Shown here one piece after another: positions 1-64,000 of a DNA stretch of 64,000 bases. The stretch lies in the NCBI GenBank assembly GCA_947184155.2, contig CAMXCT020002668.1, forward strand, positions 52,501 through 116,500. The letters are read 5' to 3'. The stretch is from Cladocopium goreaui. Lineage: Eukaryota > Sar > Dinophyceae > Suessiales > Symbiodiniaceae. Numbering within the stretch: position 1 is the stretch's first letter; every line of letters begins with the position of its first letter. Under the pieces are notes generated by a model. It saw nothing but the letters and a program-made list of their open reading frames with translations, had not been told where the DNA came from and searched no databases. Both the position numbers and the translations under genes were made by a program.

Positions 1-971
1 TAAATCTGCATTGATGGATTGATGGGAAACTTACTCAGATATTTGACCTTGGCACATGAATGGCATAAATCAAAAGGAACCTCATTCGATCTACCTCATT
101 CCCCAGGCATCTATTCATCTATATATATATATATATATGCATATACATCCGCATGTGCAAGTGAAAACCAAATCTGTGCTTGTACCACGCCAAATCCTAA
201 CCGAACATGTCTCATCCATTTAACGATAAGATGCGGCCCGAAATTTTGAGCAGCATCTGTAGGTGGTATGTGAGCATGTTTCTCTCCGTCCTATCTATCC
301 CATCTATTAAATCTATCCTATCTAGTTTCCTACCTACCTACCTACCTCCCTCCCTCCCTCCCTGCCTGCCTGCCTACCTACCTACCTCTACCTACTTGCC
401 TGCCTGCCTAATGTACAGCCAAATTAGTAACTCCCCCCCACAAATAACTACGCCGCCAACCGTGTTTTGTTGTTTTTTGTGGGGGGTGATCTTTTAGTCA
501 ATTATATTGAGAAGTTTCAAGGCCAAGCCCTCAACAAATTCTGAAACTAAATCTAAAAAACCCTAAAGATTTTATTAATGCATCGATTTCTTTATTATAT
601 ATTGGTCCCTTTCCAATATAGAAGGAGAAAAAAATACAAACTCAGAAAGGGAGTAGCCTTGAACCACCTTGGAACCACGATAAAAAGCATTGTTTTAGTA
701 TGTGCCGTTTGAGGGGGCTATGAAAATCAGATGTGGGCATTACCTACCTGGTTCCCTATCTTTAATCGTTCTTTATCTCCGTATTAGTATCTTTGTGTAT
801 CTTTGTCATCTGTCTATCAGTCCATCTATCATGATCTATCTGATTTAGCTGGGTTGAGTATTTTAAATTAACCATATCACTAGATATTAATATTATTTAA
901 TGACATGTGCTAATTAATCATATGCATGTTTATCATGAATTAATCCACTCCTTTCTGATATCTTAACAGAC
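1..971. other. No gene seen; simple repeats
   Basis: No convincing protein-coding signal on either strand. The stretch holds a short (AT)n run at about 120-138 and a pyrimidine-rich CTAC/CTCC/CTGC tandem block at about 335-410, followed by AT-rich sequence. Open frames over the repeats are low-complexity and were not accepted as genes. Confidence 0.6.
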
Positions 972-1160
972 TCAGGACACCGTTTCGGTGGCTTTGCCAC
1001 AAGGGACAGCTGGATCCGGTGCGTGTTCGGTGGAACACCTGATGTAAAAACTTGATTCCACCTGAGCTCCGCAAAACATCCAGACTTCAACTGGAAATAT
1101 CAAGACTTTGCCGCATCGCTTTGCCATTACCAAGTCCCTTCCGCGGAACATTGGATTCAT
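972..1160 (-). CDS. Candidate terminal exon of a host gene
   Basis: The minus strand is open for about 62 codons with balanced amino-acid use and ends in a TGA at 972-974. An AG|GTGGAA donor-like site lies inside the frame, so the exon may end earlier and the last codons may be intron. I recognise no domain. The orientation agrees with all other strong genes in the window. It could equally be chance open sequence. Confidence 0.35.
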   Translation of the reverse strand: MNPMFRGRDLVMAKRCGKVLIFPVEVWMFCGAQVESSFYIRCSTEHAPDPAVPCGKATETVS

Positions 1161-1689
1161 CCTGAGGGTCACTTGTCTAGATCAGCAAACGCAGCTAAAA
1201 ACATGTCTCTGAGATTTTTCCGGAGCCATATGAGTGCCGGCTTGAGACTCTTCTCCTCTCTTTGTTTTCCTGAATGGATCCTACTGGTGGTTTGTGAAAC
1301 CACCTCATGTTCGAGTACCCGATGGTTTGGCTTTTACCCATGCTCCTGCACCTATGTTGTGAGATGAAGGTGAGGATGACGAGTACCGACACGAAGGACA
1401 AAGTATCTTGAGGACATTCGGGAAAAAAGAATGATGTTTGGGAATAGCGAGCGCTTTGTCTTAGTTTGGGTGACATACAAGCAATGCACGAAATGACAGG
1501 GACCGCTCGGGCACCATGTAGCTAGGGTATGGGTCAACACATAGGCCGCCATAGGATGGGGGATGCTTGCATCTGGCATTTCAGGATTTTTTCATCAGAG
1601 CCCATTCTCAATGGACGTCTTGCATCAGATCCCGGATCTCGGCATTCTATGCATTCTGTGAATTGAATGATGTTACCCTCCGGTGTCCT

Positions 1690-1812
1690 GCAGGTTTCCC
1701 AATCCCTTGTCTCATGGCCAGTTTGACAGCCTCAGTTGGCAATGGTGGCGACGCCCACTTCAATGACACGGCGCCTTGGATTGCCAAAAACCGAACGCAT
1801 GTTTTGCAACTG
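1690..1812 (-). CDS. Candidate exon, same orientation
   Basis: A minus-strand frame of about 40 codons reads like ordinary protein (stretches such as RFLAIQGAVSLKW and PTEAVKLAMRQG). The plus strand of the same stretch is also open, so strand is not certain; minus is preferred because it matches the neighbouring candidate exon and the window-wide gene direction. No family recognised. Confidence 0.3.
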
Positions 1813-3112
1813 GGTACATAGATTAATGTAGAACTATATAGGTAAACGCCTATAACACATAGACAATTAGGTACTCAATGCCTGCTCCTAGAGGTCCTAC
1901 CTCGCTGTCTGTTCCCCTACTGTTTGGGGGACCTGACCTCGTTCCCCGATGCCGCAACATGAAATGACTACTGCCTACACGTTCCTACTTCGTTTTGCTA
2001 CATAGATATGGTGTTTTCGACTAACCACCAAAGCCGTCACTTAGGTATCATCACATATCTATGGGGTAAGGGACTCACCTGCGCTCGCAGGGTTTTTATG
2101 CCATTTCTTATTTTTACTCATCCGCACACAACTTTGACCCATCTATACACACAGGGATGGGGTTGGGTTGGGGTTGAGGTGGGGTGCCAATGTTCATGTT
2201 CACTTGCACACACGGGTTGGGGTGGCCAATAACGTTCACGTTCACTTGCACACACAGGCACTGCACCCGGATCATGTGGGGTTGGGGATTGGGTGGGTTT
2301 GGTGTTGGGTTGGGGTTGGGGGCAGCGAGAGAACTAGCTCAAAATCTTAAGTGTCCTGGACAGAGTAGAGTGAAGTAGAGTAGGGTTAAGAAAAGAAAAA
2401 TCAGGGAGAATAAATACAGCAAGAGTAGAGTAGAGTGAACTTGCGTAGAAGCTAGCATAGTAGAATTGAAAAAGTCGGAGGAAAGTAGCGTAGATTCACC
2501 TGTAAACGTAAACTGGAGTAACTTCGCGTGCAAGGACGAGTAGAAGACCCGCATGCACAGACGAGTTGATTCTCGCGTGTACAGGTGAGGCCCTAACCGT
2601 TGTGGGTAGATATGGGTAGATAGGTGTGATAGGTGGATACATGGATATATGGGCCAGTTGTGCAGGCAGCTGTGCTGCAAAATGAGGACAACCCAAAGCT
2701 TCTCTAACTGATGCCATATCGAGTTCAATGTGTGGACCGAGGTGCGGAAGTATGTACTGCATAGACATGTAGATGACCGGTCATTGATTTAAGCAGGGCA
2801 CAAGAGTGTGAGCAGGTAGCTTGGATACAGTGATGAAAGCATTCACCCTAGCCTTCTGCAGAACATAACTCCAAAATCATTTCATTTCATCTGCATGCCA
2901 GTATCACCCGGAAGCCCAATGCAAACAATTCAACGGTATGACACCTAATTGATGACACAACTTCCAAATTTGGGACATGAAAGCTGGGAAAACAACATTG
3001 CCATCTAGCGTGTCATTGCTTGCTTGTCTTTGCATGTGTTTACAGGCGTGCTTACATTTAGTCGATTTTAGTTGTAGATATTGCATGACGCTCGGTATAC
3101 TAGTATGATGAT
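1813..3112. other. No gene seen
   Basis: Contains GGGTTGG-type G/T-rich sequence at about 2150-2320 and AGAGTAGAGT-type repeats at about 2360-2490. Open frames here are short, overlap on both strands and are compositionally biased, so none is called. Confidence 0.5.
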
Positions 3113-3414
3113 ATGCATGTATGTACATACATCCATATATATATATATGTATATACAATATTGATACATTCTGTGCATATATATATGTGTGTGTCTGTGT
3201 GTGTGTGCATGCATGCATGCATGCATGCATGCGTGCATGGATGTATGTATGTTTGTATGTATGTATGTATGTATGTATGTATGTATGTATGTATGTATAT
3301 GTCTCTGTGTATGTCTATGTGTATGAGTATGTGTATGTGTATGTATGTGTATGTATATGTATGTATATGTAAATGTATTTGTATATGTATATGTGTGTGT
3401 GTATGTGTGTATGT
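3113..3414. repeat. TGTA/ATGC microsatellite, left half
   Basis: Tandem TGTA, ATGC and GTAT-type units run up to the edge of the first copia LTR at 3415. The same repeat family resumes immediately after the other LTR at 11,840, so this was one array before the element inserted. The open frames across it on both strands are repeat translations, not genes. Confidence 0.9.
3409..3413. repeat. Elt1 target-site duplication, left copy
   Basis: GTATG, repeated at 11,840-11,844 beyond the other LTR. One extra T (3414) separates it from the TG of the LTR. Because the target is itself a TGTA repeat, the exact duplication length is ambiguous. Confidence 0.55.
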
Positions 3415-3704
3415 TGTCAGATTGACACTGGTAGCTTGATCACTTCTAATCTTCCACCCAGATTGGAACCCTGTCCAAATGCAGAAACTCCTGTTTTGCC
3501 CAATGCGAAGCCACGACCTGCAATCAGTCCAACGCACCCACAGCTGGCCACAGCTGTATCCGCTAAGCATCACTGATAGCGCTATTGCTCAAGCTAATCC
3601 CTCCCTCCAGCCCAGAGGCTGCGGCAACAACTGGTTACTGGAAGAACCCCTTGGTTAAGTGAGGGACTGACCTCATGCACATGTGAACTGGCCTGGCTTT
3701 CACA
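3415..3704 (-). repeat. Elt1 3' LTR
   Basis: 290 bp, TGTCAG...TTTCACA on the plus strand. Near-identical to 11,550-11,839, with two substitutions noticed by eye. It is the 3' LTR because the element reads on the minus strand. Confidence 0.93.
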
Positions 3705-3952
3705 TTCGTACTATCAAAATTTTGTTCATCATGTGCACATTCCAGATACGACTTCGGTGATCAGGATGGTGAAGACAATCACGGACATGAAGTTGAGAAA
3801 TACCCAGTTAATTATGCATTGAAGACAATGCCAACCGCATCACTTGTATTTGTCTCCTGTGAGGCAGAGACCATGCTTGCATCATCGAAAGATCTAATTG
3901 TGTTTCAAAACTTCAATCGGATAGCGCATGGACGGCTTGGCTTTTCCACAAA

Positions 3953-4540
3953 CTACCGATGCTCTGAACTTTCGGGACTGAGAGCTTGAAGCCATTTGAT
4001 TCTGGTTCTTGCATCTGATCTAGCCTTGAGTATCTCATGCTCGTCATGCAAACTGTAGTGACCTTGCTGTAAGCATGTCCTAAGCATGGTGTTGTCCATG
4101 ACTTTTGTCAACGCATCAGCTACTTGGGCGGCTGATGGAACCCATCGGATCTGAATGCCGTTTTGGATATGTTCTCGAATCAGCTTGGCTTGAAGTTGAG
4201 TACGAAATTCAGTGCATGTTGGGGGAGCATTACGGTTGATTAAGTCAAAAAGTGATTTGCAATCAGTGGTGATGAAATCAGAACGTTCCTTGGGAATATC
4301 ATTGAGGATTCTTTTGGCAACTTCAGGCATCGGCTGTTTCTCAGGTAGTTCTGGGGTCAACGCTGAAAATGCTGGTGGAAGTCGGAGGAGAGTGCTATCA
4401 GCTTGTCTCCAATCACAGCGATGATCACATATCCATGCCCAGAAAAGGCGCACCCAAGAAAGCATATCCACTGCTCCTGCCAGAGCCATTGCTTCGGCTG
4501 ACAACGTGCTGACTGCCACCTTCTGGATTTTCTTGGACTG
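3953..4540 (-). pseudogene. Elt1 RNase H C-terminal half, displaced frame
   Basis: This frame carries the second half of the copia RNase H: an SAEAMAL motif, the TTDCKSLFDL acidic motif and a final RWVPSAAQVADALTK motif, ending at TAG (3953-3955). The first half of the same domain (VAFSDASFASE at about 4605-4640) lies in the polyprotein frame. Translation would have to switch frame near 4,535-4,546, just after an in-frame TAG of this frame, so one small indel there separates the halves. A programmed shift so late in a domain is unlikely; mutation or assembly error is more plausible. Confidence 0.8.
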
Positions 4541-7500
4541 CGTCTATTTTCACCAATGCACTTATGAGCTGACATGATCATCATTCCCTGATGTGAGTCA
4601 GGGCATTTCTCTGACGCAAATGAGGCATCGGAAAAGGCAACAAACCGCAAATCATGAACTGGTATGGATTGTATTCGAAGGGCCACATTGGAATGTTGTT
4701 TTGTTTCATGGAGTGTTCGATTTGCCTCAACCAACGTGGACACTTTTGCTTTGTTGATTTGGCTCTGAAGCCATCCCAGTCGGCTGCATATGTCAGGTCG
4801 CGTGTTTACAGCTGCATACTGTAAGCTCCCTATCAGAGCTCGCAACGCTTGTCGTTCCTCTTCTGTGACGACACTGTCTGGTTGACACCTTCGATCACGA
4901 GAGATGGAAATTGCATGAATATCCCGAACATACTGTGACTGGTTCACTGTGATCGTATAATCAGCTTCTTGCGTGACATGTAAACCTGTGAACACAAATT
5001 TGTGCATCTTACGGGATCCAAAAGGAAACTTGGCTTCCAGTTGTTTGAGCTTGCTCTGAAAATTTTCATTTCCACAACACAACCCATCATCAACATGAAC
5101 GCCAATCAGACCTTGTGTCTCTTGGGTTTTGGAGTCACTCAGATGGAACAGGCACGGATCAAACGGTGATGCTTGGAATCCCAGCTCCTCGAGGGTCTTC
5201 TTCAGTTCAACAAACCAGAGATATGGTGCGTCAACACGCCCATAGGCACCTTTGAGAAGTTGCACCACTTCATCTTGACGGAGCTTGAGTTTCTGTCGCA
5301 TCTCTTCTGGTGGTTCCATGCCCAGAACGCGATTGCTCTGCTCACTGCCTCGTAAAAATGCAGTCTGTACATCGAAGCTTTGGATATCCCATTTTCGGCT
5401 GGCACAGTACTGAAGGAGAAGCATCCGGGTCAGTTTATTCATTGTGGGACTATCGCGAGGAATCTCTGATACTTCAGGATCTTCAAAACCAAGCACAACA
5501 AGTCTAGCCTTCGGTTTCATTTTCTGGGATTGTTGTGGTTGATCAGCGGCAGGATCAACTTCTTTCCAGGTTAAAATCCATCGGCTTCGGAGAATGTTGG
5601 CTTTTGGGATCTGATTACGCATGATTTTTGTGATAGTCTCGGTACTGATCCAGCTTTCCACTTCTTTCATCTTGGCCTGCCGGAAACGCTCGCGATCTTC
5701 AGCCGTGAGATCTGACAGTTTCACCTCACTGCGTTGTCGTTTTGCTGCTGAAACAAGAAATGCCATTTCCTGTGGTTTCGTTTCCTCACGCCAGCGGGTG
5801 ATGTCTTGAGCACAAATGGGAATCTCTAGTTTCCAACATTGATTGTTATCAACTTGGAAGACATGGTCGGCTTCTACGAAGAGTTCATCATCCGTATCTG
5901 GAATGGGTACTTCCACTGGATTGGGTGGCTGTTCAACATTTTCGGAGGGATCCTGGTTGTTGGGAACTGGTTCACCATCAGGTTGTTCAGAGTTGCTGTC
6001 ACTTATTGGGAGTACTGAAACGTTAGGGTTATCTTCATTGGGAATTACTGGAATCTGATTCACATCTTGATTATTGGCAGTGGTAGTTGAACTTGGTGCT
6101 TCAGCGGGAATTAAATTGTGATATTGTACTCCGCCATGTGGTGGGATAATGCTTTGATTTGGTGACGTTAAGTTTGGAGAATCACCTGATTGATTTTCAT
6201 TGATGGTGGATTGATGTTGCCACTCTTCAACTGCTGACAGCGGTCGGAGGTGTTCTGGAGCTACACGATACAGCTTGCTGCCCATGGTGATCCACACAAC
6301 GTGTGTACTTTCTTGCAACACAACTCGAAGGGGACCTATCCAAGAGCCATCAACTTCACCACGTTTTCGCCACATCATGACATGATCTCCCTGGACATAC
6401 TTGCCCCGATTGGGCCTACTCTTTTGGACTAGGGCTCGTCTTAGGACCTGACAATTGTCAGTGGCAGTGAAGGCGCGACGTGCGCGTTCTCGCAGGGCCA
6501 GTTCCTCTCTAAATCGGAGACCTTCAGGACGATCATCAATGGCTAAACTGTGGGAAGGCAGCTGCATATCTGAAACTACTGAACCGGCTACCCTACTTGA
6601 CTTTCCAAACACAAGGACTTCTGGTGGATAACCCCTGTGACGGCTCCATTGATTTTTGGTTGCAGTGGCCAAAGCGGTTGCTTGACTGACTTTTTCAAAG
6701 GAATCAAGTGGTTCTTCGGTGTCCATTTTGTTCAAGATACTTTGCAGCACGGCTCCATGCCTCTCAATTCTGGAATTTTGCCAGTGTGCTTCGGTGGCAA
6801 TGGTTCGATGTTTGATTGAGTACCGTTGTAAAAAGGTCATGAAATCATTGGAATTCAGTTCTGTCCCTGCATCCATGCACAGTAGACCTGGAGGTCCAGC
6901 CCATTGAATCCACCCCTGGTGAAGCGCTTGTATGGCTTGTTCAGCATCATGTGCACGAGTAACCACGGCAGTGTGATACAAGGTACTTTGATCCAACATG
7001 TGATAGATGTTATACTGTTGCCCCAATTTATTAGTCCAGGTGATACCATCAATGGCAACAACATCTCCAAAATCCCCATGGTCATGTATGGAACTTGGAC
7101 GAGCTATTTTGGGATCTTGATTCTCACCACATGTGGAACATTTCAGGTCTCCGATGGCTTGGAGAATTTCACTGGGGCATCCCAGTTGACGACAGAACTC
7201 TGTCAATTTCATAGCTCCCGGATGGCCCAGGTTTCGGTGATTTTTGAGAAGCCATGCCTGAGTTTCGGGCTTCAACATCATGAAACGGGGTCCATGTTTC
7301 TGAGAGGCTAAGTCAATGACATGACGATCTATTGATTCGGTCTTTTCTGGTTCGGAAACTCTTTGGGTCACATCCATTGGCTCATGAGTGCGAGGTCGCT
7401 TTGGTTCTGGTTCTGATCCGTCGAACTCAGCAGAGCGAACAGCACGGACGTCGGCAGAAGGTTGAGACTGCACTGGAACATGTTCGGCAACAGGTACCTC

Positions 7501-10500
7501 TTGGCCTACCACTGTCTTGGCTTTGGCAAAAATGGTCAGACTGACTCTGGCTGGCGTTCCCTTTCGACGCAGGCCTTTAAATGTCAGTTTCTCCCAGGGC
7601 TCCCATTCATCATCAACAACCACATCTTCATGCTTGCGACGGATGCAAATGCGTTTTCTTAAGGGGGCACTACCTGGTGGAACATTTCTGGTAGGGCCAG
7701 GATACCGGTCAGTGCCACGACAAAGGACCACATGTTTAATCTCATGTTCAGGACATAACATGGAAATCTCATGAATGATTTCTCCAGTGTCAATCACCAG
7801 TGGTCCAACACGTGGGGCCATTACATTGGCACGTCTCATCACTGTCTGCCAGCTGGCGTCAGCAAATCGCTGTGCAATGGCTTGTGGACTCAATTTTGAC
7901 ATGAGGCGTCTCTTCTTGGTTGGGTGTTCATTGTTTTCCTGAGAAGGTGGGTCATCCATTGCAAACACAGGCTTTTCCTTTGGAACTTCATAGAGCAAAA
8001 TCTTGACTACCTGTCGAGCAAATTTGGCTGGATACGTTTCAGTGAACGTGGACAATGACATACGCTTTCCCTCATGTTTGATGCTTCCTGCGATTTGTCG
8101 ATGTTCATGATCGGAATTGCACAGCTTTCCATGGATGGCTCGGGCCAATGAATCTGACGTTGTCACAACGTTCAAACGCTTTCGGATGGGCATGGCTGAT
8201 TCTGGATCGGTCAAGTTGCCCATGCGGCAGAGGTCAAAGCGGCAAATCATTGTGTGTTCCACAATTTCACTTAGTGGTTGGAGCTGCAACATCTTGGAAC
8301 CATCCGGCTGTTCTAAGTGAAAATGCAGTGATCTCTGCACCTGAAATCGATACATCACAATGGCTAAGCTGATCTGCCAAAGGCTTGCCAGACGTTTCTG
8401 AAGAATGTCATGCAACCCATGGAGTGATTTATTCATGTTGAGAGCACTCCATCGACTCCAGGGTCCACATTCAGGGCTATACCAAAGATTCTTGGGATTC
8501 TGTGTGGTCAATATTTGAAACATCCTACGGCGTCCTGCAGCTGTTTGGAGGTCACCTTCTGCCAATCCGAATCTTTTGGAGCGGCCACCAATGGACGACA
8601 TTTGCTTTGTGAGTTCACTGTCACTGGAACACATGACTTCGAACAAGTCAAGTTGAGGAAGTTGAAACTTGTTCTTCTGATTTTGTTGAATCACTTGATC
8701 AAGTTCAGCTTGAAATTGCTTTACCATGCGTTGCATTTGTCGGTGATAACTGTTGTTGGAAACATCATGTGTGAAGTCAAAATCAGTGTCCAGTGTCATG
8801 TTCAAATGCATTTCTTCTGCAAAAACACCATGCCGTATCAGATCAGCCTCATTTGCACTCAGAAATCTCAGTTCTCGGACTTCACCTGCATCTTCTTCAT
8901 GTGCTCCAGCATCTCGTGCATCATCATTTCGACTTGTCCCATTCGGTTGGACAGATGCTGGTTGCTCTGTCGTAGATCTTGCATCTCTTCCTGAATGAAG
9001 GGCAGGTGCATCAGGTCGGCTGCATCTGATCCGTCCGTGGGCATGACATCTTCCCAGACCTCCTGTGGAACGGGAGGAGTGCTTTTGGTCTCCTTCGGCT
9101 TGATGTTCTGGTTGCTGGTTTTGGTCTTCACCTGAACTTCCTGTAGGCGGAGACGGACATACTGCACAAACATCATATGTTCTGGTTTGTCGCTCATCTC
9201 GAACCTGTTCAGGATGAACTCGGTCCACTGGGCGTCCTCGAACGCCTGAGCATAGGTCATGCCCTTCTTTGACTCTCCGAAGGTGATTTTCTCGCTGGCT
9301 AGCTCTTCCTGAGTCATTACACTCACGGCCTCTCGAGAGATCTGCTTCTTCTGTGACTTGTTGTACTCCTTGAGCTGCAAAGCCAGGGACGTCATGTTCA
9401 CCCGAGGTTAAGTCACGTTCGGCGTTGATCTTTGTACCACACACTGCTGAGTCGGCCGGACATGGTGGTAACAGATTCACCGGTGAATTGATTCTTGAAA
9501 CCGTTTCATGACAACTGACCGAACTGTCTAGCGGAGATGATGGATCTGGCACGTTGGGCTCACTAACCCCAAGGCTTCCCTGCGGCTGATGAACTGTCAT
9601 TTTGGCACCACTTTCAGGTTCAGTCTGAGCCATGCAAGAGGCCTCACTTGATTCACCAGAAAAACTATCATTCCAAAGTTGGTTCAAGTCCATTAAGAAC
9701 AAGTTCTTTGGGGATCTTTCAAGAGTGAGAAACTTTCGTAAGGCCTTACTCCACATGGTTCCCTCTTCAGTGTCAATCACAGCTTGAATCTGTTTCAAGA
9801 AGGCACTTGACAGTAAGAAAGGAGTTGGACCTGGAACAACTGCAATTCGGAACCATCCCTTTTGGATCGGGAGCACGAGTGCATGTTGGCTCGTCAGCGT
9901 TTGATGGTTACCAAATCGAAACACTAAATGGCATGGAGCACGATGTGCTTGCTTTCGGATCTGTTCGGGAAGACCCTGCAAAAGTTCTGCCACCTGATGG
10001 CTTCCAATCACTGTCTGTGAAGCACCTAAATCAACAATGCCATGTGTGCCTGATGATGCAAAGTGTATGTCATGTGAAATCACGCTGGGTGCCGGGTGAT
10101 CTTTTTGATCATGCATGTGAGACATCGAGGGACACTTTACATCATGAGACTTTGGCTGCGCAGCATCACGGTGGTTGGCACGGGTGCTCAGTTCATTCCT
10201 GAGGGCCATTCGGATGCGTGACATGACATGTGATTTAAATTCCCATTTCTTACCCTTATCATTATCCCACTTATTCCCAAGTTTATTTCCCGTGATTACC
10301 CCAAAACATGCGGCTGCACAATCTGGCAAAGGCTCGGGAAGTCTCATCTCAGGCAAATGGAAGATCTCGGGTGGAATCTCTGCTGGCACATCATCAACGA
10401 CCGCCATGGAAATCGGAACTGTGGATCCATCACTCGGAGGGCCAGTGGATGAGGCTGATTGGCGAAGGCTGCATTCGGCCTTCCAATGACCCTTTTTCCC

Positions 10501-11508
10501 GCACAGTCTGCACGTAGAATTAGCTATCCTCTGTGCTAGTGACTTACCTTTTCCGCCTCCTTTTCCAAAACCTTTCTTGCCCCCACTTTTCCCTCCTTTT
10601 CTCACGGGCCAAAACCCTCTGAATTTGGCACGTTCTGTCAGGCGGCGACGTGCCTCCTGATATGAGGAAAAATAGGCAGCTAGGTCTGCATCACTCTGCA
10701 CTGCTTCTGTCACTGCGTCCTTAAACTGTACCACCATAGCAGCATCTTCATCATTGTCATTGGCTAACTGTGCTAAGGTTTCATCATCCAGTGGATCATC
10801 AACAGTCCAATACGTGTCATGTTCTTCATCCTCTTCTACTTCATCAACATTGAAGGCCAAATGGTCATAGGTTTTCATGTTCCTTTCTCGTTTGGCACCC
10901 GTGTAGTCTTGAAAGAAAGATGAACCTAACATGCGTATGGCTGCTACGACCTTCTTCCATTCCAGTTTCTGTCCAATTTGTTCAGCTCCGGACTCCACCA
11001 ACACGCGCTTTTTGTCTTCACCTGATAGGCGACTGCCACGAAGCAAAACATACGATCGAATCTGATCCATGTCAACGTCCTTGGTCAAAAGCTCAGTCCA
11101 AACCACATCAACACGGGCGATGAAACTGTCACCTGTCTCGTCAGGCTTCTGCTGACATCGATACAAGGCCTTTTCCACCAACTCAAAACGATGCTCAAGG
11201 GGAATCTGTCCCCAGGTGCCCCCAACCAATTCCACCAGTTTCTGAACCCCTTTACGGTCATTCACCAAGAGGTCCTTTTGATGCAAATGAAGCTTCTGGT
11301 AGGCTGATCCCTTTGTGTTGAGGATCAGTCGGGTGATGAGCTCCAGGATTTTGGTCTGGGGCCATGCTTCAAGCAGTAGGTGAACCTTGCTGGACCAAAT
11401 GTCCACATTGTCACTTGCAGGATCAAACGAAGGCACTAACAGCGCAAGCTGATTCGAGATGGTTCCACCCCCATCAGTTCCAGCCTGTCCTCCAGTTGAT
11501 TCAGACAT
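4541..11508 (-). CDS. Elt1 Gag-Pol polyprotein (RNase H broken)
   Basis: One long frame from ATG at 11,508, 41 nt inside the 5' LTR. Order: Gag with a CX2CX4HX4C zinc knuckle (about 10,471-10,512, residues 333-346); aspartic protease with DLGAS at about 10,020-10,035 where DSGA or DTGA is usual; a methyltransferase-like module (8,230-8,670); integrase with its H..H..CSTC zinc site (7,127-7,245) and catalytic Asp, Asp, Glu at about 7,050, 6,870 and 6,765; reverse transcriptase with SFDVQTAFL (5,348-5,383) and HVDDG (5,073-5,101); and the start of RNase H. The frame stays open to 4,357, but after about 4,540 it no longer encodes RNase H. A 534-bp segment, 8,868-9,401, looks better coded in another frame. 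Confidence 0.9.
8230..8670 (-). other. Elt1 methyltransferase-like module in Pol
   Basis: Between protease and integrase the polyprotein has a segment with a SAM-methyltransferase layout. It starts with a strand-like LDLFEVMCSSDSEL (about 8,608-8,657), has RFGLAEGDLQTAAG downstream, then WYSPECGPWSRW (8,449-8,484), where a catalytic PC or PPC loop would sit, and FHLEQPDGSKM (8,290-8,325), resembling the ENP/ENV motif. The same order occurs in Elt3. Family membership is inferred from motif order only; fold, activity and target base are unknown, and the site has SPEC rather than a clean PC. Confidence 0.5.
8868..9401 (-). CDS. Elt1 nested frame: coiled-coil-like module
   Basis: A 177-codon frame overlapping the polyprotein in a different frame. 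It reads far more like protein than the polyprotein frame does here: an ALQLKEYNKSQKKQ start, a central EDAQWTEFILNRFEMSDKPEH stretch, and a heptad-rich tail (MMMHEMLEHMKKM) suggesting a coiled coil. The polyprotein frame is R/G/S/H-rich and shadow-like. I infer either compensated frameshifts near 9,400 and 8,870 or a true overlapping ORF. I believe similar sequence is common in dinoflagellate transposon-related proteins, but could not check. Confidence 0.5.
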   Translation of the reverse strand: MNMTSLALQLKEYNKSQKKQISREAVSVMTQEELASEKITFGESKKGMTYAQAFEDAQWTEFILNRFEMSDKPEHMMFVQYVRLRLQEVQVKTKTSNQNIKPKETKSTPPVPQEVWEDVMPTDGSDAADLMHLPFIQEEMQDLRQSNQHLSNRMGQVEMMMHEMLEHMKKMQVKSEN

Positions 11509-11535
11509 GAATTCTGTGGCGCCTGATCGCCAGGT

Positions 11536-11548
11536 AGCTCCGCTACCA
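11536..11548 (-). promoter_or_regulatory. Elt1 primer-binding site
   Basis: Read on the minus strand just inside the 5' LTR: TTGGTAGCGGAGC. It begins with the TGG expected for pairing to a tRNA CCA end and resembles initiator-Met-tRNA binding sites (TGGTAGCAGAG in animals). One base separates it from the LTR end. The tRNA identity is inferred. Confidence 0.7.
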
Positions 11549-11549
11549 A

Positions 11550-11839
11550 TGTCAGATTGACACTGGTAGCTTGATCACTTCTAATCTGCCACCCAGATTG
11601 GAACCCTGTCCAAATGCAGAAACTCCTGTTTTGCCCAATGCGAAGCCACGACCTGCAATCAGTCCAACGCACCCACAGCTGGCCACAGCTGTATCCGCTA
11701 AGCGTCACTGATAGCGCTATTGCTCAAGCTAATCCCTCCCTCCAGCCCAGAGGCTGCGGCAACAACTGGTTACTGGAAGAACCCCTTGGTTAAGTGAGGG
11801 ACTGACCTCATGCACATGTGAACTGGCCTGGCTTTCACA
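11550..11839 (-). repeat. Elt1 5' LTR
   Basis: 290 bp direct copy of 3415-3704. Its outer edge abuts the resumed microsatellite and the right copy of the GTATG duplication (11,840-11,844). It should contain the element's promoter; no motif was identified. Confidence 0.93.
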
Positions 11840-12198
11840 GTATGTGTGTATGTGTGTATGTGTGCATGTGTGCATGTGTGCATGTGTGCATGTGTGCATG
11901 TGTGCATGTGTGCATGTGTGCATGTGTGCATGTGTGCATGTGTGCATGTCTGTATGTCTGTATGTCTGTATGTCTGTATGTCTGTATGTCTGTATGCATG
12001 CATGCATGCATGCATGTATGTATGTATGTATGTATGTATGTATGTATGTATGTATGTATGTATGTATGTATGTATGTATGTATGTATGTATGTATGTATG
12101 TATGTATGTATGTATGTATGTATGTTGTATGTATGTTGTATGTATGTATGTATGTATGTATGTATGTATGTATGTATGTATGTATGTATGTATGTATG

Positions 12199-12229
<31 letters not shown>

Positions 12230-12715
12230 TGTAAGTAATGTAATGTAAATGTAAATGTAAATGTAAATGTAAATGTGATGTAAATGTGATGTAAATGTAA
12301 TGTAAATATAATGTAAATGTAATGTAAATGTAATGTAAATGTAATGTAAATGTAATGTAAATGTAATGTAAATGTAATGTAAATGTAATGTAAATGTAAT
12401 GTAAATGCAATGTAAATGTAATGTAATGTAATGTAATGTAATGTAAATGTAATGTAAATGTAAATGTGATGTAAATGTAATGTAAGTGTAATGTAAATGT
12501 AAATGTAATGTGATGTAATGTTGTGTAGTGTATGTATGTACGTACGTACGTACGTACGTACGTATGTATGTATGTATGTATGTATTTGTGTGTATGTGTA
12601 TATGTTTGTGTATATGTGTATGTGTATGCGTATGTGTATGTATATGTATATGGATATGTAAATGTGTATATATATAGGTATATGTGTGTATGTGCATATT
12701 TATATATATATATAC
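11840..12715. repeat. Long compound microsatellite, right half
   Basis: About 875 bp of simple repeat in blocks: TGTGCA (11,850-11,950), TGTC/TGTA (11,945-11,995), ATGC, a long TGTA run (12,015-12,228, broken by TTGTATG units), an ATGTAA-type array (12,228-12,530), ACGT (12,537-12,563), then TGTA and AT-rich units. Both strands show long open frames made of repeating YVCM or YIHT peptides; these are artefacts. Confidence 0.95.
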
Positions 12716-12944
12716 ATATATTGTATAGCACACCTGTGCACATATCCATTTACACGATTCAATAATGTGTTCGCAACGTACATGAAGGCTGACAGCCACC
12801 ACGTCAAGTTGCATGACCAGCATAAAGCCCAAGAAATCGAGACCAGGCTCACCCCTGCTGCCTAGATTTACCTGGAGATGTCGTGGGAATCGATGCGTTG
12901 ATGATGTGATGCTAAGCAGTGTAAGCGTAGAATGGCCATGTCTA

Positions 12945-13136
12945 GTTTGAATTCAGTTGACTGAAATCTTCTGGACTTGGACTTGCAGACCTGAATCTTC
13001 CTTTCACTGCGCCCCAAACTGGCCCAAACTGTTTTGATGAGGCGACATTGCAAGCTATGACTGAGCATCCCACCATGTTGCCGCTGCCTGCGCGGGAGTT
13101 GCGGCTTGGAGCCTCCAACTGTCTGTGGGGCATATT
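12945..13136 (-). CDS. Candidate exon, host gene B
   Basis: Minus-strand open stretch of about 60 codons with ordinary composition (SGNMVGCSVIACNVASSK, VWGAVKGRF). Another minus frame is also open, so the frame is uncertain. It follows exons at 13.5-15.7 kb in the same direction. No family recognised. Confidence 0.3.
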
Positions 13137-13447
13137 ATAATACTAGTTTTCACTATGCATCCACCTGTCCATACTATAGATATCTATAGATATCTCCATA
13201 GATTCCATAGATGTATGGATGACAAAATATGTATCTGGACAAATGTCAAACACCACCCATAAAGGTGATCAGCCCTGGCAAGGTCCGCTGAGTCCGTTTC
13301 CCACAGAACTGGAGGTGTCCTAAAATGCGGGCACCCCCCCAATATCCAAAATTAGACCATTTCAGTATTGAAACCTATGGAAAATGGGAGTTTTGGGAGT
13401 CCACCATGACTGAAATCGAAAAAGAAACCCCCAGTTCTGTGGCATTT

Positions 13448-13552
13448 CCTGGCGCCTTTCTCCTCCAAAACCTCGTTGAACACGGCTTGCAGCAACTGAC
13501 ACTCGCCGTCTGTCATCTCGAAGGAGCGAATGAAGAGGCTCAGCATGTCCTA
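13448..13552 (-). CDS. Exon, host gene B
   Basis: A clean CTGTAG|GACATG acceptor opens a phase-0 frame reading DMLSLFIRSFEMTDGECQ and continuing LLQAVFNEVLEEKGAR. It ends near a GC or GA dinucleotide that could be a non-canonical dinoflagellate donor. The helical, acidic sequence is protein-like, but no family is recognised. Confidence 0.5.
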
Positions 13553-13559
13553 CAGCGCT

Positions 13560-14782
13560 ACAGTGACCAAAAAAGGGGACCTGAAATACTTCAAAAAAGA
13601 CATAGGGATTGGTCATGATTGAACCATGATCAATTTTCTGATAATGAAAGGCCTGCCTTAAATAGTTGGCCAACTAAATTATAGATGAAATATGCATGCA
13701 TCTATCAACCAGTTAAAACCCCCGCTGATGGTCTCTGCTTGTTTGAATTCTAGCTGCCTATGTGAACCAGCTGAGATCCACCCCTGTGAAGAGGTTGAAG
13801 GCACCCACCTATTTTATGCATTGATACACTATTACGTGATAATATGTGATAATCATAATCGCCTGCAGTATCGTAAATAGGTGTATATATAAAGATATAT
13901 ACAGTGTTTTTCAAATGGGTCTTTAGCAATGTCATAAACATTCATAAATGGTAACCATACCACCTATCATAAACCATGCTAAATATATATTAATTATTAT
14001 ATACGTATAAATGCTAACCATACCACCTATATATATATCATCTGCACCATCCCCCAGTCATTACCATGCCTCGCAGGTCACTGGACGGCTGCCTTCCTCC
14101 GTGATGGGCCTGATCCCCATTGGATTTCTCCAATGCGAGGATTTGACACTGTTTAATTTAATACGAGTAAATATTACAGTAACTATGTAGTAAATATTAT
14201 CTAAATATAAAATTGGATTACACTACATCATATTAAATAATAATTATTTTAAAAGTGTAATCCAATTCCACTGAATTTATATTATCAATTATTATTATAT
14301 TATACAACCCCTGTGAGGGACCCAAAATGAATATTTTTGGACCAATACTGAACGGGCGTTTTGTATGCATGGCATTTTATCACTTAGGGGAAGGGATTTG
14401 TTTTAATGGCTGGGGAAATGCCAACTCATCGGAACCGAAAGATTTCTCATGGGAAAAAGTGTCGGGTGTCCTCTAAATTTAGACAATAAACCAACCTATA
14501 AGATTTAACCAGGGTAACCATGGCAACCAACCTATAAATTTAGACAATAATGAAAGATTGGATAATCAAGATTTAAAGAAATAAGAAGATGCCGATTTCA
14601 CGCCCAAACAAATGCAAGGGTGTCGTGCTGGTGCTACCCCGCACCCAAAAAAAACTGACCAGCAACTGATGAACCTCAAAAACAGCACCCCATCTTAAGT
14701 CACCCAAGAAAGAAATGTTAAAAAATGGATACCCTCAGTACCTTCCCCAGTTGGCATTAAAATTGGTGTGAAAGGCTGCCAC
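13560..14782. other. Mostly intronic, AT-rich; no confident gene
   Basis: Long AT-rich stretches with short inverted segments (for example 14,200-14,290). A short minus-strand candidate near 13,745-13,800 (VGAFNLFTGVDLSWFT) is too small to call. Confidence 0.45.
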
Positions 14783-14866
14783 CGGGCGGCAAGTAGATGC
14801 TCAGGAACTCAGCCGCCTCTCGACAGCTGAAATTCAGACTCTGCAGCGTCTTTTGATATACCGAGC
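14783..14866 (-). CDS. Exon, host gene B
   Basis: 84 nt bounded by CTAAG| acceptor and |GTGGCAG donor. It reads SVYQKTLQSLNFSCREAAE then FLSIYLPPG. It begins with two bases of a split codon that pair with the single base left by the upstream exon at 15,029-15,091 to give Ser, so phases chain. It leaves one base. Confidence 0.55.
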
Positions 14867-15028
14867 CTTAGAGACAGAGCGCATGGTCTGAGCTGGTTTA
14901 GCTGATTGCACCATCATTGACCCTGCCAAAGCAGCTGCAACACATCACAAACCGACCAAGATCTGGAAAACAGAGACATATGACATATGTTTTTCAGGAA
15001 TAGGCCAAGACGCAGTGGTAAACATCAC

Positions 15029-15091
15029 TCTCGTCCTTGATCTTTCGAGTCACCGCCAGCAGCCTTGTGACATCAGCCAAGGAGATTCCCA
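15029..15091 (-). CDS. Exon, host gene B
   Basis: 63 nt between ACTAG| and |GTGATG. It reads GISLADVTRLLAVTRKIKDE. The phase is compatible with the exon at 14,783-14,866. The helical sequence could be part of a larger helical domain; no family recognised. Confidence 0.55.
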
Positions 15092-15235
15092 CTAGTTGAA
15101 TCGTTTTGGGTTGCTTTTTGATTATTAAAAACTTTATGAACAACTTTTGTTGTCATTCAAAATTCCCGATGGTTTCAATGGGGGTTCCCAATGATTCTCT
15201 GAAATTCATGGACATTGACCCAAAAAATTCCCTGC

Positions 15236-15325
15236 GCCACTGCGCCAAGAGACGCCATCAAATCCGTGGCAGGACTCTTGTCGGCGTTCGCCTCCTTCAG
15301 TAGCTTGACCTTGGTGCAGGTTCCT
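15236..15325 (-). CDS. Exon, host gene B (approximate ends)
   Basis: The minus strand reads TKVKLLKEANADKSPATDLM and then ASLGAVAQ, clearly protein-like. Two possible acceptors (CACAG| and CCAAG|) leave the start unsettled. Confidence 0.5.
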
Positions 15326-15528
15326 GTGATAAAGTACCACCATCCTGAGTTCTTACATCTTTTTACTATATGCTAAAATGATAAACTACTGGCACCACAA
15401 AAATGGTAAACTATTGGCATCATATATACCATTAGCAAGTCAGTTAACTAGTCGTATCAGCTACTGGGATAACATTTTAGTCATTTTCTTAAAAAATGCT
15501 TACTAAAATATACTAAAATGATATCAGT

Positions 15529-15632
15529 TAACTACTGGTAATTTAACGTAGCTATTGAAAATGGCTATTTATAGTGGATTTTCCCATTAAAAATGGTGAT
15601 TTTCCATAGTTATGTTAGTTTACCAGAGGGTA
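15529..15632. mobile_element. Family I MITE, copy A
   Basis: 104-bp relative of 18,009-18,115 in reverse orientation. The right end is intact (TTTACCAGAGGGTA); the left end is mutated (TAACTACTGGTAA). The interior shares the mutually complementary AAAATGGTGATTTTCC and GAAAATGGC segments. Confidence 0.7.
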
Positions 15633-15665
15633 ACTACTGGATACTACTGGTATCTACTTGCTAAC

Positions 15666-15749
15666 CGCCATGCTCCAAGATCCAGTCGTAGTCTCAGAGT
15701 CCCAAGAGTTGAATAACTCAGTTTTAGCCATCCCAATGTCAGCAGGATG
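15666..15749 (-). CDS. Exon, host gene B
   Basis: 84 nt, phase 0 to 0, between ACCCAG| and |GTTAGC. It reads HPADIGMAKTELFNSWDSET then TTGSWSMA. GT-AG and a multiple of three make this a good exon candidate. Function unknown. Confidence 0.55.
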
Positions 15750-15904
15750 CTGGGTTTTCACATGTCTTAACCACAACCATTTGGGTATGTCTGAAAATGG
15801 GGTATACCCCCAATGAAATAGCCATAAAAAGTAGGGATAATGATCAGCAAAACCATTGGGTGTAGGGCTACACTATTTTCAGACAAACCCATTTTTAAAG
15901 GATG

Positions 15905-16005
15905 GCACTGCCATGTCATGGGCCTTGCGCTAAGGGGTCTAACAACGCCGCCAACCCAGTGGTCAGCTTCGACCCCAGGCGATTCGCCGAGGATCGCAAG
16001 TTAGC
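15905..16005 (-). CDS. Candidate exon, host gene B
   Basis: The minus strand reads AANLRSSANRLGSKLTTGLA and continues ALLDPLAQGP before a TGA. A GC donor (AAG|GCCC) lies before the stop. Coding-like, but bounds are uncertain. Confidence 0.4.
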
Positions 16006-16123
16006 TGCCGGCCTTCAGCGGCAAAATGTGCTCTGTTGGCACGTCAGAAGTTGGTCAAAAGTATTTGGCTTCCAAGAGGCACATGAGTCACATGAGGCAA
16101 AGATTGTAACATGAGCTTCACTT

Positions 16124-16721
16124 TCAAAACTTGAGATGCAGGACGAACTCCCACTTCCCTGTATTTGTTTTGGCGCCAATAACCGTCGCACCAATGCCAT
16201 GTGCATCGTAGGGCCCTCCTGCGTCAGATCCAGACACAGAAAGCTCGGGTTTCCAACCCCACTTCTTTTCACAGTTTTGCAGCACACAACTGATGGCAGT
16301 GTGCAGCGATAGGTCAAGACTACCCACATTGGAGATGTCGATGTGGTGCTTTCCGAAACATGTCTCCGTGAAGTGGATGAGGTCAGTCTCCTGTTCTGAT
16401 GTAGCATCCCCACGGTGCAAGCTGTGCACAATGACGCTTTCCGATCCTCCCTCCTGAGATTCTCCCGCCTGAGAGGGGGTACTGTTGCTGCCATTGCTGG
16501 CAGTATTCTTCAGGATGAACTGCCACTTGCCAGAAGGCGTGTCAACTCCGATGATAGTTGTGCCCGTCCCCATAGCCATCGTAGGGACCACCATTGTTCG
16601 AACCAGAGCCGACAAGGTCCGGCTTTTAACCCCATCCACGTTGATCAACACACAGCTTGTGGCATCTCCAAGGGAGCCCTGCAAACCTCCCACGCCATTG
16701 CTGGTATCCACCGGGTTCCAG
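16124..16721 (-). CDS. Exon with two related ~55-residue units
   Basis: Opens after a good TTGTTTCAG| acceptor (exon start 16,721) and stays open for nearly 200 codons to a TGA at 16,124-16,126. It holds two similar units: one with SCVLINVDG and GTTIIGVDTPSGKWQFIL, the other with SCVLQNCEK and GATVIGAKTNTGKWEFVL. Each unit ends in a GKW-aromatic-hydrophobic strand, which suggests a tandem beta-rich domain. The family is not recognised. The TGA may be the true stop, or a GT site just upstream (CTCAA|GTTTTG) may splice on. Confidence 0.6.
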
Positions 16722-17839
16722 CTGAAACAAGTCTGATGCATCTCTCAACAGCATCTGTTGCTGAGAACTGTCAACCCACCCTTGTTGCAGCACGCACTGA
16801 TGTCAGTCTTGCGACTGAGGAATTCATCGCTGCCCAACACTGGGTAAATGATCAATGGCAAAATGCACTTCATTCAGAAGTCAGGGAGGGACTGACTAGT
16901 TGCGACCAGCGGCAAAAGGGCCTCTAAAGCCGAAAATGCGGGTCAAAACCAGCTGTCTGCCTTGCAGTGTCATGAATGGGTGAAGATCAATCACTTAGAA
17001 CCTTTGCCATCAAACAACTGGAAGTCTTGCCAAAGCTTGCATGCTATGGACTATGGATTGGTTGAACAGTTCAAAGGAAAACGACCTTTCAAGGCACTCC
17101 AACTCCAACACCAAGCAAGTTAAGTTGCTCAAAACACGCCCCACATGTGCTCAACGAGCTTGCACCCCGTGTTTTCAGCTTTGCGTGTCAGATTCAAACA
17201 TCAACAGTGGCAATCACCCAAGCTATGGCTATCCTCTCAGCAAGCCCTTCAGGAGTTGTTTCAGTGGTGGGCGCCAAATATCAAAGACCTCAAGCTGAAG
17301 ATGATCGGAGATGGGCTGGAGAATCAAGGGGCCAGGGAAAGGCCTAACTGATAACTGCCTTGAACCAGTCACAATCAAATGATTCCTAGTTCTTGTTGTT
17401 TTACTTGAGCATGTTGGGTTCACACGATTTCACCGCCCCCAAAAAAAAATCACTGGCAGAACCGGCAAAGAGCTTAGGAAGTCCTACTGTAAATATGTAA
17501 ATTTATACATTGATGTGCGTTGCCTTCGGGGACCCCGTTGGCAAAATTAACTTGTCGCCTTATGAGGGTCACAAATGGGACCCACAAGTAAGCAAATCCA
17601 AAAACAAACCACGGTTTCTGAGCATGTCTAATGGAAGGGGGTTCTAATGATTCAGATGTCAAAACGGTTCAGCCATCCTCCGGGAATTCAACATGGCATA
17701 CCGGAAAATCCATCCTTTGGTTCGATGATCTTCCTAGCTATAAACCTCCATTTATATGGGAGTTCCCCAATTTTTTCCATATATAGTTTCCTATGTTTTC
17801 CCATATTTCTAGGGGGAAGCCCAGCTTGCCATGTTGACA

Positions 17840-18008
17840 CTGTGAAACGGGCTCCAAGAGACCGAGGTCCAAACACCTGGGCCGTCCATGATGCCTGCAG
17901 CATTGGAGGTCTTGACGACCAGTTGATTCGCGCCAGCTGGGATGGGAACTCCCAAGGTGCCATCGCTTTCCTCGGGGCTGAACTGTTGAGCCATGTTCGC
18001 TACCCAGC
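17840..18008 (-). CDS. Exon next to a family I MITE
   Basis: The minus strand is open from the inner edge of the MITE at 18,009-18,115 and reads WVANMAQQFSPEESDGTLGV followed by PIPAGANQLVVKTSNAAG. The probable acceptor is the GTAG at the MITE end, and a GCAAG donor-like site lies near 17,843. Likely upstream of the exon at 16,124-16,721 in the same gene; intermediate exons were not resolved. Confidence 0.5.
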
Positions 18009-18115
18009 TACCCTCTGGTAAACATACAAAAAAACTATGGAAAATCACCATTTTCAATGGGAAAATCCACTATAAATGGCCATTTTCAATAGCTATGTTA
18101 AATTACCAGAGGGTA
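18009..18115. mobile_element. Family I MITE, copy B (candidate introner)
   Basis: 107 bp including TA at both ends. The termini TACCCTCTGGTAAA and AATTACCAGAGGGTA are inverted repeats, and the interior has further complementarity (TCACCATTTTCAATGG against CCATTTTCAATAG). TA flanks suggest a Tc1/mariner-type target duplication. Coding-like sequence lies directly on both sides in the minus direction, with GT at one edge and AG at the other. Confidence 0.75.
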
Positions 18116-18185
18116 CTCCCATTTTACTTTTACATCCTGAAAATCATCCAAGGAGCTCGCAGGGATGGAAAGCCAACATGAGTGA
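18116..18185 (-). CDS. Candidate exon upstream of MITE copy B
   Basis: Minus-strand stretch reading WLSIPASSLDDFQDVKVKW, ending exactly at the GT formed by the last G and the MITE's first base. If the intron is the MITE plus one base each side, the split codon GA|C keeps the downstream frame. Short, hence moderate confidence. Confidence 0.35.
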
Positions 18186-18634
18186 ATTAATAAATAATTA
18201 GCAGTTGGCACCACCCAGCAGTGATGTTTTCTGAGGTCCACAAAGCATCCATCCATCCAGAAAAACAACACGCACAAAGATCCAGAATATCCATGAAATT
18301 CTATGGGATAGGACCAAATTCACAGTGCAGCAATTGCACACCCAACATGAAATGGCCACTGTTCAATTGTTCAATACTAACATCAGCTTCCCAGCAACCG
18401 ACAAGATTGCCTTAGCTTGTCAATAGACAGACCACCCACAAAATGCAGAGAAAAGAAGGCCGAAGCCAAGTTCCACCTTTCCCATTTGGATCTTGAAGCC
18501 TTTGTCCCCTCAAGGTCGAAATAGACTCTTTCCAACGGAAGAATATACCCTCTCTCCCGGCCGGTATGCATATATCACGTCGGTGTGTGTGTATATATAT
18601 ATATATTTATCATATATCATATATCTGTGTGTGT

Positions 18635-18712
18635 GTGTCAACTCCTGTGCTCTAAGGACTTCGCAAGCGCCAATTTCCTTCGTTTCCGTTATTTCGCAAC
18701 CATCCAGCATGC
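18635..18712 (-). CDS. Candidate exon
   Basis: After TATTTCTAG| the minus strand reads MLDGCEITETKEIGACEVLR. It could be a first coding exon of the gene at 16-18 kb (ATG two bases into the exon) or an internal exon. Nothing else supports it. Confidence 0.35.
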
Positions 18713-18739
18713 TAGAAATAGAGAATAGAATTTGACGAC

Positions 18740-19944
18740 GGCAAAGAAGACGGCGAAGGTACCAAAAGAGAATGATCATTTCAGAGAAACATGTTTTGCC
18801 CGTGGCGGTTTGCATTTCAGTGTCGCGCGTTTCCAAGAAATTGGATCAGTTTTGAAGAGCGTCTACGCATTCAAAATGTATACATTTAATGTATATATAT
18901 AGACCATGAGATGGTGAAGTCAGGAAGAGGATGGGCGCGGAGAAGCGCACGATTTTGCGCATTGTGTTTTGCGTGGAGAAGTCCAAAAAATGACAACTTC
19001 AGAGGTACTTCCGGTGTTCCCACGCAGCGATTTTCGTTAGGATGTTTTCAACTTTCGAGCATGCAGGGGGTGCCAGGGATCATTGCAAGTGTATACAAAG
19101 ACACTTGCTTTGATCTGTGATATCAGAAAGGGACGACTGTCTGACGTACCTGCCCATTTGAAACTGTTAATCAAGCTGTTGCAGTCAAGCTGTTTAGGTA
19201 CATGGAGTCAGGTGCTCTTGTTTGTGTCCCTGGCATCGAAGGCCACTTAGGAATACAGGTCAGAATATACAGTGCGTACTTCCGGGTATTGGACCTTACT
19301 TGTTTTCACTGCAATCTTCTTCACGAAATGCAGTAACGTTTTTTCAAGGAAGTAGGTCTGAAGCAGAAGAACAAGCAAACAGAGGAACTGCTTAACTCAA
19401 GCCTGTTTACAGCTCAATTTGCGACCCTGATCGTTCATCTGAAGGTGACTGGGATACCAGCGTGTGTGTGTGTGTCAAATATATTATATAGATATATTGT
19501 ATGGATGCCTGTGTGTGGGCAGAAGTGCTTGCCATGTGGTGGTTGCACCAGTGCTTTGGAACATGAGTAGCTGTCAAAGATTATATCACAACATACTTCA
19601 ACACCAAGCTTCGGATGCCAAATGATGCTGATAGATGCCCTTGGGCAATGCTATAATGAGATCCATGGTGCTCTGATTCGAAGCCCAGAAGATGTTGTAG
19701 TGCGTCACATCCGATTCGTTCCTGTGAGATGCGTTCAGCACTAGAAGCTGGCCTTCCTATCTGATTGATCGGTTCATTCATCCCACTCCGGAAAATAATA
19801 TTGTATCAAATCATTCAAAACCTGAGGTAGGGGTGACGTGAAACAACTAACTTTATCTAGCATTCGGATCAGCCTGAGCACGTAGTTTACGCATGAGGAG
19901 TTCTCCTGAGTTTCCATGGTTGAATCAGCCCCGGGGCTGAAATC
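18740..19944. other. Intergenic, 3' of the four-exon gene; no confident gene
   Basis: Holds GT and AT simple repeats (19,460-19,500) and a stretch at 19,590-19,790 where two minus-strand frames are both plausible and neither has clear splice signals. Confidence 0.45.
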
Positions 19945-20298
19945 TTAGGGGGCAGTGCAGTCCAGATGCGCGGCAGGGCCAACTTCGATGGTCCCCTTCA
20001 CGAAGCCTTTTCTTGGATCTTCATCACTGAACTGGATCCATTCCTCGCCAGAAACTGCGGCTTCAACTGGCAGTTCGCCATAGCAATTTGGGTGTATCAA
20101 CATGTTTCAACAGGCATTTTGCGGGGATAGTTGGGCAACCTGCCACCAATTTCCAGCTTCAAAAAACCCAGGCTCCGCATGGTGCTCGGGTCTGGCCATC
20201 CCTTCGCCTCCTACATTGGAGCCCAGCCCACTGCTAATCTCCACATCGGCCGCCACGATTTCTCGCAAGGCGTCCTGCTTAATGGCCTTCTCTTTAGC
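19945..20298 (-). CDS. Exon 4 of the signal-bearing gene
   Basis: 354 nt, phase 0, after CACCCAG|GCTAAA. The first 63 codons (EKAIKQDALREIVAADVEIS, then GSNVGGEGMARPEHH and NWWQVAQLSPQNAC) precede the TGA. The next 53 codons (NCYGELPVEAAVSGEEWIQF, then DEDPRKGFVKG) precede TAA. The TGA follows a Cys codon. Confidence 0.6.
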
Positions 20299-21114
20299 CT
20301 GGGTGGAACCAGTTTTCAGCAGTCGCTTTCATCCAAAAATTCTGGCTATTCTCCGGCTCTAAGATTAGAAATATGTATGTTGAGGGGTGATGAGGGATGG
20401 CAATCATGAGATATCATAAAACAAAACTTATACCCTCCGGTAATCTAGCATAGTTATAGGAAAGTGCCATGTTTAATATCTAAATTGTCTACAAATGTTC
20501 GATCCAATCTGATCCAGGCATCTGCCCATGCCAGGTCTGCAGGCGAAACTTTCTGGTATCCTTGGGCGATGGCAATTCAAATGATGCAACTAGAAAAAAC
20601 ATGGGAAAAAAGGAGGATGGTTTGGTTTCCTAAGTTTGCTTTGCCTTACAGTGCCTTACAGTTTCATGCACATTCGCTACGGTATGAATGTGGACAGCTG
20701 AGGAACAGAAGTTGATTGAAGATCCGATAAGAATGAGACTCTCTCTCGCTCAAAGCGACGAATCTCCTTGCGGGTCCATCTAAGCATGAGGGATGCTCCA
20801 GTTTATTTCATACTTCAGCGGAAGATGAGATAAACTTTGATAAACCCTGGGACTTTTTGGCATGCCTATGTCCAAACAAACCCACGTTGTCACCCCCACT
20901 GGTCCCAGTCTCTCATCTGCAACTGCGGCAGGCTGGTGCTAACCACTCCACCTGTCTGCGCAGTCTGCGCAGTCTGCGCAGACTGCGCGGCAGCGGCCAC
21001 AACGGAGGCCTTCCAGGTTCCATCGTCGGCAGTTTCGGAGCGCTGAAGGGACAATTTCACCTGCAACAGCCGCAGATCTCCTGCATCGGCACAACCTGCC
21101 AGGGGTGGCCACAA

Positions 21115-21170
<56 letters not shown>

Positions 21171-21400
21171 CTCAGGTCTCCCTGCCCGCTTGAAGTCGCT
21201 TAAGACCATGAACTCAATTGTAACTGATGGTTAGTTGAATCATGTTAAATCCACATGAAACACTGTAATTGATCAACTGCTCCCTAGATTTCAAGCCGCC
21301 CCGGTGGACCTGGATCTTCCTCAAGGCCCTGGGTGATTTCAAGCGCCTGAACGAGGCAAGATGCTGCCGTCAGGCAGCCCAGGATGGAAAAACGAGACAT
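19945..21400 (-). CDS. Four-exon gene, signal-like N-terminus, in-frame TGA
   Basis: Gene model by codon phase: exon 1 21,310-21,400 (ATG; hydrophobic residues 1-20 like a signal peptide; AG|GTCC donor), exon 2 20,952-21,095 (GGCAG| acceptor, ACAG|GTGG donor; Ala/Gln/Thr-rich end with repeated AQT), exon 3 20,493-20,560 (CCCAAG| to |GTAGAC), exon 4 20,298-19,945. All three junction phases agree (1, 1, 0). Exon 4 reads on into a TGA at 20,107-20,109, giving about 164 residues, yet the same frame continues with equally protein-like sequence for 53 codons to TAA at 19,945. The product is probably exported or organelle-targeted if the leader is real. I do not recognise the family. Confidence 0.6.
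20431..20470. mobile_element. Family I MITE, partial copy E
   Basis: TACCCTCCGGTAATCTAGCATAGTTATAGG matches the family I left end with a few changes, then diverges. It lies in the intron between exons 3 and 4 of the 19.9-21.4 kb gene. Confidence 0.5.
21115..21163. repeat. (CT)n microsatellite
   Basis: CT dinucleotide run in the first intron of the 19.9-21.4 kb gene. On the minus strand it is a purine tract upstream of the exon 2 acceptor. Confidence 0.9.
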
Positions 21401-22975
21401 CGACCTGGACAAGGGCCATGGGGCACCGTCTGCTGGGGAAGCTATCTATCTACATCCGTTCTTGACTCGATCTTCCCATCCTATCTTAGCCTATCATAAT
21501 TATCAGCTCTTATCCTATATTATGTGCATCTTTCTGATCTCAGCTGCTCTTATCTGATCTGATCTGCTCTTTGCTGATCTTGTCCAACTAGTCTAAATAA
21601 TCTGACAAAAAATAATTATATGATCTACAGTAACCAATTCAGCTAATTCAACTAGAAACACTAATTAATCATGACCTACCTACCTACCTACCGACCGACC
21701 GACCGATCTATCTATCTATCTATCTATCTATCGATCGATCTATCTATCTATCCAATCCAGTTCAGTCCAATCGAATCAAATCAAATCCAAACCAAACCAA
21801 TCTAAGCTCATCTAGTCTGAGATCTCGCTTAACCTCACCTAATTTAACCTAATCTAAATCTAATCTATTAGTGTGATTTATCTATATTATGTGTCTATAT
21901 GTGTATATCTAATGTGTGTGTTTGTGTATTTGTGTGTGTGTGCGTCTATGTATTTCTTGAGAAAGTGCATATGTCAGATTGTATATTCATACATCTATGC
22001 ATACGTGTGAATATGCCCTATATAGATGTAGATGGATATTTGCATATGTACAGTCAAACGACAAACTCATGCCTAACTCAAGCCTGGGTCAAAACTTGCC
22101 AATAAATCACCATGGAATCACTGTTTCAAGAAACTCATGCCTAAGTCATGCCCAAATATTAAAACACCATGGAATCGCGTATGTATAAGAAGAATGTTAC
22201 TCTTGATTTTAAACACAACCTAAACGCAAGATTTGTTAACAATATGGAAAAGGTACTCTTGATGCTAAACACAACCTAAACGCAAGATTTATTAACAATA
22301 TGGAAAAGGTACCCTTGATGCTAAACACAACCTAAACGCAAGATTTTTTAACAAAAACTATTCCAAAGACCAAATCCAACAAAACATTGCAATTCCTATG
22401 CGTTTTACTAAAAAGGCACGACTTTTGAAATCAAGTGTTCCCCAGCTATTTACGACGATTTCCAAATTTTAGGCACGACTTTAGCATTCCACTGTAAGTA
22501 TGTAATGCGTAAATATATATATATGTGTATATATTATGTATATATATATAGATATAGATATACGTAGATATATATATATATATGCGGGTATATACGCAAA
22601 AATCCCTGGCAAGTGAGCGATAATCAAAGGCCGTTCTTGGGAGAGAGACAAGTAAGAAAGAAACAAGTGCACTACAATTGTTCAATAATTTTAAGGGTCT
22701 TATACCCATGTTGTTGTTGATGGTGATCCCCACTTCTTTCTCTACACCAACTTTGATTGATTGTTCTTGCTTGGATCTGGATCTCAAAAACAAGGAGAAA
22801 CGCTCCGGCTCAGGATCATGATGTTGAGGGGCCTTTATTGTCAGCCCACCGAGTCAATCATCATCTTCCCTCCAGCACATCCTAATGCCAGTGCCAAATG
22901 TGCCAACTATCATCCTTACGGTGCAATCAGGGCACGGAGAATCACAGCGCTGCGTTTCACCTCCTTCCGATGTTC
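21401..22975. other. Upstream/intergenic stretch; repeats only
   Basis: Contains CTGATCT-like short repeats (21,530-21,600), CTAC/GACC/TCTA runs (21,676-21,753), GT and AT repeats (21,900-21,950, 22,510-22,585) and a 56-bp tandem repeat. The promoter of the minus-strand gene ending at 19,945 should lie just above 21,400, but no motif was found. Confidence 0.5.
22197..22355. repeat. 56-bp tandem repeat, about 2.8 copies
   Basis: The unit TCTTGATGCTAAACACAACC plus the following 36 bases recurs with period 56 at 22,201, 22,257 and 22,313, with few changes. The third copy breaks off after the CGCAAGATTT segment. Confidence 0.85.
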
Positions 22976-22984
22976 ATTTCTCAA

Positions 22985-23077
22985 AAAATGTGAAACCGTG
23001 AACGGTGCAGTGCCGGAACGCCCCCAGGGCCACAAGGTCTTGAGCCGAAATCCCAGCCACGAGCCCAGAATGTTGGC
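22985..23077 (-). CDS. Candidate exon, host gene A
   Basis: Starts after GGCATAG|GCC. Its phase fits the two bases left by the exon at 23,312-23,440 and gives a W/G/R/P-rich frame (TFWARGWDFGSRPCGPGG). A second minus frame is also plausible, so this is tentative. Confidence 0.35.
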
Positions 23078-23311
23078 CTATGCCACCCCCATCTCCGCAC
23101 ATAGACACGTCTTGTGCATCCCATCACAAAAACACCCCGTTATGTTTCTGTCCACTCTTGAAAGGTTCACTGGTTACGAAATGAGTGGTACAAACTCCAG
23201 ACTCAGACCAATGACTTTGCGCATCCAAGCTCGAAAAAAAATCGCATGAGACGAAGCAACCCATGAAATCCAGTATATTTATGTATATTTAACAGTTTGA
23301 TTGGAGGGAAC

Positions 23312-23440
23312 CCTTCCATCTGCCTCTCTCCAAATTCCCAAGCCAGCATCCATGAATTCCAAGTTGCCAAGATTGGGCGAAACTCCGGCATGTGCGATTG
23401 GTGCGGGAACAGCGTCTCCACCAAACGAGCCAGTTCATAC
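23312..23440 (-). CDS. Exon, host gene A
   Basis: 129 nt after CAGAGAG|. It reads YELARLVETLFPHQSHMPEF, then RPILATWNSWMLAW and EFGERQMEG. The start phase completes the AG left by the previous exon; the GAAGG|GTTCCC donor leaves two bases. No family recognised. Confidence 0.6.
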
Positions 23441-23715
23441 CTCTCTGCTTATTCACATCCCATGTCGATCCGCTGAATATGATGATACATATGCATTCAT
23501 ATGCATCATATGCCTATCCTGGAAAAGGATTTCAAGGCTCCCAAGCATTCCCTGAAAGGTATCGTCTGCTCAATGGTTTGGGATTTGAATGGTCCATAGC
23601 CCCCGGCAACCGGAGAGAATCTCCGTCAGCGGTTGCCCAATTCTTCCCATCACTCAGCCAGCTCCGCCTTCTTAGCGTTCCGTTGCCCTCCTTGTCGCTG
23701 CGGTTGAAGTGGCAC

Positions 23716-23852
23716 CTGGAGATCTGTGGACCCCATGATCCGATGTCCATCAACTTGAGCTTCATCAACGGCTGACCCTGTCCCTGCCTTAAAGTTTCAT
23801 ACTCCGCCACGGTGAAGCAGTAAAATTTTCGGAGGAACAGCAGCCGATCCTC
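23716..23852 (-). CDS. Exon, host gene A
   Basis: 137 nt between TACCAG| and CCAG|GTGCCA. It reads EDRLLFLRKFYCFTVAEYET, then LRQGQGQPLMKLKLMDIGSW. Strong coding character. An alternative acceptor at 23,874 would extend it but breaks phase with the upstream exon. Confidence 0.65.
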
Positions 23853-24010
23853 CTGGTATTTGGAGACCCGTAGCCTGAAGCCGCCAAGGTCGTCAGAAAT
23901 TCAATGTATAATTCATTGGTCACAGTGACAAGGGCAAGGTCATACATATACTCTTGGGGGCACCACCGATTTTATGGTGTACATCCAGCTGAGGCATGAG
24001 GCATCTTCAC

Positions 24011-24142
24011 CTCACGCTCCTTGCGATGCTGTCCAGTCGTTCCAATGCAGTCTGGACGCAGAAATCTTTCCAACGTAAAGTCCTTCTCGTCCTCAGCCAC
24101 CCAAAGGCCCAGTGTGCCTTTGGGATCCTCTCCAACCATCTG
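24011..24142 (-). CDS. Exon, host gene A
   Basis: Exactly 44 codons, phase 0 to 0, between ATGTCAG| and GAG|GTGAAG. It reads QMVGEDPKGTLGLWVAEDEK, then DFTLERFLRPDCIGTTGQ. One of the best-defined exons in the window. Confidence 0.7.
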
Positions 24143-24577
24143 CTGACATTTTAGAATGCCCAAGATGAGCCATTTACAAGCGCAAAAACCAATCAATGCG
24201 CACCCACGCTTTTCTATGGCAATTCACATCTACAAGCTGAAAATTGCGATGATTTGTTCCATTGACCCTCCAATTTTCAAGCATTCTCCCCAATTTGTGT
24301 GTATATCAAAACCTCCAAGTGTCTTGTTGTTTCCCCATTCGCTCTCACTCAGCCCTCCATTTGTTTGATTTCTCGTAGGTGTTTTCCTCCATGTTTCCCG
24401 AAATTCCAGATGGGTTCAATTATATACTTATACCGTACTTATACCATCTTAGAACCATTTGCAGAGAGAGAGAGAGAGAGAAATACTCTATATATGTATA
24501 TATATATATATATGTGTGTATATATATATATGTACATATATATATATATGTATATGTATACATCTCTCTCTCCCTCT

Positions 24578-24724
<147 letters not shown>

Positions 24725-24781
24725 TACATGCACAATAGAATCCCAGCTGCAACTTCAACCCATCGCCTATTGCCGTGGCAC

Positions 24782-24926
24782 GGGCCCTGGCAGGTGATGA
24801 AACTCCGCCAGGTCAATGGTGGACAAGGCCTCCAGCTGCTCGGAGGGCTCCAGGACCCCTGAGCGCCTGGACGGGCGAGGCCCCGAGGCCCCGGTGAGGC
24901 TGGGTAAATTGTCATATTTCACTGAC
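24782..24926 (-). CDS. Exon, host gene A
   Basis: 145 nt between TTTCAG| and CCC|GTGCCA. It reads SVKYDNLPSLTGASGPRPSR, then SGVLEPSEQLEALSTIDLAE. One split base at the start fits the upstream exon; it ends in phase 0, matching the next exon. The Pro/Ser-rich then acidic composition suggests a linker. Confidence 0.65.
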
Positions 24927-25167
24927 CTGAAATAAAGATAAAGCCAGATATACAAATACATGTGTGTATGTACAAATATTAGGAGAATTATCCCTAACCA
25001 TCATCTAAGGTGAGGTCGCAGTGAGGTTCTTCTAATTCATTATAATTCACTATGTATAATGAATCAATATGATACGAATGTATCTGCATGATTCTGCATG
25101 TATGGAGTTTCGCATTGTGCAGCTTGGACCCAGAATGGTCAATGAATTTGGGGCCATAGGCATCCAC

Positions 25168-25260
25168 CCATCGCCGCGGCACGACTCATCAGCTGCGTGA
25201 AAGGCAGCCACCGCGGCGTGGCGGTCGAAGTCGCGACACTTGCGGACCAACTTCACAAAC
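25168..25260 (-). CDS. Exon, host gene A
   Basis: 93 nt between CCCAAG| and GATGG|GTGGAT. It reads FVKLVRKCRDFDRHAAVAAF, then HAADESCRGDG. It leaves two bases that join the G of the next exon to form Gly. Confidence 0.6.
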
Positions 25261-26429
25261 CTTGGGTCTGGATGGGGGTTGGGTCAAATATCTATTAACT
25301 CGTTTAATGTCAATTATATATATATAGTATTAAATGTCTACAATTAAACTAATATTTGAGTACTATTGACTAATATGCATTCACCAATCCACCCCAATTT
25401 GATATCATTGTTAAATCATATCATATGAACTTGGCGATAACCTATAACCATAAAAAGAAAATAATATACTAATCTTACATACTTGGATTTAATATGACTT
25501 AATGAGGTACGTTGGCTATATCAATAGATTCCAGTCAGAGATTTGATCACCACATCTTAGCAATCTTTTTGGGGAAACAGAAAACCACTGACCCATCAAT
25601 CGGGTGATTTAAGCATCAAACATTGGGGAGTTGACTGTGTTGACTATCCAATGTGGATCAACTTTGTAAAACAAAATGGGTCGGAAATTGTGCTCTGTTT
25701 CAATGGAAAAATGCTTCAGGATGCCCTGAGTTGGCGATCCAGATTGGGATGGCCAGTCTGCATGGTGATTGGGGGTATCAAAGGGTGAGAAGATCCGAGA
25801 TTTTTTCGAACAGGTATATCCATATGGGATACCATTTATATCCATTTATATCCATTTATTGGGTGTCATATATTCTTAATGTTTAGGTTTACCACATGTT
25901 TTTTCAAAGTCGATGGCCAGCGACTAGCAACTATCTATGGCATCAGGGTCACTAGGGACCTTGAATGATGGAATGAATTCAATTGATGATAATTAATTAT
26001 CCAACCATATCCAACCCATTAATTATAATCAATTGAATTTCCATTAATCATCCTCAATTAATGGAAACTGAATCAATCAATACCAAGTGGAATCCAACCC
26101 AAGAGATTGGATACCAACGGGCATGGAGTTGAACCAAGAGATGGGAGATCACCAAACAGAAATGGAGCATCCTCCGTTTCGCGGGATAAGCTGGCGGAAG
26201 TGGCTTGAGACACCCCGGCACTGGGACGGAAGACTGGGATTCGTCTGGGATCATCCTACCCACCCGGGAATGGCTGGCTCCTAGACCGATCAAAGTTGGG
26301 GCGTGTCACATGTGCGATGACCGTTTGACCATTTGACCAACTTCAATTGTTTTGATGTCCACTGGGACTGGGTCTTTTGAAAATGCCTCGAGCACTCAGG
26401 TTACTCAGGTTCAACCGTCATTTTTCCAC

Positions 26430-26589
26430 CAATGTCCTCCCCAAAGCTTTCCAGCTTGACTTCACAGCTAGGCCCAGCTTAACGCTTTCCGCACCAAGCA
26501 ACGTGGTGTAGTCCAACTGGTCTCCCATGGGATCGGCCTCATAGATCAGTTGTTGTGCCCGGTCGAAGGTATAGCAATGGCCAAGCCAC
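26430..26589 (-). CDS. Candidate exon, host gene A (3' end approximate)
   Basis: After GTTCTCAG| the minus strand reads WLGHCYTFDRAQQLIYEADP and then MGDQLDYTTLLGAESVKLGL. Clearly protein-like. The donor is unsettled, and at least one exon is probably missing before 25,260. Confidence 0.5.
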
Positions 26590-27049
26590 CTGAGAACCTA
26601 GCGATGAATGTTGTCCCGAATCTGCTATATCGTAATATACAGTATCCCGTTGTCATTGCAGATTCAGGGTTTCTATCGGAAAACGGTTGGCACAAAAAAA
26701 CATCCAAAAAAAACGCCGCCTTGTGGTGGCATCTAGTTCACATATGTTCAAGGGACGACATAGCTGGATTTTTTCCGGCGTGAAAGCTTCAAGCCGCTAT
26801 GAATGGTTGCTGTTGGGTTGTTGGATGACTGCTATAGCTGCTATGATGATCCAACCAACTCTAGGGACCAATGGGAGATTGATTACAATTGACAAAAACA
26901 TCTAGCCAGGAAGTCCACGAAAGCATCAAAAACATATCGGAAGAATCATTTCCATGGCATAGACTCTGATTGGAGATACCCTCCGATCATCAAACGTTCA
27001 AACGTGGCAATGGAAAATCACTCATTTACAGATATTTAAAAATTATAAA

Positions 27050-27145
27050 TGGATATTCTCCATATTTAATGGATATTTTCCATATTAAATAGATATTCTC
27101 CATATTAAATTGATATTTTCCATATTGGATTGATATTTTCCATAT
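27050..27145. repeat. ~20-bp AT-rich tandem repeat
   Basis: About five imperfect copies of a GATATTYTCCATATTAAAT-like unit. A further GTAAATGATG repeat lies at 27,420-27,465, and a doubtful minus-strand exon (WDARIPTSVLHKALGR) near 27,230-27,310 was left uncalled. Confidence 0.75.
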
Positions 27146-27675
27146 ATATATATATTCCATATTAATATATATATATATGTGTATAATAGTTGGTTTTTCA
27201 TGATTTTCCCATTAACAGCTCTATTCTCGTGGATTTCCCAGCCATGCTTGGTCCCACGTCCTAGCGCCTTGTGCAACACGGAGGTCGGAATCCTGGCATC
27301 CCACGGGATGATCAGAAATGTTCGTAAGAACTATGCCATGTGATATCTACATATCTGGATATATATCATATAATATAGGTAAATGCTGGGTGATATATAG
27401 ATCATAGATCATATAGGTAAATGATAGTAAATGATGGTAAATGATGGTAAATGATGGTAAATGTATGTAACATACCCTGCAGGCCCCACAAAATGCGCTC
27501 AAGAGCCCCGAAAGTTAAAACCACCCTTTTTTCCCTTCATCAAACCCGCACGACACACTCGGAAATTTGGAAAGAAAAAATATAAGAACCCTTTTGCTTT
27601 CTTCGTAAAATTTCACATAATTAAGGTGATTCAAAAAAATGGAAATCCTGTTGAAATTATATGACTATCATATTA

Positions 27676-27915
27676 CTAGGCCTCAGCCCAGCCTGCCTTT
27701 TTCCGACATGAAGCTGAGGATTTTGGACTCTGATGGTTCAGAGTCTCCTGTTAAAGAAACGTGAAATTCATCTCTTTGAAACATTGGTCTCCATGGAAGG
27801 AGATCTCCTTAGGATTTCATACCTCCCCCATGGAAGGGGTTTTCTTTGTGGTGTTTTTGGTCCATGGAAGGACGACCACGAAAAAGAAAATCATGCATTG
27901 AAACGGTGGTTCTCC
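27676..27915 (-). repeat. Elt2 repeat B, outer copy
   Basis: 240 bp, apparently identical to 28,023-28,262. A small open plus-strand frame inside each copy is not considered a gene. Confidence 0.9.
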
Positions 27916-27947
27916 CTCGGCCTCAAAAAGGGCGGTGAGGGTTTGGG

Positions 27948-28024
27948 TGAGCACAAAAGCTCTTGATATCAAAACGACATCGTCAAAACGTCTGGCTTCT
28001 GCCTAGTATTCAAACAGAATGCCT
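27948..28024 (-). repeat. Elt2 repeat A, inner copy
   Basis: 77 bp, identical by eye to 35,299-35,375. It overlaps the next B copy by two bases. In Ngaro-type elements the inner A-B junction serves to template full-length circular DNA; that role is inferred here. Confidence 0.9.
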
Positions 28025-28262
28025 AGGCCTCAGCCCAGCCTGCCTTTTTCCGACATGAAGCTGAGGATTTTGGACTCTGATGGTTCAGAGTCTCCTGTTA
28101 AAGAAACGTGAAATTCATCTCTTTGAAACATTGGTCTCCATGGAAGGAGATCTCCTTAGGATTTCATACCTCCCCCATGGAAGGGGTTTTCTTTGTGGTG
28201 TTTTTGGTCCATGGAAGGACGACCACGAAAAAGAAAATCATGCATTGAAACGGTGGTTCTCC
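28023..28262 (-). repeat. Elt2 repeat B, inner copy
   Basis: 240 bp direct copy of 27,676-27,915, lying about 70 bp downstream of the recombinase stop codon. Confidence 0.9.
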
Positions 28263-28330
28263 ACGGCCCCTACCACGAGCTGATGACAAAAGCAGCTTGT
28301 AGAGGACGAAAAAGTGATACTTGGCCCTAG

Positions 28331-29284
28331 TCACGGAGTCTTAAGCTGTTCTGAACATGACCACTGCTTTAGCATGCTACGAGCTTTGGCGCTAAAAGAC
28401 AACCCTGGTAAGTAGCTGAGCCCATCAGCCAAATATATTTTGGCTACTTTCGTTGATTGCCAGCGTCCTTTGAGCAATGCAGTCTCCATACTGCCTGTTT
28501 GTTGAAATAATGCCGTCGCTCCACCCCTTCTTAACGAATAGGGTCGAAAGTTTAGTTTCAAGACATCAAAGATTTGACAGTGATACCTGAATTCGTTGCG
28601 GAAGCTTGAGGGGGATCTAACCCATATGGGTACCTTATGCATGCCTTGCGCTTGTTGGTCCTCTGAGGCTGCACGGAGAATTTCCAGCGCCACTACATTT
28701 GTTATGCTGACAGTTTCCTGCGCTGCATTTCTGAGTCCTGTTTTGGTGTTTTTCAGACTTATAACGCCGCTCTTGTTTCCTAAGATCATGTCGCATGGTC
28801 TGATCTGGAGCAGTTCACCCGTCCGCAGCAACCCATAGAAACCCAAACAGATCATTGCAGCGAAGCTTAGGTTCCTATGGGCTATGGCATAAAATAAAAA
28901 GGCATCCACTATTTCAGCTGTCAAAGGTGGAGCCCGATTGGGGGCTTCCACCTTTCTCCATACTTTAAACAAACGCCATGACAGTGCCAGCTTGTTCTTT
29001 GTCCATGGTTCGTAGTGCTGAAGACCACACAGTGCATCACTTATGATATGTAGTGCTTCCCCCTCTTCCCAAGCTTTTTGTATCCAATCAGAGACTCTCT
29101 CATCAAGGGCCCTTCCAGTTGTGACCCCACCTAGGTATGGTAATAGTTTCTGTACCCCGATGAAATACCTTTCCTGAGTTTTCTTTGTGATCGCGGCATC
29201 CCACAGTAGGATTTTTCTGCGATCTGCTACTCTTTCAGCCCGTGTTTTTCGATGGAAGCATTGCCACCGTCCTGCTGGCCTCAT
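28331..29284 (-). CDS. Elt2 tyrosine recombinase
   Basis: Integrase of the DIRS/Ngaro class. The first ATG in frame is at 29,284 (317 aa); the frame is open from 29,335 using a TTG. It overlaps the end of pol by 50 nt in another frame. Visible catalytic features: the first Arg in GLLRTGEL, a YSLRRGGAT box where the family has HxxR or SLRRGG, GRW at the next conserved His/Trp site, and KIYL with the nucleophilic Tyr near the C-terminus. Order and spacing suit an active enzyme. How it is translated (reinitiation or frameshift) is not visible. Confidence 0.85.
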   Translation of the reverse strand: MRPAGRWQCFHRKTRAERVADRRKILLWDAAITKKTQERYFIGVQKLLPYLGGVTTGRALDERVSDWIQKAWEEGEALHIISDALCGLQHYEPWTKNKLALSWRLFKVWRKVEAPNRAPPLTAEIVDAFLFYAIAHRNLSFAAMICLGFYGLLRTGELLQIRPCDMILGNKSGVISLKNTKTGLRNAAQETVSITNVVALEILRAASEDQQAQGMHKVPIWVRSPSSFRNEFRYHCQIFDVLKLNFRPYSLRRGGATALFQQTGSMETALLKGRWQSTKVAKIYLADGLSYLPGLSFSAKARSMLKQWSCSEQLKTP

Positions 29285-32200
29285 CTGTAGGATTGTCAGT
29301 GCTTTCCACGTGCGAGATGATGCAATGAATCCCAAAAGCCAGTAAAAGTGCGTTGACCTTCTTGAGTACCCGAGAAAGCTGTCTGCTGCTGGTGCGTCCC
29401 TTCGAGATCACGCTCATGCAGATATAGCTATCAGTCACATGGAAGACCCTAAGATGACAAGCTTTTAAGTGCATGATGTGGTATCTGATTGCATGTAGAA
29501 TGGTCCGCAGTTCCAAAACGTTGATATGTTCACTTAATTTCCACTTGTAATTAAACAAATGCTCCCATTTCCACCATGACGCTTCAATGCTCTGCCGTAC
29601 AACTGCCTTAGGGTTGAGGAACTCCCCCGTAGAAATTCGTACATCAGATCCAGTGTGATTGGTCTTGGAAAGGAGAATTTGGTTTAAGCTTTTAGTAGTC
29701 ACAGGCCGCGGTATAGTGGAACTTCCATATTGCAACCTCCGCCTAATTGGTGCCGTGCATCTGAGTGAACAAGTGAATCCTGGAGCCAACCCCATTCTGT
29801 CAACTAACTGACTGTACTGCAATGTGGGTAGAAGGTGTTTGCACAATGCCGCTGCTGGGATGATGAAGGAGAAGACGCTAAAGCTATCCCCCAATAAACA
29901 CAACCGCTCATCTTCGTATTTCTGCCCCGAACTCTTGATTTTGGAAGCACTGAAACACAGTTTGGTGTGGTTAAAACCGTAACCCAAAAGTAGTTCCTTC
30001 TCAGAGCTATTGGCAAGCCTCCATTTGTCATCCGTCCAGAAAATAAACCTGGGTAAATAGTGATATGGGGGAAAACGGTAACTGTCAGAGGTCCAACGTG
30101 CCAATGTGTCTGTATCACACCTGTGTATGCCCGCCGGAGCTGGTGGCGGCCTTTTTCGCTCAATGCTCTTTAGCGCAGTAGGCAGAGTATAGCCTTCATC
30201 TCCACCGGGCCACCACGCGCCTTCAGTTATCCAGTCAGCTTGCTGTGGATACGCGGCTGGGGCAGAAACAGTAACCCAGTACTGCTCTTCGCTGAAAGTT
30301 ATTCCTCCGAGGCAGCCCTCAAGACATTCGGATGTCCAGCATAACCTGGGTCTCTGCATAGGCACAGCATCCGCACAGTTGAGATGGTATGGTTTCACCT
30401 GCAGTTCTTCAGTTATCCGTTCACATTCGTGCTTGGGCATTGACGCCACATTCTCAGCTATGAACTTGACCTTAACATGTCCTATCTCCTTGAGCTCCTT
30501 CAAGACCCGCTTCAGTTCATAGAACAGAGATGATTGCGGCCCATCCAATCCCTGGCCTCTGACATTGACCGATGATAGGTCTACACATGGAAAGCCTCCC
30601 CATACGTGCAATTCAGTAACTGTGGGATATCTCATGAGAAGTTGTTCCAGTTGTGCCTTGTTCAGTTGTCTGACATCTCCAAAAAGCTCTGCATGGGGCC
30701 ACCGACGGGAAGTGATTCTCATTGCAGGTTGGTGAATGTCAAAGGCCACCAGCGCATCAGGTCGGATTCCCAGCACGTCGTAAGCTCTAAATGACCCTCC
30801 TATTGCATGAAACAGTGACAACACCATGATGCCCGTGGGCTGGGGGTTGTCAGCTCTCAAATTGCTCCTCACAAAGTCTTCTCCTTCGCTGCTGAGTTGT
30901 GTTGCGATACCAACCGCCCCTCCAATGCTTGAGGCGTCACTGGCAGTTATGACCTCTGAAATCTCAGCTCCCAGGAATGTGTGCATCATAGGTAGTCCAC
31001 ACATACAAGCAAACAATTCTCGGCGAACTTTGTACTGGAGGTCCAGTAGCGTCCCTTTTGAGCTAATAAACTCCCAGGTACTCTCTAAAAAACTCATGGC
31101 TGGTCGCCGATACTGAAACACATGTATCCATCTTCCAGCTATGACCTGCAGTAGCTTTCGTGACAACGTTCTCCTGCTCAAGAGTGCCATAGTTCCCAAA
31201 AGTAAGTTGATCATCCTCTCTGGCGAGGGGCCCATTGTGCGCTCACTTCCATTCAGATATGCTCCCAACTCTTGTCCAGTGATTTCTCCTGATTTTCGCT
31301 TCTTTGCCGCTGACACTACTCCAGCAGCTGCCCACAACCGTTCAGCCTCTTGGTGAATAATCTCACCTGAAAGAAAAGTGCTCCCTGATTTGTCAATCTC
31401 CCCTGCTGCAAAATTGTCCAGGTATATATGCCACCACGCTCGCCCAGACGTGCGAGATTCATCCAATAAACCAACCATCCATTTCGGCAGCGGTTTACCC
31501 CTGACTACTTGGCTACATTCCGGCATGTTGCCCCCTAACAAGAGTTTCTCACTTACTTCCTGCATGATTGAAACTGAGCTTCCCCAGCCCATTGGAAGTA
31601 CACAACATGCCAAGCAAAATAAAGTTTGATCATCTCCTCCATAAATCTCGCAATGTTTGTGTACAACATTAAAAGCCAGAAATCTCTGCCATTTCTCCGG
31701 AAGCCGAAACAGATAAAATGCATTTGACATGTCACTTTGCCATAAACGCAGTTCTTCTCCATGTTCAACGTAGGTAGACAGCCAGGAAGTTATATGAGGA
31801 AGCCGTTTTGTGAACCCTTTGAACTGTTTGAGAATGGAGTTGCTGGGCACCAGGTTCATGATTAATCGCAAAATGGGTTTCTTTCCATCAACAAGCCCAC
31901 TTTTTTCCACGCCAAACAAACCATTAAGGACCTTCTCTTTCCTAAACTCAGCAACTTGTGTCCAAGGTATCCAAGTGCACACCCCTCGATCAACCAGCTC
32001 CGCCGCAATTTTCTTAATCTCATTCCCCTGAACGTGGATTTTTCCCTGTAGCTTTGGCAATTGCTGACCCACATCTTCAACAACCAGTTTTTCGGGATTA
32101 TCAAGGAAGTGCTTGGTGGTCTCCGAAACATACTCCAACACGTCAATAGATCCCCCATGTTGTTTTGGTGGTAAGGCCGGCAAAATTTGCTCCAAACTTA

Positions 32201-32771
32201 GGCAGTGACAAACTCCTATTTCTTCCCCCTCATAACTAACCCTGCGCTTCTTCAACTCTTTTTCAACCGCCTCAGTGTCTTTCACCTCCGCATGGCCGTG
32301 GCTTAACATCCTATTGACAGTCTGTTCCACGGCAGCCACCAGTCGAGTCTCCAGTGCAGTCCACTTTCCCTTCAAAAAGGGAGTGTGGCCATGTCCTAAA
32401 GTCTGGCAGGCATAACATGACAGCATGGTCCAGGCAGTTCGACTCCACAGGCTTGTGAAATCCTCGGTAACCGAGTCTGTTAAATTCACACTTGCAAAAA
32501 GCCGTAGTGCTGAGGCAAAATCTCCCTCGTGCAAAGGAAAGATGGCACGCTTGCGAGCCACCCTGTGCTTCATGCCGGGGGTGAAGAAGTCCCTCACCTG
32601 AAAAACCGTGTCATGCAACTCTGTAATATTGCAGCCGTGAGCCAGGCACCATGCCAGCGCACATCCACTCCTTTTCAAGGTTGTGCAGCAGCTCAGCACC
32701 TCACTCCAACCTGTGGTTGAAACCAAACTGGGCCTCTTGCTCTCGACGGATTTTTCCAGAGAGCCACCCAT
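29235..32771 (-). CDS. Elt2 Pol: RT, split RNase H, inserted C5-MTase
   Basis: 1178 aa from the ATG at 32,771, whose A is also the last base of the previous ORF's TGA. Order: N-terminal region; reverse transcriptase with LRLIMNLVPSN, QSDMSNAFYLF and IYLDNFAAG (YLDN at about residue 450); RNase H start with TASDAS (about 611); C5-MTase (about 645-980); then RNase H resumes with INVLELRTILHAI (Glu about 1085), HVTDSYICM (about 1112) and NPTDEASR (about 1163). The four acidic RNase H residues are thus kept but separated by the MTase. The frame stays open upstream to 34,466, but that part is a shadow of ORF2. Confidence 0.85.
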   Translation of the reverse strand: MGGSLEKSVESKRPSLVSTTGWSEVLSCCTTLKRSGCALAWCLAHGCNITELHDTVFQVRDFFTPGMKHRVARKRAIFPLHEGDFASALRLFASVNLTDSVTEDFTSLWSRTAWTMLSCYACQTLGHGHTPFLKGKWTALETRLVAAVEQTVNRMLSHGHAEVKDTEAVEKELKKRRVSYEGEEIGVCHCLSLEQILPALPPKQHGGSIDVLEYVSETTKHFLDNPEKLVVEDVGQQLPKLQGKIHVQGNEIKKIAAELVDRGVCTWIPWTQVAEFRKEKVLNGLFGVEKSGLVDGKKPILRLIMNLVPSNSILKQFKGFTKRLPHITSWLSTYVEHGEELRLWQSDMSNAFYLFRLPEKWQRFLAFNVVHKHCEIYGGDDQTLFCLACCVLPMGWGSSVSIMQEVSEKLLLGGNMPECSQVVRGKPLPKWMVGLLDESRTSGRAWWHIYLDNFAAGEIDKSGSTFLSGEIIHQEAERLWAAAGVVSAAKKRKSGEITGQELGAYLNGSERTMGPSPERMINLLLGTMALLSRRTLSRKLLQVIAGRWIHVFQYRRPAMSFLESTWEFISSKGTLLDLQYKVRRELFACMCGLPMMHTFLGAEISEVITASDASSIGGAVGIATQLSSEGEDFVRSNLRADNPQPTGIMVLSLFHAIGGSFRAYDVLGIRPDALVAFDIHQPAMRITSRRWPHAELFGDVRQLNKAQLEQLLMRYPTVTELHVWGGFPCVDLSSVNVRGQGLDGPQSSLFYELKRVLKELKEIGHVKVKFIAENVASMPKHECERITEELQVKPYHLNCADAVPMQRPRLCWTSECLEGCLGGITFSEEQYWVTVSAPAAYPQQADWITEGAWWPGGDEGYTLPTALKSIERKRPPPAPAGIHRCDTDTLARWTSDSYRFPPYHYLPRFIFWTDDKWRLANSSEKELLLGYGFNHTKLCFSASKIKSSGQKYEDERLCLLGDSFSVFSFIIPAAALCKHLLPTLQYSQLVDRMGLAPGFTCSLRCTAPIRRRLQYGSSTIPRPVTTKSLNQILLSKTNHTGSDVRISTGEFLNPKAVVRQSIEASWWKWEHLFNYKWKLSEHINVLELRTILHAIRYHIMHLKACHLRVFHVTDSYICMSVISKGRTSSRQLSRVLKKVNALLLAFGIHCIISHVESTDNPTDEASRTVAMLPSKNTG
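29830..30840 (-). other. Elt2 DNA cytosine-5 methyltransferase domain
   Basis: Motif I: MVLSLFHAIGGSFRAYDVLG (about 30,775-30,835), the SAM-binding FxGxGG-like loop. Motif IV: GGFPCVDLSSVN with the catalytic Cys codon at 30,585-30,587 (about Pol residue 729). Motif VI: AENVAS (30,446-30,460). Motif VIII: QRPRL (30,346-30,360). A Trp-rich putative target-recognition region follows, then SEKELLLGYGF, like motif IX, and GDSFSV, like motif X. All key residues are present, so activity is plausible. Retrotransposon C5-MTases are known from Symbiodinium relatives; the likely role, self-methylation of the new DNA copy, is inferred. Confidence 0.85.
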
Positions 32772-34516
32772 CACTTGTCCCCTGGTGTCTCCTTGCTCTT
32801 GGCCCAGTCCGAGGTTTTCTCGTCCCAGGTCCCTTGGTTGCCCTTGTGCTTTCCTTTCTTGCCGCGATCTTTGCCCTTTCCTTTCTCGCCCTTGCCAGCG
32901 TTGCTGAAATCGCCGGACCCTTTCCAACCGCCTTTTCCACGACCTCGCGCTCCCCAGCCCCAATTGCCCCATGCCGGAGTTCCTTTCCCTTGTACCTTGT
33001 CTACTAACCTTCCATGTTTTCGTGAGGCCAGGACAATTGAGGCCGATCCTGCGGCGCTTTCTTCCATAGGATGTAGTTCCATGAAGCGCGCCGTGGTCCA
33101 TCCATTGTCCAGGATGCTTTGATGTAGCGCCATGAAGCGCGCTGCCAACGAGTCTCCAACCCTCGCTATGTCTCCCCTCCTGAGGAGGTCCATCGTAGCA
33201 GCGAGGGAATGCATTTCCCTCAGTTCCCTCAGGAAAGTGGGATGCGCCGGTCTCACTTGTTGGGCGAAGTATGTGGCTAACTTCACCCCTGAAGTCACTG
33301 CTTGATGACCTTGGGGAAGATCGGTAAGTGCCGCTTGTTCCATTTGATCTCTGACATGGTTCACCAACATTGCCAGCACACTTCCCGGTTTGTCCCGGCT
33401 TCGTTTCTTGACCGGGGCTTCGAGATCTGTCTCTGACTCGTCCCTCTTCTCCTCCGAGTCCGAAGATGCGCTCGAACTGGCACTGTAGCTGCGTATCGTC
33501 CCATCTGCTAGGACTGTGCGCTTTCTCTTCTTCTTCTTCTTCTTCTTTTTCTTCTTGCCATCCCGTGTAAGGATCTTGGCTAGCGCTTCTGCCATCTCCT
33601 TGCCAGGATGCTTGCTCTTCTTTTTCTTCTTCTTCTTCGCCTCCTGATTGGTCACTTCCAGAGCTTTCAAAGCCAGCTGGCCGCTCCAGCTTCTGGTAGA
33701 AATGTCTCTTATAGCTGATGGATCTTCCACCTCCTCTGCGTGCGCGCCATCGCCTCGGCGAAGTGCCGGCGGGCGCCGTGTGGGGAGAGTTGTTCCCGTT
33801 CCCAGTGGTTCTTCCTCGTCTGTATAAGACGATTTCTCCTCGGAGCTTGCAACCACCTCTGATTCCTCGACGTCTGCGGCTGGAGTGCCAGCGTCTTTCA
33901 TTTTCTTTGCGGCCGCCAACTTCTCGCGGAGCTTGGCTCTGAGATCTCCCGGTATGGCAGTGTCGGTCCCAGGCTTCTCCTTGTGCGCACGGCGACGGGC
34001 CGGCCCGGCCAACCGGCCAGCGGCCCTGCCAGCGACAGGAGCTTTGCGCCCAGGCCCCTTTTTGCCTCCCGAGGTCTCTCCCTTCTCCTCTTCCAAAGCC
34101 TTGATCCACCGTTTGGCGGCGGTCCACTTGGAAGCCACTACATAGTCGCACCCTTTGAAGTTCTCGAAGCTCCAAAGCCTGACCGTAGTGACGTGAATAT
34201 CTGCCTCGGGCTCTATATCCACACAAGGCCTTGACAAGCATAGGTGAATTCTCAGCACCCTCCTGGGTGCCGTCTCCTCCAACTGCTTTCCCAAATCGGG
34301 GTCGGTGCATCCCATGTAATGACCAGACAAAACCAAGCTTCCGTCTAGACGGTTTTCTACCTTGCTGATAAAATAGGCAGCCCAGTCGTCTTCCACATGA
34401 GCCAATGACGAGGTTTTGGCACTGAATTCTACGACTAGGCCGGGTACTGGTTGCAGACCGCTCCATTGTTCGTGTGAGTCCACGTCAATTTCAGCTCCCT
34501 CAGGGAAATTGGCCAT
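32771..34516 (-). CDS. Elt2 ORF2, second gag-like protein
   Basis: 581 aa from ATG at 34,516, one base after the TGA of ORF1. Residues 1-130 look globular and acidic, with no family I recognise. Then come basic, Lys-rich linkers with poly-Lys runs (about 33,525-33,560 and 33,615-33,640), a Ser/Asp-rich patch, and a Gly/Lys/Trp-rich C-terminus (GNWGWGARGRGKGGWKG) like an RNA-binding tail. Likely a nucleocapsid-type or chromatin-binding structural protein. Its TGA overlaps the pol ATG as TGATG. Confidence 0.75.
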   Translation of the reverse strand: MANFPEGAEIDVDSHEQWSGLQPVPGLVVEFSAKTSSLAHVEDDWAAYFISKVENRLDGSLVLSGHYMGCTDPDLGKQLEETAPRRVLRIHLCLSRPCVDIEPEADIHVTTVRLWSFENFKGCDYVVASKWTAAKRWIKALEEEKGETSGGKKGPGRKAPVAGRAAGRLAGPARRRAHKEKPGTDTAIPGDLRAKLREKLAAAKKMKDAGTPAADVEESEVVASSEEKSSYTDEEEPLGTGTTLPTRRPPALRRGDGAHAEEVEDPSAIRDISTRSWSGQLALKALEVTNQEAKKKKKKKSKHPGKEMAEALAKILTRDGKKKKKKKKKKRKRTVLADGTIRSYSASSSASSDSEEKRDESETDLEAPVKKRSRDKPGSVLAMLVNHVRDQMEQAALTDLPQGHQAVTSGVKLATYFAQQVRPAHPTFLRELREMHSLAATMDLLRRGDIARVGDSLAARFMALHQSILDNGWTTARFMELHPMEESAAGSASIVLASRKHGRLVDKVQGKGTPAWGNWGWGARGRGKGGWKGSGDFSNAGKGEKGKGKDRGKKGKHKGNQGTWDEKTSDWAKSKETPGDK

Positions 34517-34517
34517 C

Positions 34518-35291
34518 TCAATAGCCCAGACGCGTGCACTCAAGGGGCTTCTCCTGCGTAGAAGTGAGCTCCCAGAAGTCTGCGGCTGGTTTTCGATGAA
34601 CCCTCAAAGTAGGATCTACTGCCAATCTCTTCAAGCGCTGATGCTTGCGCCCTCCTCGAGTGCGGCCTCTCCTTGAACTATGTCCGTCTCGATGTTCTCG
34701 ATGCTCTCGTTTTCGGGATCTCCTGGACCTGTCGGACGCACGGGTGCTCCCAGCGTCACGGGCCCTGCGGGATTCCCTTCGATCGCCTCCTTCTCCGCGA
34801 TGGGTGTCAGGCTCAGGCGGTCGCCTTGAACCGTCTGGCAAAGGCCGATGATCAGGGGCTGGGCTTCGACCCACTGATCGGTCCCTGGTCTCCTCCTCTG
34901 ATTCTTCTCCTTCTTCGCTCTCCTCCTCCTTTGGGGGCAATGGTGGAGGTGGAAGAGGTGCCCTCCTTCGGGGCAAAGAATCACGTCCCGTATGGGGCTG
35001 CTCTGCTCGGCGCTTGGGCTTGGCGGCGGGTACAGGAACCTCTGCACGGCCAGTGCCAGCAGAAGGACCACCTGCTACCCTGGCCAGCCCAGAGCTGAGG
35101 GATCTGAGCGCCTTAACCTGGCGCGCGGCGGTGACTGCCAAGTCACCTGCCAGCACCCTGGCTCCCTCAGAATCCCAACTGGCCGTAAGTTCCCTTCCAA
35201 GGAACTCCCAAGCGCTGCAGCCCGTGCACCACGAGTCGCCCTCCGCCGCTGCTATCTGGTGACACTTAGTGCAGCGGGGACCGGGGGGCAT
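34518..35291 (-). CDS. Elt2 ORF1, zinc-ribbon/SR-rich gag-like protein
   Basis: 257 aa, starting 8 nt inside repeat A. Residues 6-29 have a CTKC...CTGC pair that could bind zinc. A Pro-rich and Glu/Ser-rich middle follows, then a long Arg/Ser/Asp/His-rich tail like SR proteins, fitting RNA binding. It ends TGA, then G, then the ATG of ORF2 (TGAGATG), a spacing compatible with coupled reinitiation. The gag role is inferred from position and composition. Confidence 0.7.
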   Translation of the reverse strand: MPPGPRCTKCHQIAAAEGDSWCTGCSAWEFLGRELTASWDSEGARVLAGDLAVTAARQVKALRSLSSGLARVAGGPSAGTGRAEVPVPAAKPKRRAEQPHTGRDSLPRRRAPLPPPPLPPKEEESEEGEESEEETRDRSVGRSPAPDHRPLPDGSRRPPEPDTHRGEGGDRRESRRARDAGSTRASDRSRRSRKREHREHRDGHSSRRGRTRGGRKHQRLKRLAVDPTLRVHRKPAADFWELTSTQEKPLECTRLGY

Positions 35292-35298
35292 CAGATTT

Positions 35299-35375
35299 TG
35301 AGCACAAAAGCTCTTGATATCAAAACGACATCGTCAAAACGTCTGGCTTCTGCCTAGTATTCAAACAGAATGCCT
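35299..35375 (-). repeat. Elt2 repeat A, 5' copy
   Basis: 77-bp direct copy of 27,948-28,024, forming the 5' end of the element on the minus strand. The promoter presumably lies here or just outside it. Confidence 0.9.
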
Positions 35376-35974
35376 TAAACTTATATTATAGTATATCATA
35401 GTATATATTATATTGTCCATCATGTATTGGCCAATATTGTGTTTAGATGATCATATACTGCGGGAAGCCATGCCCGATTATAGAATGATATGACGTGGCA
35501 AAAAAAGAATTGTATATGATACATTATAATACTATATAGTTTAATTCAATTATGACCCTTTAAACCTTACGGACCTATAGCCTATATACTACAAACACTG
35601 ACAAATATAGAGGACATTATACAAAGACATTATACAAAGACATTATACAAAATTATACAGCCCCCTTTCCAGGAAAACCTTGGCCCAACATGTTGGAATG
35701 TTGTTGTTTCCACCGGTGTTGACTTAAGAAAAAGTGAGAGCCCCTTTGTCTTAATTGCCAGGTTTTAGGTTTTTATATTGATTCCCAGAAGCTCGAACAG
35801 GCAGTTTTAGGCATACGGGAATTGCTGGTGCTCCAGTGCTACCCCAGGGCCCAGGGTATGCAATTTTAGTTCAAAACATGTTAAAAATCATGTTTCCACT
35901 GTTGCGGGCTTCCCCATGTATATATATTAATATATATATATATATAATGATATATATATATCTCTCTCTCTTCA
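35376..35974. other. AT-rich intergenic stretch
   Basis: No gene seen. Contains a triplicated ACATTATACAAAG motif (35,612-35,655) and AT repeats. It lies between the 5' end of Elt2 and the stop codon of the EF-hand gene. Confidence 0.55.
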
Positions 35975-36123
35975 TTATACCAGCACTTTTGTTGCTTCCC
36001 CGTCTGTTTCTTTGGAATCTTTGGCAACTTGTCCGAAAATGGCACCAAGCGTCCTTTCGGTGTCGTCGCTCTTGTTCCTTTGGAAGGCTTTGCGGAGGTC
36101 GTTCATCTGGGCATCTGTGAAGC
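35975..36123 (-). CDS. Terminal exon of the EF-hand gene
   Basis: 149 nt after GGTCACAG|, with two split bases and then 49 codons to TAA at 35,975-35,977. It reads GFTDAQMNDLRKAFQRNKSD, then DTERTLGAIFGQVAKDSKET. The opening helix resembles the entering helix of an EF-hand, but no complete Ca-binding loop follows. Confidence 0.65.
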
Positions 36124-39100
36124 CTGTGACCAACAATCTCAACATCAAGCGGATGGGGACCATGACCAATCATCAAGACCATGAGCCATAAAAACTAAAC
36201 AAGAAGATGGTTTTCTGGTTGGTGGTTGAGCCACCCCTCTGAAAAATATGAAAGTCAGTTGGGATCATTATTCCCAACATCTGGAAAAATAAAACTGTTC
36301 CAAACCACCAACCAGTTTTGAATGTTTTTGAATGATGTCAAAGCGGTGATTATGGAAAAGTCATTTTTCCATATTTTTCCCATTGGAATTCACATGAGTT
36401 AAGCCTTCAGGGAATCTGTGCAAGAGGAAACTCCATCAGGTCCCATGTCATCCCGCAGCCGCCTTCGCGATTACGCAGGCAGTGCAGCAAGGTGCATACA
36501 TCGTCCATGTCCATGCGAATCCCGCTCAAATCCTTAGATCGCTGCCCTGGTTCCCGATCAATTCATGGATAAAGGATGCCATGTAATCTTTGACCCTGCA
36601 CAACCATAGATCTATCGTTCAGTTCAGCCTCGGCCCCTTAGTCTAGTTCCTAGTTTCCCATCAGGAGTCAGGAGTGCCTAAAAATGCCACCAAGACGGCC
36701 CCAAAGAACCAAAGCTTCATCCAGCGAACACCCAAAAAACCAGGCGTCTGCAGGACTTTGACCATCTCAACCCCATTACCTCCTAGTGGCGAACCCTGGC
36801 GAACCCTTTCACCACCCAGTTTCTCACTTTCTGCAGTTAGTGTTACGTGTAATACGTCTGGACGGGAAATAGATGGCAATGTGACACCGTGAAAACCTAA
36901 GCCAGGTCTCGCGAGTAAGAGGGCCCAAAATGAATATGCATATGCATTTACATATACATATATAATGACATAAGTAAACAATACATAGATGAACAAATGT
37001 ATTAAAAATGAAAGAAGTACATAAATATATACATGAATAAAAGAAAGGAAGAAATAGAGAAGTAAATATATAGATAGATAAACAGATAAATATATATATA
37101 TATGTATATATATACAAACGGATAAACAATAAAAAAAAAAACTGTAAATATAAACAAACAAATACATAACGAAAGAAAGAAATACGAATACAAAAAAACA
37201 AAACGATACAAAAAATAATTCACATCCAATAATGATGACTAAAGCATGGTTTCTAGGATAGCCCAACTGGCCCAAGTTTCGATCAATTGCTCTGGATCTG
37301 TCTTGCCACAAAATCCAGCCTCTTGCATCGCATCCTGCAGCTGCATAGCTATTGAACATGGCCATGGCGTTCGTTTTACCTATGAAAAATGGTGATTTTC
37401 GAAGATTTCCCTAGGAAATTTGATGAAATTTGGGGATCTCCCAAGATTTTCCATCGCAAACCATGTGAAAAATTTCCAGAGGTCAGTATGAATTAGCTGG
37501 ATTTGTAAAATTGACTCCCTAGGTCCTAGCCGCCTAGCCATTGGGGACCAAGATTCTTCAGCTAGCAATTCTTAGGGACGTGTTTGAATATCGGCTCCTT
37601 GATCGATGGTGATCTATCATCAAAATTCATCAAAATTCATCAAACACCAAACAAAAATGACGAGGAATCCGAGGGACGATCAAAGCTGCAGCTGACGCTT
37701 GATATCCCAACTTGATCAACAGCGCCTGCAGCGAGCTGGCATCGTTCTGAGGAATGCCACGTGCCTTTGACATCCTTTGGACATGGAGAAAATGAATGAA
37801 AATGGTGCTTTCCCGGGAGATCACAGCCGGGTCTCTTCGCATCATCCATGATTCCTATGAATACATCGCCGAGGTCACTTCTGGTGGCAGATAAGATGAT
37901 CCCTCACTGCATCGAAACTCCTTGCAATTCACAAACCTGAAGTAAACTAAGTAAACCATTTTGGCAAGGACCGGGAAGGACATGAAAAACGCCCCAAGAG
38001 GTCAGTATGATTCTCATTCCCTGCCGCTGAAAGTTTCACCCCTGTCCACCTCCAGTTCTCTGACTGAAGAAATGCGCTGGCCGTAGCCGTTGGCCACGGC
38101 TCGCTCTCGCAGGAATTGGCGTATCGTCGACAGCTCCGCATCCTGAGTTTTTTTCTAAGTGGCGGAGGACGCTTTTTCTTACCGTTATAGCCAGTAAAAC
38201 TCCACCCAATGATTCTGATTTAATACGTGTTTTGGGCCAGAAAACAGGGCACCCCTATGTTCAAAGCCATCATTTCGAGGCCGTCATTTCCCCTATCTTT
38301 GGCCCATCCCCCACCAAACCCATCGCCCATTGTCCAAGGCGCTTGGATATGCCGCAGGCAAATCACGAATTCCGACTCACTGAGCACTCCGTTGCCTGGA
38401 CCAGCTGAACCCACTTCGTGCCCTTTGGTGTCTTTGTTTGCTATGTGACTGGCATAAAACGTAGATATACAGATATATGTATATATATATATTATACATG
38501 GAAGAAAAGAAGAAGAAGATGATGATGATGATGATGATGATGGATGATGATGAACTGTAAGGCTATATATATATCCCTATATGTAATTATCTGTTTTGCC
38601 ATACATATAGTATAAGCTCTGTAATATGCATCTCACACTCATCTGATCACATTGTGGGTGTGATTTTAGAAACAGATGAGGGTAACGAAGCACATGTGTT
38701 TATCTGTGTTTATCTATTTGGGAGCCGCTGGGGTCATTTTTGACTGTTCGATGACTAGAATGCCCGGCACCCTCGAGACGATACGTTCTGAAACTCCTTG
38801 AGGGGATAGTGTCTGCTGACGTGGTCCTGTCATTGTGCTGTCACCCTGTCGAGCTGCCATTCATGTCGCTTTCCTTGTACAGGCTCTGGACCTTGTCGTT
38901 GGTGTAAGGAAATCCCAGCCAGGATAACCTCAGGAGCAAGGCAGCGAAGCACGATGAAGCCGGGCCATCATGGGTTCGAAAAATTAGGTAACCCCAAATC
39001 TCATGGTTGAGAAAATCAATGAACAACAACAAAATGTTGGTCTTCCCAGATGTTTTCCCATGTTTTTTCACCCATTTCCTGCCATAAACGGAGGTGAACA

Positions 39101-42100
39101 CACCCCAGCAGTAGCCAAGTGACGCACTCCCCAGCTCCCCCGCGCACATATCACCCGAGGCATCACTGTCGAAGTCCTGGAAGACTCCGCGGAAGCGGTC
39201 CAATTCGGCCACCAGGAAACCTCCCAGCACCGCCCTTCGGGCCACCACTGGGATCCCCAAGGTCACCTTGATTTTTATGGGGGCTTCAACCATCCCCAAC
39301 TGGTGGTTACCCCGAAAAATGATGGAGTGAAAGTCAGTTGGGATGATGATTGGGAAAGTCAAAAAAATCATGTTCCAAACCACCAACCGGCCAAGTATTG
39401 GAGTTGTTTGTTCCTCTTGGCTTTCCCACATTAAATGTTGAAGGGGGAGAAATGAGCCGGCAAGGTGGAACAGTGTTTGTCAAATTTCGTCTTGATGCCG
39501 CAATAAACCATAAACATCCATAAACCAGTTGACACTCTCACAAAATGGAGTTGCTGTACTCTCCCATTTTTTCCCAACCACCAGTCCATCCACCCATTCC
39601 ACCCATCGAAAATTCCGCCAAAGTCCCCCCCGGAGGTGGGTGCCTTCACGTGCCCTTAGAAGCTCCATGACCGCCGCCACATCTCGGAAACCCAGCACTT
39701 CGGGCCTGGACCATGTGGGAGCAACGGTCATGTGCCGATGTCCATGCTACCAGGCTACCATGTTATCAGTTATCCATGTTCATCCCCCTATTTGGATCTA
39801 TGGATATCATTGATATCATTGTGGAATCCGTGATCAGCCCATCCATCCCATCCCAAGACTGTGCATCAATGATTCACAATTTGGAGCAGTTCGACCGAGC
39901 AGCAGACTAAAAAGTCATGAAAACTCCTGACCTTCTGGCCTCCCTGAACTCCATCCAGCCTCCCAGCACGGCAGACTTCTTTCAACAACTCTTCCAGCAC
40001 CACGCGACCTCGACACTTCGGTGCTGGGCATCAATGTGAAGTGGGTCACCGTGGGTAGCCAAGAAATGCCCAGAACAACCACTGGACATGTACATACAAT
40101 CTGTGCGCATACATGTGCATTTGCATGTGCATTGGCACGTGTATCTTTACTTAAATCGAACCTATTCATTTGTCATGTATATATATATACATGAATTTGT
40201 ATACTTTATATATATTTATATTTATATTTATATTTATATACATTCACCAAAATCCCTCTGTCTATTGACCATGCAGGACCACACATATCATATTCCCCTC
40301 CAGCAGGATGTTCTTTCCCTCCCTCTGCACGACTCTCATTTTCCAACAAGCCGCGGGGTTCCAAGCCCAGTTCCTGCAGCAAAAGTGGAAGGCTCTGCAC
40401 TGACATAGCACCTGGCACCATGGTGCACCATTCGTTGGCCGAATGGGAAACTCCAGAGCATCTCCATGGGATGATGCAAGAGTTTTTCGACTCGGGAAGT
40501 CTTCTGGAAGCCCCACCATTTTGGGAACATGTTTTGGAAATGTCTCCCAATGGCTACATATGGCTACATAACTTTCCATTTCTTGCATATCACTGCCCCT
40601 CAGCGGGGAGATGAGCGGGCCCGCCTGGGCTGGTCTCATACTTTAGGAACTCCGTGCGATATAAATCGTGAAGTCGCGACTCGTAGAGGCAGACGAACTG
40701 CATGAACTCCTCTCCTCCGGTTGTGCGAAATTCGCGGCAACCCGACTGCCGCAAAGCATCCCTCAATAGTGCCGGACCAAGAAAGAAGCACTGGTTCATA
40801 GCTATCCGTGATGCATTCAATGCTTCATCCACGGGTTCAACTGAACTCAGGTACTTTCTTGGGGTGTGGGTGAAAGTTGAGCACCCCATATAATATATAT
40901 ATATATAATAGACATAGGTCTTTGTAATTTAGCATGTGCCAAATAATTTGCCAAATAATTAAGGATCTCAGATGTCCATCTAATAAACCCGCAACCAACC
41001 TCAAGTTGTGTTGGTAAAAGCCCCCATGTCATACAAAACATACAAACATATAGCCTCTGGTAAACTAACATAACCATGGAAAATCACCATCTTAAATGGG
41101 TAAATCAACTATTTCTATGATTCGACTGGGCCATTTTCAATAGCAAACTGTTGACATAACCAGAGGCTACAAATGACGATAATCCATGGAATTTCCCATG
41201 GAATTTCCTACGAAATCCCATGGAAATCCCATGGCTTTCTGCCGTTCACCAAGACTCGGTTCAGTGCCGTGTAGCGCGTGACTTGCTCCAGGGCTTCATC
41301 GATTAAGGCTTGGCGTCGGTCGTCAAAGCCTGAGAGATATCCCTTCTGGACCACTGGACCACATCAGTTATACCCTCTGGTGATTTCGTAGGAAATTCCA
41401 TGGGAAATTCATGGATTATCGTCATTTGTACCCTCTGGTGATGTCCAAATAGTTATTGAAGATGGAACCTTTAAAAAAAATATCGTTGATTTACCTGTGA
41501 AAAATGGTGATTGTCCATGGTTATGTGAACGTTTACCAGAGGGTAGACGTTGAAAACCACCAAGGTCTTTTTTCACCAGAAAATTGATGAAAATGGATAT
41601 ATCTTGTGATATATCGTGTGATATATCTCAGGCTGAGACTTTAAGAATAGATGGCGAATCTCGGCAAATGTCCAAAAAAAGGAAGGCGTCACCGGCGTCA
41701 CCAGCACCTGAGTTGATATTCATCTTATCAATGTTTGACAGCCGTGGTTGATTTCCCTTGGGAACCCAGACCTGATCCATTCAGGCTACCGCAGCCAGGC
41801 AGCCACAATGTGCCAGGGCCTTGTTTAAGTCGTCTCGGTGGATCTCTCCTTAGATGGTTTCCTCTGAAGGGATGGACGGACCTTGAAAATGTGAAAATCA
41901 ATTGGGATCATCGAAACTGCCAATCATTTGAATGTTCAACTGCCAGTATCTGCCAATCCATGGCACTTACTTTATTCTCGATCTTAGAGTCCTGGTAGTC
42001 TATGCATGTCTATTCCACCACATTCCATTCGCATTCTGACCGGATAACCCTCGTGTGTCCATGGGATCTCCCAAGTGCCGAAAGCCTACAGGGCCTACAG

Positions 42101-42707
42101 CTTACAGCCAACTTTTGTCAGCCATCTCCACTATTTCAAATAAAATCATGTTGAAATTCTGAAACCCATGATTTAAAGGGTTCCAGGTTCCAGGTTAGTG
42201 TCATGGGGATTACCGGAAGAAACACTGCGGTAAATCCACGAAAATCAACAAGTAGACCCCAAATGCAAAGGTTTACATGGTTTTTACATGGGTGTTTTTA
42301 ACCAAAAGACTAAAACAACATGAGGTATGGCAGGTATGGTTTCTGGTTCACTAATCACCCTAGAGCGTCCGGTTCCAGTTCATGTGCCGCGCATCCATCA
42401 TGTCGAAATCGGTTGAAGCTGGACCTGTGCAGGGACAAGTCGGACAATGTCGACCTGCAAACCTTTTTTAGGCCTCGCAGTTCTGTCCTCAAACGTTGCA
42501 GCAGATTCTAGATGTATCAAAACCCTCCCCACAAAAATAAAAACAAGAACTTGTGACATCTTGTGACATCTTGTGACATGGATTGACAGGGTGACTTTCC
42601 CACTAAAATGGAGAACAACCCAAGCAACTTTGGCCTCCACTTGGCCCGCTCATCGGAAGAAATACGGCGCGCCTTGGTCACAGGGTTGCTCCACTCCAGG
42701 TACTAGC
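35975..42707 (-). CDS. Multi-exon EF-hand protein gene (gene-level entry)
   Basis: At least 17 exon candidates on the minus strand. The best chain in phase is 41,971-41,999, 41,790-41,843, 41,250-41,345, 40,640-40,853, 40,331-40,399, 39,932-40,008; others are 39,645-39,710, 39,115-39,300, 38,850-38,945, 38,338-38,395, 38,050-38,142, 37,690-37,746, 37,242-37,340, 36,425-36,532 and the terminal exon. One canonical EF-hand loop, a partial loop before an intron and an EF-hand second half are visible, with many short helical exons of the same style. I infer a large calcium-binding protein with repeated EF-hand-like units. Exons further upstream may lie at 43-44 kb or beyond Elt3. Confidence 0.6.
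36215..36315. mobile_element. Family II MITE copy
   Basis: CTGGTTGGTGGTTG...CAAACCACCAACCAG with a shared interior GAAAAATATGAAAGTCAGT. Flanked by T runs rather than a clear TA. In an intron of the EF-hand gene. Confidence 0.75.
36425..36532 (-). CDS. Exon, EF-hand gene
   Basis: After ATCTAAG| the minus strand reads DLSGIRMDMDDVCTLLHCLR, then NREGGCGMTWDLMEF. Phase 0 start; the donor is uncertain (possibly the GTTTCC after ATGGA). DMDD may be a degenerate loop. Confidence 0.55.
37242..37340 (-). CDS. Exon, EF-hand gene
   Basis: After TATGCAG| it reads LQDAMQEAGFCGKTDPEQLI, then ETWASWAILETML before a TAG. The donor is probably inside the last codons. Helix-loop-helix spacing like a degenerate EF-hand. 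Confidence 0.5.
37690..37746 (-). CDS. Exon, EF-hand gene
   Basis: After TCCTCAG| in phase 0: NDASSLQALLIKLGYQ, then uncertain. The style matches the helices of the neighbouring exons. Confidence 0.45.
38050..38142 (-). CDS. Exon, EF-hand gene
   Basis: Exactly 31 codons, phase 0 to 0, between AACTCAG| and GAG|GTGGAC. It reads DAELSTIRQFLRERAVANGY, then GQRISSVRELE. Well defined. Confidence 0.65.
38338..38395 (-). CDS. Exon with EF-hand second half
   Basis: After GGTCCAG| it reads GNGVLSESEFVICLRHIQA: the GxGxLSxxEF pattern of the second half of an EF-hand loop plus its exiting helix. The preceding exon ends in a first half (ESDMNGS), so the loop may be split or two degenerate loops may adjoin. 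Confidence 0.55.
38507..38552. repeat. (GAT)n microsatellite
   Basis: AAGAAGATGATGATG-type trinucleotide run in an intron of the EF-hand gene, followed by AT-rich sequence. Confidence 0.85.
38850..38945 (-). CDS. Exon, EF-hand gene (approximate start)
   Basis: The minus strand reads LRLSWLGFPYTNDKVQSLYK, then ESDMNGSST, ending at AGG|GTGACA. DKVQSLYKESDMNG looks like an EF-hand entering helix and the first part of a loop. Confidence 0.5.
39115..39300 (-). CDS. Exon with a canonical EF-hand loop
   Basis: Reads LDRFRGVFQDFDSDASGDMC, then AGELGS. The 12-residue loop at 39,135-39,170 has Asp, Asp, Ser, Asp at positions 1, 3, 5, 7, Gly at 6 and Glu at 12, all canonical for calcium binding. The upstream edge coincides with the end of a family II MITE (CCACCAG|), which may supply the acceptor; a later acceptor near 39,252 is also possible. 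Confidence 0.7.
39300..39390. mobile_element. Family II MITE copy next to EF-hand exon
   Basis: CTGGTGGTTACCCC...CCAAACCACCAACCGG, diverged at the outer ends. The interior GAAAGTCAGTTGGGAT is shared with the other copies. Confidence 0.7.
39645..39710 (-). CDS. Exon, EF-hand gene
   Basis: Reads PEVLGFRDVAAVMELLRARE, then GTH, probably after GGTCCAG|. Its phase does not join directly to the exon at 39,932-40,008, so a short exon may be missing. Confidence 0.5.
39932..40008 (-). CDS. Exon, EF-hand gene
   Basis: 77 nt between GTCGAG| and AAG|GTCAGG. It reads RVVLEELLKEVCRAGRLDGV, then QGGQK. The split codon joins the C of the previous exon to make Arg. Confidence 0.6.
40331..40399 (-). CDS. Exon, EF-hand gene
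   Basis: 69 nt between ATGTCAG| and GAGTC|GTGCAG. It reads QSLPLLLQELGLEPRGLLEN, then ES. Phases fit both neighbours (one base in, one base out). Confidence 0.6.
40640..40853 (-). CDS. Longest exon of the EF-hand gene
   Basis: About 71 codons after AAGAAAG|, reading YLSSVEPVDEALNASRIAMN, then QCFFLGPALLRDALRQSGCR and GEEFMQFVCLYESRLHDLYR. Strong coding character. The downstream end is set by a GC donor (ACCA|GCCC) chosen because it keeps phase. Confidence 0.65.
41051..41169. mobile_element. Family I MITE, copy C
   Basis: TAGCCTCTGGTAAAC...ATAACCAGAGGCTA, TA at both ends, with the GGAAAATCACCAT interior of the family. It lies just downstream (gene sense) of the exon at 41,250-41,345. Confidence 0.75.
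41168..41430. repeat. Inverted ~50-bp arms around an exon
   Basis: 41,168-41,217 (TACAAATGACGATAATCCAT onward) is the near-exact inverse of 41,381-41,430 (...ATGGATTATCGTCATTTGTA). The arms abut family I copies C and D outward, and the exon 41,250-41,345 sits between them. Confidence 0.8.
41250..41345 (-). CDS. Exon bracketed by inverted repeats, EF-hand gene
   Basis: 96 nt, phase 0 to 0, between TGGTCCAG| and CTTG|GTGAAC. It reads KGYLSGFDDRRQALIDEALE, then QVTRYTALNRVL. The helix-rich sequence matches the style of the other exons. Confidence 0.65.
41429..41545. mobile_element. Family I MITE, copy D
   Basis: TACCCTCTGGTGATG...GTTTACCAGAGGGTA with the AAAAATGGTGATTGTCC interior. Lies upstream of the exon at 41,250-41,345 in gene sense. 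Confidence 0.8.
41790..41843 (-). CDS. 18-codon exon, EF-hand gene
   Basis: 54 nt, phase 0 to 0, between GGAGAG| and GCG|GTAGCC, reading IHRDDLNKALAHCGCLAA. Fits the phases of its neighbours. Confidence 0.55.
41971..41999 (-). CDS. 29-nt microexon, EF-hand gene
   Basis: Between GCATAG| and a consensus AAA|GTAAGT donor; two split bases plus nine codons (YQDSKIENK). Supported mainly by the strong donor and by phase agreement with 41,790-41,843. Confidence 0.4.
42430..42507 (-). CDS. Candidate exon, EF-hand gene
   Basis: After ACATCTAG| in phase 0: NLLQRLRTELRGLKKVCRST, then LSDLSLHR up to CACAG|GTCCAGC. An alternative end further on would extend it to about 42,380. Confidence 0.5.
42630..42707 (-). 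CDS. Candidate exon, EF-hand gene
   Basis: After AGCTAG| it reads YLEWSNPVTKARRISSDERA, then KW, ending near a GC donor (GAG|GCCAAAG). Protein-like; no family. Confidence 0.45.
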
Positions 42708-42952
42708 TGGGTAAATGGGTGAAACAAATTGCTTACCCTGAATGCCGAAAGTCTCCGAACTGTGTTTTGAATGTAACTATGTCCTATTCTTTTGATTTGC
42801 GGGATGGAGGTTCGTCATGAGAATCTGTGATCAATGATGTAACGGATTGTGCCGAAACGAGGTGACATAGTAAATTCAAATCTTTTGCATGATACGGATG
42901 AGGATTTGGTGATTGTCATGATGGTGGTGATGCTGATGATGACGATGACGAT

Positions 42953-43019
<67 letters not shown>

Positions 43020-44067
43020 GCCGAGGCGAAATTGAGATGGAAATGTAACAGTGTAAAAAAGCGATCTGGATGCGGAAACTTGATGGTGATTGTTCAATCA
43101 TGATATACACACACGTGTGTATATATATATGCATACATATGTATATATATAGAGAGAGAGAGAGAGCAACCGTAAAAACCCCGGCAATACTAAATATGGA
43201 TTCGACGGACATTGGTTTATGGAAATTGATGGAAATTGTTAAAAACACGAGGTAAGCGATGGGACCTTCCCAAATTAGCGATACCCCTTTTCAAGGTTAT
43301 GTCATCATATTTCTCTAATATCCACATTAGCGATACCCAAATATCACATATTATTCATAGTTCATCGCATATATATATATATATATATATACGTATATAT
43401 AAATGCAGCAGTTTCCTGCAAGCGATACCCCCCAAGTTTACCATATATCATTATTGTACAAACGTGTGGTAAGCGATGGGACCTTCCCAAATTTGTGGAT
43501 GTCCTTTCCGTGAACCTAGGGTTTTCACAATCGCTATACATATACATATATATATATGTGTGTGTGTGTGTTTGCGTGATGTAGTGTATTGCTTATCCCG
43601 CTCGATTGGTTCAAGGGACATTTTACACGAAACCCCAATTTGATATGAAAACACATTTTCCCCAGTTTCTTGCAGGTTCTGTGCAAATCATCGCAATGTC
43701 CATGGCATGTTTGCTCCCTGGTGACCCCACCACCAAGACTCCACGTGACTTTCATCCTCATCGCAGGCTGGCAGATGCTCCTAGCATTCAAGACTTTGGC
43801 GCCCACGGACTTGGTCACGGGTTTAAAGATGTGTTTTGGGTGGTACATAGTTTTGAGATGTTTTGAGACTTGTTGAGCCATTCCCATATAATATATTGAT
43901 ATATTGATATATTGATATTATGGATGTTACCCATTCCTCCTTGATCACCACCCCAGCTTCCAAAACATCTTAGAGCTCCTTCGATACCAAAGACTGCAAA
44001 CTGTCGTGCGCACCTTCCTCCTGCATCGCAGAAGTTTGGCTGTGTTTTGGGGGGCACAAACCACCAT
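42708..44067. other. Intronic stretch with possible exons
   Basis: Holds a (GAT/GAC)n run at 42,918-43,020, GA and AT repeats, and two repeated segments with GTAAGCGATGGGACCTTCCC (43,251 and 43,469). Minus-strand coding-like pieces at 43,690-43,860 and 43,945-44,050 are open in more than one frame and are not called. Confidence 0.4.
42918..43020. repeat. (GAT/GAC)n microsatellite
   Basis: Trinucleotide array, GATGAC then GAT. The poly-His, poly-Ser and poly-Met frames through it are artefacts. Confidence 0.95.
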
Positions 44068-44072
44068 GATTG
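44068..44072. repeat. Elt3 target-site duplication, left copy
   Basis: GATTG, matching 53,049-53,053 exactly. Two extra bases (TA) separate it from the TG of the LTR; at the other LTR the bases between LTR and primer site are GA. Confidence 0.75.
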
Positions 44073-44074
44073 TA

Positions 44075-44246
44075 TGAATGAACCACGTGCCAAATGTGGT
44101 CAAACGAAATGCACTTGCAATGCAATCAGCAAGTCGGCATGTTTTGCGCGGCAAAACGGTTGATGCAAATGGCTCTGGATCCTTGAGGAGCCAACGGAAA
44201 TCATGGACAGGATGGATCAATGCTCAGAAGCAACACCAAAATCACA
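44075..44246 (-). repeat. Elt3 3' LTR
   Basis: 172 bp, TGAATGAACC...AAATCACA on plus. Contains the pol stop codon (TGA at 44,242-44,244), so pol runs two bases into the LTR. Confidence 0.94.
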
Positions 44247-47200
44247 CTGCCATATTTTCTTTTGATCCATCTACGTCCCTAAGCTGTATGGTGCTACGCT
44301 GAAGCCACTGAATCAATTCAAACATCAGGGCTTTGCTAATCTTCGTGAGGCCGTCTGCCCATTGAAGATGGGTCGGTACCCAATGTACAGTTCTATGATC
44401 TATCAGCTCTTGAATCGATCTAACATTCACCAAGCTTCGCTTGTCTTGGATGCTTGGGTTCGGCGAAGCTACAGTGTCATACAGGCTTTTGCAGTCTGTG
44501 ACAAGAAGTGTTGTGAGACGTTTACCTACTCTATGAGCTGGGATGCCGAAAATGAGTTCTCCCAGCATGTAGCTCAAAAACGCAAGCCGATCGGTCGCAG
44601 TGTCAGCGCTCACTGCTTCAGCTGCCAGAGTAGAACGGCAAACTCTCTTGCTTCTGCCAGTCTTCCAGTCTGCAATGGCTCCAATTGAAGTGCACTCAGT
44701 GACATTCGCAGAGGTCAACATGATGATCTGTCCATGTTGGCTGGCAGATCCCTGTGCGTTCGCCCAGGATGCATCACTGTACCCAACAATCACAGTGCTC
44801 TGATCAATGGGGACAGCCCGGATGCAAATGCCAAGTTCTGCAGTTGACTTCGCAAAGTCCAATGTCTGGTTGAGGGCATCCAGATCAGCATAGGTCGTCT
44901 CGGACCCACGATTTGACAAGGAAACTGCGCTGGCTAAGTCAAGCCTGCATTGTCCTGCCAACCATTGAAGACATCCGCTCACTGACCGAAACTCAGGCCA
45001 ATGCTCATCAGAGATCTTCGTACTCATCTTACCTTTCGGAATTTTCATGCCCTTGTCCAGACTGTTGATGAATGTAGTCTGAGTGATCTTGACATAGAGC
45101 TCGTTCTTCTCATCATGACATATATGGATCTCTTTGCCCTTGAACGTGAGAGGTGCTCCGGGCTGCGCATACTGCTGGGATCCCCATTTGAAGCTGGCTT
45201 GGAACTTCTCAAAGGGGAAGCTGGAGTTGTGAGTGAGCAGAAAATCATCCACATAGCAGATCAGCAAAGCGCAAGGTGCAGGAGCGTTGTGTGGATCAGG
45301 GAACCAAAACAACATTTTGTCAAAAGAATGACAAATAAAGCCTATTGCTTCCAATCTGCGGCTCACTTCAACAGCCCAAGTATATGGGGCATTTGAAAGT
45401 CCATATATATTTCCAGTTATCTCATACAGCTGACTTTTGAAAACTTTGGCTCTTTCGACTATGGGATCCCTTGGAGGTTTCAGATACAGCTTGCCTGCTC
45501 GTTCTGACCAATCTGGATCCCCTTGGAGAAACGCAGTGGAGGCGTCTCCGCACCAAAGAAGCCAAACATCTCGACTTCCAAAAGCCTTTGAATTGGCGCC
45601 AGAAACAAAGATGATGTACACCAACATCTCTGAAGTCCTCGTTGGAGTTGGAGCCTGTCTCGTCAAGTTGACTAGGTCAGGGTCTTGGTTGCCACGACAG
45701 ACTATTCTGGTCTTGGCCTTCAGCGGTGGAACATTCTTGTTCTTGTCCCGATAGCATCTCCTGGAAGTGATGATGCGCTTCTTCAACTTCGGGTCATTCA
45801 GGATGCGCCGAGCTTCATCTTCAGGAATCGGCTGCAGGGACTTCCAAGTGGTGAAGCTGTTTGCCTCCTTGATGGTGGCTTCGACGAAGGCTTGGATATA
45901 GTCGTCAGACTGCTGCATGATTTCTCGCCAGCTAAGTTCTTTCTCCTGAGCCTTTTGCTCTTTCCTGGTTTTTCTAGGCATGCCTTTCGACATGTCATCA
46001 AACTCTTCATCTGACTCTGAAAGTGTCGTTTCAAAGTCGTCTTCTTTCTCCGCAAGCTCGTTGACATAGGCAGTGATGAAGGTCTTGGAAGAGCTTGGGA
46101 GGCAATTGTCAGGGCTGCCATCCCATCCAGGCTCAAAGGAGTTGAGCTCACGATCGCTCGCAAAGAAGCTGGGAGCTTGTTTCGCACCAACATGCCATAG
46201 TTCCGTCAGGGTGCTCAACTCTGATCCAAAGTGATGGGCCTCTTCATCGTCATTGTCGTTGAAGGGACCTTCAAAAATGATGTCGCCCGATGTGGCGTCC
46301 AAAGTGCGCCTCCATTTCACTGAAGACATGGGTGGTCCAGTGGACATTGTCTTCTTGGGCGATTTGGTGAGCAAATCAAGCCTTGCCCAGCAGCGTAAGC
46401 CTTGAAGAGGTGGCCCATAGAAGCTGCGGTAGTTGTAGAGCTCGTAGGACCTCTGTGCAACTCTTCTGGCTCGTGTGAGTTGTGCTGCCAGGGTTTCAAA
46501 TGGCCGCTTCAAGACTGATGTTGCTTCAATTTGATCCTGATAGGGATCCTGTGCTGCTTGCTGTGCATCTTCCATCAGTTCTGGCGGAGTCCGTGGAACA
46601 AATTGTCCCGGATCATCCAAATCATCTGTGAGATCCACAACTGGCTGAATGTTGGGATCAGTTTGTTGTTTTGCTGTATGTATGGATGGGTGTAGATGTG
46701 GCTGTGGTAGAGGTGGCATGGCTGCTGTGCTCTGTGTGTATGGTGCCGCATCTGTGGATGCTCTGGCGGTGTTGGCGTGTCTGTCAGGTGTGTGTGTAAG
46801 TTCTGCTTGTCTGCTTTGTATCCTGTGTCTTGTCTGAGTCGGTGTTCTTGATCGAATTCTTCTGGATGGCGTATGGGGAACTGGTGTTCCAGGTGCTGGC
46901 TCGTTGAAAATGTTCTGTGTTTGTTGTATGTTTTGATGTAAATGGATTGATGGTCTTGATGATGGTTGCTGTGGTGGTTGTGGAGGTTGAATCTCAATAG
47001 GCTGGTTGCTGACTTGAAGATTGGACGTAGATGGGGCTTCGACTGCTTCAAGCTGAGGAGCAATTGGCGCATTCACTTCTGGGTACTCAAAGTCCAAGTC
47101 CAATTCCCCAGAAGCTTCAGCGACTTGGTCAGGTGGATGAACTTCTTCTGGAAGGGTCTCGTCAGTCCACAAATCTGACCTGATGTTGTCCTCCGCATTC

Positions 47201-50200
47201 TTGAGAGCTTGAAGATCTTGACGATCAGGGACATAGTCCTCATAGCCGAAGACATCTCGAACTTGGGTGTCAGCAACTTTGACAGTATGACTGCCACTTT
47301 GAAGCCACAGAGTTTTGCCATCTGGATCTTTTCCCAAATACCGCGCAATGCGGTATCCTCCACGTTTGCGATGAGAACGTGTAGTCCATCGCCAGTATGC
47401 CAAGAGGGATCCTGGCTGGGGCTCAAGCTGCAGCTGCTGTGAAGTTTTGCGAAGCAATGCCCTTCTCAAAGTCGAAGATGCTGAGGCCTCTGCAATTGCT
47501 TTCAACGCTTCGCATCTCATCAGGGCAGATTGCTGCTGAGCCTCAGAGCGAGACGAGCCAGAAATCAAAGCCCGAGGGTCGCTCAAAAGGTCTGTGCCAA
47601 CTCTTGGGATCTTTCCAAAGGCTGCGATGTATGGTGGTCGCCCAGATGACCAAGTGGCTGAGTTCTTGGCCTGAAGTGCTGAAACAATGGCCAAGTCAAT
47701 GTCATCCGCATCGGTGCAAGGCATGGAGTCCACGATGCGCTCCAGGAGCATTCTAAGCGTTCCATTGTGACGCTCGATCACGCCCAGCTTGTAGTGAGCT
47801 TCTCCTGGGATGACATCTAGATAGGTGCCACCTGCGCTCATCTTTTCGTCAAACTCAGCTTTGAAGGCGCCATCATCATCAACTGCAAGCCTCAAAGGAA
47901 ATCCAAAATTCTGAAGCCAGCAAAGTCGAAGTGCATCAAAAACCTCAGATGGATTCCTGGAAGTCAACCTTGTGGCAGCATGCAAATGAGTTGCTTCGCA
48001 AATCACCCCAAGAACCGGATGGTTCTTGGAAGTCAAATCCCTCAGGTAGAAGATGTCCGCCTGGAGGTTGTCAGCAAATTGCCCAATGCACTGTGGAGGT
48101 GCCGCTGCTGGGTTTGGTCGAAGTGGAGCTCGCGAGCGAGCGCAAGCTGCACATTGCATATTTTTGATGCATTTGATCACCTGGTCGCTGGTGATGCCAT
48201 TCAAAGCCAGCAGCTTCAGCATCTCTGGACCTGGAAGATGTCCAAGGTTCTTGTGCATTCTCGACACCGACACCTTGATGGATCTGTCGATGCCTGTGGA
48301 GTTGGGAAAAGTGATTTCATCATGGTAAATCTCGGAGTTCTGAATTGGTTGTGAAGCTTGAGATGGCTGAAAGTTGCCTGCCTCATCCACAGGAACTCCA
48401 TCTCGCATCATGGCCTCTTCGGCTGGGATACCTTGTTCCTCATCAATCTCATTGGGGTACCCATACCAGAAGATGCCCAACTCAACAGGTGCCTTGAAGC
48501 GTGAACGTGGGAATCTGAGTTCAGTCAAGTCCTCAGTGATGACATCAACTTCAGGATTGTCCACGTACCTGAGAGCTGCGCCTCGATGGGTGTATGGAAA
48601 ATGCAATGGATGTCGATTCACCAAAGGTCTTCGAGCGACCTGCACCCGAGTGAGCTGCCATGGAAGCATTGCTTGAACTTGAGCATATAGTGGTTCGTGA
48701 GGTTGGATGATGGCATCTCGCGAAGTCAAAAAGTCCATATGCTGAGATGCCAACTCCATCACGTTCCTCCAGCTCTGTTGGTCATCCACGGGCGTGGAAA
48801 AACTAGCCAGGACTTGCTTGGGCTGAAAACGGCATGGGTTTCTCAACTGAGCCACCTTCTTGATGCCCTTGAGAATTGCCTGGACTAGACCCATGGGATA
48901 ATGTTGTGACAAGGTAACCTCTTTGCCTTCCAGGGGAACGCACAAAGCAAGCTGCTCGGCGCTCAACTTCTTGGTCAAAAACTCCAAGAGCATGGGATTG
49001 TTGGATGCAAACTGGAAGGTCTTCTTGATGGGTTCACCTTTTGAATTCTTGCCTCCATATGCTCCAGAATGGCATTTGACGATCTGGCCATTGGTATATT
49101 CAAGCATCTCCAAGACTGATTCCTCCGACCAAATCCGGCTTCTTTCAGGATTTTCGATGAGGTAATAGTTGCCGTCATCATGTTGTTGTCGGCACCATTC
49201 CATGGATTTGACCACCGTAGGTCGTTCCTCATCTCTGATCCTTTCAAGTACCTCAGGACGGTCGTTATAGTTCATGTTTTCCTGCATGACCAACCATGGA
49301 GTGCAATGAAGGCCTTGAAGAAGAACAAGTGGGTGCAAGGCCTTTCGAATTTTGAAGCACCAGTGTTGACCTTCCACCGTAGAAAGATCAGTGCCAGTGT
49401 TATAGTCCAATGGCATGGCTGCTGTCAAACCATACTTGGAGGCATTCTTGCTTACCAAAGCATTGCCGGCAAAGGTCTCCAGAATGTCGACCTTGTTCCT
49501 GGAATAGCGATGTTTGTTCGCCAGAGCTTCATAAGTATCTGCTTCCACCTGCAAGGCATGTCGAGCCTTGCGAATCTTGCCAATCAGGTACTTTCGGTGG
49601 CCATCATTCAACCCTGGTCCTCGCCCCAGTCGTACAGATCTTCCTGACTGCCTGTCTCCTGCCACTCCATCTCCAACTCTGGGCCCTCTGCGGCCATGTT
49701 CAAAAGTCGTTGATAATGAACCTGGTGGATCTGATGGATGTTCTCGGCCGTGAGCAGGTTGAGGTTGTCCAGAACATGTTGAGGAATCTCCTGCACTGTA
49801 GGCTCGTTCAAAGGACTCTGAGAAGATGGATGGCCACGGCTCTTGGCTTTGGGTTTGGCTTTGGCTTTGGAGGTTGTTGCTCTCAGGGACCTCGACGTCG
49901 AGGATGCCGGCAAAGTGTTTGAAGGTGAGGGCTGCGGCAAAGAAGAGCTTGCCGATTGTGCGAGCCCAATGTCCTCCCAGCATTGATTTCGAGGATCCCA
50001 TTTGCGTCTGGTGTGACACAGGGTGCACCTGGCGAAACTGCCCTTGGGATTGCCGTACCTCTTCCATTCCGGATGGGTGCATTCCGATGGGTGGTACTGA
50101 GCGCTCCTCATCTGTGAAGCCAGTACCTCTTGTTCTTGTCGCATCTCCCATCGCTCCCTCAGTGTCAACCATACGCGGCTCGCCAATCCCACTTTGACCA

Positions 50201-51255
50201 TTCGAGACATCCATCGAAGGGTCATGAGCTCCAAGTTGAGCACTGCCAAAAGGAGTGCCTTCCATCGGAGCAGCCATTGAGGAACGGGCTGTCGAACCAT
50301 CAGAAACTGCAAACACAGGGGCTGGCTGATCTCGAGGAAGTTGCTGCTTCAGATGCAAAACGTCACTGGTGGCAATGATCTCTGGATGTGGATCTTTCCA
50401 AAAACTCTCATGTGAAAGCGCATGCCAAACAGGATCTTGATGAACATGTTCATGAAACTCTGAAATTGAAACTGCAAGATGTCCATTGATCTTCTGAATC
50501 GGCACTGAAACATCCAACGCTCTAAAAAAAACTCTCTGCTTTCCCAGATCAACCACTGTGTCCAGCTGTTCCAAAAACGTGTTTGAAGCCAACAAAGGAA
50601 TGCTAGTGTCAACCACGCTGGAACCTATCAAAAACAAACATCCACACAATGACACCGGCATGTAAACTCGGTCCTTGGCATAGATAGGCTGCCCACGACC
50701 AAATTGGAAAGCCTCACAGGTGTGAACATGCTTGACCATCATTCGATGTTGGCCGAGGAGATGGACTTGTTGGGATAGCCATTGGGTGCCACAACACATA
50801 CGCTGACATGCAGTGTCTAAAATCATAAAACCAACCAGTGGGGTCATATCGGTCATCATGATGTCATATACCGGAGTGTTGATATTCACAACCATGAAGG
50901 AGAAATAGTTAGGAACTTCAGGATGATCAGTTGGGAGATGTCGAGGCTCAGAATCTTGATCTTGAGACATGGTGAAGAAAACCTTTTTCGCAGGCTTGCC
51001 GCCCTTGTCAGGCTGGGATTTTCCATCCTTTGAATGTCCTTTCCCAGCACCTTTTGATGAAACAGTACATTCTGCATCTCCGGCCCAGTGCCCTACACTT
51101 CCACAAGCGCTGCAGTGGCTGGTGCGTTTCCGGTCCTGAATTGACCGATTGCCAGAGTACTTTCTCCCCAAAGTGATCGACTGAAGTTTCTTGGCTGTGA
51201 CAGTCAGCACTTCAGCAACTGACTGCAAATCAACACCTTCAGATTCTGCTTTCCA
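44242..51255 (-). CDS. Elt3 Pol polyprotein
   Basis: Opens at 51,255 after a TGA and overlaps the end of gag by 52 nt in the -1 frame. Order: zinc knuckle CSACGSVGHWAGDAEC (about 51,070-51,118; six residues before the last Cys rather than four); protease with LDTACQ (50,790-50,840); methyltransferase-like domain (49,110-49,500); integrase with H..H..CAAC (48,120-48,265) and Asp, Asp, Glu near 48,060, 47,875 and 47,775; RT with GDASTAFLQG (45,520-45,575) and YVDDFLL (45,240-45,265); RNase H with GYSDASW, STLAAEA, TDCKSLYD and WVPTHLQWADGLTK. It ends two bases inside the 3' LTR. No domain is interrupted. Confidence 0.92.
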   Translation of the reverse strand, partial: WKAESEGVDLQSVAEVLTVTAKKLQSITLGRKYSGNRSIQDRKRTSHCSACGSVGHWAGDAECTVSSKGAGKGHSKDGKSQPDKGGKPAKKVFFTMSQDQDSEPRHLPTDHPEVPNYFSFMVVNINTPVYDIMMTDMTPLVGFMILDTACQRMCCGTQWLSQQVHLLGQHRMMVKHVHTCEAFQFGRGQPIYAKDRVYMPVSLCGCLFLIGSSVVDTSIPLLASNTFLEQLDTVVDLGKQRVFFRALDVSVPIQKINGHLAVSISEFHEHVHQDPVWHALSHESFWKDPHPEIIATSDVLHLKQQLPRDQPAPVFAVSDGSTARSSMAAPMEGTPFGSAQLGAHDPSMDVSNGQSGIGEPRMVDTEGAMGDATRTRGTGFTDEERSVPPIGMHPSGMEEVRQSQGQFRQVHPVSHQTQMGSSKSMLGGHWARTIGKLFFAAALTFKHFAGILDVEVPESNNLQSQSQTQSQEPWPSIFSESFERAYSAGDSSTCSGQPQPAHGREHPSDPPGSLSTTFEHGRRGPRVGDGVAGDRQSGRSVRLGRGPGLNDGHRKYLIGKIRKARHALQVEADTYEALANKHRYSRNKVDILETFAGNALVSKNASKYGLTAAMPLDYNTGTDLSTVEGQHWCFKIRKALHPLVLLQGLHCTPWLVMQENMNYNDRPEVLERIRDEERPTVVKSMEWCRQQHDDGNYYLIENPERSRIWSEESVLEMLEYTNGQIVKCHSGAYGGKNSKGEPIKKTFQFASNNPMLLEFLTKKLSAEQLALCVPLEGKEVTLSQHYPMGLVQAILKGIKKVAQLRNPCRFQPKQVLASFSTPVDDQQSWRNVMELASQHMDFLTSRDAIIQPHEPLYAQVQAMLPWQLTRVQVARRPLVNRHPLHFPYTHRGAALRYVDNPEVDVITEDLTELRFPRSRFKAPVELGIFWYGYPNEIDEEQGIPAEEAMMRDGVPVDEAGNFQPSQASQPIQNSEIYHDEITFPNSTGIDRSIKVSVSRMHKNLGHLPGPEMLKLLALNGITSDQVIKCIKNMQCAACARSRAPLRPNPAAAPPQCIGQFADNLQADIFYLRDLTSKNHPVLGVICEATHLHAATRLTSRNPSEVFDALRLCWLQNFGFPLRLAVDDDGAFKAEFDEKMSAGGTYLDVIPGEAHYKLGVIERHNGTLRMLLERIVDSMPCTDADDIDLAIVSALQAKNSATWSSGRPPYIAAFGKIPRVGTDLLSDPRALISGSSRSEAQQQSALMRCEALKAIAEASASSTLRRALLRKTSQQLQLEPQPGSLLAYWRWTTRSHRKRGGYRIARYLGKDPDGKTLWLQSGSHTVKVADTQVRDVFGYEDYVPDRQDLQALKNAEDNIRSDLWTDETLPEEVHPPDQVAEASGELDLDFEYPEVNAPIAPQLEAVEAPSTSNLQVSNQPIEIQPPQPPQQPSSRPSIHLHQNIQQTQNIFNEPAPGTPVPHTPSRRIRSRTPTQTRHRIQSRQAELTHTPDRHANTARASTDAAPYTQSTAAMPPLPQPHLHPSIHTAKQQTDPNIQPVVDLTDDLDDPGQFVPRTPPELMEDAQQAAQDPYQDQIEATSVLKRPFETLAAQLTRARRVAQRSYELYNYRSFYGPPLQGLRCWARLDLLTKSPKKTMSTGPPMSSVKWRRTLDATSGDIIFEGPFNDNDDEEAHHFGSELSTLTELWHVGAKQAPSFFASDRELNSFEPGWDGSPDNCLPSSSKTFITAYVNELAEKEDDFETTLSESDEEFDDMSKGMPRKTRKEQKAQEKELSWREIMQQSDDYIQAFVEATIKEANSFTTWKSLQPIPEDEARRILNDPKLKKRIITSRRCYRDKNKNVPPLKAKTRIVCRGNQDPDLVNLTRQAPTPTRTSEMLVYIIFVSGANSKAFGSRDVWLLWCGDASTAFLQGDPDWSERAGKLYLKPPRDPIVERAKVFKSQLYEITGNIYGLSNAPYTWAVEVSRRLEAIGFICHSFDKMLFWFPDPHNAPAPCALLICYVDDFLLTHNSSFPFEKFQASFKWGSQQYAQPGAPLTFKGKEIHICHDEKNELYVKITQTTFINSLDKGMKIPKGKMSTKISDEHWPEFRSVSGCLQWLAGQCRLDLASAVSLSNRGSETTYADLDALNQTLDFAKSTAELGICIRAVPIDQSTVIVGYSDASWANAQGSASQHGQIIMLTSANVTECTSIGAIADWKTGRSKRVCRSTLAAEAVSADTATDRLAFLSYMLGELIFGIPAHRVGKRLTTLLVTDCKSLYDTVASPNPSIQDKRSLVNVRSIQELIDHRTVHWVPTHLQWADGLTKISKALMFELIQWLQRSTIQLRDVDGSKENMAV
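44247..44265 (-). promoter_or_regulatory. Elt3 polypurine tract
   Basis: Minus strand CAAAAGAAAATATGGCAG directly before the 3' LTR. It is purine-rich and correctly placed for plus-strand priming, though interrupted by TAT. Confidence 0.55.
49110..49500 (-). other. Elt3 methyltransferase-like domain in Pol
   Basis: Reads VDILETFAGNALVSKNAS (about 49,440-49,492; motif-I-like strand and Gly loop), LDYNTGTDLS (49,388-49,415), LHCTPWLVMQENMNY (49,270-49,310; a possible catalytic-loop equivalent) and YYLIENPERSRIW (49,130-49,167; ENP like C5-MTase motif VI). The motif order matches Elt1 and resembles Rossmann-fold MTases. A C5-type Pro-Cys is not present as such (HCTPW), so the chemistry is open. 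Confidence 0.6.
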
Positions 51256-52844
51256 TCAACATCATGTTCCTCAGCTGGCTCATCCTGCTGAGGCTGACCA
51301 TCTGGTTCAACTGCATCTTGAACATCATAGTACGATTCAGCGTCTGGCTCTTCTTGTTCTTCTTCGACCGGATCAAGATCCTGGTGCTCAGTCGCAAAAG
51401 CATGGCGAGGAGCAAAACCACTCTTGCCAGAGCCCTTGCTTTTGCCCTTGTTTCCTTTGGAAGACTGTGAGGCAGCTGAGCTGGTGCTGGCAGAGGTCGA
51501 AGAAGATGAAGATGACCAGTCACGCCTTGGCTGAAAGGCTTTGATAGGCTGTCCATCTTTTCCAAACAAAGGTGGCGGCGGCTTGTGCTCTGGAAACGAC
51601 ATGCAAAGACTTTCAGCAATGGCTTCGAAGGACAAGTTGAAGGCCGATCCAATCAAAACCAATCTGCCGTTTTCAGGCGACAGCCGAGATCTCTCCAACA
51701 GCCTATTGCCCATTGACTCACTGTCGTACATGCCACTTGCAGTGACACCGACACTCTCAAGGGCTCGTTCAGCTCTTCTGTATCGGTTCACAAAAGCTCT
51801 CATAGACTCATTGCTCTGTCTCACAATGGTCTCAAACTCTGACATCAACTTCCTTTTCTGGTACACCATCTTGGTCTCCAGGCCTTTCTTCAACAAACTC
51901 TCCACATAGTCAATGCCTGTAGATGAATGCAAACGATCCAAGTCAATGTGCTCCAGCTCCTCCTCCGGCTCACCAGAAAGACTCGTATATAACATCAGCG
52001 CCGCATCACGCAGAGGCATGTAGGCTTGGATCTGTCGCTTCCAAACCTGCAGTTTGTTCTGCCACTTTGCAAAGCTCCTGATATCATCTCTGGAATAGCG
52101 CCATGCAGGTGGAGCTGGTGGTGCTCCTGATCGAAAACGAAGTCCACGCTCAGGCCCTTTTCGACTGTTCCAGCTGTCCTGAGACGAGGATCCATCTGCA
52201 TTGTTAGTGTTAGTCTTTAGGTTCGGTACATTCGCATTCTTCAGGGTCGTTACCAAGTCATTCAAACTGCGGTTGAGGTCACCAAGGAGTTCACCGGAAC
52301 GCTGACTTAGTTCCGAACACTGAGAACTGCGATCTGACTGAGGTGATTGTTCTACATCAGGTCTTTTCCGGCGTCTTCTCCTGCGAGGCCGCTGCAAATC
52401 TGGATCAACCACAGGATCTTCCGTAGGATGCTCAGACTCAGCATGCCTTTCATGGCCATCATCATCCAATGAGCCTTCTGAAGGGTCAGGTGGAGGCCAA
52501 AAACGGGGTGCCCTAGAATCCGGCTGCAGTTCCACGGACTCAACTGAGTGAACAGGGGAATGGCCAGGTGAATGCCGTGGCATGAACATCCATGTACCCT
52601 CAGGAATCTCTGCTTTCACAGTTCTAGAAGCATCATAGTATCTATCACCATCACATTGGACACATCTCCAACAGTCATGTCGCCACTCGAATTTGTGATG
52701 ATTACAGGCCATGCATCGCCAAAGTGAACTAGAAGCTGCACTAGCGGAATGAACTGGGCTCAACAAATCAACGGGTGGTCCTGGAACTGGCGCATCGAGC
52801 AATGGCGAGTCACAGGAGTCGATGTGGGTACGTTGGCCAAACAT
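51204..52844 (-). CDS. Elt3 Gag
   Basis: 546 aa from the first ATG at 52,844, 31 nt inside the 5' LTR. Residues near 35-60 carry WRCMAC...CWRCVQC, similar to RanBP2-type or zinc-ribbon fingers. A basic, Arg-rich middle follows, then a helical capsid-like region (RSFAKWQNKLQVWKRQI; LYTSLSGEPEEELEHID; VNRYRRAERALES), a Ser/Lys-rich linker and an acidic tail. It ends at TGA 51,204 after overlapping pol. In the family this protein packages the RNA. Confidence 0.85.
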   Translation of the reverse strand: MFGQRTHIDSCDSPLLDAPVPGPPVDLLSPVHSASAASSSLWRCMACNHHKFEWRHDCWRCVQCDGDRYYDASRTVKAEIPEGTWMFMPRHSPGHSPVHSVESVELQPDSRAPRFWPPPDPSEGSLDDDGHERHAESEHPTEDPVVDPDLQRPRRRRRRKRPDVEQSPQSDRSSQCSELSQRSGELLGDLNRSLNDLVTTLKNANVPNLKTNTNNADGSSSQDSWNSRKGPERGLRFRSGAPPAPPAWRYSRDDIRSFAKWQNKLQVWKRQIQAYMPLRDAALMLYTSLSGEPEEELEHIDLDRLHSSTGIDYVESLLKKGLETKMVYQKRKLMSEFETIVRQSNESMRAFVNRYRRAERALESVGVTASGMYDSESMGNRLLERSRLSPENGRLVLIGSAFNLSFEAIAESLCMSFPEHKPPPPLFGKDGQPIKAFQPRRDWSSSSSSTSASTSSAASQSSKGNKGKSKGSGKSGFAPRHAFATEHQDLDPVEEEQEEPDAESYYDVQDAVEPDGQPQQDEPAEEHDVDGKQNLKVLICSQLLKC

Positions 52845-52862
52845 CTCGATGCACCAACGCAA

Positions 52863-52874
52863 GCTCCGGTGCCA
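52863..52874 (-). promoter_or_regulatory. Elt3 primer-binding site
   Basis: Minus strand TGGCACCGGAGC, two bases inside the 5' LTR, starting with the TGG that pairs with a tRNA CCA end. It differs from the Elt1 site, so a different tRNA primer is likely; which one is not determined. Confidence 0.7.
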
Positions 52875-52876
52875 GA

Positions 52877-53048
52877 TGAATGAACCACGTGCCAAATGTG
52901 GTCAAACGAAATGCACTTGCAATGCAATCAGCAAGTCGGCATGTTTTGCGCGGCAAAACGGTTGATGCAAATGGCTCTGGATCCTTGAGGAGCCAACGGA
53001 AATCATGGACAGGATGGATCAATGCTCAGAAGCAACACCAAAATCACA
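52877..53048 (-). repeat. Elt3 5' LTR
   Basis: 172 bp identical by eye to 44,075-44,246; followed by the GATTG duplication at 53,049-53,053. Confidence 0.94.
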
Positions 53049-53053
53049 GATTG

Positions 53054-54305
53054 AACCAATATTGAAGGATAACTCTGGAGGTGAACCTGAGATAGCATGC
53101 AAAAACATCTACTATCATTCATCTGGGCACATACTTGTCGTATCTTATCGTCTTCCACCGATTCCACGGCCTGTTTTGGCGTTTGGTGGCCTCTCCTGTC
53201 GTCGCGACTCGTGGGATTGGATGGCTTTCGCCAGCTGAGACTCCTCCTAGGGATCGTCAGGTGATGTTTACTGAAATCATATGGACCGTTACTAATGCAG
53301 ATATGCCATCAGATATGCACTTGTTGATGTCTAAATGTATGTGCGCCGCGTTCACATATACATACGCATACACATACTGCACAGACACTTACACATATTA
53401 CACATACACATGATTACACATGTACATACATATACATATAAACGGACATGTATACATCTACATCTACATGTGCATGTACATGCATATGTACCTGTACAAA
53501 TACATGTGTATATCTGTATATTTACATGTAATGTTTATACATGTGTGTGTGTGTGCGTGTGCCTGCATACAATATAACTTAAGACTTAGCATATAAATAG
53601 ATATGTAACTATGTTGGCTTCGATACCTGAAACTGATACTTGAACATCCAATGCCTTGACCCTCAGAATCAGGCATAAGTGGGACCGCCTTCAAATACTG
53701 ACCTATGTTAACTTGTGAAACCCTCCCCCCCCAAAAAAAAAAAGGATCATACCGTTTCCAACGTACATGTGCACACGCGCAGCTAAATTCATTACATCGC
53801 GTTACGTCACGTTACTTTACGTTGCATTGCATTGGATTGCATTGGATTATATTCAGTATAGATGACACGTACTGTACTGGTTGGTGGTTTTAACATGTTT
53901 TAACCATCTTGAAAAATATGAAAGTCAGTGGGAAGGATTATCCCATATATAATGGAAAATAAAATTCATGTTCCAAACCACCAACCAGTACATTTGCACT
54001 TCTATGGTCATGTTCACATGTGAATATAGCTGCGCCGAGGTGCAAAGCTGCCGGAAGGTTTCAGTTTCACCGATTCGTTGATGGATTCATGTCCCAACAG
54101 GCCACAATAGCCTTGGCCAGGGCCAGGCTGGATGAACGCAGCAAGGTCCCCAAGGGGATGAAAAACTCTGGCAAACATGGTCTTTTGCAAGGTTGGATGA
54201 AACGGAACATTCATCAAAACTACAAAGATGATCAAAGAATCAAAGATGATAAAATGCAAAATAACTCAAAATGAATCAGAATGATCCCCCAAACAGTCCC
54301 CAACA
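53054..54305. other. Repeats and doubtful exons
   Basis: Holds ACATA-type simple repeats (53,340-53,540) and the family II MITE at 53,877-53,988. Short minus-strand coding-like pieces at 53,160-53,240 and 54,030-54,160 cannot be assigned a frame with confidence. Confidence 0.4.
53877..53988. mobile_element. Family II MITE with TA duplication
   Basis: 112 bp, CTGGTTGGTGGTTTTAAC...CCAAACCACCAACCAG, flanked by TA on both sides (53,875-53,876 and 53,989-53,990). Best-preserved copy of the family; interior GAAAAATATGAAAGTCAGT as in the other copies. Confidence 0.85.
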
Positions 54306-54450
54306 CTGGTGAAAGTACTGCTTCGTGGAGGGCTGAGGCTGACCTGGGGCCTCATCGAGAAGATTCGCAAATTCGCACACTGTGCCGGCGTGCAGATTCC
54401 GCATGTGTCGAGATACAATACAACACCCGTTGGGCATTACACTGGAAAGA
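54306..54450 (-). CDS. Candidate exon
   Basis: The minus strand reads DLSSVMPNGCCIVSRHMRNL, then HAGTVCEFANLLDEAPGQPQ. A plus-strand frame (VLLRGGLRLTWGLIEKIRKF) is equally protein-like, so the strand is unresolved. Minus is preferred only from context. Confidence 0.3.
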
Positions 54451-54499
54451 TCTGGAAAGAAGAATCATGAGTAATCAACAGAATCTGGAAAACACACCG

Positions 54500-54985
54500 T
54501 TGACTTTTTGTTCATCAAATCTTTGTTCTGCAACTCCAAGTTCCATGTCGTCCAGACCTCCGCCACAACGGATCGCAGGATTCGCCAGGTGACCAAGTCC
54601 TTCCCAGGTGGATTCTCTGGTGACATAGCGAGGCTTCCTGAAGACCACAGCCTCCAAGCAGTGGCGAGAACCCAGCCCGGCCCAGCCCTGGCCCAAAATG
54701 TGTCCTGAAAAGATCAAATCGGTAAAAGCGATTTGGTGACTTGGGGTCTCATGTTTGGGCCTCATGCTTGAAACCCAGTCCCATGCCCCTTGAGACCCCT
54801 CAAGTTCAAGATGCTCAACACTGCTTGCCTCATCCTCGGAATCATCTTCCAGGCTATAACCTGCGGCAGCAAGGTGACTGGGCCCCCGATCTTGGGAAAG
54901 CCATGGCATCATGGCTGAACGGGTGGTCCAACAATGGCTGCCATGTTGGCGTCTGCCAAGTTCACTAGATAACTTGCTAAGGAGA
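54500..54985 (-). CDS. Candidate exon(s), acidic/Ser-rich protein
   Basis: A minus frame stays open for 176 codons (54,475-55,005), includes an acidic patch (YSLEDDSEDEASSVEHLELE) and ends with RKPRYVTRESTWEGLGHLAN. A GT site after GACTGG at about 54,770 may start an intron, splitting this into two exons. Family unknown. Confidence 0.45.
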
Positions 54986-55235
54986 AACACTTGCAGCGGC
55001 TTCATGAGGTTTCTAAACTTTGACAGCGAAGCAAAAGCTTGCTCAAATGTCTTTTCCTGGGAACCTTTGAGTAAACCTACTCTGTAATGGTCATACAGTC
55101 ATACAGGAACCGTTCGACCACATCATCTGGAGCAATGGTTGTACATGGTTGTACTATATAAATAATTAATGCGAAAAGTTCCGCAGCTTTAGAACAAAGA
55201 AAGCAGGAAGAACCCATGTTTCTTAAGGGCGGCTC

Positions 55236-55761
55236 ATGACAAACCGGTCCGTAGCATCCCTGGGTTTTGAGGTCCCAACTGAACCGATCTGGCTGGGTCT
55301 TGGTTGGCGCCCGCGGCCTCAGATGTGAAGCGGCGAGGACAGGGCGTCTCCGGGACTCCGGGAGTGCACTGGGCATCCCCGCCATGGTGTCCAAGCTGAA
55401 GCGCTTTGCAAACTGCAAGGCTGGTGGGCTGTCGCGGGCTCAAAAACCATCAACCGGCTATGAGTCAGGTCTCCACGCATCAATATGGCTCTTATCCTTT
55501 ACTTGGCTCATCCAAGATTCCTTCGAAAACTGCCAAAACTCTTCCAAAATCACGGTTCCAAGTGTTCCCACTTTGAATTTCGATCCAGTTCCAACCCCAA
55601 CTGCCCCACCTCCACCGGTCCCTCCTTTGGCGACCCAGTGCCGACTCCGCTCGGGTGCTGAAGCTGCCCTGCATCGAGGCGACGGAGCCGTCCAGGTCCA
55701 ACGGGAGGCGACGCAAGGACTGGCGCCGGTGGAAGGTGAAGGCCAGCACCTCGGGCGCCAT
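55236..55761 (-). CDS. Candidate exons, Arg/Ser-rich
   Basis: Two minus-strand coding-like stretches: 55,600-55,761 starting with an ATG (MAPEVLAFTFHRRQSLRRLP, then LDLDGSVASMQGSFSTRAES), and 55,236-55,410 (FSLDTMAGMPSALPESRRRP). Other frames are also open because the DNA is GC-rich, so both are tentative. Confidence 0.35.
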
Positions 55762-55849
55762 GGCGGCTATGGCTATGGGCTGGGCCCACTTTTTGTGTCT
55801 ATGGTGGAACGATGTGGAAGGGTTGGAAAAAAATAAGTCACCAATTTGA

Positions 55850-57109
55850 AGGTTGGGCCCAATTCACCAGAAACATGTGGCAATTTTTTGACCGGGTCAA
55901 TGGATTTTAGGGAAAATCTACAGGCAACCTTTACCATCAACATGACGGTTTTCCTTGCGACCGATTTTTCGAGAGAATGATGGGCAGTGATACTGCATAG
56001 TATGAATGGAGATGCAACCTGCAGACGCGTATATCATAAGTGAAGCAATGAGAATTGCAGTGGCATAAAAAAAATACTATACTCATTAGATGAGCAAAAT
56101 GGGTATGTAAACCAACAAATCAGATAGGAAAATAACCAAAAAGTATTCAACAGGCAGGACCATGGACGGTGACGAAGTGATTCATGGGGTGCATGTAGCC
56201 CATGCCAGTAGGTGTATTTATGGAATTGGATGGGCTGAAGTAATCAAATCTTCCATTTATAGGCTAGACTCTGTGATGTCGGCATGGTTTTTGGGCATGG
56301 TTTTAATATCCCCAAATGGTGAATTGGGCAAATGGGATGGCATTTGATTTGGTTTCCCAGATTAGAACATGGTCTGCATACATACATATACCAGGGAGCC
56401 CTTGGGCGCACGCTCCATTCACCAAATCTACGACGTGTAAAGATCCACAATTTTTGGAGGTTTCGACCTCGTTTTGTATGAGAGATGTTGCCATTTCCAC
56501 AGCCACCTGGGTTTCCCATGGTTGCCGGCAGCCAGGCACTGGTCGCTTGATGCGCCCCGATGCCACTGCTTTGAAAGACTTGTCTCCTCAGGCATCAGAT
56601 GAATCGCCTGGGATGATCCTCCCCAAAAACTTCAAGGCTGGGAGTCATGTGGAAACATGTGGAAACCCTAAAATCCAGAGAAGGATTTTTTTTTGCATAT
56701 CATGAGCGAATAAAAGGGAAATATGCTCTCTCTGTGAATTTGAACACTATGCCGCATGTCTCACCCTGGCAGTAGCATTCCTGAAACCTTTGCAGCTACC
56801 ATTAAGCAAGCGTGAGTCAAGGGAAACAGATTAACTGTTTCCTGGGGGATTGATGATGGTGGTGATGATGATGATGATGATGAGGATGAGGATGAGGATG
56901 AGGATGAGGATGAGGATGAGGGTGAGGATGAGGATGAGGGTGAGGGTGAGGATGAGGATGAGGGTGAGGATGACCGCCGTCTGTTGCAAGGCAAATCCTG
57001 GACACTGAACATCCGATCATTATTCTCAGTTGAACAAAATGACAAGGGCCTGGATCTTGTCCACAGGACACTACAGAACTAGGCAAAAGCACTGTCAAAA
57101 CAACTTGTG
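55850..57109. other. No confident gene
   Basis: A minus-strand stretch at 56,330-56,520 (VAVEMATSLIQNEVETSKNC) is protein-like but unsupported. A GATGAG microsatellite lies at 56,855-56,975, just before the next candidate exon. Confidence 0.4.
56855..56975. repeat. (GATGAG)n microsatellite
   Basis: GATGAT then GATGAG and GGTGAG units, about 120 bp. The poly-His/Pro and poly-Ser frames on minus are artefacts. Confidence 0.93.
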
Positions 57110-57403
57110 CATGCTTAGTATAGTAGTTTTTTCACCACCCAGCTGCCCACGGCGTCCCCCCATGAAAAACGAGTCTCGTGCACGGCATTTGGTGATGTTA
57201 ATCAAGTGGATGGAAGGCTCAGTGCTCTCCGCCTGTGCGATCCCAGGCATGGCTGCAGGCCCCATCTTGGAAGCATCAGGAGGGTTTGGTCGATCCGTGT
57301 GATATTTCGGACCCGTCTCGAACCAGCGTCTTGCCTGGGGTGTCGCAGTAGTCTGTGAACAATGGCCATCAGATTCATCTGAGAGCTGCTGAAGCCTGGG
57401 CAT
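57110..57403 (-). CDS. Candidate exon
   Basis: The minus strand is open from an ATG at 57,403, reading MPRLQQLSDESDGHCSQTTA, then RRWFETGPKYHTDRPNPPDA and EPSIHLINITKCRARDSFF. Single convincing frame; no family recognised. Confidence 0.4.
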
Positions 57404-57479
57404 GGCTAGGCAGATTGTCTGGCATGAGTTCGGATTGGCATGAACGGACGCAACGATAGTGTCTGTGACCGTGACGGTG

Positions 57480-57540
57480 ACGATGATGATGAGGATTGGA
57501 TTGGATTGGATTGGATTGGATTAGATTAGATTAGATTGGG
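57480..57540. repeat. (GGATT)n microsatellite
   Basis: GGATT pentamers between the candidate exons at 57.1-57.4 kb and 57.9-58.5 kb. Confidence 0.85.
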
Positions 57541-57948
57541 TTGGATAATGGCTATCATTGTTACTGTTAGCATCATGAGGAGGAGGGGTATGTCTAGATC
57601 GTGATAGATGATGCATGAAGGATGGTGGATACTGGATGGTGGCTGTTGGTGGATTAGTGGTGGTGGATGACCGTGAAAATCAGGGTGGCGGGTTTTAAGG
57701 TTGAAACCCGCTGACGATAACTTCGAACCCGCTGTACACGGGATAAAGTTTTGATGTATAAACTAAGATAGTATACATAAAAACTTGTTTGCACGGGCGA
57801 CGGGCACACAGATGATATAAAATATATATTGTACATTATACTATATACAGCATACAAGTATAGTGAGCATGAATATGTAATATGTATAAATGGGTTTCCA
57901 TTGGAACACCAAAGTACTAGTAACACATAGCAACACCCGAATCCAATG

Positions 57949-58499
57949 TCAATCGGTTCCCCGCCTTCGAGTCTTAGCTCGAAGTAACGCCACGCGGCTC
58001 TGCATCTTTGCTTGTACAAAATCCCGGGCCTTGCAGGAGTCAAAGGTGCTCAGATCAAGAGGGTGATATGAATCCTTGTGCTTGAAGATGCTTGAAAGAA
58101 ATCTTTCACCACGGGTAATGTAACCCACCAACATGTAACAGGACGCCTTCTCAAACGCACGGACTGGGATGAAACATCCCTCATGCTGTCGTATCACACC
58201 GCACGCAACATCGTCACCAATTGTCTGCAAACCTTTTTGTATCACGATGGGGCCCCACGGACAGAAAATATGATTTCGGAGGCGCCTCTTCCACAATTTC
58301 CATGGCTCCCAGACCAGGTGAAAGTGTCTGCGGCATCAACGCCATGGCACTGCAACATGGACTCTACAGCCCGAAGATCCTGAGGATGGAAGGTTTGAAA
58401 GGCGGTGTGAGACAACAATGTTATGTTCAACTGCAAGTTATGTTCAACTGCAAGTTGGTGCACACGTTCATCCCTCGGTTGCCTTGGTGTTCTCCATGA
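57949..58499 (-). pseudogene. Frame-disrupted coding segment
   Basis: Two minus-strand frames read like one protein broken by a one-base change. 58,499-58,242 gives VHQLAVEHNLQLNITLLSHT, then FHPQDLRAVESMLQCHGVDA. 58,296-57,949 gives IVIQKGLQTIGDDVACGVIR, then HEGCFIPVRAFEKASCYMLV and FLSSIFKHKDSYHPLDLSTF. The switch falls between about 58,242 and 58,296. A tandem 17-bp duplication (TGTTCAACTGCAAGTTA) lies at about 58,421-58,456. An intron is not evident. Family unknown. Confidence 0.45.
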
Positions 58500-60424
58500 T
58501 TATGCTTAGTTGACGGGCAGTGCAGAGAATATTTTGCCTTTGTAGCATGCACGTTGCTTTCTTTACGCCGCAGTTGCAATCAACGCGCTTTTGGAATCAA
58601 TTTCAATGCCTCCTGCGCGGTTCAATTGATGTTGCCCGTCCAGCTTGAACCAAACCAAGGTCCCGTTGAGTGCCACAAGGGCGTGTTGCAAATGTTGCGC
58701 AACAAACGGGACACTTCACACTCACATACATTCATCAAAATCAGCCAAAAACAGCTAAGCACGCATTTGTTCAAAGGCGTGTTGTTGCCGTACCCTTTTG
58801 CTCAACCAAAGGCCTGCTACTGCATCTTCAATTTAATCTGTCATCCCACATCATCCCATAGTGTTGGATCAAGAATTTCCACGGCCACACACCCCATCCG
58901 TCCCGTGCAGCCGAGCCCATGACTCACCGACGGATCAGCGGGCAAAGGTCCTTGCATCTGAACTGTCCACCCCGTCCCAGTGGTCATCACTGATTGTTCA
59001 CACTGTCCAAACCACTGGTGTTTGAGGCCTGGGAGTCCTGAATTGAAACGTTACCTGCACCGCACTTGAAAACAGTCACACAATGGCATAAGCGACGGTC
59101 TCACGGCCAACAGACTTTTACAATGTCAGTAACCCGTTGAAAATTCGTTGGAACAAATTCAGCTTCTCTGATGTGTTTACGTGTTTGTCCAATCATGCAA
59201 CGAAAACATCAGGCGGAGCACTGTAACATACCACCAGATTGTGTTTATCAACAAGTCCCCAATTAAATTTGCCAATTTTGATGACATAATTTTCAGATGC
59301 ACCATGATGCATCTGTATGCCCCTGGCCTCGTCGTCCATGCCAAGCCTTGGCTGATGTGCACAAAAAGTGCACACAAACGATCAAATTGTGGGACATTAG
59401 TACTGTGGACCGTGGATATGACACCCTTTATCAGACAACCAAAAAATATTGAAGTTTAGTATCACTTGTAATCACCACGTCATGCCAACAGTCTACATTC
59501 TACATTGGGGCGCCCCACATGAACTCAGGGCGTTCCGCGCGTGCCACAGCCGTCATGGCCCACACTTCACCTGCACAAAAGGCACACCGGCTGGCACCCA
59601 CCAAGGTGTTGCAACACGTTCATGGCAAAAATGTTAATAGAAAAAATTGGTCCAATTGTCTGCATGTCCCAGAAACAAACCCAAAGAATATCGCCAACAA
59701 CCAAGGGGAACAAAAAATAAACAAATATGCATCACCCAGCCATTCTTACTCTGGAGTCGCGGCGCGCGAACCGCAAACGTGTTTTATGACAACGACCCTG
59801 CAGGAAGTATTTGCAACATTTTGACAACTACGGGGGCAACATCGTTTCATGCATTCAACGGTGCCATATTTTTCCATTTGCTACCACGGCTTATCTGCAC
59901 AATTGCAAAAAATGCAAAAGTACTACTGCGCTCCTCCTCCATACAAACATTAGAAGTGTCTGCGTATTTTTTAAAATAAATTCACGTTTAGTTGCAGGCA
60001 TGGCGTTTGTGGTAATTGTGGTGGCGGGAGTGGGAGTGGGAGTGGGAGTGGGAATGGTAGTTGTAGTGGTACTGGTGGCGGTAGTGGTAATGCCAATGGC
60101 CGTGCCAAAGGCAATGGTACTGGTAACGATATTTGTAGTGTTTGAAATCATGACATATCAGCAATACTGGACATACTCGTATACCGGAAAGCTTAGTTGC
60201 GCAAACGGAGGGAGGCACAAGACCGGCAAGAAAGAACATGTTTGTCAAAACAAATACGTAGATATCTTCGAAAACATATGCACGACAAACGCGATAACAG
60301 GGTTGCACCATTTTGGATGCTGCTGCTTGCTGAAAGCACTGCATAAGCAATATGGGTCAACTATATGCTACACCACCACATGGGCTGCATCATTCTTCAG
60401 GGTTTGATGTCTGCACATATTGTA
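58500..60424. other. No confident gene; different sequence style
   Basis: Many overlapping open frames on both strands, none with clear splice sites. A GGGAGT/GGTGGT-rich run at 60,020-60,120 gives artefactual poly-Val or poly-Thr frames. The texture (many AAAC, TTTG and CACG words) differs from the rest of the window. Confidence 0.35.
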
Positions 60425-60787
60425 AGCAAGACACTTCAACGAGTTCGGGAGCTCAACCCACTCACGTGGAAATTTGTTGGTGAACCGGTGGAGGTCTTAA
60501 CTGGCCATAGCAAACACAAATGTCTCGGCAGAATCTTGGTGGGAGATTTGAGTTCGCGGGCTCCAGCTGAGGTAAACTCGTGGGAGCAAGCCATCGATCC
60601 AAATGGGCAAAACCACGAACAGACAACAGAATTGTTTTTTGAAAATTTCATCGCTCCACCGGTTGATTGGGTGTATGGCATTGCTGCATTTAGAAAGGGT
60701 CATTCATCCGTCGCATTGTTGCTCTCCAATCCTCTAAATCCAAAGTTGCCCATCCCACAATTGTTCGGAACATTTTGCGTTGGGTAA
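60425..60787 (+). CDS. Candidate plus-strand coding segment
   Basis: Open for about 120 codons to TAA, reading VSKTLQRVRELNPLTWKFVG, then VEVLTGHSKHKCLGRILVGD and TTELFFENFIAPPVDWVYGI. It is the most protein-like plus-strand frame in the window and would break the minus-strand rule. The minus strand here is also open, so the strand is not certain. No family recognised. Confidence 0.4.
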   Translation, partial: SKTLQRVRELNPLTWKFVGEPVEVLTGHSKHKCLGRILVGDLSSRAPAEVNSWEQAIDPNGQNHEQTTELFFENFIAPPVDWVYGIAAFRKGHSSVALLLSNPLNPKLPIPQLFGTFCVG

Positions 60788-63700
60788 TGTCCAATCGCTG
60801 CACATGAGATGTGCTGCATCGTCGTCAAATAAAACAAAACCCGTAGGAGGCAAAACTGAATCGAAAAAATTGCGACGCAGTATCAGACAAACCCGTTTGT
60901 CGGTTAAGACGTGTTTGTGTGATTTTGTGTGTAAAATTTCGCACATGCAATTTCCAGCATTAAAAAAAAAAACATGGAAAACTGGTGTTACTCATGTTAT
61001 TTCTGCTGGTAATACGACTCATGCTAGTCCTATCGGTGCTGCTGAAATCATTTCGTCATGCAAGACTCGGTCCGTGGGCGGTGAAAATGCATTGGATCAG
61101 GAAGTCTGGGCCCGTCATGACAGCGAGTAAACCCGCTCACCTACCCTAGGAGTAACAATACCGGTGAAACGAGTACTGCTAGTTATACGGGTAATGCAAT
61201 ATGAAGGAACATATGCCTTTATAATTGAGTTTACATGGCGCGCTTCTTCGACAACACCATTGTTCGGACATGTTGCAGGTTACGTTATAAGTTGGAGGGT
61301 TGGGACGGGGTAGGGCAGTCAGGTGCACATGTGATGCTTGTTTTCCCACTTTCAAAAAGAAAACAACACTTTGTCACTTTGTTCATATTTTTGTTTTTCA
61401 CCTCCAACAGACTCTTGATGCGGCAGTTTTGATGTTACATGATTTTACCATGTGGTTTCCAACACGTTTTTGATGCCACGGCCTTGAAGATCTTGAAGGG
61501 GTTTCATGTTTTTCAGGTCAAACCAATAGTCTCTTAATGCGACGCTCTCGAATAATTCCTTCATGGAGTTTCCAACATGCTATAGCTGCTACGATTGGTG
61601 GAAAAATTTGAAATCGGTTGACGAAACTGTGGGGGAAAAAAATGTTAGTGGCGAATCCGGTTCGTTTTTGAACACTTGGGTGCCAAACGTTGGCGAACGA
61701 AAGCGTGCAAAGGCCAAACAAGGCGAAACGGAAACCACAAGTGCTGGGCAACATGTGAACATTAACATGGGCGAGGTGGATTGAGAAAACATATATATAT
61801 ATATATATGATTTCGTGGCGTGACTTGGATGGAATATGATGGAATGAATTGGATGCTGGCATGCGTTGGGCGGTTTGAGTCGCACAGTTTGAGTGATAAC
61901 TCGTCATTGTGCCAGTGTTGTGGTGACACCACTGCTTAGTTTCAACCAATGCTGATTAAGCAAGATGTGATAGGTGTCGTTTAGGAAGAAACCATGATAT
62001 CTGAACAGATATGAAAACGTTGAGTTCATCGCCATCCCCGTCAAACCCTTACTGGGTTTCAAAATGTTTCAAGGACGTAAATTTGGTTGGATGGGCCGAA
62101 GGTCGGGACTACTTCAAAACTGTCTGGGAACGGGGATGAAACCGAATGTAGTGTTATGATGTGTTGCGTGACGCGATTGCACAGCGCAGTAGAAGAAGTA
62201 GCGAAGGTCAGTAGGTTGCTGCTACCTGTCTCGGAACAAAGGTTTGTATATTGCAATTGTATCATATGGGCTGACGGCTGACGGATCGGAAAATCAAAGC
62301 CCCTGCAAAAGTTCCCTGAAAACTGCGTTCTGCAGTGGATAATTGAATTTTCCTGCATTTTGTTTCGCGCAAAAAAAAGAATGCGATGTCGTTGTTTGGC
62401 GGTATCAAATCGTTCCGATTTGGGCGTCAATCCGTTCTGATATTTGGCTAAGACCCGAAATGACTCCATCATGTTTATTCCATTTCCAAAAAGTTGGCAG
62501 GGTCCGACCTGATTTTTCTAGCTTAAGCACAGACATGTAATGTTCGCGAGGTTGACACTTGCAAAGGCGTTCCTGTGGTCTCAGCCCGGATCTTGTAAAA
62601 AATCACTGCGAGCCTGGGCGTGACACCCGATTTCCTAAAACAAATGCGAGTTCAACTTGAATAACGGAAACCAATCGTTTTTCTCGTCAAAATATGAGCG
62701 GTCAATCAAACACCGGCTAGTCTTGCACCCCGCTCAAAAGACATTGTAATTTGCAAGGTGTTCGCGATAAACATATGTATATGTTCTGATAACTTTGTCG
62801 GAAATGATACGATAGGTAAATATTTTTTATTTTTTTGTTGGCGCGGTTGCATGCCCAAAAGAAATTTTACATGTTCAACGTGTTTTGCTCAACGTGTTGG
62901 ATCCAGGGAAAAAATCCGAATTCCATGTAGGTATCTTGTTCTCAAAACCTCGTTTTCTGCTCGTTCTGACCAGGTGGTGCCTGCTGATGTGAATGATTTT
63001 GCTTTTCCCTGGGAAACGTAAAATCCCAAACAAATTGACAAATATAATCGTCTCGTAAACATGACTCACGAATTCTTTACGCTAGGGACAACCATCTGGT
63101 TTCTCGCTGGCATACACTCCACACGCCTTCCTCATCCTCTCAAGTTGCTTCAAGCCCCCTTCGGGTCCATTTTAGAACCCAAAAATCGTTTCTAAAATTG
63201 AATCTACAGGGGGGGTCTGGGAACCCCAAATTCTTGGCAGCTATATTGGTTCTAAAATGGTATCCTCCACCCTTAAAACGTCGTTAAAAAATATTTTTAA
63301 AATTCTTGTTGAAACCATTGGCATTTCAGGAAAAAAACGATGAGGAAATCTGCGCCTCAAAAAAATAGATCAACATGAGGCGAATCAAAAAAAAACACGG
63401 CAAAGAGCGCTCCATGATACTCCACAACATTTGTCAGTGGGCGGCGGCCACCCATTTCCCTTGCGCTGTTTGTTTAATTTTTATGCAAACATGTCCAACC
63501 AGATAAATTTTCAATAAAACAGCAAACTCCTACATGCAGTTTCTTCAAAACAATAATGTTTTTGCGTCAAAGGAGAAAAACAAGGAACGAATCATCACAT
63601 GACGGTTTGTCAAAATGTCTGTTCCCGGTTTTGTTGATAAATCGCAATTCCATGCGTGCCGCCTCATGTTTGCCTTTAAAAAACATGACCTACCTTGATG

Positions 63701-64000
63701 ACGTGAAAACGTGGAAATTCTTCGTTACCTTTGGAAATCTTTCTCTAACCACAGGAATCGGCTAACGCACGTCGGTTTTCATTCGCTGTCGCTGGTACTA
63801 TCTCCTGAACTGTGTGTCTCTGTGTGTGTGTGCCTCTCTGAATGCAATATGCTTCTTGACATGCCTCCTGATCTACGCTGTTTCCTTACTGTAAGTTACA
63901 AAAGCGTGAACATGGCTGTGCCCTCTGTATGGGCTGCGGGTGGACTGGGGCATGTACTTGCAATTTTCGCTAGCGCGTTGCTAGCGGCGATCTAGCGCGG
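60788..64000. other. No confident gene
   Basis: Open frames of 60-145 codons on both strands (for example 61,518-61,949 and 62,059-62,472 on minus, 60,780-61,130 on plus) have no recognisable motifs or paired splice sites. Only short AT and GT repeats (61,791-61,808, 63,814-63,830) are clear. Confidence 0.4.

Follow-up and report, generated by a model that had tools for sequence, protein, structure and literature searches.

Retrotransposons that combine a tyrosine recombinase with a DNA methyltransferase (MTase) have been described before, and the element reported here is of a known kind, SymbioDIRS-Dnmt3 (PMC5890265, de Mendoza et al. 2018). As far as the accessible text of that paper goes, the likeness covers the Symbiodiniaceae host, the A-coding-B-A-B repeats (found here as identical pairs), a Dnmt3-like MTase within the Pol open reading frame (ORF) that bears the reverse transcriptase (RT), and a separate tyrosine recombinase ORF. 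The original prediction, which mentioned earlier reports of C5-MTases in dinoflagellate retrotransposons, was right on this point. Ngaro elements share the split direct repeats (A-pol-B-A-B) and the tyrosine recombinase, both present here; in the accessible part of PMC3783388, however, their Pol consists of RT and RNase H, and a methyltransferase is reported for DIRS, not for Ngaro, whereas the Pol studied here has one. DIRS1-like elements are likewise tyrosine-recombinase retrotransposons with a DNA methyltransferase in Pol, but theirs is an unrelated Dam-type N6-adenine enzyme, and the accessible part of PMC3783388 lists it after RNase H, whereas the MTase here is of the C5 type and lies within RNase H. 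They also carry inverted terminal repeats, unlike the region between positions 24000 and 38000 here, where the inverted repeats with arms of at least 25 nt are AT-rich low-complexity tracts. The catalytic domains of DNMT3A/3B/3C are about 22% identical to the nested MTase, which differs from them in standing without DNMT3's other domains and within RNase H. This nesting is unreported in the titles and abstract openings searched (figures, supplements and most subscription texts being out of reach), and the accessible parts of PMC3783388, PMC6338049 and PMC12344493 do not describe it. The words 'nested', 'split' and 'inserted' are absent from the main text of PMC5890265, a figure of which may still draw the arrangement.

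The window, by which we mean the whole 64-kb stretch of DNA analysed from Cladocopium goreaui (genome size 1.17 Gb), contains one such element in full:

27676..35375, minus strand: whole tyrosine-recombinase retrotransposon, A1-ORFs-B1-A2-B2, with split direct repeats
35299..35375, minus strand: A1 repeat, 77 nt, identical to A2 (77/77 nt)
34518..35291, minus strand: 257-aa ORF, Arg/Ser-rich, upstream of the gag-position ORF, no convincing family
32771..34543, minus strand: 590-aa ORF in the gag position, no convincing family
29235..32771, minus strand: Pol ORF (a Met, the 1177 aa of P0001 and a stop), open throughout
28331..29335, minus strand: tyrosine recombinase ORF, overlapping the end of Pol; weak Phage_integrase match (E 0.0062, under the curated cut-off)
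28023..28262, minus strand: B1 repeat, 240 nt, identical to B2 (240/240 nt)
27948..28024, minus strand: A2 repeat, identical to A1 (77/77 nt)
27676..27915, minus strand: B2 repeat, identical to B1 (240/240 nt)

The transcript order is therefore 257-aa ORF, 590-aa ORF, Pol and tyrosine recombinase, and the recombinase ORF is kept downstream of Pol in the relatives L002, L005, L008 and L031-L040. The stop codon of the 590-aa ORF overlaps the start of Pol in a TGATG at 32773-32769, which suggests that the two ORFs may be coupled by termination and reinitiation. A copy 98% identical to the element lies on contig C5920 of the same genome. The window copy shares its A and B repeats, without a single difference, with L002, and B (239 nt) also with L003, while between these identical terminal repeats the window element differs from L002 and L003 by about 3%; either constraint or homogenisation of the termini could account for this pattern.

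Within Pol, the following parts were distinguished:

31089..31901, minus strand: RT core, Pol about 290-560, with D346 and YLDN (449-452), from RVT_1 (weak match, E 0.028) and conservation
30894..30965, minus strand: RNase H b1-b2, Pol 602-625, first catalytic Asp D611, from model strands and conservation
30930-30947, minus strand: TASDAS motif (D611)
29826..30842, minus strand: nested C5-MTase, DNMT3-like, Pol 643-981
30789-30824, minus strand: MTase motif I
30573-30599, minus strand: MTase motif IV with the catalytic Cys, C728 (PC)
30435-30458, minus strand: MTase motif VI, ENV
30342-30359, minus strand: MTase motif VIII, RPR (RxR)
29871-29900, minus strand: MTase motif X
29574..29825, minus strand: linker after the MTase, Pol 982-1065, with a GSDV motif
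29262..29573, minus strand: RNase H b3-aA-b4-aB-aD-b5-aE, Pol 1066-1169, with E1086, D1113 and D1162
29511-29528, minus strand: HINVLE, second part of RNase H (E1086)
29427-29438, minus strand: VTDS, second part of RNase H (D1113)
29271-29294, minus strand: NPTDEASR, second part of RNase H (D1162)

The MTase is of the C5 type, with motifs I, IV, VI, VIII and X in order. The predicted position of the MTase, between the first RNase H Asp and the remaining acidic residues, was confirmed in Pol, and all four RNase H acids together with the Cys, EN and R/R of the MTase occur in this order in 116 of 121 family sequences (the query and the 120 matches listed). With P0001 counted, the matches listed by three protein searches come to 353 proteins, to which the figures below refer; 178 of these count as long sequences, in which RT and DAS-type motifs are both present and the end lies more than 650 residues beyond the RT motif. 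Conservation across the family and the 178 long sequences rules out a chance arrangement of motifs. The catalytic motif of the RT reads YLDN (31413-31424) and not YxDD, with N in all 115 family sequences that have letters there; YxDN occurs in 129 and YxDD in 49 of the 178. Between the MTase and b3 lies a GSDVR-type motif (29637-29651), and a similar GSDV stretch is found in 175 of the 178.

RNase H type 1 canonically follows the order b1-b2-b3-aA-b4-aB-aD-b5-aE, with D, E, D and D at b1, aA, b4 and aE. The AlphaFold2 model of Pol (pLDDT 91.7, pTM 0.89) has this order and these acids, with the MTase and the linker placed between b1-b2 and b3-aA-b4-...-aE, so that the predicted RNase H closes around the MTase as anticipated. 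In the fold lists of the large model, MTases occupy the rows shown and RNase H is not visible, and the C-terminal half was for this reason folded alone. It resembles RNase H1 and HIV RNase H minus b1-b2, and b3 forms no strand in this piece, becoming one only with the N-terminal part present; the MTase would thus sit in the b2-b3 loop, and the models support an insertion there. Two ways in which the original prediction could have failed were also checked. A complete second RNase H before the MTase has no room, as only 29-52 residues separate D611 from MTase motif I in the 178 sequences, and the predicted structure of the C-terminal half assigns its acidic motifs to an RNase H-like fold, not to another one.

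It is very unlikely that the MTase is a mere linker between modules, with TASDAS as a piece of the RT connection and an incomplete or different fold formed by the C-terminal acidic part on its own. Such an arrangement would agree with the fact that no sequence model convincingly identifies the RNase H. The joined halves gave no convincing match against Pfam or PDB HMMs and one NCBIfam match (NF010482, E 0.022) in 1 of 12, and at E ≤1 the Pfam matches of P0001, and of seven relatives representing other clades, are confined to the MTase and/or a weak RT, RNase H being absent. The split domain may for this reason go unnoticed in model-based annotation. Foldseek E-values of the C-terminal half against solved structures were 0.04 or worse, in 12 of 50 VIA rows the alignment begins at HIV RT 431, ahead of b1 and not at b3, and coevolution of the halves is weak (7 of the 20 top first-half partners lie in the second half, against a background of about 20%). 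The linker arrangement is nevertheless opposed by the RNase H-like fold of a C-terminal part that lacks exactly b1-b2, by the location of the missing b1-b2, with its invariant Asp, ahead of the MTase, and by the dependence of the b3 strand on the N-terminal part.

The nested arrangement is widespread. The first Asp and HINxLE were both found by pattern in 170 of the 353 proteins listed (the remaining 183 lack one motif by this pattern, and many are truncated), and among these matches 435-529 residues separate the RNase H halves in 170/170, which cover several deep clades. D611 is kept in 178/178 long sequences, E1086 in each of the 175 that have a residue at this position, D1113 in 172/178 and D1162 in 171/178; the MTase Cys and E772 are each found in 176/178, and N773 in 172/178. 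The distant YxDD and YxDN sets have one insertion point in common. Patristic distances of RT and MTase correlate with r 0.955 over 171 sequences, a value reached by none of 500 permutations, and with r 0.927 over 48 sequences of the YxDD set and 0.92 over 123 of the YxDN set. One old insertion followed by common descent would fit these data, while two insertions at the same loop may be an alternative, the trees having been built without host DNMT3 outgroups. In 10/10 YxDD loci and all three YxDN copies examined, the recombinase ORF is located downstream of Pol. The accessible text of PMC5890265 presents two SymbioDIRS structures with distinct domain orders and a shuffled Pol/integrase order, from which independent acquisitions were inferred; in contrast to that text, the YxDD and YxDN sets here have one insertion point and 13 loci show one ORF order, and the second structure, with the other ORF order, was not recognised among the present sets.

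Relatives free of the MTase were sought as well. Viral contigs and genome contigs gave no relative of any kind, and RT-weighted protein searches gave none with the RNase H halves close together among the matches listed. MTase-free relatives may exist all the same, and the accessible text of PMC5890265 mentions DIRS without DNMT in Symbiodinium. Five sequences lack an MTase motif by simple pattern: P0169 ends shortly past the RNase H Asp, P0237 continues as unrelated sequence beyond the MTase start, and P0257, P0258 and P0276 contain degenerate MTases. Inserted domains can be tolerated through removal from the RNA or the protein, as introns and inteins are. That the insert leaves a normal RNase H in this manner is scarcely credible, given that it continues the reading frame, retains its catalytic residues and evolves under purifying selection, that an element copied through RNA would lose an intron, and that an insert-free relative appears in 0/170 of the matches listed.

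Purifying selection in the window family acts to a similar degree on the MTase, the RT and the second RNase H half. In the comparison with the 98% copy, synonymous and nonsynonymous changes number 18/3 in the RT, 30/7 in the MTase and 9/1 in the second RNase H half, with omega of 0.05, 0.06 and 0.03, respectively; over six pairs with dS 0.07-0.5, omega is 0.05-0.09 for the MTase and 0.04-0.08 for the RT. These pairs exclude closer ones, which have too few changes, and L023, whose MTase deviates while its RT and RNase H match; the apparent MTase swap in L023 is really a +1/-1 frameshift pair. Among YxDD copies, MTase omega is 0.05-0.16. The b1-b2 codons show 0/1, 1/2 and 1/3 synonymous/nonsynonymous changes among the window copy, L002 and L003, and 2/1, 4/0 and 4/3 in three other pairs, none of them at D611; there is little sign of constraint within the family, the counts being too few to judge, and constraint on b1-b2 is evident from conservation across families. 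Of the 39 genome matches scored, one of which is the window copy, 29 further copies (L002-L030) were examined. The 12 catalytic residues under study are all intact in 24 of them, and the other five comprise four cut matches and one N773S. The catalytic residues are also kept in 9/10 YxDD loci, the tenth match stopping before the second half. The near-identical copies L010-L012, L014 and L016-L018 each have at least one in-frame stop in Pol, possibly as non-autonomous families moved in trans.

A third clade departs from this picture. P0257 and P0258 have lost MTase motifs IV and VI (PC to PL), and the full-length P0257 retains the RT and RNase H motifs. In the same genome as the window, L041-L043 read GGPPSEAFS, with the catalytic Cys replaced by Ser and no ENV-like motif, and L044-L046 read GGPPTQGRS, with Thr in place of Cys and EGV as motif VI. 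Loss of this Cys abolishes C5 methylation in known enzymes. The RNase H spacing of the Cys-less elements is nonetheless full-size (481 and 478), five of the six have no stop, and dS within each group is 0-0.017. L041-L043 lie on three contigs and diverge at or just past the terminal repeats, which most likely makes them separate insertions; L044-L046 match one another throughout the sequence compared and may be duplicates of one insertion. The relatives L047-L049, P0240 and P0222 keep PPC, with ESV as motif VI (DSV in P0240), and three sampled from the 33 matches beyond these loci all have the Cys. On the RT tree, three losses of the Cys would be the simplest history, one loss and one regain being the alternative. 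Judged by their sequences, the elements with dead MTases seem to have moved recently, and from these near-identical Cys-less relatives MTase activity seems not strictly needed for movement, though active elements may help in trans. Loss of the catalytic Cys with a full-size insert kept in near-identical copies is a new finding.

These elements bear on the idea of a structural passenger, an MTase that cannot be deleted without breaking RNase H and whose catalysis brings little benefit. The loss of the Cys, most simply three times, with retention of the full-size insert in near-identical copies agrees with it, as do MTase-free spacing in 0/170 of the matches listed with both RNase H halves and the CpG content given below. 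We consider it unlikely, since MTase omega in the window family (0.05-0.09) is like that of the RT and the catalytic residues are nearly invariant, from which most lineages seen appear to select for the MTase. A related proposal, advanced tentatively, is that the MTase is an irremovable, structural part of RNase H which in one clade has more than once become a dead pseudo-methyltransferase serving Pol, e.g., as a DNA-binding or product-holding lobe, while most lineages also methylate nascent cDNA.

According to the accessible text of PMC5890265, de novo CG methylation in yeast was obtained with two isolated SymbioDIRS MTase domains, and its authors propose methylation of cDNA by the element's MTase. 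The original prediction went further, with reverse transcription and methylation physically coupled as a plausible way for the element to methylate its own nascent DNA. Its structural part, the insertion in an RNase H loop, was borne out by the predicted structure; methylation of its own DNA was not. Taken over its full length, the element is not depleted in CpG relative to the rest of the 64-kb window (observed/expected CpG 0.646 for the element, 0.561 for Pol alone and 0.637 for the rest, with a 5-95% range of 0.546-0.720 for 7.7-kb stretches outside the element), and near-identical relatives lack the catalytic Cys. By analogy with the yeast results, self-methylation of cDNA is plausible. 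That the MTase mainly targets the chromatin of its host, whether around the integration site or across the genome, and not cDNA is quite unlikely. The accessible text of PMC5890265 describes CG methylation of yeast chromosomes by the two domains and a Symbiodinium genome methylated mostly at CG, but the same text holds highly expressed DNMT5/DNMT6 likely responsible for host methylation, and nesting in RNase H would favour action on the product held by the RT.

We therefore prefer, with a probability of about 0.75, an old DNMT3-type insertion in the b2-b3 loop that is inherited with the RT, methylates cDNA and is locked in. A DNMT3-type C5 MTase would long ago have entered the RNase H domain of a tyrosine-recombinase retrotransposon in dinoflagellates, at the b2-b3 hairpin loop, and been co-inherited with the RT ever since. 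Prediction and conservation suggest that Pol folds into an RT followed by a single RNase H closing around the MTase, which would meet the double-stranded product held by RT/RNase H and, most likely, methylate CpG in the double-stranded cDNA while it is bound. New copies would thereby enter a CG-methylated genome already methylated. Because the b1 Asp precedes the insert and the three other acids follow it, an imprecise deletion of the MTase would destroy RNase H, and the dead but retained domains suggest that the MTase is locked in even without catalysis. Such lock-in by nesting would explain both the lasting retention of the MTase and its dead, full-size forms.

With the nesting, the long-term retention of a silencing-type enzyme by a retrotransposon would have a physical explanation, and the removal of RNA would be coupled to the methylation of DNA within a single folded unit. 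Active and dead versions of one nested domain are available in nature, and whether retrotransposons methylate their own cDNA, and for what purpose, may be directly testable with one protein.
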